Source: Medicago truncatula (Eukaryota > Streptophyta > Magnoliopsida > Fabales > Fabaceae). Taken from it: 64,000 nucleotides of DNA. Under the pieces are notes generated by a model that had not been told where the DNA came from, did not search any database, and saw only the letters and a program-made list of their open reading frames with translations. This document shows, piece by piece, positions 1 through 64,000 of this stretch. The stretch lies in NCBI RefSeq assembly GCF_003473485.1, contig NC_053042.1:12916501-12980500 (forward strand), read 5' to 3'. The stretch's first letter is position 1; each line of letters begins with the position of its first letter. The position numbers were made by a program, and so were the translations under genes.

Positions 1-730
1 TCATAACAAACTCTCAACTCAATCTTATTTCTATTTTCAAATCTTAATCTATTAAATAACAACATAAGCCACTTAATAAATCACATAATCAAATAAATAT
101 ATTTTAAACTCTTTTTAATAAATTTTAGACTCAATTAAATAATTAAATAAATCAAATAATTCAAAGAGGGCGTTACACCGACCACCGACGACTTTTTTGT
201 CCTTCTTGTGAAGGACAATATAAGTTTGATTTCTACCTACGATATAGTCTGTAGATAAAAAACAAGAATGAAATGATTTTTTTTGACCTACGAACCGAAA
301 CATGTGTAATTTGTTTCTCACATCGACAATTGAGAGATGATAATGTCTAAGTTGTAAGAAATAGAGACACACATAGGAAGAGAGCAAAAGACCATAAAAC
401 ACATCAGGTTTAGATGCATCCACTTTAAATCAACTATTAAAAAGAGAAAACGAAGATTCGGAGGATATATTATCATAACATGATATGAAAAGAGCTATGA
501 AGCCCGGATACTGATACGGGTACACGGATACGCGAAATTTTTTAAAGAGGTATAGGTAGTAATAGTATAAATAGATCGGCATATATGGAAGAAAGTTTTT
601 TTTAACCAATAATATATGGTGTCTCGTTTTTAGGAGAAAAAAACGGGTTTAATTTTTGCAATGACTATTTGGCATCCAACCTAACTCCATATGTAAAAAA
701 AGTCATATGTTCCATTACAAATTTGAAGAT
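1..730. other. AT-rich stretch, no gene seen
   Basis: No convincing coding sequence on either strand. A 102-codon open frame on the minus strand (115-423) resembles no family I know and has no splice or promoter context. Some tandem-like GATACGG/ACACGG wording around 505-535 resembles the degenerate text near 59265-59400 but is too short to classify. Confidence 0.5.
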
Positions 731-844
731 TATTCTCATAAGTTTGACAAAATTATTTTATGTTGAGCACCATTTTGAGAGTCTAAGAAATACTCTGGAT
801 TTGGTAATTGGTATTCCACAAATTTTTTGGGAACCCTCTGGATT
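731..844 (-). pseudogene. B3 (REM/VRN1-like) exon 2 relic, cut by the MULE
   Basis: Read on the minus strand this encodes RVPKKFVE, then PNP, then NGAQHKI. It matches the start of exon 2 of the minus-strand B3 gene at 42361-44585 (RVPKKFVEKYW, then NGAQKKI). Left of about 731 the frame decays into stops. At the other end the coding sequence stops exactly where the MULE target duplication begins. If the MULE is removed, the next bases (7235 onward, minus strand) give an intron end of the form CCAG|AGGGTT, so the insertion lies across the former intron 1 acceptor. No other exons of this copy were recognised. It is a dead, partial copy marking the left edge of the B3 array. Confidence 0.72.
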
Positions 845-1085
845 CGAAATTTTTTTTTTCTGACCCACTTTTCAAAAAAAAATTTCAGTCTGACCCCCTT
901 TTGAAAAAAATTTCCAAAATGACCCACTTTTGTTTTTTTTTTTTTTGTCTTTTAGTGGCGTTCCCGCCACCTGAAACGGCGGGACTGGGCCGCCGGTCTG
1001 ACACACGTCGTGTCATGACTGGCCCGTCCTTTTTTTTTATTATTTTTTTCTCATTCCTGCCAATTGAAATGGCGGGACTCCTTTT
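845..1085 (+). repeat. MULE left terminal inverted repeat
   Basis: It begins with a T-rich tract and continues TCTGACCCAC, TCTGACCCCC and ATGACCCACTTTTG, then a GC-rich hairpin (961-985), CGCCGGTCTGACA, GTCATGAC and a second hairpin (1054-1077). The same order appears in reverse complement at 6980-7225. Confidence 0.85.
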
Positions 1086-1250
1086 TTTATTTTATTTTTT
1101 TCGTTTTTTCTTTTTATTTTTTTGGCAGCATCGTTTTACATTTTTTTTTGAACAAATAGCATTTTTTTACATTAAATAAAACACAACAAATAATAATGAT
1201 AGATAAAAATATATTAATTTATTTGAACACATAATACATAACGTTATTAA

Positions 1251-3920
1251 CTACCGATTATTTAAACTCGGACAATTTCTCCTAATATGACCGGTATGCC
1301 GACACAACCCACACCGTCTCGGTGTCGGAGTCCTCTCCACCACCTCCTCGTCCATTTCAGTCCGTATGCGGGTACTATTGGGTCGACCTTTCTTTAGTCT
1401 TCGCATGTTTGGATTATGGCAAAGCACGGGACCGTCGTATGGAAGCCAATAACTCTTGTCGTGGACTACTTTGAAGGCTGTGTTGTAGATGGAGTAAACA
1501 CTCTCGTTTTTGAACACAGGTGGAATAAGGGTTGTGTAGTCATGGCGAAATGAAGAACACGCGGCTATGACATGAGAACATGGCAAATGTAAAGCTTGAA
1601 ATTTCCCACAATCACACCACCCCGCTCGTAGGTCCACCTTGAAAGTTCCCATTGGCCTTCCCTCCCTGTAGTTGATGGTCTCACGGACTGAGAAGGTATA
1701 CCTTTCTCGGTCAAACTGTTCGACATGATGGGTGTTGGACTTAACAATGTCATCCTGAATCGCATTTTGGCAATATTCACTGAACAAATCTCCGGAACCT
1801 ACCCTTGCAAACGCTTTTTGAGCCCTATCAGCAAAGAGACATGCCAGCCTATAGTAGGTTGATTGTCCACCCAATCTAATGCACGCTGATTTGCCTCCTG
1901 GATTACACCACGATAGTAATTGAACAAGGGTACGTTTAGGGCATATCCTGCATGTTAAGAAAAAACAATTAGTTAGATAGTGAACCTATTTAATAATAAG
2001 ACGATATAAAAAAAACTGTAACATGATATTCTTACCCATATTATTGACAACATCCTTAAGATCTCCATCCTTGATTGTCCTCATGAAATTCTGCTTAATG
2101 TGTCGAATGCAGTACACATGAGCTGAACCAGTTGCTTGCCAACCATTCCTTGGGTCATTGAATGCGCTTTTAATTGATTCATGTCTGTCGGAGACCATGC
2201 AGACAGATATTCCCTTTGTGACGTGCCTTCTTAGATTTTTCAAAAAAAAACTCCAGCCCTCATTTGTCTCACCTTCGACAAGCGCAAAGGCGATTGGAAT
2301 CATTTTGTTGTTTCCATCTTGTACTACCGCAAGCAACAATGTTCCTTTGTACTTGCCATACAACCACGTCCCGTCGACATGGACAACTGGTTTGCAATAC
2401 TTAAACCCATTGATGCATGGATAGAAGGCCCAAAATAGACGATGAAATTGTGTCTCTCCATTCTCGCCAATCTGCGTTTTTAAATCGAAGACGGTCCCTG
2501 GCATCGTCTCCTTCATCACATTCAACCACTGCGGAAGATCATTATATGATTCCTCCCATTTCCCGTAAATAGATTCGATGGCAGCGTTCTTTGCTAACCA
2601 CGCCTTTCGATACGTGGTTGTGTAGTTAAACTTTTCTTTAATTTGCGCAATGATCAATTTTGGCGTTACCGAGGCATCCGCATGCACAAGTGTTTTGATG
2701 CTTTGGCTTATAAGCTTGTAGTTGAGCTTGCGATGATCCTGCGACATTAAAGTCGATGTGCAATTGTGTGGACCCATCATGGTCCCAATCTTCCATTTGC
2801 CAGTCTTTTTTCTAAAGGAAGCTCTCAACTTAAATTGACAAGTCTCGAGTGTACATTGAATGACATATCTTGTTGGATCTGAGTGTATAACATCGTAATC
2901 CAGCGATTGTCGAATGTGGAAAGACTTGATTGCATGCAAACAATCTTCTTTGTTGTGAAATGTCATTCCTTCCTGAATAGCCCCATCGACAGGAACATTC
3001 GTATTCCAGTGATCGTCGGTAGTCAAAGCATCATATGCAACAACGTCAACGTTACGCATATGCAACGGGGGACAGTAAGCGGCTCTAATCGGCACTGCCT
3101 GCAGTGGTGGTTGTGGTTGTGTGCCAGCCATAATGTTCCTCCAAATATCTTCTTCTTCATTTATGTTTTCATGTTCATCTTCTTCATTTGCATCATGCTC
3201 AAGTGCCTCGTCTTCTTCACTTTCACTTTCACTACTAGTTTCTTCTTCTTGATCTTGAATGGTGTCTGGGATGTCTTCAAACTGACGAGTGAAAAGATCT
3301 TCTAGGCGGGTTTGTGTTTGTGGTTGCGTTTGCGTTTGCGGTTGTGGTTGTGAAGATGATGGTTCAAATTCATATTGTGTTTGTGAAAACGGTTGGTTGT
3401 ACGGTAATTGTTGTGATGAAGAAGGGGGGTGAAACTCATATTGTGTTTGTGAGAACGGCTGGGTGTATGATAATTATTGTGATGAAGATGGGTGTTCAAA
3501 CTCATATTGTGTTTGTGAAAACAATTGAGGTGTTTGACGCGGTTGTGGTGTTTGATGATGTTGTGAAATCTCCCGGTTTTCAATAATAACCGATAACTCA
3601 ATGGAACCAACCGCATTAAAATATTTGTGAGTTGCAAACATATCTGCAATGTCATCGTTGTCGTATATTTCGATGTCATTATACTGGATATGACCTTGAA
3701 CGAAGGCTTGTGGTGCTCGATATATAATTTTAGATATCACCTGAGATTCAGTGAGATGTAGCTTCTGCTCTATTCTTTTTTTCAAATGATCAATGGTGCT
3801 TTTGATGCTAACATAAAAACATTTTCTTTGCTCACTTTCAAAAAATGAACCAAATTGATTTCTTGAAACTTTTCCATTATAGTGGATAATGAAAAATACA
3901 TTCTCTGGTGTGGGTGCCAT
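1251..3920 (-). pseudogene. MURA-type MULE transposase, inactivated
   Basis: The frame starts with ATG at 3920-3918 and runs in exon 1 to a GT donor after 2036; exon 2 begins at 1947. The N-terminal part (codons 1-148) looks like the PB1-like head of plant MULE transposases. Next comes a Gln/Ser-rich repeat, then the core from about codon 264 (MAGTQP) with catalytic-type motifs VDGTWLYGKY (first Asp) and SDRHESIKSA (second Asp) and a Cys...His pair (YCIRHIKQNF). The C-terminus has a SWIM zinc finger (CDCGKF, then LPCSHV) and a CCHC knuckle (CGLCRHTGHIRRNC). Two lesions: an in-frame TAA at 3476-3474, where sister repeat units have CAA; and a frame-breaking internal deletion near 1880, where LDWVDNQ runs straight into the region normally reading STYYRLA. 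The deletion removes the segment expected to hold the third catalytic acidic residue. Not autonomous. Confidence 0.85.
3330..3530 (-). repeat. Three-unit coding repeat in the transposase N-terminal region
   Basis: Three units of roughly 57-69 bp each encode SQTQYEF followed by an acidic/Pro stretch and SSSQ. The leftmost-coding unit (near 3475-3520) carries the TAA stop; the other two read CAA at the equivalent place. A Gln/Thr/Pro dipeptide run (QPQTQTQ) follows towards 3300. Confidence 0.65.
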
Positions 3921-4563
3921 TGTTGTTGTGTGCGTTGAAAATATTTGTATGTTTATAACTATTAACAATAAGAGTCCAAAATATATAGGCAATTGCATGC
4001 AAAAAAAATTGAACACGCGTGCCACGTGTCGCGTTGTAAGTGGCCAGTCCATTCCCGCCAGTTGAAATGGCGGGACCAAGTCTTTTCCTGCAGCTTTCCA
4101 GGCGCGTGGATGGGTTTCCTGCAGCTTTGCAGGCGCGTCGGCTGACAGTTGCGCAGAAACCAGCACGCGCTACAGTGCACTTGCAGGCGCGTCAGCAGCT
4201 TTGACTGACGGAAGGGACACGTGTTGGATTTTTGTTGGCTCGACTGGTCATTCCCGCCGTTTGGAATGGCGGTAATGGAAGCAATGCAAGGCAGCTTCTG
4301 CAACGTACACTGGCTTCTGTTACAAATTCAAGATTCTTGATACAATTGATGCATGCTTGTTGAAAAGACTATACCATACCATACTGAATAATTGAGCTAA
4401 CCTGTTGTGAACATTAATTCATAAATCTTCAATTCTTCTTCTATAAAATCAGTGTTGTGGTTGAACACTACACACCAGTTTTCAATTGCTCTCAATCTAA
4501 CATTTATTCTTTCCTTGTGAGAAATAGCATACAGTTAAGCTTTTCTTTCCTTCTAATTTAAAG
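3921..4563. promoter_or_regulatory. Divergent intergenic region of the MULE with two TIR-like hairpins
   Basis: The transposase start (3920, minus) and the mobile-domain gene start (4564, plus) face away from each other across 643 bp. The region holds two copies of the hairpin found in the element's ends, at 4052-4075 and 4251-4273 (CCCGCC, short loop with TTGAAAT or TTGGAAT, GGCGGG or GGCGG). It also holds three copies of GCAGGCGCGT or CCAGGCGCGT (about 4090-4195) in an otherwise unusually GC-rich block. A shared bidirectional promoter is inferred from layout; no TATA assignment is firm, though CTATAAAATC at about 4441 would suit the plus-strand gene. Confidence 0.5.
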
Positions 4564-6861
4564 ATGGGAGACATCCTTTATTTAGGCAACAAACATAGAT
4601 CTCGTCATATTTCAGAAACTATTAATGTAAGTTTATTATTTTATTTTAATTGAAACTTAATTATATTAAAATTATTTATGTTTAATTATTTATGTATATC
4701 AAATCTATTAAGATTATGTATGTATAATTAGTAAGACTCAATTATTAACAATATTAATATTTTGTAGAACGAAGACCAACATTACCTTCGAGTTCGATGT
4801 CATCGCAAGATTTCCCCGGCGCCCCCAACCATTGAAGATAGCTTAAGGTCAGCCGGATTGTGGGACTTTGCTAATTTAAACAAATATAACGTTGATAATC
4901 GTTTGATAGTCGCGTTATGTGAAAGATGGAGGCTGGAGACCCACACATTTCTTTTTCCATCGGGCGAGTGTACAATAACGTTGGAAGACGTTCATATGCT
5001 CCTTGGTTTAAAGGTTAACGGTGAACCGATTACCGGTAAAACAGAAGTTGGGTGGGAGATTGTTGAACCTATATTAGGAAGTAAGCCATCAAGCTCTCGC
5101 CATGACGGGAAGAGTATTAGATTATCATGGCTTCAAGAATATATCAACGGTGTTGGTATGACAGGTCCCCCCACGACTCTACATATGTTTAAAGCCTATG
5201 TCTTATACTTGATAGGCTCTCGAATAATGCCTAATAATAGTGGTAATCTTGTACATTTGTCGTTTTTGCAATTGTTGGATAAATCACCTGAGGAGGTTGG
5301 ACAGTATAGTTGGGGTTCAGCTTGTTTGGCCACGCTATATAGATCCTTGTGTGACGGTGCAATATATGGCAATATCGAAATGCCTGGGTGCACAATTCTC
5401 TTGCAAGCATGGGCGTGGTCAAGAATGTCATGCTTAGCTCCCGTGCCAAGGATACCACCACAAGCTCATGCACAACTTCCGTTGGCAAATATGTAAGTAA
5501 AATAAATGTTATTTTTTTTATTAATTTTTACATAAATTTATCCAGACTTTACTAATTATAACATTTTCAAAATTAACTAGATGGCTAGAACATGGTAATA
5601 AATTCGTGGAAAATCCTCGGCATAATCTCGTATGTACGCGTTTAAAAATCGACACCATGACATATGATCAGGTATTACACTTTCTTTTAGTCATTGCTTT
5701 TTAGTCAACAATTGAAGACTAATATTCATTCTTTTTAAACAGTTCTCCTGGAGGCCTTATGTCAACTTCAATTACAGCAACGAAGAAGAAAGCCAGATAT
5801 GGTCTGCAAACACATATCTCATCTGTTTTCAGATTGTCGAGAGACATCAGACAGACAGAGTAAGGCTTCAATTTGGCTTACCGCAACACCCACCTTCCTT
5901 ACCAGAAAATTTGAAAGATTTCCACAAAATTAATTTGTCAAAAGATAGAATTAAAGGCTCGTGGGGAGATAAGCATCATCGTCAAGTCCAAAACTGGAAC
6001 CAACGTCATCAATTAGCACTTCACGGCGTTCGGTATAACCATGAGGTTTATCCAAATCGTCAATATTTTGCATGGTATTGGGAATTTTTCGGAGATTATC
6101 TGTGGCTTTCTAGAGAAGTATTATTGTCAAACCCAAGGCAAGCATGTGCATCAATTTTACCAGGATTGCCGCGTGACTATCCTGCAGTCCCACAAACTTA
6201 TACGGTGCCAGATGAAAATATGTGGTCAAATACACCTCCACCCTATAACCAATTCATGACACCTCCACCCACTAACTTTGACCAAACCTTTAACCCATCC
6301 ACCAACTACAACTACAACCAAACTTACCAATCACCGCCACAACCCACAAACCAAATCTTACATAACACCCCAATCCCATATCCAAGCTATTCTCAACAAA
6401 GTCATCATGGAGAAAGCTCTCGAACATCAAACTATTCATTTGATGACTACAATCCAACTCAATACACCACACAAACCAGTTATCCAGACCAATCACAATA
6501 CTCCTCGTTCAACCTACCAACCCCTCCACACTTTGTCAACTATCCCCAAACAAGCTATGCACCTCAATGGCCAAATTCACAAACAAATACCATAGAAAAT
6601 CTGGCAGCACGGTTTAATGACGATGACTTCGTTAATGAAATCTGGACCAACTCAGCTTCACAAGTGCAAAATGAAGTCGCTATGGAAACTAACGATGATG
6701 CTGAAATTCTTGACGAGGATGTGGAAGAGGAAGATGAAGAGGAAGAGGAAGAGGAAGAGGAAGAGCAACACCAACGACCCGTACGGAATAAAAAAGATAA
6801 ATTATGTGCTACGGGTGGTCATAGTTTACATTGGCGTAATTGGTTTCCACGGAGAAAGTAG
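4564..6861 (+). CDS. Plant mobile domain (MAIN-like) protein carried by the MULE
   Basis: Four exons in consistent phase: 4564-4626, 4768-5492, 5581-5671, 5743-6861; 665 codons plus stop, no internal stops. The plant mobile domain spans roughly residues 45-390. Recognisable family wording includes GLWDFANLN near its start, then LIVALCERWR, HTFLFPSGECTITLEDVHML and LLGLKVNGEPITG, and later LLQAWAWSRM and W-rich text in exon 4. From about residue 440 the chain is Pro/Gln/Asn/Tyr-rich and low complexity, followed by a run of Glu (about 617-634), a basic patch (NKKDKL) and a C-terminal WRNWFPRRK. In Arabidopsis the related MAIN/MAIL1 proteins work in silencing and phosphatase-containing complexes; MULE-borne copies have no established role. 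The open frame next to a dead transposase is notable. Confidence 0.85.
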
Positions 6862-6979
6862 TTTTTTAATTAAATATTTATCATTATTGTTATTTATCAT
6901 TATTATTATTATTTATCATATATATTATTATCATCATCATCATTATTTAATTTAAAAAAGAAAAAACGAAAAATAAAAT

Positions 6980-7225
6980 AAAATAATCAGTCCCGCCAGA
7001 TCAAACGGCGGGAACGACAAAAAAATATTAAAAAAAAAACCAGCTGCCGTCATGACGCGACGGCTGTCAGACCGGCGGCCAGTCCCGCCAGTTCAGATGG
7101 CGGGAACGCGCTAAAAGACAAAAAAAAAAAAAACAAAACAAAAGTGGGTCATTTCGATATTTTTTTTTCAAAGGGGGTCAGATTTAAATTTTTTTTTTAA
7201 AAAGGGGTCAGAAAAAAAAAAAATT
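6980..7225 (-). repeat. MULE right terminal inverted repeat
   Basis: This is the inverted copy of 845-1085: hairpin (6991-7013), GTCATGAC, TGTCAGACCGGCGG, hairpin (7083-7105), CAAAAGTGGGTCAT, GGGGGTCAGA and a terminal A-run. It ends immediately before the second CTCTGGATT. The two arms differ by scattered substitutions and homopolymer length, so the insertion is not very recent. Confidence 0.85.
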
Positions 7226-7234
7226 CTCTGGATT

Positions 7235-8066
7235 TAGTTAAAAATGAATGCAACAAAGTAAGGTTGATGACCTTCAACTTCAACTTTAGAGTGCTATTAA
7301 TAATGACATAATTGAGATCACAAAAATTAGAAGAAATTGATTGAGTAGTTGGTGTGACATTAGAAAATAGAAACTTAAAGTATGACAAAGCAAATCCACT
7401 TTTGTGGCAAATTAAAAGTTGTTTCTATTTCAAGCTTACATTGTCACCTCATGTGAAATGGACCCTAGAAGTAAATGCAAAACTCAAATCCAAGAGCAAA
7501 GTGAGCTGTATTGACTAGCTAGCATACTAATCTAAATAATAAAGTCTTGGTTTTCAAGTAACCATATGGTGAATCAAAGAAGACAAATTTGTAACTTAAT
7601 TTGCTCTTCAAACCAAATTATCCAACCAAACATGCAATAAGGAAAACTTACCTGCTTGCTTAGACCCAATAGTCAAAACACAATTACTTCATAACACATA
7701 CCAATCAATGAAACTCTTCTCCCAATAAGTGTAGGGCTAGGGCAATTCAGTTTCTGCTACTTTTCTCACTTCCCAATTGATTCTTTATTAGTGAAACTTG
7801 CCTATCTTTTTTCTACTCATCATACATACAAATACAATTGCTTCCGAAAAGAAAAAAAAAAGATAATTAAAATGAAAAGACACTACACGACCAATCCATC
7901 ATTCTTAAACTAATAAAGAACATAATAACATTCACACTTCACTTGATTTCTATGTCACTAAATTAATACCCACTTGAGACTTCAGAGACAAAAACCTCAC
8001 ATTCAAAATCTTTAACTCTTAACCTCACTTCTTAAAACCTTAGCCCAATACTCACTCACTAACATC
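7235..8066 (+). promoter_or_regulatory. 5' flank of the first B3 gene, shared with paralogues
   Basis: No gene. It contains a 61-bp block (7384-7444) repeated near the third gene, a stretch with TTCTACTCATCATAC (about 7812-7826) also present upstream of the 60577 gene, and GAAAAGACAC...CGACCA (7874-7893) that recurs 150-200 bp before two other B3 starts. No clear TATA box chosen. The first bases are the displaced intron side of the relic split by the MULE. Confidence 0.45.
7384..7444 (+). repeat. 61-bp block shared by the B3 array, copy 1
   Basis: Starts GACAAAGCAAATCC and includes the near-palindrome CCACTTTTGTGG, then GGCAAATTAAAAGTTG and CTTACATTGT. Nearly identical copies occur at 17014-17074 and 19699-19759. 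It lies about 620 bp before the ATG of the first B3 gene. Confidence 0.8.
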
Positions 8067-10560
8067 ATGTCATTTCAACAAGTTCCAGATTTACATAGAA
8101 TAATATTGCAAGATAAGAAACTTGTAAGTCTATTACAAATAATTATATTGCACATTTTATATTATGTTTTCATTTATGCTGTAAACCCTATTGTTTTAAA
8201 AAATGTTAATATACCGATTTCTGAATTTCTTTGTTGCAGAGGGTTCCAAAGAAATATGTGGAGAAATATTGGAAAGGAATATCAAACCCTATATTCCTTA
8301 AATTTCCAAATGGTATTCAACAAGAAATATTTTGGGTGGAGAGAAATGGTGATATTTGGTTTCAAAAGAATTGGGAAAGTTTTGCTAAGTCTCTGAAATA
8401 TGGATATCTCTTAACTTTCAAATTCATTGGTGGATCATACTTTAAGGTTAAGATATTTGGTGCCAATACTTTAGAAATAAACTATGCAAATATCAAATAT
8501 GTTGATGAAGGTGCTAAAGCCACAGAAGAAGGTAAAGGAAGTGATGAATCAAGTGATGCTGAAGCCACTGAAAAAGGTGAAGAAAATGACGAATCATGTG
8601 ATGAAGCTAGTGATGAGAGTGTTGAAATGCCAAAGCAAGCTCAAAGAAATGGCAAGAGAAAAGTAAGTATGGATTTTGACACCACCCAACAAAAACTCTC
8701 AGGTGACTTTTCTCTCTCTTTTTTCTCTTTTTTTGTAGATTAAAAATGATGTTTTCTAGAAATTACTCAGTTGCAAGATTTACGCATGTCTGTTTCTCTA
8801 TTTTTTATTTTATAAAAATAATTACTTTTTTAGACTTATTCAATGGTTTGTCTGAAAGATTGTAATTCTAAGGAAGAAAATTGTCTTGAAAGTGCATACT
8901 TTTTTTGACATTGTGAAGCAGTTTTAGTTGGTTTTCTTTTCAGATCATTTTTGGTAGATACTTTTATATAAAAATATGTGACTTTTTTTGGTAGGAAAAA
9001 TATTTGATTTTTTTTTTTTATGTTAAAAAATATTTTTGGTATTTCTAAAAATATTCTTTAAATCAAATGTATAATAAATAGTTAATGCCTAAACTTTGCA
9101 GGTAGTAACAAAGTAGCAATGGTGAAGAAGGCTAGAAAATACCAAACATCTGAAGCTGTTAATGAGAATCCCTTTTTTGAAATTACAATGACACAATCTT
9201 ACGCCAATGGCTATCACTTGGTAAGTTTGCTATATAAAAGTATCTATTAATTTTAGCTTTAATTAATATCTCTAATAAACCATTATTTGAAACAGTGGTT
9301 ACCATGTGAGTTTTCAAGAGAACACTTGAACGATTTTAAAGGGACTGCAACAGTAAGGGTTGGTAAAGAAAGGACTGTGAAATTGAGTTTGAGGTATTAT
9401 GGTACCAAGAAAAAACATGGTATAAGTGGTGGATGGAAATTATTCAGACAAAAATATAATTTGAAAGTTGATGATGTTTGTAAATTTGAGATGATTGGAC
9501 GAAGACCAGTTTCATTCAATGTTACTATTACTTGTGCCAAAAACGAACCAAACCCAAAGAAATTACCAGGTATTTCTTTTATATTTTCTTCTTTGTATGT
9601 TGTAATTTTTTATTTATTTGATATTTGATTAAGATCTATTTTTCTTTATTTTTTTATCCATTACAAGGTCATAAAAAAGGGGTCTCTTGTGGTAATAGTG
9701 TTGTAAAGAAGGAACACATTGGAGGAACTTCTAGGAGCCATCCAAAAGTAAAGGGTATTCTTTCTAACTTTTTTAAAGTTTTTAGATTTTATTATTGTAG
9801 AGGGTTCTGAAATATTTATAACTTTTAAAATAGTTCTTGGACTAAGTTATATGAATGATTTATATAAGGTTCTTGGACTAAGTTTGTAATTGTATATCGT
9901 TAATCTTTAATTTTTAATACCTCTGAATTTGAAATCATATTTGTTTACGTTGTTGACTTTTTAATAATTAGTAATTGGCCTAACTTATCCAGCATTCAGT
10001 TTCTTTTTTTAGTTTAAAACCTAACTATAAATTATATGTTAGTTCATAATTGAAAATTTTTAGGTCAAAAATATATTTAAATATCTCTTAATTTTTTGGG
10101 TATTAGAAAAATTAGGTGATATCATTTTGTGTTTATGCCTGTATTGTACAGAAGGTCCTGATGTGATGAAGCATAACACATTCAAGGTTATGGTGAAGAA
10201 CAATGCCCCGGTAGGATTAATTACATCAAATATGGTTAGATATATAGATAGAGTTATTAGAACTACATGATAAATAAATAATATTTTTGTTTGTATTTGC
10301 AGAGTGTACCAAAGGAGTTTATGAAAAGGGGATGTAATGAAAATATCGTGGAATTGAAAATGGGGGGAAAGTCATGGTACGTAAAAGTGAACTATTATGA
10401 TAGTATTTGTGGCTGTAGGTTCGGTAAAGGTTGGAGACAATTTATGAAAGCATGCAAAGTGGAGATTGGAGATATTTGTCTCTTTAAGTTGATTGATGAG
10501 AGAATTTTTTTGTTTGATGTTTCAATTGTTGGAAAGAATCCATTAGCTATGCTTCTTTAA
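8067..10560 (+). CDS. REM (VRN1-like) B3-domain protein, three B3 domains
   Basis: Seven exons, all in phase: 8067-8123, 8240-8702, 9102-9220, 9296-9569, 9668-9754, 10152-10210, 10303-10560; 438 residues. B3-1 spans about residues 9-105 (FHRIIL-type start, RVPKKYVEKYW, NWESFAKSL, GGSYFKVKIFG). A Glu/Ser-rich acidic linker follows (about 115-165), then a basic patch. B3-2 is residues 214-300 (LPCEFSREHL, GGWKLFRQKY, DVCKFEM). Exon 5 (29 codons) and exon 6 are linkers. B3-3 is 354-438 (VPKEFMKRG, GWRQFMK, GDICLFKLIDE). REM proteins are nuclear DNA-binding factors, mostly of reproductive tissue; Arabidopsis VRN1 acts in vernalization. This copy is the most complete of the three plus-strand left-hand genes and the only one of them with an intact exon 5. 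A second strong donor (GTAAGT at 8663) lies inside exon 2. Confidence 0.88.
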
Positions 10561-12234
10561 GGTACTAGTAACTAGAATATGTCTAGTTGAACATTTATTT
10601 GCTTTGCCCTTTCAAGTGCTGAATATTTAGTTCTACAATATTAAGCAATGTATTTTGGTATTGTAAACATTTGTATTTGATTTGAACCTAAGAAGTATAT
10701 TGTCAGCCTTCGGATATTTGTTCTATGATTGTTTTAGTAAATGCAAATATATTATTTGCTTTTAGTCATGGTAAAATTATTCATCTTTTTGAGTTTTCTC
10801 CCTTTGGTTTGTTTTAGTCCCTTTGACACTTACGTTGATTTTTTATTTTTTATTTTTACGATAATATTCCTCATGAAACTTTTTTAAGACTCCATCTTCT
10901 TTTTTATGTCTTCCTCATTTTCCTCATTTTTGTTTGATGAAAATGTCATCGTCTTTAGCTCATCAATTTGCTCATTTTTTGTCCTTTGTTATGTTTTACT
11001 CCCTTTAATGTTTTTTTATGTTGAAATTGGTATTTATAATTACTAGACCATTTATGAAATATGTAGTATATGGCCTTAAACAATATGGCACACATATTAC
11101 AGAGATTTCAAACATGATTTCTTTTACAAGAGACCATAACTTAACAATGACCAGAAACATTCGATGTATATATATTTGTTGAGAATAAAGAGAAAGGATT
11201 TTAGACCAGGACTATAAATTTTTAAAGTGGTTACTACATTTCCTAAATATAATTTCATAAATGAGAAAATCACTTTTATTTTTAAATTTGTTAATGTAGA
11301 TTGTAGACCGTATTAAATAAAAAATGTTTGAACCTAATAATTCATTAGGTGAACCTTTTGATTTAATACGACATTAAATGAAGTTTTCTCTCTTGCAACA
11401 CACGACATTATATTTTTTTTTCCCTCAGAATAGAACCAATAAGGTTTGAACCTATACCTCATGTTATAACCTCCTTTATGATTAGTCTAATATTACTATT
11501 TTAATGACTTAAGAAGACCAAAACAACAAGTTAAAAAGAAACTTACACATCAAATGGATCTACCACGATTGAGTACGAGTATTTTTGGTATTAAGAAAGC
11601 TGAAATAACAAAATACTAATGAAATACTATGAAAACCCTCATACATGATTTCAGCTTAATTTTATTATTTGTTTGTTTTGTTGTCAGTTTGTTATTTTTT
11701 GTCCATTATGGTTTTGTTATTTTCCTATTTAAGCTTAACAATTGTAGCATAAAATGCAACTTTTATTCATTCAATATTATTTTAGAGAGTTTTCTCAATT
11801 TCTGGTGGATTCCAGAACCCTATTTTTACAAGTTTGTCGTTTGCAAACTTGTTTCTTTTCAATCTAGATTTAGCGCTTGCTAGCCTACGCTTTCGTGTTG
11901 CGTCAACAAGGAAGACGTGGATGATCGTTCAGTGTAGAACACGAAAACGTAGGTTGCGACGAAGATTGAGATACTGACGTCTCATTGATAGGGTTCTTCC
12001 AAGTGAAGAACTTCTATTGAGAAAAGCCTGGGAAATAGAAGAAGGTAGAGGAAAAGATGGATATTTTGGAGACTGGGAGCTAGACTATCGGTTTTTTCAT
12101 CACAATGTTATAGATGAAAAATTCACAATATAAGAAAATGTTATAAGAATTTGTTGTATAAGAAGAATGGTAACAATTTTACGCGGGTGTTACCTCTTGT
12201 GTGTTACGAAAGGGTATATAATATATATGTAGTA
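10561..12234. other. Intergenic, no gene
   Basis: The first ~450 bp are 3' flank duplicated downstream of the 20232 gene (ATGCAAATATATT, TTTTAGTCATGGT). The rest is AT-rich, with no coding sequence I can support. The open stretch at 11629-11883 has no family resemblance. Confidence 0.5.
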
Positions 12235-12239
12235 ATTGA

Positions 12240-13548
12240 TGAAGGTGTGAAAAACACAAGAAGGGGGGGGTTGAATTGTGTTTTCTTTTTCTCTAAAAAA
12301 TTCTTCTTCTAATAATACGTCAGAAGCAGGTTAGGAGTGCTTCTGATGTAATGTTCAGAATCAGATATGCAGCAGAATAAAACAGAGCAGAGAAAAGAAA
12401 GAAAGACACAAGCAATTATCCTGGTTCCTTCCACAAATCGGAAGTAGTCCAGTCCCCCTTGCACTTCCAAGGAGATTTCACTAATAATCACAAAGATTAC
12501 AAATGATCAATACTCTCTAAGTATGAGGCTTCTCAAAATGCTCAAGCACGCAAGCAAGAGTCTTCCAATGCTCAAGCACTAAAGCAAGAGTCTTCTAATG
12601 CTCAAGCACGCAGGCAAGAGGCTTCTATTCAAACAAAAATACAGAGAAAAATGTTTGACTTGAACACTTGATATACAATCAGTGGTGTTCACAATATAAT
12701 GCAATAAAGACTCTAGACTTATGAATTTCTAAGATGTATCAAATCAGTGCAGAAATTCAATATGCTTTGTAGAATCAAATTTGGCAGAGTTTTGGCGCTT
12801 TTAACTTGTGTTGATATCTCTTGCCAATCTTCAAGTCCTCACTCCTTTATATAGAGGTGTGAAAGAGACGTTGAGATTTTTAGCACGTCTAAAGAGTCGT
12901 TGAGTTCCTTTGATCATCCACCAGTAATTTTTTGCCTGATTTGGGTGAAGTCCTTTGAAGAATCAACTTCAAATTCATTCCCATCTTGAAGGAACATTTC
13001 TGCAGGCATAACTGTTGTCTTGTCTTGTAGCGTAGACAAAAACAGAGTAGTGGAGGTAGTGGTTGTACACTTGTACTTTGTCAACTCTGATAACGAAGGA
13101 TAAATACTCAGTGCTTTTCAAATGACCGTTGATACCTCCCTTTCAATTCTTCGTTTTCTTAGACGAGGTTGAAACGAAAAACAGCTCCTTTGAATCTTCA
13201 GTTTAAATTAACTGTTCACTTGAAGCTTCTGGTGATGATATAGCTTCTGATGAAATCGTGCTTCTGATGATCTTCTGCTTCTGATAAACTTCTGCTTCTG
13301 ATGACGTCATTTCTTCAGGGGCACTTTGTTACTTCAGAAGCACTTCTTGGCTTCAGACACAGTTTTCTTCAGATGCTTTGGATTCTTTTGCTCTCCATTG
13401 TTCTTCCAAGACCTAGTGACATTGAATGACTTTGCATATGGTCTTGTACACTTGAACAATCATTAGCAATAACCAATTGACAATTTTTAATACCTTGTTA
13501 TCATCAAAACTTATTAAGGTTTATTGTGAAACACATTTTGTTCCAACA
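12240..13548 (-). mobile_element. Solo LTR of a retrotransposon
   Basis: A 1309-bp block with 5'-TG...CA-3' termini (TGAAGGTG at the left, TTCCAACA at the right) is flanked by the 5-bp direct repeat ATTGA (12235-12239 and 13549-13553). It has no internal coding region and no second LTR in the window, so it is best read as a solo LTR left by unequal recombination. A TATA box (CTATATAAAGG on the minus strand, about 12845-12855) sets the likely transcription direction as minus. Inside are a 30-bp three-unit tandem repeat and several GCTTCTGATGA words. Superfamily not assigned. Confidence 0.75.
12537..12626 (+). repeat. 30-bp tandem repeat, three units, inside the solo LTR
   Basis: Units begin AATGCTCAAGCAC and end AAGAGTCTTC or AAGAGGCTTC, with 2-3 differences per unit. 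Confidence 0.8.
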
Positions 13549-13553
13549 ATTGA

Positions 13554-14749
13554 TTGGTTGAACACATTGAGAAATAAAATAAAAAATAAAAGTATATAAG
13601 TACAATAGGACATTGGACATACTATAAATTCAGTTCAATATATAAGAATTTGTTGATGATCAAGCAGTTGAGATTTTCTCTATTTAATCTAAAGTGATGT
13701 TTCGAGAGAATAATCTCATTGAATACAACAATAATATTTAAAAGAGTTTTTTTTTATCATGTGCGAATTTACATATGGTAAGAAGTTTAAATTAGTAACT
13801 TTGACTTAAAACTTGTGCATTTTATATTAAATAGGTAGTTTTTTACTAAATAATATTGTATTCTTTCTTATGAATTTTTTGTGTAGTAAGTGTGAAGAAA
13901 AAATTGTGACATGATTTGAGCATATCATGACACAATTTGAGAAGCGCTAAAACCAGAATTTGAAAATTGATGAGAAATCGTGACGTGATTTGGAAAATCG
14001 TGGCACGATATTTACTTGACTCTATTTAAACCTAACTTCAGCTCAGAGCAAGGATTTGAATTTTTTGTAACATTGATGACTTTTTTGTGTGTCAATATTG
14101 CAGTTTATGATATCGTTTTTCAACACACTAACTATATTATTTTTGTTTTTATATTTTTTCAATTTTTTTTTTATCCTTTCTCAAAATGATGATGGTTCTC
14201 AAAGTTGCAAGTTTGACTTGTAGCATGGAACTTTGAAACTCTTTACGATGGACTCAAAATTATTTTGTTGTTAACTTCATCAATTCAAGTCTTCATATCA
14301 TTAGCTGATTTCCATCGATCTTCAAGCATGTATTAGCTATTTAAATTTATGAATTATTTACAGTAGGTGAAAGCTCATTTATTATAAAGTGGCAAGAAAA
14401 CCTTTGAATACTTTGGTGCTTGGGAACCGCTTACATTTATTACACGTAAATAATGTAAGACTTCCCAAAAGTAAACTTTGCTTTGTAGTTCACAAAAGTA
14501 AACTTCCCATCATGCTTCATGCTCAATGCTTATTTCTTTTGCTGATCCATCAACCTCATCTTACACATTTGTTTATTACTAAAATATTTCAACTTTCTCA
14601 AACCAAGATATCAACACTCATCTTTTGTTTGTTTGTTGAAAGTTCACAAAATTAACTCGCAAGCACTTCTTAAATCCTTCACCAACCTACAGAGACACTA
14701 ACACTAAAAAAATTTCACCTTATTTCTTAAATCATCACTTTCTGAAATC
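13554..14749. other. Intergenic and 5' flank of the second B3 gene
   Basis: No gene. From about 14450 the sequence (AAGTAAACTTTGCTTTG, CATCATGCTTCATGC, CTTTTGCTGATC) resembles 24190-24410 upstream of the decayed fourth copy, so this is paralogous promoter. At 13900-14020 there are repeated words GTGACATGATTTG/GTGACGTGATTTG/GTGGCACGAT, of unknown origin. Confidence 0.45.
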
Positions 14750-16682
14750 ATGTTAGTTCAACATGTTCCAGATTTTCATAGGATAATCTTGCAAGATAAG
14801 AAACTTGTAAGCATGTTAGAAATAATTATTTTGCATATTTACGTTATTTTTCATTTATGTATCTTTGTTTATAAAATGTTAATGTGTAATTTCTGAATTT
14901 CTTTGTTGCAGAGGGTTCCAAAGAAATATGTGGACAAATATTTGAAAGGAATATCAAACCCTATATTCCTTATATTTCCAAACGGTGTTGAACAAAAAAT
15001 ATTTTGGGTGAAGAGTAATGGTGATATTTGGTTTCAAAAAAACTGGGAAAGTTTTGCAAAGCCTTTCAAATATGGATATCTCTTAACTTTCAAATTCATT
15101 GGTGGATCATATTTTAAGGTTAAGATATTTGGTGCCAATACTTTAGAAATAAGCTATTCCAATATCAAATCAGTTGATGAAGGTGCTGAAGACACAAAAG
15201 AAGCTCAAGAAAGTGATGAGGAAGCCACTGAAGAAGGTGAAGAAAGTGATGAAAGTGATGAAGAGAGTGATAAGGTTGAAATGCCAAAGAAAGCTCAAAG
15301 GACAATAAATGACAAGAGAAAATTCTCAGGTGAGTTCTGACAAGAGAAACCTTAGTTTTTATAGAAAGAATTGCTTTTAAGAGTCAATGGTTTGTACTTT
15401 GTTGTAATTTTTTGTCTGAAAGCTTGTAAATCTAAGGAATAAAAAGTGCCTTGAAGTGCATAATTGAGAAGCATTGTTAGATACTTTTTCTATAAAAATA
15501 TGTGATTTTTATTTGATGTCATAGAAAATAATTTTGGTTTTCTTAAAATCGTTTAAAAATAATCTATAACTCAAATGTATGATAAATAGTTAATGCCTAA
15601 ACAAAATAGATCATTATATCCTTAAACTTTACAGGTAGTAACAAAGTAGCCATGGTGAAGAAGGCTAGAAAATACCAAACATCTGAAGCTGTTAATGAGA
15701 ATCCCTCTTTTGTAGTTATAATGACACAGTCTTACACCAATGGCTATTTCTTGGTAAGTTTGCTATACAAAGTATCTAATAATTTTAGCTTTAATTAATA
15801 TCTCTAATAAACCATTATTTGAAACAGTGGTTACCATGTGAGTTTTCAAGAGAACACTTGATAGATTTTAATGGAACTGCAACAATAAGGGTTGATAATG
15901 AAAGGAGTGTGGAAGTGAGTTTGAGGTATTATGGTAACAAAGAAAGATCTTGTTTGGGTGGTGGTTGGAAAATATTCAGGGAAAAATATAATTTGCAAGT
16001 TGACGATGTTTGTAAATTTGAGATGATTCGACGGAGACCTTTTTCATTCATTGTCACTATTACTCGTGCCGGAAACGAAGCAATCCCAAAGAAACTACTA
16101 GGTTTTAATTCTTTCTTTCTCTTTTATTTGAATTCCTAAGTTATCCTGGATTCAGTTTCTTTTTTTAGTTTAAAACCTAACTATATATTATATGTTTAAG
16201 TTCATACTTGAAATTTTTTTAGCTCAAAAATCTCTAATTTTTTTGGGTATTATAAAAATTAGTTGATATAATTTAATTTTGTGTTTATGGCTATATTGTA
16301 CAGAAGGTCCTAATGTGATGAAGCATAACACATTTAAGGTTTTGGTGAAGAACACATCCCCGGTAGGATTAATTACATAAAATATAGTTACAAATATAGA
16401 TAGAGATGTTAGAACTACAAAATAAATAAATGATATTTTTGTTTGTATTTGCAGGGTGTGCCAAAGGAGTTTATGAAAAGAGGATGTAATGAAAATATTG
16501 TGGAGTTAAAAATGGGGAGAAAGTCATGGTTTGTAAAAGTCAATTATTATGAGAGTATTCATGGCTGCAGATTCAGTAAGGGATGGACAAAATTTATGAA
16601 AGCATGCAAAGTGAAGATTGGAGACACTTGTCTCTTTAGGTTAATTGATGAAAGGAAATTTGTGTTTGATGTTTCAATTTGA
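14750..16682 (+). CDS. REM (VRN1-like) B3-domain protein lacking linker exon 5
   Basis: Six exons in phase: 14750-14806, 14912-15329, 15635-15753, 15828-16101, 16304-16362, 16455-16682; 384 residues. B3-1 lies at about 9-105, an acidic Glu/Asp/Ser linker at about 110-145, B3-2 at 199-285 and B3-3 at 310-384. Between 16102 and 16303 the region that should carry exon 5 is deleted. Exons 4 and 6 still join in frame because exon 5 is phase 1-1. The end is also shortened: where sisters read FDVSI followed by GKNPLA, a small deletion puts a stop right after FDVSI. The B3-3 core is complete, so the protein may still fold. Same expected role as its neighbours (nuclear DNA binding), inferred from family. 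Confidence 0.85.
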
Positions 16683-17013
16683 TGTGCTTCTTTAAGGCAC
16701 TAATTAACTAGATGTTTATTTGCTTTGCCCTTTTTAAGTGCTTGATATTTAGCTCTACAATTATAAGCATTGTATTCTATTATTGCTAACATTTGTATTT
16801 CATTTGAATCTAAGTTGTGTCGTGTGTGCCTTTGGATATTTTTCATATGACTGCTTGTAATGTTTTTTGGTTGTTTTAATTTGTAATGAGAGAGCAGAAA
16901 TGTTCTAACGTGTGAAATAGAATGACATGATTAAGAAATGGATTGAAGCAGGGACGTTGAATTGGGGAAGATGTTTTGTATATTTTGTACTATGAGAATG
17001 TTATGCTAAATAG

Positions 17014-17074
17014 GACAAAGCAAAGCCACTTTTGTGGCAAATTAAAAGTTGTTTCTATTTCTAGCTTACATTGT
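17014..17074 (+). repeat. 61-bp block shared by the B3 array, copy 2
   Basis: Same text as 7384-7444 with single-base differences (CAAAGCCAC for CAAATCCAC). Here it is downstream of the second gene and ~3.2 kb before the third, so it probably belongs to a broken duplicate unit. Confidence 0.8.
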
Positions 17075-17595
17075 AACCTTGCGCATTGAAGATTGGAGAT
17101 GGTTCATGGAGCCCATCTGGGAGGGAATGGACACTCAACCAGTGGCCATAACTAGGTTGTATGGCACAAGTAGTGTTCATGTAGCTTGACCCTTCCTCTC
17201 CACTGGTTGTGTGCTAAAATGATGAGGAATTATGTGCTGCTTAATAGTGTGCTTTTAATTATAATTCTAACTCTAATACATGATGAAAATGCAGCTCTTT
17301 TTATTTTGGCGGCTAGTAGGTTTTGTGGAAATAATAGTTACTTGTTTCTGTAATGTGTTACAATAAAACAAACATGTTTGTTTTATTTTAAAGTTGTGAT
17401 TTTTTTTCTTCTTTTTATTATTGTAATTAGAGATATAGTAAATTATATATTATGAATAAATTTTACTTTAACATCAAAGTTTTATGATTCAAGGTGTAAC
17501 TTGCATATAAGTTTTAAGTTTGGAGAGGATATTTGCATATAAGTTATAAATTTTAGGGGGTATTTGCACATAAATAATAAATTTCGGGGGAGGGA

Positions 17596-17615
17596 GGGGG
17601 GGGGGGGGGGGGGGG
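17596..17615 (+). repeat. Run of 20 G
   Basis: An uninterrupted G20 preceded by GGGGGAGGGA. This is rare in such an AT-rich region and is either a replication-slippage product or an assembly-sensitive site. Confidence 0.9.
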
Positions 17616-18528
17616 TATTTGCAAGGTCGGTGGGTGACATAAATGTTAATTTTGAAAAGGAAAAAAAATCAGATTTTTTTCAAATTTTTTTAGATTTTGA
17701 CAGACTAACTTGTGCATTCTAATTTAGCTATTGTATTTATTTGAATGAATGTCTATGAAGAACCTACATATATTTTCATGCATGTTACATTGATGAGCTG
17801 ATCATAATATGATGATTCATAGAAATTTAATTATAAACTATATAAAGAAAAACGACATTTATAATTTTTATAAAGTAAACCATTGAATTGGTCTTTAAGT
17901 CACTCGTCATGCGACAAAAATATTGAGACTATGATCTAATTGAGAAACTTTTGAAAATATCTATGATCTTTGTCAAAGTTTCTCAATTAAGTGTCTTATC
18001 ATGTGATAAAAACATAAAGATATAAATCTAATTAAAAAAACTTTTAACAAAGACATATCAGTTTGAAATATTAAAAATATCATAAATTAATTAATTTGAT
18101 AGTGACTTATAAAGATAAAGACCATATTTCAAAAAAAAAAATAAAAATAAAGATAAAGACCAAATTTGTTGTTGTTTTTTTTTTTTTTTTTAAAATATTC
18201 AGTTCTTTTATTTAAAAAAATATATTTATTATACTTATACATTACCAAAAAAAAAATTAAAAATAATAATTTTCATTCAATTTAATTTCTATCTCTCTCA
18301 TTTTCGATTCCATGCTCAGTCTTCACTAACAAAGATTCCGATTCAACGCGCCACCGTTAGGGTCGTTGTTCCATGGCGCTATCTGTACCCAGTTCCGTCG
18401 TTTCTCTATTTTCTTCTCTGATCTTCTTTCAGCTTCTTCTCCATCGATTCTCATATACCGTTTCCGATTGATCTCTCGTTTTCAAATAAATAGAGATGCA
18501 ACGGTGAAGATAGAAGAGAGAAGCGAAA

Positions 18529-18604
18529 ATGTCTTCATCTTCATGGAACAGACATGGCGGTGTTGTTGCTCCGATTGCAGTTCAGCAAGCGCGGCAGGAA
18601 TTCG
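18529..18604 (+). CDS. Possible orphan first coding exon, unknown gene
   Basis: ATG at 18529 opens 25 codons (MSSSSWNRHGGVV, then APIAVQQARQEF) ending at a good donor (G|GTAAAG after 18604). It is preceded by a C/T-rich leader with higher GC than its surroundings, as in plant 5' UTRs. The following text (18605 onward) looks like intron, but I find no second exon before the next B3 gene. It may be the 5' end of a gene truncated by duplication or a transposon-captured fragment. Function unknown. Confidence 0.3.
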
Positions 18605-20231
18605 GTAAAGAAACTCTTTTTTCTTCCTTTTATTTCCTAATTTATGTATGATTATTGAGTATTGTATTGTAATTCTTCAATTTAGTTTCTGTGATACTGT
18701 TTTTGAATTGTATTTTAGGATAATTGAGCAATTTTCTGTGATAGAGTTCATATACAATATTTATCGCACAACTTCTGTTGATGGATTTGTCTGTAAGTAT
18801 GATACTAGAATCGATATTAGTTGATTGAGATGAGTAAACTAATTCACAAACTGAAAAGTAATTTTTACATCACATTGTTGTACGTCAAATAGATTCGCCG
18901 GATTTCTGTAAATACCTGAAATGGAATTTTACCAGAAAGAATTTTGATACAAACATTAATATTGGACCTATCAATAGGTTCATAACTTTTCAAACACAAC
19001 CAATATTTATACTAATATTATGAGTTGAGGAGTGGTTTGTTTGTCATTTGAGAAATTCTTTTCTGCTTAGTGTAACAAAAGAACAGAATAAGATTTAAGA
19101 ACTGAGGAGGCTAATTCATTTCAGTTATTGATGTTCCTTTTCATTTACTAGTAAGCAATTGTTTGGATTTTATTGCCGAAGAAAGAATAGGTTCAATAGA
19201 TATTATAGTTAGGACTTTCTAGTTTGTCGATGAAATAACTTAGTGAAGTCCCTGTGATAATAGTGCGTATTTTGTTCTTAGCATAGCATATGCAATGTTG
19301 AGATACATGCATTCTTATTTGAAGAATAACTTTGTGATTTTGGAATATCTAAAAAAAAACACTAGTGAAATTGATTCTGAGTGATTGTGTGTTTTGCATG
19401 TGAAATAGACACTTAACAAAGTATGACAGATGCATTTGTGATGAAACACAAATAGGACAAAGCAAATTCAACATATAAACTATATAAAAATTGAATATAG
19501 ACATTAAGTTATTAATTAAGGATTAGGAATCATGAGCCTAAAAATGAAGTTTATATTTATAATAGGAAAATGCTTACAAGCCTAAAAATGTTTATATTTG
19601 CAATTTGTGATCTTGGAATATCTAAAAAAACTAGTGAGATTGTTTCTGTGTGATAGTGTGTTCTGTTCAATGACAGATGCAATCACACACACAAATAGGA
19701 CAAAGCAAATCCACTTTTGTGGCAAATTAAAAGTTGTTTCTATTTCTAGCTTACATTGTAAGATGGACCAGACAGTATCTTATATAAAAATGGCAGATTA
19801 AGGGATCAAAGGGAAAGATACACGGACTTGTAATCTAACCAATGTGTTTTTGAGTGTATGCATGCCTTGTAAATCTGATCAGAAGCATGAAGCTTGAATA
19901 ATTATAGCCAGCCAATTTTCACTGAATTGTACCAACTGTAAAAACACTTTTTACTGTGTCATAAATGCCAAGCTCACCCAACACCTAAGGAGTAACACCA
20001 AAACAAGTGTGTTTGTACCAGTTGTGATTCGTGAGAGAGAAAAAATTATATAGAAAATGTATCATTTCTCTTAACGGAGTGGGCATTTCCCTTTAACTTT
20101 ATAACATTCACACTGCACAGGATTTATAACATCGAGACCTGAGAGAAAAATAGACTTGACACTCAAAATCTTTCACCTCACTTCTCTAAGCATTAGCCCA
20201 ATACTCACTCACTAGCATCAGTTTCTGAATC
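18605..20231. other. Intergenic and 5' flank of the third B3 gene
   Basis: No coding sequence supported. It contains two related stretches with TTGTGATCTTGGAATATCTAAAAAAAA / TTTGTGATTTTGGAATATC (about 19330 and 19600), suggesting a small internal duplication, and the third 61-bp block (19699-19759), ~470 bp before the ATG. Confidence 0.45.
19699..19759 (+). repeat. 61-bp block shared by the B3 array, copy 3
   Basis: Practically the same as 7384-7444 (GACAAAGCAAATCC to CTTACATTGT), at a comparable distance upstream of a B3 start. Confidence 0.8.
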
Positions 20232-22407
20232 ATGTCATTTGAACATGTTCCGGATTTTCATAGGATAATCTTGCAAGATAAGAAACTTGTAAGCATATTA
20301 GAAAGAATTATTTTGCATATTTACATTATGTTTCATTTATTCTGTAAACCCTATTATTTATGTATCATTGTTTTAAAAATGTAAAAATGTTAATGTATGA
20401 TTTCTGAATTTCTTTGTTGCAGAGGGTTCCTAAGATATATGTGGAGAAATATTGGAAAGGAATATCAAACCCTATATTCCTTAAATTTCCAAATGGTGTT
20501 CAACAAGAAATATTTTGGGCGGAGAGTAATGGTGACATTTGGTTTCAAAAAAATTGGGAAAGTTTTGCAAAGTTTCTGAAATATGGATATCTCTTAACTT
20601 TCAAATTCATTGGTGGATCATATTTTAAGGTTAAGATATTTGGTGCCAATACTTTAGAAATAAATTATGCAAATATCAAATCCGTTGATGAAGGTGCTGA
20701 AGACACAGAAGAAGGTATAGAAAGTGATGAATCAAGTGATGATGAAGACAATGAAGAAAGTGATGAAGTCAGTGATGAGAGTTCAGATGAGGTTGAAATA
20801 CCAAAGCAAGCTCAAAGGACTAGAAATGGCAAGAGAAAATTCTCAGGTGAGTTTAGGCTTGTCTGTTACTCTATCTTATTTTTAAATAAAAAACCTTAGT
20901 TTTTATAGAAATAATTGCTTTTAAGAGTTATTCAATGGTTTGTACTTTGTTGTAATTTTTGTCTGAAAGCTTGTAAATCTAAGGAAAAAAAGTGTCTTGA
21001 AGTGCATCTAAATTGAGAAGCATTGTTAGATACTTTTTCTATAAAAATATGTGATTTATTATATATCATAAAAAAAAAAAATTTGGTTTTCTTAAAATCG
21101 TTTAAAAATAATCTCTAAATCAAATGTATAATAAATAGTTAATGCCTAAACAAAATATATTATCTATCTTTAAACTTTGCAGGTAGTAACAAAGTATCCA
21201 TGGTGAAGAAGGCTAAAAAATACCCAATGGCACAATCTGAAGCTGTTAATGAGAGAGCCAATAATGAGAATCCTTTTTTTGAAGTTACAATGTCCCATAC
21301 TTACACCAATGGCTATTTGTTGGTAAGTTTGCTATACAAAGTATCTAATAATTTTAGCTTTAATTAATATCTCTAATAAACCATTATTTGAAACAGTGGT
21401 TACCACGTGAGTTTTCAAGAGAACACTTGGAAAATTTTAATGGAACTGCAACAATAAGGGTTGGTAAAGAAAGGAGTGTGGAAGTGAGTTTGAGGTATTA
21501 TGATACCAAAGAAAAATCTTGTTTGGGTGGTGGTTGGAAAATATTCAGGGAAAAGTATAATTTGCAAGTTGACGATGTTTGTAAATTTGAGATGATTCAA
21601 CGGAGACCGTTTTTATTCACTGTTACTATTACTCGTGCTGGAAAGGAACCAATCCCAAAGAAATTACTAGGTTTTAGTTCTTTCTTTCTCTTTTATTTGC
21701 TCTTTTGTATGTTATCATTTTTTTATTTGATATTTGATTAAAATCTGTTTTTCTTTATTTCTTTTGTTCATGACAAGGTTATAAGAAAGGGGTCTCTTTT
21801 TTTAATAGTGTTAGTAGCCTAACTTATCCAGGATTCAGTTTCTTTTTTTAGTTTAAAACCTAACTATATATTATATGTTTAAGTTCATACTTGAAATTTT
21901 TTAGCTCAAAAATATATTCAAATATCTCTAAATTTTTTGGGTATTATAAAAATTAGATGATATCATTTTGTGTTTATGCCTGTATTGTACAGAAGGTCCT
22001 GATGTGATGAAGCCATATACATTCAAGGTTTTGGTGAAGAACACAGCTCCGGTAGGATTAATTACATAAAATATATACATATATAGATAGAGATGTTAGA
22101 ACTACAAAATAAATAATGATATTTTTGTTTGTATTTGCAGAGTGTACCAAAGGAGTTTATGAAAAGAGGATGTCATGAAAATATTGTGGAGTTGAAAATG
22201 GGGAGAAAGTCATGGTTCGTAAAAGTGAACTATTACGAGAGTATTTGTGGCTGTAGGTTCAGTAAAGGTTGGAGAAAGTTCATGAAAGAATGCAAAGTGG
22301 AGATTGGAGATACTTGTCTCCTTAAGTTGATTGATGAACGAAAATTTGTGTTTGATGTTTCAATTGCAGGAAAGAATCCATTAGCTGTTTGTTCTCCAAG
22401 GTACTAA
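20232..22407 (+). CDS. REM (VRN1-like) B3-domain protein with ruined exon 5
   Basis: Six usable exons in phase: 20232-20288, 20423-20846, 21183-21322, 21397-21670, 21993-22051, 22141-22407; 406 residues. B3-1 about 9-105, acidic linker (EESDEVSDESSDEVE-like) about 113-145, B3-2 208-294, B3-3 319-406 ending in GKNPLAVCSPRY. Exon 3 is 21 bp longer than in the two upstream genes (an in-frame insertion around ANNEN). An exon 5 remnant begins normally after 21777 (GYKKGVS) but is truncated by a deletion that joins it to intron sequence, removing its donor; skipping it keeps the frame. 5' flank and 3' flank are paralogous to the first gene, showing that whole units were duplicated in tandem. Confidence 0.87.
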
Positions 22408-24434
22408 TAACTAGATGTTTAGTTGAATCCATTGTATTCTATTATTGCAAACATCTGTATTTCATTCGAATATAAGCTGTATCGTGTCAGCCTTTGAACT
22501 TTTTCCCTATGGATTGTTTGTAATGTTTTTTTTGGTTGTTTTAAACTTGATTCCTTGGAAACAAGGCTTGAAGATCTATTAGTATATGCAAATATATTGT
22601 TTGATTTTAGTCATGGTGAAATTATTAATCTTTTTGGTTTGTTCCATTATTGATGAACCCTCAACATTTTTAAGAATTCATCTTCTTTTTCTTGTCTTCC
22701 TCATTTTAGTTAGATGAAAATGTTATCTTCTTTAGCTCATTTTAAAGACAATATGACTTGCTTGGCTCTGGTATTCATTTAATCATCATTAAACTAATCA
22801 AAATAAAATTACATAAACAAACAATGTCTACCTTAAAAAAAGATACAGTTACAATGGCCAACTTAAACATACCAAACCCAAAAAAAAATGGTGACCAAGG
22901 ATTTCATCCGTTCAAGCTGTCATCAATGGTGAATCAATTCTGCAAAAACAACATTTTCTTCTTCTGAATAGTTTCATGATTTACTACAATACAATGGAAT
23001 TAGTATAAAGAAGATATAGACGAATTCGAATATGGTGTATAGATTTAACCATAAGGAAATTGATGCAATAAGTAGAAATCGAAATAGAATGAAAAATCAA
23101 AGCAGGAAGGAGAATACAAAATTGAAGGACAAATAATATGTTGCAAAATGAATGAATGAAGAAAAAGGATAAATAATTAAAAAAATTTAGGTTCAATGTT
23201 GGCATTTATTTATACCTAATATTACACATGAGTGAGAAACAAACAAGTTACGCCGCCAAATTTTTTTGAATGACAACCAATCTTCACAAATACAATATTC
23301 ATAAACCTAAGAGACATATATTGCTTTGCACAATCCTTTGAACATTCAAGGATAATATGATGCTAAATTGGAGAAAGGGGACAGTGGAATTTTCAACCTA
23401 ATAAAAAATGTTACACCAAAACATGATACTTATTTATATAAGATCAACCTGAGGTTTTTTAATATTATGCAATATTGTTCCTATTATTATGCATTGAATC
23501 TCCTACTATTGGGAATTTTTCTTATTTTAATAAGATTTAACTAATTTATTAGCAATTTTTTTTTAAAGTAACTAATTTATTAGCAAAATAAAATTTCATC
23601 AAAATATAATTGATTTAAATTTTATTTAAATTAAAAACGTCATTTTACATCTATTTGATTGTTGAACAAATACTTTTATTAAACATTTCAATTAACTTAT
23701 CAACTATAATCTATCAACCATGACCTATAAGATATAAGTTAAATCATCGATTATTAACTATTTTTACCAAAGAGTGTCTTAGTCAACCTTTATTTCTAGC
23801 ATTTTCAACAACACTCATATCACATTGAATTCAACTATTAAAGTATAATGATGAAACTTATTGATCTAAAGATAAAAAATATAAACGTTTTTATGGTACA
23901 ACATCTTATATTAATATTTTGACTTAAAATGCAAATATAGACGTTTTAATTTTTATCTCGGTAAAAATATTTTTTGGTTTTACTCATTGCAACACAATGA
24001 AACCAAGTCAAACACATATAGTTCCAATCTAACAATGAAAGAAGGCAAACCAAATTATCCAACTAGAAGACAATAAAGAAAACGTGTGACAATTATATTA
24101 GCTAAAAATAGATATGGAGCATAAACTTTTAACTTGACAAAAAACCATGTTAAAGCCTTCACCTTAAAAAATAATTGATTTTGACAAATATATGCTACAA
24201 AAGTGACTTTGCTTTATCGTTCACAAAAGTAAACTTTCCAGCATCTCACTTCTACACAGAACCTTGACAAATACATATCTCAATTTTTTTCCCTTTCAAT
24301 GAAATGAAACCTCAAATTGATTGCATTTCAGTAAAGGTTGATTGATCCATCATGCTTCATATTTATTCATGCTGCCTTTCTTTTGCTGATCTCACACATT
24401 ACCATAATTTCTTATAATTTCTGTCTGAATCATC
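22408..24434. other. Intergenic
   Basis: The 3' flank paralogous to that of the first gene runs to about 22740 (ATGCAAATATATTG, TTTAGTCATGGTGAAAT). The rest is AT-rich with no supported gene; minus-strand open stretches near 23000-23200 are low-complexity Leu/Phe/Ile. From ~24190 the sequence becomes the promoter-like text shared with the second gene. Confidence 0.45.
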
Positions 24435-24492
24435 ATGTCATTTTATCATCCAACAAAGTAGTAAAGTAGCATACTAATCATAGAACTTGCAA

Positions 24493-24560
24493 CACTTATC
24501 AACAAGAAACCATATAATGCTTTAATCACTTATCAACAAGAAACCATATAATGCTTTAAT
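24493..24560 (+). repeat. 34-bp tandem duplication
   Basis: Two identical units beginning CACTTATCAACAAGAAACC, at 24493-24526 and 24527-24560. Confidence 0.85.
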
Positions 24561-24831
24561 TAATGCTTCGAAAGCTTGCTAAACTTGATAGATCTATATA
24601 CTAAAAGCTATGAAAGTTAATAATCTTTAATGGTACAACTATGAATCATAGTATAAAGTAATGGTAAAATCTAAACCTTTAATGCTTTTATTGGTACAAC
24701 TCTCACTGACTAAATTTGTCATGCCACCAAAGATTAGATAGATGCAAGAGACCTTAATTGTGTCATCTCATTGCTAAATTTTGGGGTAATATAAGGTCAT
24801 ATCAATTACCAATTTAATTTATTGTTGAGCT

Positions 24832-24855
24832 TATATATATATATATATATATATA
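24832..24855. repeat. (TA)n microsatellite
   Basis: About 12 uninterrupted TA units. Confidence 0.9.
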
Positions 24856-25416
24856 GTTTTCTTAACTATTGCTCTAAGGTCTTTAGATAAGGAATTCATT
24901 AATAGAAACTTTGTCTTTAAAATACAAGTTTATAATTTTGGTTTAGTAATAATCGGTGTCCTAAGAGCATTGGCATTTGATTTTATAACAAAAAAAAAAG
25001 ATTGATGTTGTGATTCATTCGATGATCGTTATGCCCGATAAACGTAATTAGTAATAATGAGTTTTTGGGCTTGTGTTGAACAAAGTGTAGAATGAACCAT
25101 TAGGATGAAAATTGTTTTTTCCACTTCTCAAATTGCTCTTTTTTAGTTGTTTTTGACTCAGCATCATTTAACTTCTGTTGGACACTTTTTAAAGTGGTTC
25201 AATCACTTTTTAAATCGGTTGAATTGATTTCAATCACTTTTGAAAAAAGAGCAATTTGACAAGTGCAAAAAGCAATTTTCCATTAGGATCCATGATGGAT
25301 GGTATGTAAGGTTACATGGTTATAAATAGAGAGGCTAGATCCTCTTTATCATCACTCTCATAATTACACTCATTTTCAATTTGCCCCATCAATAACCGAT
25401 AAAGTTTTAGCAAGTA

Positions 25417-25700
25417 CTCCTTCCGTCCCAAATTGTATGACGTTTTGGGTATTTCACACATATTAAGAAATGCAATTAATATTGTGTGAAAAAGAGATAT
25501 TATGAGTTATTTTACAAAATTGTCCTTAATAATAAATAATATGGGAAAGATAAATGAAAGAATTGAAAGAAGAGAGAGTAATAAATAATTAAGGTTATAA
25601 TAGGAAAAGTAACATTAATGTTGTATTGGTATTTTAAAGCGACATATAATTTGGGACAATTTTTTTTCCTAAAGCGACATACAATTTGGGACGGAGGGAG
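25417..25700. mobile_element. Stowaway-type MITE
   Basis: 284 bp with termini CTCCTTCCGTCCCAAATTG and CAATTTGGGACGGAGGGAG and a TA dinucleotide on each side (25415-25416 and 25701-25702). This is the classic Tc1/mariner-derived Stowaway form. A relative in inverted orientation is at 33026-33304. Confidence 0.88.
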
Positions 25701-26305
25701 TATATTAAAAATTATGGAAGTAATAAATAATTCATAAGTGTGAAATAATTTTTGGTTAGGTTATTGAACCATTTTTAATAATTTGTAATTGTGTTTTGAC
25801 GGTTTATTTCAAATTTTTGGGGTTTAATTAAGTTTTCTATGTCAGACCCTATCTACAAAATTATTGATAAGATTTAGGACACAATGATATATGCATTTAG
25901 TTCAAAGGCCAATTTAAATTCTCTAAATAATTATGCACCTTCTTTTTATTGTATAAAATTTATAAATTAACATTTTGTGTTTCTCCAAATTTAAGATTTT
26001 TGTGAATTCCAAATATTTAGTATAATTTACGTCTACTATTTACAAAGACACATAAATAATAATTGTGTTTGTAATTGCAAGATGCGCCAAAGGAGTTTAT
26101 GAATAGAGAATGTCATGAATTTTTTTATTTTTTTTTTGAGATGAAAATGGAGGGACAGTCGTGTTTAGCAAAATTGAAATATTACCATAGTATTAAAGGC
26201 AATAGGTTTCATATTTATGGAATGCAAAGTGGAGATACTTGTTTCTTTGAGTTGGTTCATGAAAAAATATTGGGAAGAAGTTTCAATTGTAGAAAGAACC
26301 CATAA

Positions 26306-26961
26306 ATGTGAATTATTACCATAGTTTTTAGGTCGATTCTGGAATTATTTGCCATAGAATATACTCATTGCAGTTAAATGTTGAATTGACATCTAATATA
26401 CACAAACTTTGAATTTATGGCTATGATGTTGATAGAACATGCCCCTTTGTTGTAGACCGGGCTTATTCCCCAAGTTCTTAGTAGTTTGAGTTGTGCGAGA
26501 ACCACGGTAACGTTGAAGACGTAGTAAAGTGGCGATTTGGATTGGTGATTAGCAGTAGTGAGGATCGAAGGCACCTGTGGGTCTTAACGACATAATAATC
26601 CTCGGTTTAGAGAGTTTAAGATTTGCTTAAGGTTATTGTTTTTAGAGTTAACACTTTCTCTTATCTTTAGAGTTTTGCATTTTGTTTTGTACTTTATTGA
26701 TTATTTTTAAGAAGTCAAACTAGTCAACTGAGATTGACAAATGAAAAAGTCAAATTCAAAATTAGTTGTACTTACGATGACTTTAAAAGTCAAAGTGTAT
26801 GAGTTGTGGACATAAGTCCCTGTTAAATTTTCTGAAACGACTTTTAAAAGAATGGATTGCAATTTTCTGAAACGACTTTTAAAAGAATGGATTGCAAATA
26901 TCCAATGTGTGTCGACAAATTACTTACGTTTCCATACTACTTCGTACCACGCACGCACCAT
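26306..26961. other. Intergenic with one short tandem duplication
   Basis: No gene recognised. A 35-bp unit containing CTGAAACGACTTTTAAAAG is present twice (26827-26896). Confidence 0.45.
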
Positions 26962-26969
26962 TCCTTATA

Positions 26970-27283
26970 GGCTTAATAACAGTTTTAGCCCGCTAACTTT
27001 TTCAAAGTTGCGATTTTGGCCTCCCAAAAAAAAAACTACAAAACCGCCTCCTAAGTTTTGCAACTATAGCAGTTTTGGCCCCCCAAGGCTAATTTTTGGT
27101 AAAAAAAAGAACATGTGGCATCTCACTTAGGGTGTCACGTCAGCGTAGACCGAGTCAAAATTGGCCTTTGGAGCCAAAACTGCCACAGTTGCAAAATTTA
27201 GGGGACAATTTTGTAGTTTTTTTCTTAGGAAACCAAAATCGCAACTTTGAAAAAATTAGGAGGCTAAAACTGCTATTAAACAA
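26970..27283. mobile_element. Fold-back MITE with 8-bp target duplication
   Basis: The two halves are inverted copies: TAACAGTTTTAGCC...CTTTTTCAAAGTTGCGATTTTGG on the left and its reverse complement at the right end, arms about 100 bp or more. It is flanked by TCCTTATA (26962-26969 and 27284-27291). The transcript would fold into a long hairpin. No coding capacity. Confidence 0.75.
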
Positions 27284-27291
27284 TCCTTATA

Positions 27292-28861
27292 TTATTCTTT
27301 GGATTTAGTCATTTAGATCATCTCTCAATTGTAATTTTTTTCAAAAGCTATGTGGATAATCCCACTATCAAAGTGCATTGGACTCAACTTAAGCAAATTA
27401 TAAGCAGAATCCAATACATTTTAATGATAAGTTCATCATTTTGCTTAAAGAAATAATAAGTTCATCTATATAACTCTCTCCGTGTCTTTCAAACTTCGTC
27501 TAACGTTGTTGCATGTCTAATACTAAAATTATATTTAAATCCAAAACTTGATTAAGTTAATAGAGACTCGCGTCATCTCATCTAAACCCTCTTGTATACA
27601 GTTGAAAGGTTTCTATCACCACCGTCATTCAATATCCACTCTCGTCAAATCACCATTGCCTTTATTATTCTCTCGTTCCATCGCCACCGTACGTCATTCA
27701 ATATCTGCTCTCGTTGCATGCATGTCCAATCAAACATACTTAATATACTCCTGTGTCACATCAATTATTTATTTAAACTTCATTGAATCAATACCTATAT
27801 TTAGTTTTGGGAAAAGTCACTAAATTGACTTGGGTGGCAGCCAGTCGGTTGGATGCGGTTGAATATTTTTTGGCTTTTAATTAGTACTTCCATGGAAAGT
27901 AAAAAGAAAATGTAACAAAGTTCTATAAACATTTTGTTAATGGTTCAAATATATAATAATGTCTTAGAATATGATTAGTCAATGCTTTAAAAGTTTATAA
28001 AATGTTCTTTTCAACACATAATTTCAAATATTTGATTCCTTATCAAATGTAATTAATGACCCAAGGTAAAAATGCAAAGTTGTCTTATTTAGTATATTCT
28101 GTTACTTCTTGGTATATTTTTTGGTAGAGAGGAATGAAATTCTTTTGTAGGGGCACGTCAAATGTGTACTTGGTGAAATTTATGATTTTTCATAAAAAAT
28201 TAAAAAATATAACTTTTTTCGATTTTTTATTAAAATTAGTAAATATCCCTCTTTAAATTATTTTTTAGAGATTCATATTAGACACTAAAGAGTCGATAGT
28301 AATACGAAATGTTTACGTCCTATACCCTCTAAAACACTAACTATTGCTTACCACTTCTAGTTGTAGTATTTGTCTAAAGATCTTTTATGTCAAAATTCAT
28401 TTTATTCCATTTCTTTTAGAGGTTTAATTGTATGCACCGTTAGTATAAAATTATATTACACATACATTTTAATAATATGTTGCCCATTATTTAAGGCATT
28501 TAAAAACACATGAGTTGATTGGTGGTAGTGTGTAGAAATTAAACTCTTCTTTTAGATTGGTTGATTTTGTTTTTTGCAATATGATACTCACTCTAGGTTA
28601 GAGATGACTAATCTTCTTTGAAGAACCTCTGGGTCACATAAGGTGGATTCTTTCAAATGAAATGTTTCCATACGCATGAACAAGGAATCGAACTTCTGAC
28701 CACATATTTAAGGGGTCCAAATTCCTTACAACTTGAATCAGCGTATTGTCGGTTGATCAACAACTTATTTAAAAGTGTCAAGCATCCAAAAATCAAAAGT
28801 TTGTCGGTACATATATTTATATCCATCCTCTTCTTCATGATATCATTCAAAGAGGAAAAAT
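27292..28861. other. Intergenic, 5' flank of the P450 gene
   Basis: No gene supported. Around 28660-28750 text such as GGAATCGAACTTCTGACC resembles an antisense tRNA-type B box and may be a SINE relic. ATATATTTATAT near 28808 is a plausible TATA for the P450 gene. Confidence 0.4.
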
Positions 28862-30382
28862 TTGAATTACATGAACTTTAGGACAATGACCTTGTTTCAG
28901 TATATTGCATTATTTGTAACAATTCTCTTCATATTGCACAATATATGGAGACGAAACAAAAATGAACTTCTACCAAATTGGCCAATTATTGGCATGTTAC
29001 CATCAGTTTTGCATAATCAATCCAATATTCATGATTTTGTAACCTTACTTTTGAAACATTATGGTAGCACTTTTCATTTTAAAGGACCTTGGTTCACAAA
29101 TATTGCCAACTTTACCCTCACCAGTGATCCCATGAATGTGCACCATATCACTAGCAAGAATTTCAGCAATTATGGGAGAGGATCTGATTTCCCTGAAATC
29201 TTTGAAGTTCTTGGTATTAGTCTTATAAATTTGGATTCCAATGATTGGAAACAAGAGAGGACAATACTTCATTCATTGCTCAAAAGGAAAAGTTTTAAGA
29301 CATCCCTTCAACAAATCATTCAAAAGAAGCTAGAGAGTTGTCTATTACCATTTCTTGATCATGCAACAAAAGGTTTACAAGTACTCGATTTACAAGATAT
29401 TCTTGAGAGGTTCACCTTCGATATAATCGGCACCTCTTTATTTGAATTTGATCCTAATTGCCTTCCTTACAAGTTCAATGAGTTTTCAGATATTGCGTAT
29501 GTAAAAGCTATTTCTGTGATTGAGGATACGATATTGTTTAGGCACTATATTCCAAAATGTTTTTGGAAGCTACAAAAATGGCTACAAATTGGTCAAGAGA
29601 AGAAGAACAATATAGCTCAAGAAAATATTCATAAATTCTTGTACAATTGTATATCTTATTACAAAGACGGTGAAGAGAAACGAACATTTAAAAGCAACGA
29701 AGACGTGGATGAATCTCATTCTTGCCTGCTAAAAGATCTAATGAAGGAAGGATTGGGAAAGGGGGAAATGGCTGAGAAATATATTATAAACACAACACTC
29801 AATCTCTTAGCTGCAGGAAGTGGAACAGTTAGTTCAGGTCTAAGTTGGTTCTTTTGGCTTGTTTCAACTCATCCTATTGTGGAAACTAAAATTATTCAAG
29901 AGATTAAAGATAATTTTCTAAAAGGGCTTGATAAGCTTGTTTATCTTCATGGAGCTATTTGTGAAGCTTTAAGGCTTTATCCTCCTATACCATTTGAACA
30001 CAAGTGTGCAATTAAATCAGATATATTACCTAGTGGAGACCATGTTAGTCCAAATACAAAGTTGATATATTCTTTGTATGCAATGGGAAGGATGGAACAA
30101 ATATGGGGAGAAGATTGCTTGGAATTTAAGCCTGAAAGATGGATATCAAATAGAGGAGAAATTATACAAGTGCCATCTTATAAGTTCATAGCATTCAATG
30201 CAGGTCCTAGAAGTTGTATTGGGAAAGATATTAGCTTTGTTCAAATGAAAATGGTTGCTGCTAATGTGTTGTGGAAGTTTCACATAGAAGTGGTGGAAGG
30301 TCACTTTGTTACTCCAAGGGTTGCTATGGTTCTTCGTATGAAACATGGTTTGAAGGTCAAAGTCAGTCAAAGATGCATTTGA
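28862..30382 (+). CDS. Cytochrome P450, CYP96A-type
   Basis: A single uninterrupted exon of 506 codons, as usual for CYP96A genes. It has an N-terminal membrane anchor (about residues 8-28, LFQYIALFVTILFILHNIW), a proline hinge (LPNWPIIGMLP), the ExxR motif E368-A-L-R371 in LVYLHGAICEALRLYPP, PERW, and a heme loop FNAGPRSCIG with Cys452. PFEHK after the K helix and YAMGRM are CYP96-like. Known CYP96A enzymes hydroxylate long-chain aliphatics at the endoplasmic reticulum (Arabidopsis CYP96A15 makes wax secondary alcohols). Odd points: the I-helix oxygen-activation motif, normally (A/G)Gx(D/E)T(T/S), reads AGSGTV (318-323), lacking the acidic residue, and the loop between the I-helix region and K helix is shorter than in most relatives. 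Start could also be Met4 or Met9. Activity is uncertain. Confidence 0.88.
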   Translation: MNYMNFRTMTLFQYIALFVTILFILHNIWRRNKNELLPNWPIIGMLPSVLHNQSNIHDFVTLLLKHYGSTFHFKGPWFTNIANFTLTSDPMNVHHITSKNFSNYGRGSDFPEIFEVLGISLINLDSNDWKQERTILHSLLKRKSFKTSLQQIIQKKLESCLLPFLDHATKGLQVLDLQDILERFTFDIIGTSLFEFDPNCLPYKFNEFSDIAYVKAISVIEDTILFRHYIPKCFWKLQKWLQIGQEKKNNIAQENIHKFLYNCISYYKDGEEKRTFKSNEDVDESHSCLLKDLMKEGLGKGEMAEKYIINTTLNLLAAGSGTVSSGLSWFFWLVSTHPIVETKIIQEIKDNFLKGLDKLVYLHGAICEALRLYPPIPFEHKCAIKSDILPSGDHVSPNTKLIYSLYAMGRMEQIWGEDCLEFKPERWISNRGEIIQVPSYKFIAFNAGPRSCIGKDISFVQMKMVAANVLWKFHIEVVEGHFVTPRVAMVLRMKHGLKVKVSQRCI

Positions 30383-30587
30383 TTTGATATAAGTATTAAT
30401 ACAAGTTATCTTAAGTTCATATTAATCACTATGATGCTTGTTGAGCGTTTCCTTTAACCTATTTGTATTTCCTATTATTCATAGTTTAATACGTTATGGT
30501 GAGATTATACTATTTTCTAGTTATGTTTGCTTTTATCAAATAGATGCATATCCTCAGTTGTTTGGATTTTTTTAATAAAATAGATTA

Positions 30588-30990
30588 GGTGAAATGCATT
30601 TAAAGATCCTTTAAGTTTTTCGTTTTTCTTAAAGTGGTTCTTTAAGTTTCAAAAGTCTCAAACAAGTCCTTTAAGTTTCAAAAGTCTCAAACAAGTTCTT
30701 TTAATTTTTGAATTGTTTCAAACAAGTTCTTTTAGAGGATGATGGTGATGATTTAGATGATAGCAACAAAGAGCATTATCCATCATTTGTCATGCCTAAA
30801 AAGATGACTAATTTTAAGTGGGTGTTAGGAGCCAGATTTGGTACCAAAGATGAGTTCAAGGAAGCAATTACCAAATAGGACTTGTTTGAATCGATTCAAA
30901 AACTAAAAGAACTTGTTTGGGACTTTTGAAACTTAAATGGCCACTTTGGGAAAAATGAAAAACTTAAAGGACTTTTAGATGCATTTGACC
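30588..30990. mobile_element. Short MULE derivative retaining a transposase scrap
   Basis: 403 bp flanked by the 9-bp direct repeat AATAGATTA (30579-30587 and 30991-30999). Termini are inverted: GGTGAAATGCAT at the left, ATGCATTTGACC at the right, with arms of ~150 bp rich in CTTTAAGTTT and AAACAAGT words. The centre (about 30733-30880, plus strand) encodes DDGDDLDDS, then YPSFVMPKKMTNFKW and GTKDEFKEAI, which is the N-terminal region of plant MULE transposases. It is thus a deletion derivative of an autonomous MULE. Confidence 0.8.
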
Positions 30991-31167
30991 AATAGATTAA
31001 TAATCCCTAAACCCTAAGGATAATAAATAGATTAATAAGCTAATAAAATGTATATAATAGACTCTAATTGCTAAAAAAATTAAAACATTCTTCAAAACAA
31101 TTTCAATCCATGTAGTTTGGAATAAGAAATAAAACATAAAACAATGAGACTAACACATAACTCTAAT

Positions 31168-32901
31168 TTAACTTCTTGAAATTAAAACATCAAATCCAAG
31201 CTTTTCAACCATCTTCAATAGGCAAGTATCACCCTTTTCCAATTCACACCCCTTCACAAATTCAAGCCAACCCTGCAATTGTCCAACACATGAATAATAA
31301 ATTAATGAAAAAAAGAATTTTACAAGCCATTAATTTTTCATAAACCTTAAGATCACAATTTTCCCATTTTGTTAAATGAATTTCCCAATAGAGACTAATC
31401 AAATATAATTTACCTTCAAAATAAGGAGTTTTCATGTCCTTTTCCAAAGAGAAAATAACAACTTGAAATGAAACTGTTTCTTTGCCTTTGTTTAGCACAA
31501 AAACACAAACATCACCAAATTTCAAATTATTCTCTTCACGGAATTCTCTCCAACCACAAGTTAGTGCAGATTGTTTATTTAAAGTGAGCTTCACATTCCA
31601 TTTATCTTGGTCAACAAAAAGTGTAGCATCATCTCTTCCTTCCATCATGTCCATATGTGCCTTAACAAATTCATTTGGTATGACCTGTTTTGGATTATTA
31701 ATTTCAACATAAAGTAGTTAAATGGATGCAATTTCAACCTATCAATACACACATCATACATTGCATTAAAGAAAAAAATACACAAATATACATAAGACAT
31801 ATATATCATATGATTTAATTAGCATGCATTGTTTATATTTTTTACATATGCAACCGATCACAATCCATTATGTAGGTAATTTTATAGATATTCTAAGAAT
31901 TAATGTTCACATATATTAATGAATTATTTACTAATTAAAGTGATCAAATAACCTTTCAAAAATAAAATAGTTTATTACCAAGAGATCTCTATCAATGTAT
32001 GTCTTTAGCATCATACATGCAAAAAAGTCGTTATTAGAGACAAAAAATTTCTTCACTTTCTGGCACAAAATTCTACTTCTCTCCTTAATATCATCACAGC
32101 TACTTCCTGCTAAAAAATTGAGAATTCACCAAAAAAAATTAGTGGCAACGCCTATAAAAATAAGACAAAAAATAGATAAAAAGAAACACAGTATGATGAT
32201 AGAACAAAACCAACCATTGTTCACATCAAGCTTAGAATCTTTTTGTTCTTTTGAGTTGATTTTCATCTTCTTACAAACTTCCATAGATGGTGCTGGAGAT
32301 TTTAGCCTTTTACCCCATGACGACGAAGGATTCTCAATAATTTTCAAAGAACTATCACTCTCTTCAGATTCTTCCCTAGTTTCTCTTGACGGGTATTTTA
32401 TTTCTAATCCGCATCTACCGAATACAATCACATTAAAGACAGAATTTTCTTGATATTGAAACACCAAAAATTGTGATTCATTCAAAGACAAATAATTTGC
32501 AAGTTCTTTCCAACCATTGCAAAACATAACTTCATTTTCACTAGTTTTCTCCCAAGAAACTTTCTTTTCCACCATGTTTGGAAACCTTAAAGTAACTGGG
32601 TTTCTTATTCCTTTCCAATACCTTTTCACAAAACTTATGGGCACACTCTGTAAAAAACACACAGACATTAATCAAAACTAATACAATGTTTTAGATCAAA
32701 GTATTTTTCCAATGCATATTTACAATGCATAATCCTAATTTTCACTGATAACTTCATAATCCTAATTTTGCAATGCATATTTACATATTGTTAAAAATCA
32801 AGGAAAGAAAGAACAAATATTGTTACCAGCTTTTCTTCTTGAAGGGTACTTTGACGTATAACCTTAAAAAAGTGGACACCATTACTCTCTTGAGAAGACA
32901 T
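31168..32901 (-). CDS. Divergent REM B3-domain protein with shortened third B3
   Basis: Five exons, coding on the minus strand, all in phase: 32901-32827, 32647-32215, 32106-31979, 31684-31346, 31272-31168; 359 residues. B3-1 about 12-112 (FFKVIRQ, SVPISFVKRYWKG, GWKELANYL, VFNVIVFG). B3-2 about 213-305 (VIPNEFVKAH, CGWREFREEN, GDVCVFVL). The third domain is only its C-terminal part: WEIHLTKWENCDLK in the last bases of exon 4, then GWLEFVKG, GDTCLLKM in exon 5. Its N-terminal VPKEF... segment and the linker exons 5-6 of other array genes are absent, and the intron falls just before the GW motif. Other splice choices for exon 4 hit a stop at once. Most divergent member of the array; transcript data would settle the 3' end. 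Confidence 0.78.
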
Positions 32902-33025
32902 GGTTCTAACTTTTTCTACGGACCAAAACTATAAAGAGTGAATATTTCAGTGAAAAATAAGTGTGTGATCAATGCAGAATTAATGGTCAATTATATAGCT
33001 TGTAACGATTCTAATTACCTTAATA

Positions 33026-33304
33026 CTCCTTCCGTCCTAAATTGTATGTGGCTTTAGGAAAAAAATGTCTCAAATTGTATGTCACTTTACAATATCAATG
33101 AAATATTAATGTTACTTTTCCTATTATATCTTTAACTATTTATTACTTTTTCTTCTTTCAATTCTTTCATTTATCTTTCCCATATCATTTATTAAGGACA
33201 ATTTTGTAAAACAACTCATAATATCTATTTCCCACATAATATTAATTATATTTCTTGATATATGTGAAATGCCCAAAACGTCATACAATTTGGGACGGAG
33301 GGAG
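33026..33304. mobile_element. Stowaway-type MITE, inverted relative of 25417-25700
   Basis: Termini CTCCTTCCGTCCTAAATTG and CAATTTGGGACGGAGGGAG; left TA intact (33024-33025), right neighbour CA. The interior matches the reverse complement of the 25417 element (TTATTAAGGACAATTTTGTAAAAC). Confidence 0.85.
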
Positions 33305-33351
33305 CATGTCTTTATTGTCAAGAGGAAGTTATTTTCCTCCACCAATCAAGT

Positions 33352-33943
33352 GTTTTTCTAAACATTAACTTCCATACAATTTTTTATTTATTATTTTATC
33401 TTTTTCCAATTCTTTTTATTTATGTTTTCCATACCATTAATAAAGGATATTTTTGTAAAACAACTCACAATTAATATTTTTCATACAACATTAACTACAT
33501 TTTTTAATCCTTTTTTTTTTTGACAAAAATAAATGATATTCATTCATTCAAATTGATAGAGTACATCGATATAGTGCAAATTTGCTAAAAACAAAAATGA
33601 TAAATCTGTGAACAGGCTCACAACATCCATGTTAATAGCATAAAACGGCAAGGTACAAATGCCTACACATATGACTATATTTAATCTCCGGAATAATCAT
33701 GTCTCCAGATCTACAACGTGGATGACACCAAAGTCATTGATTGGATATGCACTGGATCGAAGCTGATCTGACAATCTGAACCGATCAAATACCTGAGAGA
33801 AACAAGAAAGACAAACAATGTCGCACAAAGACGACGAACAAACCAACGTCGCACGATGATGACGGAATCACAAAATAAAAATAACTGCATTTTTTAATTC
33901 ATATACATTTGCTAGAGTGACATATAAAATGGAATGGAGAGGG
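33352..33943. mobile_element. Older Stowaway-like copy split by a LINE
   Basis: TATTTTTGTAAAACAACTC and the ends (left CATTAACTTCCATACAATT, right TGGAATGGAGAGGG) show it is a diverged relative of the neighbouring MITE. A LINE tail (33509-33881) is inserted in it, which lengthened it. Confidence 0.5.
33509..33881 (-). mobile_element. 5'-truncated LINE insertion (3' UTR only)
   Basis: On the minus strand the piece ends in an A-run (plus-strand T-run at about 33511-33520). It is flanked by a 17-bp imperfect direct repeat (33492-33508 and 33882-33898; TAACTACATTTTTTAAT against TAACTGCATTTTTTAAT). GAATGAATGAATATCATTT next to the tail occurs again at 37913-37931, so the two share a 3' end. Confidence 0.75.
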
Positions 33944-34200
33944 TATTTCTTCAGAACACTTTTTTCGACATCACTCACATGAAACTCTTGAAATCTCAAT
34001 TTAAGAAATCGTTTTTTGTAAAATGGTTTAACGGCGAGAATATCAGAGTGTGTGGAAAATCTTTGGTTGAAACTCCTATTCCTAAATATCAAACTTTTAT
34101 ATAGTTATCAACTAAGTTGTAATTGAAAAATCTATTTTAAATTAATGACTTAATTGAGTTACACACTGATTACGCGATAAAGATCTCAATATTAAGTTTT

Positions 34201-34700
34201 GGGTTAAATATGTTTTTTTGTCTCTATAAATATATCAACTTTTTATTTTAATCCCTTTAAAAAAAATTCTCAACTTTTAGTTCCCCTAAATTTTTTCATC
34301 TTCGCTTTTGGTCTCTCCTTGTAAGTAAACACATATGTAAAATTCATATTTTTAAATGAAATTTTGAAAAAAGTTTATAATATTATAAAAATCTCTCCAA
34401 AAAAAAAACGATTTTTTTAACAAAATATGAATTTTGTATGTTTGACGATTAAAAATTGTTATTTAATTAATATTTTATTAAATAATTCTAATTTCTTTTT
34501 AGAGAGATTTTTACAATATTTTACAGATTTATGCATAATTTCATTGAAAATAATAATGAGTCTAGACATGATTTGACTTAAAATAGGGACTAAATGTGGT
34601 TATTGAAAATTTTATAGGGACTAAAAGTCGAAGGAAAATTTGTAGAGAAATTAAAACGAAAAGTTAATATATTTACAGAGACCAAAAACATATTTAACCC
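34201..34700. mobile_element. MULE-type MITE, 500 bp, 9-bp target duplication
   Basis: Flanked by TTAAGTTTT (34192-34200 and 34701-34709). Termini GGGTTAAATATG and CATATTTAACCC are inverted, with arms of ~100 bp (TCTCTATAAATATAT..., TTTTAGTTCCCC). No coding. Confidence 0.82.
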
Positions 34701-34709
34701 TTAAGTTTT

Positions 34710-36800
34710 TCTTCTTGCAGCCTTAAGGACAAATGTGAACCGAATTGGTATTATCATATAGATGCAAAAATAATGAGTTTCTGATGAAGATAAGATTTGT
34801 GACGTTGCACGTGATTATTTTGTTGATCTCTTCTAAGCTCAAAACAACAATAATCGACCAATTATAAATGTTATTCGTGAATCTATCTCTTTGGAAGACA
34901 AAGTTATATTGACAATGCATTTCGTTATTGATAAATATGATGCCATTTTTTATGAAGCTGGATAAATCTCCAAGACTGAATGGCTTCAATCTTGATTTTT
35001 TTTTCTTCCAGAAATTATGGTCGACTTGTGGACAAAAACTTTTTACTCAATGTTGTGGGTTGCTTTAAAACTTCACATTAGCAACAATTATAATAGGATT
35101 GATTGGAATCATCTTAGAGGGGTTATACCAAAGATAGGGATTTCTCATTAATGGATTAACTGAATTATGATTTGTGTTGAAAAAATGGATTACTTTGTTC
35201 TTCTTAATAGTAATGCTACATCTCATATTAGTCTAGGCAGAGACTTGAGACAAGGAGACCATTCCCCCTATTTATTTATTATATGTGATGAAAATCTTAT
35301 GGCGCTTATTCAAAAAGATGAGACGATGAGTGAAATCAATGGTGTCAAAATTTGCAATAATGCACTGATTATATTACCATCTCTTGTTTGTTGATGACTG
35401 TTTTCTCTTTTTTAGAGCCAATTTGGACCCATCAAATAAATTGAGAGTCATCCTCTATACTTATGAGAAAACTACCTCCAAAAATCCGAGGTTTTTTGTA
35501 GCAGAAATATTTCAACTACGGATCACAATAATATTGCAAACATCTTAGGTGTGTGGGTTGTCCTGGCTATTGGTAAATATTTAGAGCTCTAATCCATGAT
35601 GGGAAGAAGCAAAAAAAAAAAAGCTACTTTCATTTTCATCAAAGATAGAATGTGGAAGGAAATCAATTCATGGAATAGTAAAAGCCTCTCAAAAGCAGGT
35701 TGTGAAGTTCTCATTAAATAAGTACTTCAATCCATTTCCACTTACTCTATGAGCTTATTAACTCTCCCAGTCTCTCTTTGTGATTAAATTGAGAGAATGT
35801 TGAATTCTTTATGGTAGAGTCAATCGGGAGGTTAAAATAGAGGCATTATTACTTTGCTTTCATTGGATAAATTATCTATACATAAAAATGATGGATGTAT
35901 GAATTTCAAAAACTCCGTACTTTTAATTTAGCTATTTTAGGCAAGTAGGGTTGGTGGCTTATGAGAAATTATGATTCGCTTACAACTAGACTTTACAAGG
36001 CAAGATATTATCCTAGATGTAATTTTTTTGAGTGGATTTTGGGACACAATCCAAGTTTTGTATGGCAATGTATATGTAATTCTCAGTTTATTCTCAAAGT
36101 GGAAAGCAGATGGAGGATAGGTGATGGTGAGGATATCTCGGTTTTGTATATCATAATGATTGCAAATGATGTTACACTTATTTCACATGTTGATGGAGAT
36201 TTTCTTCTAGCTTATCTAAGAGTCTTTGCATGCTACATGATCGTAAGGAATGAAATCTACCATTTCTTAACACAACCTTTGATCGAAAGATTGTTGATCA
36301 TATAATTAACACACCATTCTATCGATCAATTATGGTATATGGCCGGCAAAAGGAAAATAATGGCGAACACTCAATCGATAGCGCTTATCCTTTTTGCATT
36401 CAAGATTTCCTTGGTCCATCTCATTTAAGGTACAAGGCTCTTGGAATCTAATTTGGAAGCTTAAGGTTCCTTCAAAGGTTAAAAATTTTATCTGGTGCAT
36501 TTTTAGGAATTGCTTACAACTCGTATGCGGCTAAAGTATAAAGGACTTACGTGCCCTATAAATTGTGCTTTTTGTACGATGGATAATGATTATATGTGTC
36601 ATTTATTCTTTTGATGCCCAAGTAGTCTAAATGTTTGGATGATGTTGCCTTTCTATAGTCCAATATCTATTTTGATTCATCAATAAATTAATAGCAAGGC
36701 TATTATCTTCAAACCATTACAAGTATTGTCAAATGAAGATGCGACTTTATTCTATTGTGTGTTGGAGTATATGGATGGAAACAAAGAAATAACAAAGTGT
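34710..36800 (+). pseudogene. LINE reverse transcriptase relic
   Basis: Broken plus-strand frames keep the order of a plant L1-type reverse transcriptase. There is a piece before the RT domain (about 34725-34990), then YNRIDWNHLRGV (about 35090), LRQGDHSPYLFIICDENLMAL (35246-35310), a FADD-like box at about 35390, LYKARYYPRCNFFEWILGHNPSFVW split over 35990-36070, WRIGDGEDISV, and the zinc-ribbon region WKLKVPSKVKNFIWC, CAFCT (36455-36585). Multiple stops and frameshifts; no endonuclease on this strand. Dead. Confidence 0.72.
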
Positions 36801-36900
36801 GGAATGAGGTAATTTGATGCTCACGTATATGTTGTTGATCGGAAGTGTATCCATATTTTACCTCATTGGCTTCCTAGATGATATGTTAGAAATAAAGAAA

Positions 36901-37000
36901 AACAAAGTACGTAAAGTGTGGAATGAGGTAATTTTCTTTGGCTTCCTAGAAACAAAGTACGCAAAGTGTGGAATGAGGTAATTTTCTTTGGCTTTCTAGA
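36901..37000 (+). repeat. 50-bp tandem duplication
   Basis: Two units, each starting AACAAAGTAC and holding GTGTGGAATGAGGTAATTTT; a third partial copy lies at about 36791-36816. It sits at the end of the LINE endonuclease relic. Confidence 0.85.
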
Positions 37001-37333
37001 TGCAAGCCGCAACCACAGAGGTAAATGATCGGAAGCATATCTTGTTAAATGCACCACTGAAGCTGAAGGATAGAATGAGGACCAGGCTAGCGTCACTACC
37101 ATCCTATCTATTATGCCAAGTAAATTTATCACCCTCAAAACCTAAGTCAGAGAGATTGTGATTTTGAAGAGTGTCTCGAAACATTGAAATCATACGAGAG
37201 CTTTCGAAATTCCCACCTTCCTTCTCATCCCGTGAAAGAATCAGATTAAAGTCCCCCATGAGAAGCCACTTATCAGTACTTTCCACCATCGATAACTGGT
37301 CAATTAACTCACAAGTTTTATGCTTCATTTGAG

Positions 37334-37844
37334 CAGACCCGACCTTGAGGGAGTGCAAGGTGCTCAATCAAGCCGGGCCTCCAAGAGCAATGGGCCTCAG
37401 AAAAAATTAACTCTAATACCCACCCCCCACTTAAATAAAAAATATATATGTTACTTCTTTACACGTTTGAGTTTTTTCTAGACTTTAGTTCTCCTATCTG
37501 GACATAAATCTGATATTATCAAACCACCCCCAATTTGTATAATCACTTAATCAGTCAATTTGAAAAGCTATTTCATCGAAAGAATCACAACAATCATTTC
37601 TTTTTCACATAAACCATTCGTTTTCCCCTTTCCCACAACGGATAAGTGACAAATCCAAACGACTCCGTTAGTAAATTCTACCTATCTTTCACTTATTTTT
37701 TTTGTATTTCGTTTCATGTTAAGAAGCTAAACTGATTCTGATTTTTTAATAAAGTTTAGCTATACAAAAAAATTGCGTTTTTATTTTATTAGGGGTTTAT
37801 TTTAAATAGAGAGCCGAGCCTCCTATTTTATAGGGACAGCCCAG
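37334..37844. mobile_element. hAT-type non-autonomous element inside the LINE endonuclease
   Basis: 511 bp flanked by the perfect 8-bp repeat CATTTGAG (37326-37333 and 37845-37852), the hAT target size. Ends are weak inverted repeats: CAGACCCGACC at the left, GGACAGCCCAG at the right. Removing the element plus one repeat makes the endonuclease frame read continuously through GFPESQMKHKTCEL, which confirms the borders. Confidence 0.82.
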
Positions 37845-37905
37845 CATTTGAGACTCTGGAAAACCATATACCCCAATAAGCCTCCATTTCCAATAGCAAT
37901 TAAGA

Positions 37906-37950
37906 CATCAATTTGAATGAATGAATATCATTTATTTTTTAATAAAAAAA
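37906..37950 (+). mobile_element. LINE 3' end with A-rich tail
   Basis: GAATGAATGAATATCATTT then an A-rich tail, the same 3' terminus as the insertion at 33509-33881 but in plus orientation. It directly abuts the minus-strand endonuclease relic. Confidence 0.5.
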
Positions 37951-38269
37951 TCATTTGAAGGATTATTATTTTGAAAAAAATCGAAGAGACTAAAAACAAA
38001 AAATACTGTATATTTATAAGAATAAAAAACTTATTCAACCAACATCATTCGTTTAGATTTTTAATCACAAAAAAGGCTAATGTGTAATGTCAGACAAATA
38101 ATTTGGTCTATCAAGCTTTTACCGAGAGGATGGCTAGTCTCATGTAAATGGATTTAATTTTGTTTTACATAAATCGTGAGTTCAAGCACTTGGATGTGGT
38201 ATTATTTTTTATTTTTTTTAAATGGTTGTGGAAAGGGTTATTAATAACAAAAACACTAAGAGATTTGGA

Positions 38270-38690
38270 TTGCCTCCCTTAAATAAACAAATGCAGTTTA
38301 ATTGTACATATTAATAATATAAATGTAGGTAAGAATCGTACACAAGATTGTCATGATGATACTTGATGACCTATATCAAAAGAGTTGTGTGAAAAAATAT
38401 GGTAAGAATCTTTTTACTGTTGTAAAGTGGTGGTGACTGAAAAGAATTTCTGATGAGTAGTGCACATTTCTTAAGCTTCATTCTGCAGATATGAAAATGG
38501 AAATCTAAGTTATGATGATGATATTTGACAAGATTTGGAAATAGACTAGGGCTGAAGCACTTTAAAAAGAAGAAACCAACATCTTGAATATGCTGAAAAA
38601 GGTAAAGAATAAGAATGTTGAAATTTCCCATGCGACTGGAATATGCCAAGACTTCCATCACCGCAAGTCACAACGTCACAAAAGAAATGA
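38270..38690. repeat. Segmental duplicate A (unoccupied)
   Basis: Matches 47440-47498 plus 49733-50118: GTACATATTAATAATAT, AATCGTACACAAGAT, ATTTGACAAGATTTGG, GACTTCCATCACCG. Here a single TAATAATAT (38312-38320) stands where copy B has a 2.2 kb insertion. The nature of the original sequence is unknown; the minus-strand open frame (38661-38371) is not shared in frame by copy B, so I do not call it a gene. Confidence 0.7.
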
Positions 38691-38717
38691 AAACAATCTC
38701 AAAGATATTAGTCAGAA

Positions 38718-38885
38718 GAGTAGTGATATTTGAACAATTCTTTTGGTATAACTTTTAGGACAATTTTGTTGTGTTCTTTTTTTATTGGTCAAAAACAATA
38801 GAGAGAAAAAGGAAGAGAGAGAATAAGAAGAAAATGTGAGTATGAGAGAGAATGTTGTATAAAAGTTGTACAAATATCATTTCTC
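38718..38885. mobile_element. Small MULE-type MITE, copy 1
   Basis: Starts GAGTAGTGATATTTGAACAA and ends TTGTACAAATATCATTTCTC. Flanking 9-mers TAGTCAGAA and TAGCCAAAA match at 7 of 9. Same family as 56481-56648. Confidence 0.7.
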
Positions 38886-39359
38886 TAGCCAAAAATAGTT
38901 AGTAATATAATTTTTTAATTTTTAATTTTTGGATCAATGATATCATAATTTTAACTCGGTACTTTATATTAATTTCAAGTGCTAATCTCCATTCAACCTA
39001 AGAAATTTGGTATCTATTTCTGTTTACGCCTTTGGGGTTAATTCTTGATTTTTTTTCCTTGTATATTCTTCGAGAAAGGTGAGAGTTGTTGATTTAGAGT
39101 CCATTAAGATTGGTTTCTTTTTGAGCTCATGCATAACAGTTTATGCAAATAAATAAGGTGCTATGTGTTTTTCATAAACTTGTTAATGTGATTTATGAAA
39201 AAACAACTTATGAAAATACAATTTTTATAAAAATTGTGCTCGTTGCATTGTGGTGAAGGATGCTCTTATAAACAACGAAAGTGAGTGGTTGTAAATTGAT
39301 GGACGGTTTGTTACGGACTTTTCTCATCAATGAGTAAAATATAAAGTGGGATAAACCAG
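38886..39359. other. Intergenic, nothing recognised
   Basis: AT-rich; no coding sequence or repeat structure that I can support. Confidence 0.4.
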
Positions 39360-39371
39360 AAAGATGTATTT

Positions 39372-39504
39372 TTTTTTGTCAAGTAGTCTAGTGGCTAAAG
39401 AAATTTACCTTAAAGATGAATAAGTGGGGTGTCAGGAGTTTGAATCTCGGCCCCTGCATATATTGTGCATTATCCCTTACCAAATGAGCTAAACTCATGG
39501 GGAC
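39372..39504 (-). mobile_element. tRNA-derived SINE, copy 1
   Basis: Read on the minus strand: an A box-like TTTAGCTCATTTGG, a B box-like GATTCAAACTCC about 40 bases later, and a 3' A-tail (plus-strand T-run at 39370-39377). It is flanked by the 12-bp repeat AAAGATGTATTT (39360-39371 and 39505-39516). Confidence 0.75.
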
Positions 39505-39626
39505 AAAGATGTATTTAATTAACAATGATTCATCCAGGGTTGGTTACATGCGGTCGTAGTTCTTTTTAGTAATTTTCGACGACCTTTACTAACGTGTTAC
39601 AAAATGATGATTGATTACTTTTACTT

Positions 39627-40341
39627 AGGGGTGTTCGCGGTGCGGTTTGGTTCGGTTTTGAAGCTGAAAGTCATCCGAACCGCAAGATAAATAAATATGC
39701 GGTTTGGTTTGGTTTGGTTGATTTTGAAAATAAAATCCGAATCAAACCAAACCAAACTAATGTGGTTTGGATTGGATCGGTTGGTGCGGTTTTTTTAGAC
39801 AATAATCTTTCTTTGTTTACAACATTAAAATCAAATTAAAAAGTTAAAACGCAACATATTTTTAGCAATGTTTTAAATTTCATCCAACATTACAATTTTA
39901 TTTTCATTCAACAATGTTCCCAACAACGTAGACCAAATTTAAACGCGGACAAAAAGTAATCATATTTATAGGAAATACAAAAGACTAAATTTTTTATCAT
40001 TATCTAAATGTTCAAGTAGTACATAAATGCATTTTTGACAGAAAAAACAAAGAAGAAACTTAACAAAAGGAAAAATATGTCATTTTATTAAAGTTTCCAT
40101 TAGGATTCTATGAGTATTAGTCCAAGTGATATATATTTAATTAGTGATTTTTATTTATATTGCGGTTTGGTTTGGTTTGGTTCGGTTGGTAAAATCAAAA
40201 CAGCAAACCGAACCAAACCATGTTGTTGAGTAAAAAATTGATCTGAATACATTCGAACCAAACGCGATTTTTTTCAGTTTCGGTTTGGGTTGGTTCGGTT
40301 TGCGGTTTTTCTATTAGATTGGTTCGGTTTTGAACACCCCT
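39627..40341. mobile_element. hAT-like non-autonomous element rich in GGTTTGGTTCGG
   Basis: Short inverted ends AGGGGTGTTC and GAACACCCCT; both flanks inside are full of CGGTTTGGTT and its complement, giving sub-terminal fold-back. No clear target duplication and no coding. A shorter, diverged relative is at 46522-47010. Confidence 0.6.
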
Positions 40342-41483
40342 ACTCTTGGTTGTAACATGTATCTTAGTGTTTTATTGAGTCCTTTTGTTTTATAATTTAG
40401 AATTTTTTTTAGAGGATTAAAGTGAGTTAGTGATAGTTTGGCAAAGAGTATGTAATGTTTTGTTAAAGTCGTTGTATTTCCCTAACCATACGACTCTAAA
40501 GGGTGTCATAGTCTTTTTGTTATATGTGAATGGGTTGATTCAATCAAAAGACACTTCATAGATGTTATGGAGGTATGAACACCATTCAAAATTATGATAT
40601 TGAAGTCCAGTCCACTTCGAGAATTCTGTCTCAAGTCCTAAGCACATATCAAATGTGAAAATTCCATGAATAGCGAAGAAATCAAGAAAAATGCCTCAGA
40701 TTGCATGCACATATTGATGAGCAGAAGAGGAAGAATGTCACAGGTGCACATGCAACGTCCGTGACAGGAACCGAGCTGCGCATCTTTAAGATGGAGCTGG
40801 CCATGTGGATTATTGAACATCACACACGATGAGCGTAAGGCTATACACAATGCGAGTGTGCAATTTGAATTTTTCCTATATGTTGAATTTCTCAACCAAA
40901 AATAAGCATTTTTATTTATTATGACTTTAAGGCTAAAGGTTCGATCCAGGGAGTAGAAGTGGCGGTTTTCGCCTTTTAGAAACAAGATCAAAGATCATAT
41001 TCACTCTAAACATCTATTACTCCTTTTACCTTTGATAATGTCTTTTGTTAGTACGAGTTGCTAAGATTTTATATTAGGGTTGAATGATTAACCTTCATGG
41101 CATTGTTTAAACCATGTAATATATTATGTCATCAAGATAAGTGTAAGTCATCAAAGAGTGTGAACTTCCAAATCTTCTTAATTGGAGTTAGGGTTTCCAA
41201 TTATTGGTGCTTATGGAATACTAGTACTTCAAATAAAATTATATTCCAAGGTGACTTGCAATCGCCAATAATTTTGGTTACCAGATAATGACTCAATCAT
41301 GGGGTTGATTCATGAATATGATGGGGAAAATACGGGTGTCAATTTTTATGATTGGTGGTATAACCACATTTGTTGATTCATGAATATGATGTAGCCTTGT
41401 CCTCTATTAATCTATTTTGCTTATCAAAGAAAAAAAAAACCAATTGGGATATAAGTGAAACATATGTTTATGTCTTATTTCCT
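40342..41483. other. Intergenic, no gene assigned
   Basis: 40640-40860 is less AT-rich (TGCGCATCTTTAAGATGG, CAACGTCCGTGACAGG) and might be a captured gene scrap, but I recognise no protein. Nothing else stands out. Confidence 0.35.
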
Positions 41484-41500
41484 CCATCGTAAAACTCTTT

Positions 41501-41973
41501 TTTCTTTTGGTTACATGAGAGAAGAAAAGAAAAAAAAAACAAAAGAAAAAAGCAAAGAAAAACAACTACGTCCTAATAAAGGACACTCCTGTAGCATCAG
41601 CTAGTAAGGCTAAGGATAGTCAAGATAATGGTTGATGCATCATCACAAGAGACTCTGAATGCTTAGCACCTAGTTTTGCAAATATATCCGCGCAAGAGTT
41701 TCCCACTCTAAAAATATGATGAATGGAAATATCCCACTCCTTAACCAAATACATCTGAATAAGCTCCAAAAGATTTGCATAGTGATGAAGCCTCAATACT
41801 TTCTTTGAAACTAATTGCACTACATGAAGAGAGTCAGAAAAACAAACTAGTTTCTTATAACCAGCTTCCCAACAAAGCTTAATCCCAATCATAAGGGCAT
41901 GAATTTCTGCATGCAGAATATTGGACAACTCCACACTACCATAGAAAGCAAATTGAAATTTTTCCTCAAAATT
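41501..41973 (-). mobile_element. 5'-truncated LINE fragment with RNase H domain
   Basis: Flanked by a perfect 17-bp repeat CCATCGTAAAACTCTTT (41484-41500 and 41974-41990). The minus strand carries an open RNase H-like segment (41934-41620) with HAEIHALMIGI, FSDSLHVV and SCADIFAKLGA, that is, the Glu/Asp/Asp catalytic set of plant L1 RNase H. Target duplication length and truncation fit target-primed reverse transcription. Confidence 0.82.
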
Positions 41974-42360
41974 CCATCGTAAAACTCTTTAACAATACTT
42001 GATTTTGATTTGTTTATAAAATAGTGGTTACATTATACATTTAATAGTCTCAAATATCTAATTAAATAAATAGATTAAAAAATTGTTAAAAAAGACAAAA
42101 TATTAACATTATATTTACTTATGTGTTGATGTTTTTCAAATTACTCATTATTTTAAAGGAGTATACTTGTAAAAGAATATAAAATTCAAAAGCAATCACA
42201 AAAGCATTACATATAACAATCATACATTATAATCCAAAGACTAACATAAATAAAGGATAACATAGAGAGTTCATATGAAACATAGCTTCTTACAAAAACA
42301 AAACATAACATAGAAATGCATTAATACACACTTAGTAGCATGAAAGAGCAGAACAAACAA

Positions 42361-44585
42361 CTACTGGTGTTGCATTCTTTCAATTGAAACTTTAAACACA
42401 AACTTTTTGTCATCGATCAACTTCAATTTGCAAGTATCTCCAATCTTCAATTCGCAATCTTCCTTAAATTTTCGCCAACCTGCATAGAACCTACAAGTTC
42501 TCTCATAATATTGCACTTTTACAGGCCATGATTTTCCCCCATTTGTGAACTGCACGAATTTTCCATGACACTCTTTATGTCTCTTAAAAAACTCATGTTG
42601 AATATACTGCAAATACAACAAAAATATATATTTATACACTGTTTTAACATATATCTATATAGTAGCCACATTTAACATAATTAATCCTACCGGGTAGGTA
42701 GAGTTCACACGAATCTCGATTGTGTTCGGTTCCATCACAATACCACCTTCTAAGTCTGCTGAAACTCAAAATGAAAATATATAATTTTTATAATATGATT
42801 GTTGTCAGCATTAAATATTGATAAATTTTTCTTTGACACTAGATAATATCGAACAAACTAAAAACAAAGTATGCACATAGATTCTTGAACTAATTTTTTT
42901 TAATAATTAAATTCTTGAACTAGTTTTTTTAATTGGATCCTTGATCTTTTAAGTAATTTGTAATACATGAGGGAGAGAGGTAAATAAATTGTAAGAGAGA
43001 TAATCGTAATTATAAATTCAAAACAAAACTTGTTCTAAATTATTTTAAAAATGTAAGAAAACCTAATTATAATTTTTTTGAAAAGTTTTAGATACTAAAT
43101 TAACATTTAATTCAAAAACCCATTTAAAATCTCTAAAAACTTTAAACGAGTGCATACTTGGGAGAACATGGCAGCTCCTTGAACTTCCTTCAATGCCTCT
43201 TTTCTTCCCAATATTATCATCACAAGAGATTATTCCTTCATAACCTTGTCATTGTTCAAAGGAATTGGATCAATTGAGTTTAAGCAAATGTGGTGAATCA
43301 CATGTCAATGAAAACATTTTTTTTTAATAAATAAAGTAAGAAGGAAAAACCTTTGGCTTGGGTAATAGTTATGGTGAATGAAAGTGGATGAAGTTGAGTC
43401 ATCACAAATTTACATACATTGCCAACTTGTAGGTTATATTTTTTGGCAAATGGCTTCCAACCATTGGTCACAAAACATGTTCTATTATACTTGACATCTT
43501 GAAACATCACCTTCACTTTCATAGGCATGTTCTCACCAAACCTAATGCTTGCAGATGACCCTTTAAGGTTCTCATTCAAATATGTTCTTGAAAAGTCACT
43601 TGGTATCCTCTATTTCAATTCAAGGTTTATTAGAGATATTAGTTAAAGACAAAATTTACTAATAACTAATAAATTATGTGAAATAGCCAAATAACTAATA
43701 ATTTAGAGCATAAGTATAATGTTTTATAGTAAACTTACCAAAGTATAGCCATGGGCGTAAGATTGTGACAAATCAAGTTCAAAACTTGGATTCTCATTAT
43801 TGTCTCTCTCACTAATTGTTGAGCATTTTTTAGTCTTCTTAATCATACCTCTCTTACTACCTGCAAAGTAAAAAAAAAAAAGAAAAAATATATTTTAGCC
43901 ATTTATAAAGGTAGAATAACAACTGAAAAAAAAAAAAAAAAAACTAGATGAACTCACCTTTGATTTTTTGCTGATTAATTTTTCTCTTGCCACTTTTTCT
44001 CCTTTGAGATGTGCCAGCACTATTAACATTGTCATCACTCAGTTCAACAACTTCTTGAACTTCTTCTCTACCTTCACAGCTTTCATCAATGAATTTTATA
44101 TTGGAATAGTCTTTTTCCAATGTGTTGTGACCAAATATCTTAACCTTAAAATATGGGCCCCCTATATATTTGAAAACTAAAGCATATCCACGTTTTAGAG
44201 ACTTTGCAAAATTTTCCCAATTTCTCTTCAACCAAATATTACCGTCACGCTCCACCCAAAATATTTTCTTTTGAGCACCATTTGGGAGTCTAAGAATTAC
44301 TGGATTTGGTATTCTTTTCCAATATTTCTCCACAAATTTCTTGGGAACCCTCTGCAACAGACAATTTATGGATAAGGATTGGTAATGCAACAACAAGAAG
44401 AAACTTTATAGACAATTTATAAAAATTATTAACAAATGTATAGTTGGATTGTGATTTGTATGCTTAATAAAGTAATATCTATCGAATGAAATTTTGTAGT
44501 ATATATATATGCTTACAAGCTCTCCCTTATGCAGTTCATGATTTTGAACTATCTTCAAGAACTCTTCTGGATGATGTAATGACAT
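42361..44585 (-). CDS. REM (VRN1-like) B3-domain protein, complete seven-exon copy
   Basis: Minus-strand exons in phase: 44585-44517, 44351-43958, 43860-43739, 43609-43351, 43244-43158, 42755-42691 (or 42758-42691), 42606-42361; 413 residues (414 with the other acceptor). B3-1 about 8-108 (FLKIVQNHEL, RVPKKFVEKYW, NWENFAKSL, YFKVKIFG). Short acidic linker. B3-2 196-280 (IPSDFSRTYL, NGWKPFAKKY, GNVCKFVM). Exon 5 is 87 nt as in the first gene. B3-3 333-413 (EFFKRHKECHGKF, WPVKVQYYE, AGWRKFKED, GDTCKLKLID). The exon 6 acceptor is a tandem CAGCAG, both sites in frame. It opposes the plus-strand members and is the closest match to the relic at 731-844, so the array includes an inverted sub-lineage. 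Expected nuclear DNA-binding protein. Confidence 0.87.
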
Positions 44586-44829
44586 GTTTCAGACAGATAT
44601 TAGAATGGTAATGGAGTGACAAACTGCATGAACTTTTATAGTTGAAGTTTGTATTTTTTTGTTTGTTGAGAAGAATAATATTTTTTTAAATAAAATACGA
44701 AACCCACAATGATAGATTTTTTTTAAGTAGATTTGGAGAAATACTTAGATGTTCATCGGTCATAAATTTAGTAAATGCATTAAACCGTCTTAAGTAATAA
44801 AGTAGTAATTATTGTCTCTATAAGGATCA
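44586..44829 (-). promoter_or_regulatory. 5' flank of the minus-strand B3 gene
   Basis: Holds the leader and presumed promoter; TATAATATT-like words are too common here to single out a TATA box. Confidence 0.3.
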
Positions 44830-45300
44830 AAACACATATGAGGTGAACACTAGTAGAAGAGGACAATCGAAGTCATGTTTGATGGTTTAACATAATAACA
44901 TGAGTATCTTTAATCTTATTCAGCATGGACAACAATGTGAGGTTGATACTTGCTCCCAATTCAAATAGAGCCTTACTAATTATAATAGATAGTTTACCAA
45001 TAGAGCAAAGAATAGAAAGCTACTAGGGATTTTCATTTTCTATGGAAGCTTCCTTTGAAGGATTGAACTATTATAACGCCATGACTTCCTCGTCTTTTAG
45101 TTTTATTTTCTTTGAAAGGAATTTCTCATGAACTTAGCATAGGCAGGAATATGAACCAACAAATTAGTGAAAGGAAGATTGACTTGCATGTTAGTTAACA
45201 TCTTATTAAACTTTTTAAAATGCACATCTTGATCATTCTTTTATTTAGGTTTGTCCATGTCCTAAAGAATTTTACACTTTGATTTTTTTTTTTAAGGTGG
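44830..45300 (-). pseudogene. Ty3-gypsy retrotransposon relic (protease region)
   Basis: On the minus strand about 44975-44877 reads KALFELGASINLTLLSMLNK, the plant gypsy (Athila/Tat-like) aspartic protease segment usually written ALCDLGASINLMP. The catalytic Asp position is Glu here. Upstream (to 45300) are degenerate pieces resembling the preceding gag-pol joint. Several stops; non-functional. Confidence 0.5.
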
Positions 45301-45710
45301 ATCCTTCATCCATTGACTTCTCATCTTTTCTTCCTTGCTCTTTATGAAACGACGATAAGGAAGTTTCACATAATTATATGGAATCACTTAAAGCATAGCA
45401 TTATCCTTAATAGGTTGACTTATAGACTTTATCAAAATGGAGTCTTTATCTATAAGTTTCAATTTTGTTTCTCCTTTTTTTTTCCAACTTCACATTCAAT
45501 TTCAACTTCTGCAACAGTTATTTCTCTTTCCACTACTCCATACACGATTGTTTTACTTCTCAATTCAATAGCTTTGGAACTCAATAAATCATAATGCCTC
45601 GTAATATATGCAATGGGTGTGGTGCAAATATCTGACCGAATTTTTCGCATATAAAGTAAATAAAATTGAAAGAAAAAATGTTACACGAAAACATAATTTT
45701 TTTTTGGCAA

Positions 45711-46106
45711 TTTCTACGGTACACTCAACAAAATTAAGTGCACCGGTACACCTACATATTAAATTAATAGTTTAATGAGTTATTTTTTAGAAAAAAAATA
45801 TATTTTCTATCAGTTATAATTATAATAATTATATTTTATTTCTCAAAAGTGTCCGCAAATCAAAATTCAATTTTTTTTATTTTTATTACTCATAATATAG
45901 TGAATATTGATTATTTTTTCGATAAAATTTTAAAAAAATTGTATGATTCTTAAAAATAATGAAATGATGTTTTTCCTTATGAAATAATATTTTCCAAAAT
46001 ATAAAAGTCAACAAATATCTCTTTATTACATAAAAATAATCATTAACTTATTGATTTATGAAATAGGTGTACCGGTACATCTTAAATTAAAAGTGTACTG
46101 TAGAAA
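45711..46106. mobile_element. Fold-back MITE
   Basis: Inverted arms of ~55 bp: TTTCTACGGTACACT and GTGCACCGGTACACCTA at the left, TAGGTGTACCGGTACATC and AGTGTACTGTAGAAA at the right. No target duplication was identified; no coding. Confidence 0.65.
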
Positions 46107-46356
46107 CTCCTTTTTTTTTTATGTAAAGTTAAAATTAGATTTTTTTTCAAAGTGTACAATATTGTTTCGATTTTTGCAGGTTGCTACTTTTATTGTTGTG
46201 GATTGTCCTTATCTTAGTGGATTTATTTAACTTTTTATTAATTATTCAAATAAATGATAAAACATTTTAAATGAAAAGCCAAAACTATAAAGGAAAAATC
46301 CAACCTAAAAATTGGATGTATTTCTTTTATACAATGATATGAAAAATTTAGAATGA

Positions 46357-46484
46357 GTCACCGTTAGTTTAACTCAATTGTTAAAGACATTGGATAATAT
46401 ATGAAGTGATCGGCGTTCGATCTCAGGACATCCCCTCTTATTTACTTTTAAACTAGCAGACTACTTAACAACAAAAAAAACTCG
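46357..46484 (+). mobile_element. tRNA-derived SINE, second type
   Basis: A box-like GTTAGTTTAACTCAATTG, B box-like GCGTTCGATCTCAGG, A-rich end (ACAACAAAAAAAACT). Flanked by AGAATGA (46350-46356 and 46485-46491). Confidence 0.6.
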
Positions 46485-46521
46485 AGAATGAATGATTGGT
46501 TATTTTTAGCATCATATATAT

Positions 46522-47010
46522 GGGGTGTTCGTGGATTGAATTGGTTTGGTTTTGGGAGGAAAAACCATCCGATCCAATCTCTTCGATTTTATTATTTGTT
46601 TATCCAATTTGTTTGATTTTAAAATCAAATTCAATCTGATCCAAAAAAAAATATTGGTTTGGATTGAATTTTGGTTTTCATTGTTGTATATTTTTCATTT
46701 TCTTTTAAGAAAATATATTATTTTATGACATTTCTTAAAAAATGTAAGGTTACGAAAAAGATGAATAAGTACAAATTAAAAAAACATAATGAAAATAAAA
46801 TAGCAGGTAAAGGAAAATAGTTGTTTAATCGTAAATTAATAATATTTTTTTAAAAGAAGAGAAAAAAGTCAACACTATTAAAGAAGAAATCTAGAAAATA
46901 GTTAGAGAATTGTAAAGTAAGAAAACATTTATAAAAAATTCATATAACAACATATATACAAGTACAAATATTTGGATTTAATTAGATTGGATTGGATCGG
47001 TTTATACCCA
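46522..47010. mobile_element. Diverged hAT-like element related to 39627-40341
   Basis: Begins GGGGTGTTCGTGG and is followed by TTGGTTTGGTTTTG; the end has GGATTGGATCGGTTTATACCC. Right terminus decayed. Borders approximate. Confidence 0.4.
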
Positions 47011-47063
47011 TTCATAAATGATAGTAACACGTAAAATTAAGTGATCTGGGTTGCATGCAAGAT

Positions 47064-47203
47064 ATATATTTCTTTTGTCAAGTGTCTTAGTGGTTAGAAT
47101 TTACTTTTTTTCAAGGTGAATAAGTGGGGCGTCCATAGTTTAAACCCCAACTCCGACATATAATAATGCATGTCTCTGCCAACTGAACTATAATCTCGGA
47201 GAC
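47064..47203 (-). mobile_element. tRNA-derived SINE, copy 2
   Basis: Same family as 39372-39504. On the minus strand TATAGTTCAGTTGGCAGAG (A box) and GGGTTTAAACTATGG (B box), then GCCCCACTTATTCACC and an A-rich tail. Flanked by GCATGCAAGAT (47053-47063 and 47204-47214). Confidence 0.75.
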
Positions 47204-47214
47204 GCATGCAAGAT

Positions 47215-47489
47215 TATTTTATTTTTATGTCTTATGATCTAAACCATTAAGACTTTATTATGTATTATTATTAAAAAATTATAAACAAGTGGCATATCCA
47301 CGTGAAACCCACTTGAACACTAAAAAAAAATAGAATTCTCCATGACTCCATTGTTGATGCTATAATACTCACTTTTTTCTTTCTTTCTAAACTCTCTTTT
47401 TCTGTACTTTTAAATGAACAGTGAATATATCAATAGACTTTTCTTATCTTGGATCATATAGAAATGAAATACAGATTAATTCTACATAT
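47215..47489. other. Intergenic, merging into segmental duplicate B
   Basis: Nothing recognised until about 47440, where text paralogous to 38270-38311 begins. Confidence 0.4.
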
Positions 47490-47498
47490 TAATAATAT

Positions 47499-49732
47499 GG
47501 GAGCTTCTATGATGAAGTCAGGAAAATGACTTCTTCGGTGAAGTCGTTTGAATGGGCCAATCAGATTTTAAATGATGACACGTCAAAAACCCTAATCATG
47601 TTCCAGTGTAGTGCGGTCTACGGTAGCGTAAGTGAAGGAAAACTTTATTTCATGATTTTAATGGTTAGATTTACTTGATCTCTATGTTATTGTGGTACAC
47701 CATCTACACATGATTTTTCTTCTAGTACCAATTTTCCCTCCTCTTTATTTTTCTTTCTTTATTTATTTATATTCTCTCTCTTCCAGATTTTTATTAAATC
47801 AACATCTTCATCTTTCCTTCATCTTCTTCATATCATATCTTCATCAACTTATTCATCATCTTCATGAGAGAGAAAAAAAAACCCAAAAAAAATAAAATAA
47901 AAATGAAATTACATAATAAAAAAAATGTAGATATAACATGCTTATATATATTATATATAATATATTTCGATTTTAGACATTAAAAGATAGATGATATGGT
48001 GGTTACAATTTTGATTTTGCACACCTACTTCCCTCTCAAAGCTCAGATCTCCCTCCCATTCAACACTTCTTTTTGAATTAAATTAAAAATAAAATACTTT
48101 ATACTCAATATCTTAAATTGTTTTAAATTTTGCATAATTTTTTTAGAATATTATAGGTTGCACACAATATTATGGAAACTTATTTATCTTATACAATTTT
48201 AAAAAATGTTTATAATTAAGAAAATATATTTAATCATTGTCTAAAAAATTATATTTAAATAAAACATATGATAATAATTATCTTATATTAAAGATATGAA
48301 TAATATTTATCTTTTTTTTCCATGATTCAACCACATACAATTAATGCCTAAAAAAATGTCAATCTCTTACTCTCCAAATTAACTTGTCATTATTTAATAT
48401 AAAATCTTTTTTTCAAGAAAAAGACTTCCTTTTAAAAATTTAAAAGTGTATAATATATAAAAAAAACTTATGCATTAAAGTAAATTTTTGTGTGATGTTT
48501 TTGATTTTTTTTTCTTGTTCTGAAACGTAAGATGTTTTTGATATCGTTATTAACGCAAATTTCCGAGCTAATTAGCCATTTTCGATACTGTTTTTAAATA
48601 AATTTTCGATGCCAATATTTCTTCTTTAAAAAAATATAATAATTTTTATTCTGCAATCACACTTAATACGTATTTAATGCTAGCTGTATAAATTGAATCA
48701 CACTTAATACGTTTTTAATGCTTTTTTTTTTAAGAAGAAACGGAAATGCTAGTTTTTTTAAGGGCGTTTTAATGGTAATTATTACTTATTAGTACGTTTT
48801 TAATGTTAACATTTTCCTATTAAGCCAAAAAAATAAGTTAGAGTACCTAAGGTTCAATTAAGCCTAAAAACTATTAAGACGAAAATGATGATTATATAAA
48901 TTGTTTTAAATTAAAATTGAAAAAATGGATTGGGTTAAAGTCACCATGTTTACGATAATTATATTTTTCCTCTCACTTCACGTCGTTGATACTTTAACCA
49001 ATATTGTTGCCCCATAAACGAGTACTCGTTGAACCAATAACATGATGGACATACTAATTTTCAGCCTGACCACATCACTTCTTTTGTGCATCTATCATAG
49101 AGATTTGTCGTCTCAATTTGATAAAAAAATTACTTTTTAATTGCTGGAAATTAACTAAAAGCATAGCTGCTCTTGATTCAATATGTATAATTCTGCAACT
49201 AATCCACTGAGAGTATATATTGTCGCATAACAGCCGCAATTAACACTCTACTTGTCCATCAAGAGTTGGATTTAAATTAGGGTAATTGACTTTTGTGTTG
49301 ATTAGAAAATGGAGATGAAGAAAATATTGAGATTCATGTTATTTGGAGATGTATTTGAGTAGTTATTTTGTTTTTTGTTCAATAAAGAAGATGATGAAGG
49401 TATGAAGATGGTGATGATGTTCATAATCTTCTTTGGTTTATTTATTTTTAATAATGAAATATTTTTTTATAAAAAGGTTTATTTAAATATTTTTTGAAAT
49501 AGAAGGAAGAAAAAATCAAAAAGGAGATTATGAACACAATAACACTAATGAATTGCTTAATCTGATAGTTCAAAAAAGCTAATCTACGGTGGTACATATT
49601 GAGCAGATACACAGTATATACCATACAACAGTCAACACACATGACATCATTCAACAATGTGGCGCATTATTATTGAATGTAGGATAACTTCTCTGAAAAA
49701 GTCAATTTATTGACTTCACCATAGAATTTCCC
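47499..49732. mobile_element. 2.2 kb MULE-type non-autonomous element
   Basis: Flanked by the 9-bp repeat TAATAATAT (47490-47498 and 49733-49741). Ends are inverted: GGGAGCTTCTATGATGAAGT against GGGAAATTCTATGGTGAAGT (reverse complement of the right end), followed by GACTTCTTCGGTGAAGT / GACTTTTTCAGAGAAGT. The paralogous locus at 38270-38690 shows the empty site. The interior is AT-rich with no transposase; a short C/T-rich stretch (47690-47880) could be captured leader sequence. Confidence 0.85.
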
Positions 49733-49741
49733 TAATAATAT

Positions 49742-50118
49742 ACTTATGTAGCCAGAATCGTACACAAGATCTTCCTGATGACACTTGATGACTTATATAT
49801 AATAATCTAAGAGTTTCTTAAAAAAATGTAGTAAAGAATCTTTCTACTATCTACCAAATGCAAATAGTACTGAATACTGATGAATGAAAAGAAAGAAAGT
49901 CGGATAAAGCGTGACTGTGATGTGTTGTATTACATCTCAACTTCAAGTATCATGCACATTTTTTAGGCTTCAGATATGAAAATGGGACTCATGATATTTG
50001 ACAAGATTTGGAAATAGACCTCTATCATGAAGAAGTTGAAAAAGAGTGATAATGATAATTATATTGAATTTTCCTATGTGACTGAAATGCTAAGACCTCC
50101 ATCACCGAACCTCACAAA
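49742..50118. repeat. Segmental duplicate B, right part
   Basis: Paralogous to 38321-38690 (AATCGTACACAAGAT, GATATTTGACAAGATTTGG, ACCTCCATCACCG). The left part is 47440-47498. Confidence 0.7.
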
Positions 50119-51029
50119 TTAAATTAATCAATTAAAAAGGTTGATCATAAAATCTGAATCAACTCGAATGATAATAATTTGGTACATGAAAAAAAAACTA
50201 TCCTAAGGTTGCTTTATTTCTTCTATCTAAAACAAACAATGAACTGAATCAACTCAAATATTATTTAAAATTATTTGATTCAATGATTAATTTGCTCAAC
50301 ATAATTCATGAATCAAATGAGTTTAAGTTAAAGTGAACATTAAGTTTATTAATTAAATAACTTGAATTTGAGTTGTATATAATTTGATTCATGAGTTGAT
50401 TGATATTATGTATATGTTATCGTGTTGATTGATATTACACACACACTAAAGTAATGTTACACCATTTAATATTGTTTTATTGTATTCATATTTTTTTAAA
50501 TATAACAATTAGATTGTAAGTTTATATCATTTAGATCTTTCATGTAAATTTTTACATTAATCTAAAATAATTTGATATGTTTTTTAGTCTATCAATTTAA
50601 ATATTATTATCAAATTTTTAATTAAATTGAGTTTAACAAAATATTTTTGGAATGCGACTAGAAAAAACCTAGTTGTTCTTTGGATAGTCATTGTTGAATT
50701 CAATTTGCCACAATTTCAAAAACAAAAAAGAACTTGAATTTAACGAAATTAAATTATATTTCAATTAACATATTTTGTTAGATTAAACTACAATTGGTTT
50801 AGTTCAAATTAAATTGAGTTTGACACAATATTTTTTTTTTTAGTTTGAGTTCAACTCGTTTAAAGTTGACGAATATCTTAGTTTAGTTTGTATGCTTGAA
50901 TCACATAATTAAAATGTCATTTTTTTTTCAAAAATATAGTCCATTTTTGGATATTTGACCTTTGACTTTTGATCATCGACAACATGTCAATCATCTTTGT
51001 GGTGTCTATAGCAAAAGTTTATGTTGCTG
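50119..51029. other. Intergenic, nothing recognised
   Basis: AT-rich with many GAATCAACTCAAA / AATTGAGTTTGA words on both strands; no structure defined. Confidence 0.35.
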
Positions 51030-51640
51030 CTGAAGACTATTTTCTAAAGATAAGGAGCACAAATTTGTATCGTTTCCATGCTTCACACAATATTTCACTG
51101 GAGCTTTGAGTGAAGACATCAATTGTGGCATAGCATAATAAATCATGCTCCGAGGAAATAATCTTCCAATAAACTTATCTTTTAAAGTGTTCCAATTTGT
51201 CAGAGTTGTTGTTGTTGTTGTTTGGTCTATGTACCAATCTTTGAAACGTCCGAAAAGTAAGTGGGGGAGTCAACCTCGTGCAAAAGTTCTATTCTCGATG
51301 TTTGAGGCGCCGAGGGATTCAACTATCTCATAAATCTTTCAAGATAGTTAATGGGGCCTTCATGGTCCATTCTTGTGAATGGATTGGGATGCAGCAATTG
51401 AAGAATGCCCGTCTTCATCTCCGTACGACGTTAATTGCTTTCCAATTTAGTTGGTCATGCAAACCGTCTCAGACTGATGTTAGTGTAAGAATTTCATGGT
51501 ATGCTTCCATGATGGCGGCTTTGGAAGATTGCATTGATGATTGCTGGAGTGCTTGCAGTCTTTTCTTTGTCGCCTTGTTGTTGCGTTTCCTAGCTATTCT
51601 CTCATTCTCTAGATCAAATAGAAGTTGATCAGTCATAGTT
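51030..51640 (-). pseudogene. Ty3-gypsy gag relic
   Basis: Minus strand. A Lys/Arg/Gln-rich, coiled-coil-like start (MTDQLLFDLENERIARKR, at 51637), then HEGPINYLERFMR, NWNTLKDKFIGRLFPRS and SSSEILCEAWKRYKFVLL. The last two match the gag pattern W..L...F...FFP and SL.EAWERYK of plant gypsy elements. Several stops and frameshifts and an (AAC)n run. It may belong to the same degraded element as 44830-45300. Confidence 0.5.
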
Positions 51641-54288
51641 TTACCTCACATACAAGGAAACCATAAAGCTATACCAGCTGATAGTAGCCAAGTTTAGCTG
51701 ATAATAAAAAATAAAACAGAATAGGTTAAACTAAAATATTACAAGTTATGATCAATTTGCTATGTGAAGAGATTTCGCTTTGCGAACTTCACAGAACAGA
51801 GAAAAATAAAACTATGTACGAACACAAAATAAATGTAAACAATCACTGTCTAAACTAAGTTGACGCAGTCCCTCGACAACGACGTCATTTGATAAAAGAA
51901 TGATTTAACTATCCTTCACGCAACAACAAGTAGATCGTATTTTACCAAAAAAATAAATATATTAAACATGAATCCTCCGGGATTGTGCACTAGCCTTGAC
52001 ACTTCAGGTTTTACACTATTCTAAATTGAGGTTTGAAAAGAGTTTGTTTGAGTAAACAGTTTATAACGTAAATTTCATATACAAATAAAGATTGTGTTGG
52101 GATCAGACGTCGTCAGCTATTCATTAATCAACCATCTTGATTGAATATATACTTTCTGAAATTCAGTTATATCTCCACATATCCCTCATCGTACGTTTCC
52201 ATGTCCGACAAATGATGTGAAATCCGTTCTTTCAATTGACTTATGATGCTAAGAACAATTGTCAATTGAATCGATGACATATGACCAGATAGTGTGTTCG
52301 AATGCAGACATAATCCTATGTCCAGGCTTTATTATCTACACATAATTTAATTTAGATCACTTAGATGAAAAGTTGATGCCTCACATTTTTTAAATCAAAA
52401 TATCATTTTTGAAATGCATGTCAGTAAAAGGATTAAGAACATAATTCAACAAAAGAACATAATGAATAGTAGATTGTATATAACCAACCAGATCAACAGC
52501 ATTACATTGAAACTTTAGATAAATAATCATAATTTTAACACATAGATAATTAGTTACCCATTGAGGAAATATATAACAAATAGATGAAGATTGAAGATGG
52601 AAGTACATCCAAAAACTTAAATCAAAACTTCCAATGTTGAAACACAACTTCTCCCTGAGTCTGTCTCTCTCTAAAAAGAGAATGATAGTGTAAAAGTCTA
52701 TAAAAATCATGTTTACAAGTATATTTATACTAATTAGAAAAGTGCAGTTTCACTGGGTTAATTCATGCTCGTCCAACGAATCAAGGTTTCTTCAAATTAA
52801 GGGAAAAGCCAATTGGTCTTTCAAAGTCACTAAACCATTTCACATCGATGGGCGAAATGTTGTTCTCTTAGTGAATCTTCTCGTGATTTTCTCCATGTAA
52901 CTCCTCATTTTCAGCTCGCCTAACGACTCAATTTGCCTAGAATCTCCTGTAACTCTTCGACTTTGCTCCCCTTTATCTCGCCTAGTGAATTACCTTACAC
53001 TCGAAGTCTTTACTTCTTTGTAAATTAATTCCAAAACCTAGAAAATACGATGGAAACTAAATAATAGTAGCTTATTGGCATAAAAATATAATTGTTAAAT
53101 ATTTACAACGAATTGAGGGTTTTTATATATATAGATCACTAGCAAAACAGGTTAATAATTGCTATGTAAATTAAAATGATTTCAACACTTATCAATAATT
53201 GATTATATGGCTGAACAAGAGCTTAGAGTAAGGAGGATTGAAGATTGGAAACAAAGAGGAATAATTTGGAGATCAGGGTTTCAAGAATCGGGGTACATTA
53301 GAGCAAATGAGCTAGGATTATAGGAAGGAAGTTTTGAGAGTTTGCAATCGTTATAGCAACTAAAGGTGTTTCCATTTTCCCTCGCTTGTGTATAAATTCT
53401 AAGTTAGCTACTTTTGGTGTCACGGGTCTTTGAGGTAGGTTATGAAAATAAAGGGTTCATGAATTCATGCATGGAATCCTTAACATCTTCTATATTCCAT
53501 GTTAAAATTTAATAATTAACGTTAATTGTTTATGATTATTTTCTTTAGGATTCGTTTTGGAAGTTTCTTGGCCATTGGAACTGTTAGGTGTGTATTTCTG
53601 TTGAAATTTCCTTGAAATTGAAGGTTTCTGAAGCTGGCAAAATCGGGCCCCGATTTGAGAAATCGGTGGCCGATTTTGAGTGCCTTGTTCTACCTTTCCT
53701 CTTGTAAAATTTCGGCGGCCGATTTTGGTGATAATCTTGGATAGTATTGTACTATGGGGAATTTTGGGGGGCCAAATTGTTGTCTTAGGTGTCAAAAACG
53801 TTAAGGTTTCTTCATTTTCGTTTAGAATTTTTCTGGAATTTTTGTTGTTGAAGGTTGATGGATATGATATGAAGATGAAGAAGAGGAAAAGAAGATGGAG
53901 AAAGACTTGCTTAGACACAAGCATTTAGACACACCATTTAGGCACCCACACACAAAAGTATATATTTTATTTATTTTGTTAAAAAAATATTATTTAATTA
54001 TTTTCTCTCTCTATATTTTTCAATTATGTATATGTGTTCAAACCAGATGATCAAACCCTGTACCCAATTAAGTAGTTTCTCAAAAATGCAATTTAGCTTA
54101 AATAGTAGTAACCACTGAAAAGACACAACGACCATTAGTAGTCATTAGTCAATCAATAGTTGAAAATTTTTGGTGTGGATATTATAACGTTATATTAGTT
54201 CGTGCTCAAACCTAGAGACACTAGCATTGTTTCTAACTTCGTCTTAATAATAAAAAAAAGCATTGTTTCTAACTTCTTCGTATTCATA
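51641..54288. other. Intergenic; possible LTR-type debris
   Basis: No gene supported. 51650-52000 follows the gag relic on its 5' side and may be leader/LTR, but no ends could be matched. 53640-53760 has repeated GGCCGATTTT/GGTGGCCGATTTTG words. 54117-54134 (GAAAAGACACAACGACCA) belongs to the promoter of the next B3 gene. Confidence 0.4.
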
Positions 54289-57200
54289 ATGTCATTTAAA
54301 AATATCCCCGATTTTCATAGGATAATATTGCATGATAAGAAGCTTGTAAGCATATACATTAATTATTAGTACACTCAATATTTACAAAATGTTGCATTTA
54401 TGTGTGTTTGCTTTTGAAAATATTAATATCTTTCTGAAATTTTTGTTGCAGAGGATTCCCAAGAAGTATGTGGAGAAATTTTGGAAAAGAATATCAAACC
54501 CAATATTCCTTCAATTTCCAAACGGTGTTCAACAAAAAATATTTTGGGTGGAGAGTAATGGTGATATTTGGTTTCAAAAAAATTGGGAAAATTTTGCAAA
54601 GTTTCTGAAATATGGATATCTCTTAACTTTTAAATACATAGGTGGATCATATTTCAAGGTTAAGATATTTGGTGCCAATACTTTGGAAATAAACTATTCC
54701 AATATAAAATCTGTTGAAGAAGTTGTTGAAGCTAAAGAAGGAGTTGAAGTGAGTGGTGATAGTGATAAGAGTTTAGGTGAAGGTGAAATACCCCTTCAAG
54801 CTCAAAGGACAATAAAAAATGGCAAGAGAAAAAATAGTGTGGATTTGTATACTACCCAGCCAATATTCTCAGGTGAGTTCTTTTTATCATGATATATAAA
54901 TAAATCTAGAGTTTTTTCTAGTAAAATTACTTTTTCTAATATGTAGCAAATGAACTCTAAAGTAGGAAATTTTTTATGATGAGTATATTACAGATGGGGA
55001 CAGAGGAGACATGACTAAGAAGGCTAAAAATTGCTCATCAATTGAAGTTCTTAATGAGAGTGACAATAATGAGAATCCCTTTTTTAATGTTACATTGCCA
55101 CAATCTTATGCCCATGGCTGCAGGATGGTAAGTCTACTAGATAAAAATGTCTCCAAATTTTGGCATTAGTTTTTTTTTGTTTTTTTGAGAGAGATAAAAT
55201 ACCACTAATCTTTTTAATAAATAAAATGTGGTTCATGATGAATTGAAACAGGCGATACCAAGTAATTTTTCAAGAGCACACTTGAACAAATTTAAAGGGA
55301 TTGCAAATTTAAGAGTTGGTGAGGACAAGACTATGGAAGTGAATGTGAACTTTGAAGATAATAATAGAAGATCTGTTTTGACTACTGGTTGGAAATCATT
55401 TAACCAAAAATATAACTTAGAAGTTGGTGATAAATGTAAATTTGTGATGACTCAAAGAGAACCACTATTATTTACTGTTACTATTACTCCATCAAGGGAG
55501 CAATCAATTTCAAAGAAATTAAAATCTCAAGGTTTTTCCTTTTTTGTTATTAAAAATGCTTTTATTTGATATTTGAATTCACTATATTTTTTTTTTGTAC
55601 TTTTTTTTTTTTACAACTTCTTATTCTTTGATCCCAATTACCAGGTTATAAAGAAGGGACCTCTTCTTGTGGTGATAATCCAAAGAGAAAAGTATTTAAA
55701 GGAACTTCTAGGAGCTGCCAAACAAATCATCTTCTTGGAAGTATTCTTTTAACTTATCTAAACTTTTATTTTTTTAATTTGGTCCCTTAATTTACCAATA
55801 ATTGATTAAATATTAGTTGTTTATTGTATAGTTAAACTAAAATATTGAATTTTTATATATTACTATTTTAATAAATCAAAAATTTAATTATTTTAATGAA
55901 TTTTTCTTCATTTGATTACTATTTGAATAAACTGAAAATCACAACTAAAAAAGCAAAAATTAGTGAGGGAAATTTTGAGAGGGAAAACGTGAAATCTCTC
56001 CCTAATTCAGTCACTAAACTTTGCGACCAAGGAATTTGTGAGAAATTTTATTTTTTCCGTCACCAATTTCTCTCTCTAATTTTGCTTTTTTTAGTAGTGA
56101 ATCTTGAAACTTTTTTGTTTAAAATAAACCAAAAGGGTGATAGTGAAGGTGCTAGCCAACCCCAAAATAAATTTAAAATGATAAAAACAAAAGGAGGGGA
56201 AAGGTGTTTTGAATAACTTTTCCTATTAGTCATTTTTTAAATATGATATGCGGTTTTAAAAAACGGTTCGTTACCGAGAAAAAGGCTGCGATAAAAAGGT
56301 ATAGGTAGTGGACGTTACCGTTTTTTGACCGTTTTTATGGAGTGAACAAAAATCACAACGAAACATCGTTACAGCTGCGACGAAATACCGTTACAGCCAC
56401 AAAAAATTGTCGTTTATGACAATAGACATAGAATCTGGATATTTTTTGCAGTTGAGATCGATGAAAATCATATTTTTAATGAGTAGTGATATTTGAACAA
56501 CTCTTTTGATACAACTTTTGGGACAACCTTGTTGTGTTCTCTTTTTATTTGTCAAAATCAATAAAGAGAGAATAAGAAGATAATGTGAGTATGAGAGAGA
56601 AGGTTGTACGAAAGTTGTACAAAAATGGTTGTACAAATATCATTTCTCATTTTTAATACATATTTGATCATAAATTACATAATTTATCTCCTTATCTAGT
56701 TTAGAACTTCAAATCTTTCTCTAGTTTAAGTTATTTAAGTTACTATCATTATTTAAGAGTTGTGCAATGTTGTGACTAATTCACACCGCGACAACTGCAA
56801 TCCTTATCCCAACACATGTAACGGCCAAAATCAGGAAATCCTATACGCGACCGCTACCGTTATTTAAAACTTGATGATATGATTTTTTTTTTTTTTTTAT
56901 CATGATATATAAAAAAATGTAGGCTTCATTTTTTATTTTATTTTTTATCATGATATATAAATAATGTAGACTTGTTTCTAGTAAAATTACTTTTTCTAAT
57001 ACGTTGCAAATGAACTCTAAAGTAGGAAATTTTTAATGATGAGTATATTTACTTTGCAGGTAAGGACAGTGGAGGCATGATTAAGAAAGCTAAAAATTGC
57101 TCACCGGTTGAAGTTGTTAATGAGAGTGACAATAATGAGAATCCCTTTTTTTATGTTACATTGTCAAAATCTTACGTCCATGGCAGCAATATGTTGGTAA

Positions 57201-58612
57201 GTTTACCATCTAAAAATGTCTACTAATTTTGGCTTTAATTAACACTAATATATTGTTTCCAAAAATAAAATCCACTAATCTCTAATAATTTGTTGTACAT
57301 GATGAATTGAAACAGGTGATACCATGTAATTTTTCAAGAGCACACTTGAACAAATTTAAAGGGATTGCAAATTTAAGAGTTGGTGAGGACAAGACTATGG
57401 AAGTGAATGTGACGTTTGAAGAAGCCAAAAGAAGATCTCTTGTGACTACTGGTTGGAAATCATTTAACCAAAAATATAACTTACAGGTTGGTGATGAATG
57501 TAAATTTGTGATGACTCAAAGAGAACCACTTTCATTCACCGTTACTATTACTCCATCAAGGGAGCAATCAAGCTCAAAGAAATTAAAATCTCAAGGTTTT
57601 TCGTTTTTTGTTATTAAAAATTCTTTTATTTCATATTTAAATTCACTATTTTTTGTCTTTTTTTTCCAACTTCTTATTCTTTGATCCCAATTATAGGTTA
57701 TAAAGAAGGGACCTCTTCTTGTGGTGATAATTCAAAGAGAAAAGAATTTAAAGGAACTTCTAGGAGCTGCCCAACAAATCATCTTGAAAGTATTCTTCCA
57801 ACTTATCTTAACTTTTATTTTCTAATTTGATCCCTGAATAATTGATTAAGTCTTTGAACTTAAATGTTTTTAGCTGTTTAGTGTATATTTAAACTTAAAT
57901 ATTAAATTATCTATGATTATGCCCTAATGAATTTGAAATAATGTTAAGTTTTTTAAATGTGTGTTTACAAGTTAATTCAAAGTTCTAGGGTTCGATTAAG
58001 TTTTTTAACTCAGTCATTGCCTATTTCAAATTATTGATAAGTTTAAGGACATCATTTTAATTTTTTAAGTTCTAAGGCATATTTAAAAATCTCTAAATAA
58101 TTTATAGACCTTTTTTTAAATCAGTTTATATATTAACATTTTGTGTTTCTCCAGATTCAGAAGGTGATAATGTGAAGAAACCTAAAACATTCAAGATTGA
58201 TGTGTATTCCAAATACTCGGTACGATTAATTACATAAAATATGGTTACTATGTTAATATATAGATTCTGTCAAAAAAAAATGTTAATATATAGATAGAGA
58301 TGTTAGAACTACATATATGCATGATATTTTTGTTTGTATTTGCAGAATGTTCCAAAGGAGTTTATGAAAAGAGGAAGTCATGAAAACTTTCTGGAGTTGA
58401 AAATGGGGGGACGATCATGGTCTGTAAAAGTGAATTATTATGATAGTATTCATGGTTATAGATTCTCTGGAGGTTGGAGACAATTCATAAAAGAATGCAA
58501 AGTGGAGATTGGAGATACTCTTCTCTTTAAGTTGATTGATGAGAGCAAGTTTGTGTTTGATGTTTCAATTGTAGGAAAAAATCCCTTAGCTGCTTGTTCT
58601 ATTGTTCTTTAA
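54289..58612 (+). CDS. REM B3-domain protein with duplicated exons 3-5: four B3 domains predicted
   Basis: Ten exons in phase: 54289-54345, 54452-54872, 54994-55127, 55252-55531, 55645-55740, 57060-57196, 57316-57595, 57697-57789, 58155-58219, 58346-58612; 609 residues. B3-1 about 9-105; B3-2 205-297 (IPSNFSRAHL, TGWKSFNQKY, GDKCKFVM); linker; B3-2' 376-468, nearly the same sequence; B3-3 522-609 (VPKEFMKRG, GWRQFIKE, GDTLLFKLIDE). Exons 3-4-5 plus flanking intron were duplicated in tandem, and because the block is phase 1-1 the reading frame survives. The intron between the copies (55741-57059) later received two nested elements. Whether both copies are used in one transcript is inferred. 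Sister genes have three B3s, so this is a real change of domain number. Confidence 0.83.
54883..55855 (+). repeat. Intragenic tandem duplication, copy A (exons 3-5)
   Basis: Begins with TATCATGATATATAAATAA and runs past the exon 5 donor. Matched by 56937-57920. Exon 4 is 280 nt in both copies, with few differences. The exon 3 acceptor region differs (ATATTACAG against ATTTACTTTGCAG). Confidence 0.85.
56250..56873. mobile_element. hAT-like element in the 55741-57059 intron
   Basis: Ends GCGGTTTTAAAAAACGG and CCGTTATTTAAAACTTG are inverted repeats with mismatches; flanked by ATGATAT (56243-56249 and 56874-56880). Interior has CGTTACCG/CCGTTACAG words. Contains a second MITE. Confidence 0.5.
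56481..56648. mobile_element. Small MULE-type MITE, copy 2, nested
   Basis: 168 bp, same family as 38718-38885, flanked by a perfect 9-bp ATTTTTAAT (56472-56480 and 56649-56657). It sits inside the element at 56250-56873. Confidence 0.82.
56937..57920 (+). repeat. Intragenic tandem duplication, copy B (exons 3'-5')
   Basis: Counterpart of 54883-55855, holding CTAGTAAAATTACTTTTTC and AAATGAACTCTAAAGTAGG before exon 3'. It keeps the pyrimidine-rich TTTGCAG acceptor typical of the other genes. Confidence 0.85.
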
Positions 58613-59630
58613 GGTACTATTTAATTGAACATTTTCTTTGTTTTGCTCTTTCAAGTGCTAGATGTTTAGCTCTACGATTTTAAGCTTTGTATTTTGTTCT
58701 TGTAAACTTCTATGTTTCATTTGAATCTAAGCAACATCATGATCAACCTTTGGATTTTTACTATATGATTGTTTGTAATGTTTTATGAGTTCCTCTCCAG
58801 TTTGGTTTGTTTGAACATAGTTTCTGCTCCAATTTCACGATCACAACATCCTTGTTCCTAATCGTGCGATTCACCACTTTCTTTCCGTGACTACATGCCT
58901 ACCGTTTCTCAATTGGGTTGTAACTCTCAATCGTTTGAGTTTCAATTAACACTGCAAATTCTCTTAACTGTTTTTTGTGTTGAGTTTTGAGGCGATTCAA
59001 CGAGCTGCTACAGTTTTCATTCATGGCTTGAATATGCACATGGAAATTCCTAGTCACTCCACGGCCAGCACAAACTCCTCAAACATGATTGTTTTCTTAA
59101 AGGAACGCCACTTTGTGTGACATTCAGGCCTCACATCTTCCTACACTGTATGTCAAAGAAGATATCATAAGCATCAAGACTTCTGATGAGTGCTAATTGT
59201 GGTATCAAAGATTTAGAATTCGAACCACAAACTTTTTTAATGAACTATTAAATTTGATTCCATGAAGAACGGATATAGACACGACACGTACACTAAGATG
59301 CCGACACCGCTAATAATTTACGTAAATTACGTAATTCAATGTAATTATATATGTCGGTGTTGTGTCAATGTTGGACATGACATATGTCCGACACCGAAAT
59401 ACGCATAATCTAAAAAGTGTTGGTGCTTCATAGAATTTTGATTGTTAAAAGTGTTGAATGTAATAAATAGATGGATGTTAGATGTTAATACTCTAATGTC
59501 TTTCCACATTATTTCCTAACTTCTATAATCTCACAATTAGCTAATAGAGTGACATTATGCGCCGACAATGTGATTGCAAACCTAGTCCATCGTCTCGCAA
59601 CCAGCATCAATAAATATCTCTACCCATGTA

Positions 59631-59801
59631 TTCCCTCCGTTCTAAAATATAAATAAATTTGATTTTTTAGGTTCATTCAATTAATGATGTATGTGGTTCA
59701 TATTATGGACCACATACATCATTAATTGAATATGGACCACATACATCATTAATTGAATGAACCTAAAAAGTCAAATTTGCTTATATTAAATACGGAGGGA
59801 G
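59631..59801. mobile_element. Stowaway-like MITE, near-perfect hairpin
   Basis: 171 bp, ends TTCCCTCCGTTCTAAAATA and TACGGAGGGAG, TA on each side. The arms pair almost throughout (GGTTCATTCAATTAATGATG and its complement), with a 27-bp internal duplication (TATGGACCACATACATCATT) in the loop side. Confidence 0.8.
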
Positions 59802-60006
59802 TATCTTACAATAGAATTTTAAGTATAACACTTTTAAGTTAAAATCTCACTCACCTTTAGTGGCATGAGGCAAGAGCATTATTGAGAATATTCTATTAGA
59901 GTGTTGTAATTTTTCTTGGTTTAAAAGTAATAACCCTAAATTATTCAAAAAAGTAATAATCTTAAAGATACTTGTTAACATTTTTTTTTTCTTCTTTTTG
60001 TTCAAC

Positions 60007-60155
60007 CCACTTAGATTGGCTTAGTGGTATTGACTTGGAATTTTGAAATGTGCTTCTTCTCAAAGTCTCAGGTTCGATTATCTCTGGTGCTAATTTTGGT
60101 GGACTAATTTAGTGTTAGTGGCTTTGGTCTTTGACCTAACAGTCAAACAAAATTT
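60007..60155 (+). mobile_element. SINE-like, tRNA-derived sequence
   Basis: GATTGGCTTAGTGGTATTGAC (A box) and CAGGTTCGATTATCTC (B box) at suitable spacing. No target duplication or clean tail found, so borders are approximate. Confidence 0.45.
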
Positions 60156-60576
60156 CTGCAGAAATATCCCAATATTTTCCCATTTCAATAATGCCATGAA
60201 ACCACAAATAAAAAAAACTCTTCTCCCAAGTCCCAATTAGACATACACTTCCCAATTATCTCCATTTTAGTGAAAGTTGGCTCTTTTTTCTACTCATCAT
60301 ACAATTGGTTCCCAGTATATACCATTACATATATAATTGAAATGAAAAATTAATATTATTTAATTTTTATTTGACTGTCACACCAATTATTTATTTCCCA
60401 ATGGTAGAAGTGGAACCAATGAAAATACACACCGGCCATCAATATTAAAACATTTTGGCGTGGATATTATAACTTCATAAGTCTATAGACACACTTCACA
60501 AGATAATATTTACACCGAGTTTCATTCACATTTCACAGGATATTGTTTCTAATTTCATCGTGAATGAATCATCGTC

Positions 60577-63500
60577 ATGTCATTTCAATATATCCCCGAT
60601 TTTCATAGGATAATATTGCAAGATAAGAAGCTTGTAAGCATATTAGAAATAATTAAATTGCATATTTAGAGTATGTTGCATTTATTTATATATGTTTATA
60701 TTTAAAAATGTTAATAACTTTATGAATTTCTTTGTTGCAGAGGGTTCCAAAGAAATATGTGGAGAAATATTGGAAAGGAATATCAAACCCAATATTCCTT
60801 AAATTACCAAATGGTGTTCAACAAAAAATATTTTGGGTGGAGAATAATGGTGATATTTGGTTTCAAAAAAATTGGGATAATTTTGCAAAGTCTCTCAAAT
60901 ATGGAAATCTTTTAACTTTTAAATATATTGGTGGATCATATTTCAAGGTTAAGATATTTGGTGTCAATGCTTTAGAAATAGATTATTCCAATATAAAATC
61001 TGTTGATGAAGTTGTTGAAGCTACAAAAGAAGATAAAGAGATTGTTGATTTGACTGATGAGAGTGAAATACCAAAGGAAGCTCAAATGATGACAAATGGG
61101 AAGAGAAAAATGAGTATAGATATTGACACTCTTAAGCAAAAATTCCCAGGTGAGAACTTCATTTGATTTCCTTTTTAATATCAAATAATTTTTAGTAAAA
61201 TCACTTCTTTTTTTTAGTATTTTTAGTACTTAACAAATGAACTCAAAAGCAGGTAGGAACATTGAAGACACGGTTAAGAAAGTTAAAAAAAGCTCAAGAA
61301 TTGAAGTTGTTAATGAGACAACTAATAATGTGAATCCCTTTTTTGAAGTTTTAATGACCCAAACTTATGCCCATGGTCATATCTTGGTAAGTAACTATCT
61401 AAAAATGTCTACTAATTTGGCTTTAATTAATATCACGAATCTCTAATAAAATATGGTTCATGAATTGAAACAGGTGATACCATGCAACTTTTCAAGATCA
61501 TACTTGAACAAATTTGAAGGGATTGCAAGCTTAAGAGTTGGAGAGGACACAGCTATGAAAGTGGATATAGTGTTTAACAATAAAAGATCTTCTAAATCTA
61601 TGAGTACTGGTTGGAAGTTATTTAACCAAAAATATAACTTACAAGTTGGTGATAAATGTAAATTTGTGATGACTCAAAGAGAACCACTTTTATTCACTAT
61701 TACTATTACTAAAGCCATCAAGGGACCAAACCCTAAGAAGTTGCAAGGTTTTTCTTTCTTGTTTGCTTTTTTATTTTTGTCATTAAAAATGTTTATATAT
61801 TGATATTTTTAATTAACATCTAAATTCCTATTTTCTTTGATCCACGACAAGGTTATAAAGAAGGGATATCTTCTGTTGATCGTGATTTTCTAAAGAGAAA
61901 AGACACCGAAGAAACTTGTAGGACCCTTCCAAAAGTGCACGCTCTTCAGGGTATTTTTCTAACTTCTTTAAAGTTTCTTTGATCCTTAATTTCTTTTAAT
62001 TAACATCTAAATTCCTTAATTTCTTTGATCCATGACAAGGTTATAAAGAAGGGATCTCTTCTGGTGATCGAGATATTCTAAAGAGGAATGGCACTGGAGA
62101 AACTTATAGGACTCTTCCAAAAGTGCATGCTCTTCAAGGTATTTTTCTAACTTCTTTAAAGTTTCTTTGATTCTTTATTTCTTTAGGTAGTTAACATCTA
62201 AATTCCTTAATTTCTTTGATCCATGACAATGTTATAAAGAAGAGAACTTTTGTTGTGATCGTGATATTCTAAAGAAGAAAGACACAGGACAAACTTATAG
62301 GACCCTTCCAAAAGTGCATGCTCTTCAGGGTATTTTTCTAACTTCTTTAAAGTTTCTTTGATCCTTAAATTCTTTATTTAGTTAACATATAAGTTTCTTA
62401 ATTTCTTTGATGCATGACAAGGTTATAAAGAATGGACCTCTTCTTGTGATAAGAATATTCTGCAGAGGAAAGACATTGGAGAAACATCTAGCTGGAGCTG
62501 TCCGAAAGAGCATGCTTCCCATGGTATAATCTTCTAACTTTAAAGATTTTAGATTTTTGTATTGTGAAGTATTTTTAAATATTTGTAATTTTTTTAAATA
62601 GTTCTCTGAATTAAAAGTGTTATTAATCTGGCCTCTAAACTTATCAATAACTTATACATTTTTTAACTGAGATTTAAAATGTATCCTTAAATTCCCTAAA
62701 AAAAAAGTATCCTTAAACATTAATTTTAAATAGCCATAAATTTGAAAGAAATTTTAGTTATGCTGTTAAACTATTAGATAATTTGTAATTTGTGATTGAG
62801 CCTTACAAAATATTTAGGAATTCCAGTGTTCATTATTATTTATGGAACATATATACAAATTATTGGACATGATTAGAAATTTATTTAGCATAGAAATTTA
62901 TTTAAAAAAATTGTATGTGATTTAAAACTAAATTCCTTAATTTCTTTGAAAATGTTTTATTATTTTGGTTTGTGTATCGCAAAATATTTAATAGTTCAAG
63001 GGTTCAGTTATTATTTTGCTTTTTTGTTTTTGTCATTAAACATCTTTTTGAATTGTTATTTGGCTTACATCTTCCTTAATTTCTTTGATCCATGTCAAGG
63101 TTATAAAGAAAGGATCTCTTCTTATGAAAATAATAATCTAAAGAGGAAATACATTGGAGAATCTTGTAGGAGCCGTCCAAAACTGCATGATCTACAGAGT
63201 ACTTTTCTTCTAACTTTTTTAAAGTTTTTAGATTTTACTATTGTGAAGGATTATTAGATATTTGTATTATTTTTAAATAGTTCTCTGAATTAAAGTTGAT
63301 CCTCTAAACTTATATATTAGAAAAATCCATTTTTATATTGGGAAAGAGAAGGGTTTTTTTTTTTTATTAATTCAAGTGACATTAATTAACATTTCAACTT
63401 TTAAATAATTTGTGAATGGGCCTTACAAAATATTTAATAATTCAAGGATTCAGTAAATTAATTTTTCGTTGGAACCTATATAAAAACTATTGATATGTTT

Positions 63501-64000
63501 AAGGGCGTGATTAGAAATTTATTTATCTTATAAACCTATTTAAAAATCTCTATTTTTTTTTTTGGGACCCTACAAAAATAGGATATTATAAAATCTAATT
63601 TTTTTTGGATCCTTTAAAAATCTCTAAATCTTTAAATATATTTTTTTCGTAGTATATTATAAAATTACATAACCATATGGTTGGTTTTCCATAAATTTTC
63701 GTAGTCTTGGCTTGAGACATAAAATTTAATTCTCTCAAGTGTCAATTTTTGTAGCCTATTTTGTCTTCTTAAAAAAAACATTAATATATATAATGTCATT
63801 TTGTGTGTAGAATCAAAGGGTCAAAACGTGATGAAACACAATACATTCAAGGTTTTGGTGAATTCCAAACGCCCGGTAGGGTTAATTACAAAAAATATGA
63901 CTACTATGTTGATATAAAGATATAAATGTCAGAACTAAATAATATGTAAATGATATTTTTTGTTTTTATTTGCAGCATGCACCAAAGAGATTTATGGGAA
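60577..64000 (+). CDS. REM B3-domain protein with amplified linker exon 5 (runs off the window)
   Basis: Exons in phase: 60577-60633, 60741-61149, 61253-61386, 61474-61747, 61852-61950, 62040-62138, 62422-62523, 63100-63198, 63811-63875, 63976 onward (cut by the window edge at 64000). A further exon 5-like copy at 62231-62329 has an intact frame but lost its acceptor (ACAAT for ACAAG). B3-1 about 9-105, B3-2 201-291, then four consecutive ~33-residue linker repeats beginning GYKE and containing a K(R/K) cluster and a late PK or PKV; the B3-3 start (APKRFMG) is just visible. Sister genes have none or one copy of this linker exon. It could instead be spliced with only a subset; all combinations stay in frame because each copy is phase 1-1. 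Confidence 0.82.
61852..63198 (+). repeat. Five tandem copies of linker exon 5 with flanking intron
   Basis: Copies start at 61852, 62040, 62231, 62422 and 63100; the first four recur at 188-191 bp. Each has the acceptor context ATGACAAGG or CATGTCAAGG (broken in the third), TTATAAAGAA, then AAGAGGAAA or a relative, CCAAAAGTGCATGCTCTTCA, and a GTATTT/GTATAA/GTACTT donor. Lengths are 99, 99, 99, 102 and 99 nt, all multiples of three. Confidence 0.88.

Follow-up and report, generated by a model that had tools for sequence, protein, structure and literature searches.

Tandem copies of a linker exon between B3 domain regions of a clustered legume gene

Introduction

When a short exon is present several times over inside one gene, do the copies extend a working protein, or have they accumulated in a gene that is already losing one of its domains? 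The question is raised by a B3 gene at the downstream end of the 64-kb stretch of DNA analysed here (C1:12916501-12980500, hereafter the window), which belongs to a searched genome of 430 Mb and 42 contigs. A sequence-only reading had described an array of exon copies between the second and third B3 domains (B3-2 and B3-3) of this gene and had proposed that a recent expansion changed the spacing of the two domains. Our analysis confirms the array and supports the interpretation in part.

From its multi-B3 architecture and tandem clustering, we take the gene to be of the REM type. The passages available from two REM family papers (PMC2688026, PMC10949715) describe tandem duplication, proteins that carry several B3 domains, and lineage-specific expansion. 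In the searched genome, the Pfam B3 profile gave at least 151 matches (150 of 583 candidates scored), many of them clustered, including those at C1:12.37-12.39 Mb and C1:12.86-12.98 Mb, and linker homologues were allotted to genes by their position among tblastn B3 matches.

Results

The focal gene model is open throughout exons 1-4 (Table 1), and every modelled intron has GT-AG ends apart from that preceding the third linker copy (L3), which ends in AT. Its product contains the Pfam B3 domain (PF02362, E 3e-17). The B3 domains have an intron near their start and thus a two-exon form, with B3-1 split after ...DKKL and B3-3 distributed over a 65-nt exon and the last exon; two-exon B3 domains are known in several REM classes, according to the available part of PMC2688026. 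One single-sequence search of the PDB with B3-1 returned nothing at E 0.01. Upstream of the gene, at 59646-59787, lies an inverted repeat with 59-nt arms that are 93% complementary, and its flanking ends resemble those of a Stowaway-like MITE.

Table 1. Modelled features of the focal gene and of related genes (window coordinates, unless a contig position on C1 or a locus is named)
Feature	Position	Strand	Basis and remarks
Focal exon 1	60577..60633	+	start codon, MSFQYIPDFHRIILQDKKL; model from sequence and sister-gene homology
Focal exon 2, B3-1 domain	60741..61149	+	AG/GT, open frame, Pfam PF02362
Focal exon 3, inter-domain exon	61253..61386	+	gene model
Focal exon 4, B3-2 domain, ends in phase 1	61474..61747	+	gene model, Pfam
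Linker exon L1, 99 nt, phase 1-1, GYKEGISSVDRDFLKRKDTEETCRTLPKVHALQ	61852..61950	+	repeat search, frame, splice sites
Linker exon L2, 99 nt, phase 1-1	62040..62138	+	repeat search, frame, splice sites
Linker exon L3, 99 nt, acceptor reads AT instead of AG	62231..62329	+	frame, splice-site reading
Linker exon L4, 102 nt, one codon longer, older copy	62422..62523	+	frame, splice sites, divergence
Linker exon L5, 99 nt, donor GTACTT, older copy	63100..63198	+	repeat search, frame, splice sites
Short exon before B3-3, 65 nt	63811..63875	+	gene model
Last exon (B3-3), start	63976..64000	+	runs on past the window (locus L009)
Neighbour gene A, open 609-aa model, four B3 domains	54289..58612	+	gene model, Pfam E 5.4e-45
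Gene A linker exons (two)	55645-55740 and 57697-57789	+	gene model
Linker homologues above 20 bits	C1:12870027, 12887764, 12899429, 12906519, 12926167, 12959668, 12984166		profile search
Linker homologue above 20 bits	L011 (C1:20.344 Mb)		profile search
L020 B3 gene, 600 kb from focal gene	3376-5754 of L020 (C1:12373376-12375754)		Pfam, gene model
L020 extra linker exons, phase 1-1	4143-4244, 4507-4599, 4862-4954 of L020		102, 93 and 93 nt

Between B3-2 and B3-3, at 61852-63198, five copies of the linker exon (99, 99, 99, 102 and 99 nt) follow one another head to tail. The repeat search and the reading frames agree with the earlier description in this respect: all five copies have symmetric phase 1-1 and lengths divisible by three, and because of this phase the frame is preserved however many copies are present. 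Adjacent exons are homologous and are accompanied by homologous flanking intron sequence, separated by spacers of 89-92 nt within the array. The start-to-start distances are 188, 191, 191 and 678, so that units of about 190 bp, as previously proposed, account for the first three steps and not for the step from L4 to L5; Tandem Repeats Finder reported a period of 191 bp with 3.6 copies at 61807-62485. Splice dinucleotides AG and GT flank four of the five copies, the number already counted as usable, with L3 as the exception; use of an AG that ends 9 nt into L3 would leave a 90-nt exon in frame. The label 'basic' suits the encoded linker only weakly, with 5-8 K+R against 4-6 D+E per unit. Neither four linkers joined together nor the last 48 residues of the protein gave a Pfam match.

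A transposon origin of the units was considered and rejected. A genome search with unit 2, which skips very common words, gave 10 matches, five of them the array units themselves (E 1e-93 to 4e-30). Nine matches lie in the cluster, and the remaining one, at C1:20.34 Mb, is accompanied by B3 exon matches as well, so that the unit does not look dispersed.

Homologues of the linker occur in related genes. A profile built from ten linkers, seven of them copies from the window and therefore biased towards these, was run in six frames over 207 kb, which took in the 160-kb cluster, two single loci and 30 kb from a second cluster. Beyond the focal gene, 11 homologues were counted, nine present once per gene and two in gene A; above 20 bits there are 10 (eight present once per gene, two in gene A). 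The count includes a weak homologue at window position 21777 (9.4 bits), because unit 2 also matches there with 81% identity over 62 bases, and leaves out two further hits that are unplaced (9.8 and 10.3 bits). Neither the second cluster (30 kb) nor locus L023 had a profile match above 10 bits. The view that the linker is single-copy in sister genes thus holds for nine of the 11 homologues and breaks down in gene A, where a module of exon 3, B3-2 and linker is duplicated in frame (54881-55851 and 56942-57908; 85.6% identity over 991 bp, offset 2061).

The copies fall into two age groups. Among L1-L3, the flanks are 87-89% identical (10/89, 10/89 and 12/90 differences), and the exons differ at 13, 15 and 13 of 99 positions. 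L4 differs from the other four units by 22-28% in the exon and 33-39% in the flank (22/99 and 34/87, respectively, against L5), and unit 4 has diverged no less than unit 5; the earlier grouping of units 1-4 as nearly alike therefore has to be narrowed to units 1-3. In a tree of 13 units, L1-L3 were grouped with support 100/99, whereas L4, L5 and L1-L3 together were set apart from the other genes only at 63/79. The sequence around L4 matches that around L5 at 81% over 226 bp and then at 70% over 161 bp, and the intron between L4 and L5 closes with a copy, 77% identical, of 90 bp from the intron between exon 4 and L1, the two blocks representing a duplication of about 678 bp that includes intron sequence.

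These patterns suggest an order of events. An older duplication of the L4/L5 block was likely followed by the multiplication of the shorter units. In the first step, a block of about 678 bp with the exon and a long intron would have been duplicated; in the second, units of about 190 bp (L1-L3) would have arisen, where a stretch of about 35 nt from the downstream intron runs directly into the last 46-55 nt or so of the upstream intron. Tandem duplication or unequal exchange, the latter already supposed, is the most evident way for an exon to be amplified in frame inside one gene. Plant substitution rates usually range from 6.5e-9 to 1.5e-8 per site and year, and with a flank divergence of K 0.12-0.15 the flanks of L1-L3 would be about 4-11 My old, although gene conversion would make them appear younger. 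The expansion that had been called recent is recent in a relative sense, since units 1-3 do form a set of similar copies and their divergence corresponds to several million years.

We then considered whether the copies carry a trace of selection. In a simple neutral simulation, which started from the majority consensus on a star tree, made half of the changes transitions and used L4 shortened by one codon, all five copies stayed open with P 0.14 and the three recent copies with P 0.51, so that five open frames are within chance. The exons of L1-L3 are as divergent as their flanks or more so (13, 15 and 13% against 11, 11 and 13%), and the recent copies show no sign of coding constraint relative to introns. 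Exons less divergent than flanks are found when L4 is compared with the other units and in the two gene A linkers (4/91 exon against 15/88 flank differences). The dN/dS values of the linker are 0.22 for L1/L2, 0.88 for L1/L3 and 0.62 for L2/L3; over all comparisons they lie between 0.22 and 3.1, with some 20 synonymous sites available and a single undefined value among the 21 pairs, and are so noisy that weak constraint on the units may be compatible with them. For B3-1, dN/dS of the focal gene against three sisters is 0.35-0.48 over the first 315 nt, compared with 0.29-0.36 among the sisters, and 0.59 for the whole exon against gene A. B3-2 is loose in all compared genes (0.52-1.07).

A further feature lies downstream of the array. 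In L009, a single G present in sister gene A is missing from the last exon, so that focal B3-3 reads ...VELKMGDNHGL and then meets the stop codon TAA at window-equivalent 64054; the tblastn match with the sister B3-3 is divided over two frames at the same point. The missing G is located in a G run, at about window-equivalent 64030-64045, and G runs are places where assemblies can err. Past the frameshift, B3-3 is open in its own frame for 56 codons, and it ends earlier than the sister domain, with a stop right after VSIVG. The dN/dS of B3-3 is 0.94 between the focal gene and gene A and 0.59 between the focal gene and gene G10, against 0.31 between A and G10; with gene G12 it is 0.35 for the focal gene and 0.30 for A, indicating about equal constraint. 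Relaxed constraint on focal B3-3 is therefore suggested by the values for A and G10 and not by those for G12. In a separate observation, the inverted neighbouring B3 gene (L009, about 3481-5880, minus strand) has a B3-3 exon that matches the sister in two pieces, leaving sister residues 28-38 uncovered.

Owing to the frameshift, the array spaces no pair of domains in this assembly, and Pfam recognizes two B3 stretches in the 472-residue model; the proposed change in spacing between B3-2 and B3-3 does not hold here. The model has 372 residues with one linker copy, 472 with four and 502 with five (L3 used through its inner AG); if spliced in, the copies would probably lengthen a tail rather than bridge two domains.

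A second gene offers a cleaner comparison. The L020 gene has three extra linker exons between B3-1 and B3-2 (Table 1), nearly identical and encoding the peptide AQEASTENDEEAERKRDTKKTSRKKRKSDLS. Its four introns have 4-7 differences at 258-262 sites, with an additional 4-nt gap in the last one (97-98% identity), and whether or not the extra exons are included, the model has an open frame between B3-1 and the stop. The B3 matches reach 49.8 and 52.6 bits at profile positions 15-100 and 17-99, above the Pfam cut-off, and are stop-free; one simple pattern found no first exon. Each extra exon resembles the following exon at its start and the preceding exon at its end, so the duplicated unit seems to span the intron. 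The unit also matches many places in the genome at 68-90%, roughly over its intron part, which suggests that the intron carries a dispersed repeat. Judged by its introns, the L020 array appears young and an independent case in the same family.

Arrays of at least three units between the B3 domains of one gene were found twice in 262 kb scanned (237 kb plus 25 kb), regions selected for holding B3 genes; Tandem Repeats Finder overlooks arrays less than about 70% alike. A third array, at L029 5504-7425 (C7:24063504-24065425; 243 bp, 7.9 copies, 97% match), was rejected as a linker case, as it lies between two B3 genes of a C7 cluster and not inside one. A 137-bp repeat of 1.8 copies was seen at window-equivalent 81137. 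In another cluster (C1:6.41-6.44 Mb), direct duplications at L024 4466-6465 and L026 6261-7916, with offsets of 1371 and 1216 bp and 83-85% identity, coincide with paired B3 matches and are probably duplications of B3 modules.

Discussion

We consider it probable that a linker exon typical of the family was multiplied in two steps by tandem duplication inside a REM-type B3 gene, that the product has two B3 domains and a predicted tail of repeats, and that the extra copies are drifting. The two-domain product is favoured by the frameshift in B3-3 of this assembly, and the lack of function that we infer for the extra copies is in line with the equal pace of exons and introns in L1-L3. Because the explanations share the duplication history, their probabilities overlap.

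If the gene were a dying pseudogene, the same duplications would have taken place in exons that are never spliced in or translated. The frameshifted B3-3 and the lost L3 acceptor fit such a state, as do nine other tblastn matches with stops in the 160-kb cluster, some of which may be intron read-through. The open exons 1-4, the otherwise intact GT-AG introns and a constraint on B3-1 about as strong as in the sisters argue against it, and a stop in the last exon is not expected to trigger mRNA decay. We regard a pseudogene as unlikely, albeit a serious contender.

It is less plausible still that the repeats form a functional linker, whereby a longer connection between B3-2 and B3-3 would alter the pair of sites bound and the frameshift would be either a mistake in the assembly or a variant confined to one accession. 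Five open, in-frame copies, the 56 open codons of B3-3 beyond the frameshift and the L020 gene, with its extra exons between two stop-free B3 domains, are what such a function would lead one to expect. However, the open frames are within chance in the simple neutral simulation, L1-L3 exons diverge at the pace of introns, copy 3 has lost its acceptor, and B3-3 has, in addition, an earlier end than the sister domain. Misassembly, to which tandem repeats in general are prone, is a very improbable source of the copies, since the ten unit pairs differ by 13-28% in exons and 11-39% in flanks, so that no copy re-uses the same reads, and the recent part of the array spans only about 680 bp, far below long-read length.

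Returning to the two-step duplication with a repeat tail, the focal case carries a caution: exon amplification can persist although the next domain of the gene is already broken. Were the copies translated, a plant transcription-factor family would alter domain spacing by gain and loss of symmetric exons. The L020 gene is the better test of this, with its young array, its open modelled frame and its stop-free flanking B3 matches. Tentatively, we propose that inter-B3 segments in legume REM clusters are recurrent sites of exon amplification, at which linker exons and modules of B3 plus linker multiplied independently (focal gene, gene A and L020 gene), so that the number and spacing of DNA-binding domains would evolve by intragenic exon gain within a fast birth-and-death cluster.

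Tandem exon duplication is a known kind of change, in plants too, and the hint of something new lies in the recurrence of linker-exon gain. The array is unreported in the literature searched (titles and the starts of abstracts, with few subscription journals covered), and the available passages of PMC10885650 do not touch the locus. In the parts available, the REM family papers cover the duplication of whole genes or of B3 domains (PMC2688026, PMC10949715), and the word 'linker' is absent from the passages of PMC2688026; the present case concerns a linker exon.

In mutually exclusive exon arrays, one copy per transcript is enforced by short introns, splice-site incompatibility or RNA pairing. 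The focal spacers measure 89-92 nt and are GT-AG except before L3. This length is not too short for consecutive splicing, considering the minimum size of plant introns. A related system is the origin of alternatively spliced exons by tandem exon duplication (Kondrashov and Koonin 2001, as cited in the available part of PMC2674458), in that the focal exon is duplicated beside itself and its symmetric phase makes skipping or inclusion neutral for the frame. The nearest plant parallel in the passages available is CENP-C of grasses, where a rapidly evolving region of a chromatin protein has repeatedly gained tandem copies of small exons: an exon pair is triplicated in rice and present in two copies in wheat and barley, and a sorghum pseudogene retains the duplicated exons (PMC549713). 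Both cases show tandem duplication of small exons, but CENP-C involves exon pairs in a single-copy centromere gene with some positive selection, whereas here a single exon has been multiplied in one gene of a tandemly arranged transcription-factor cluster.
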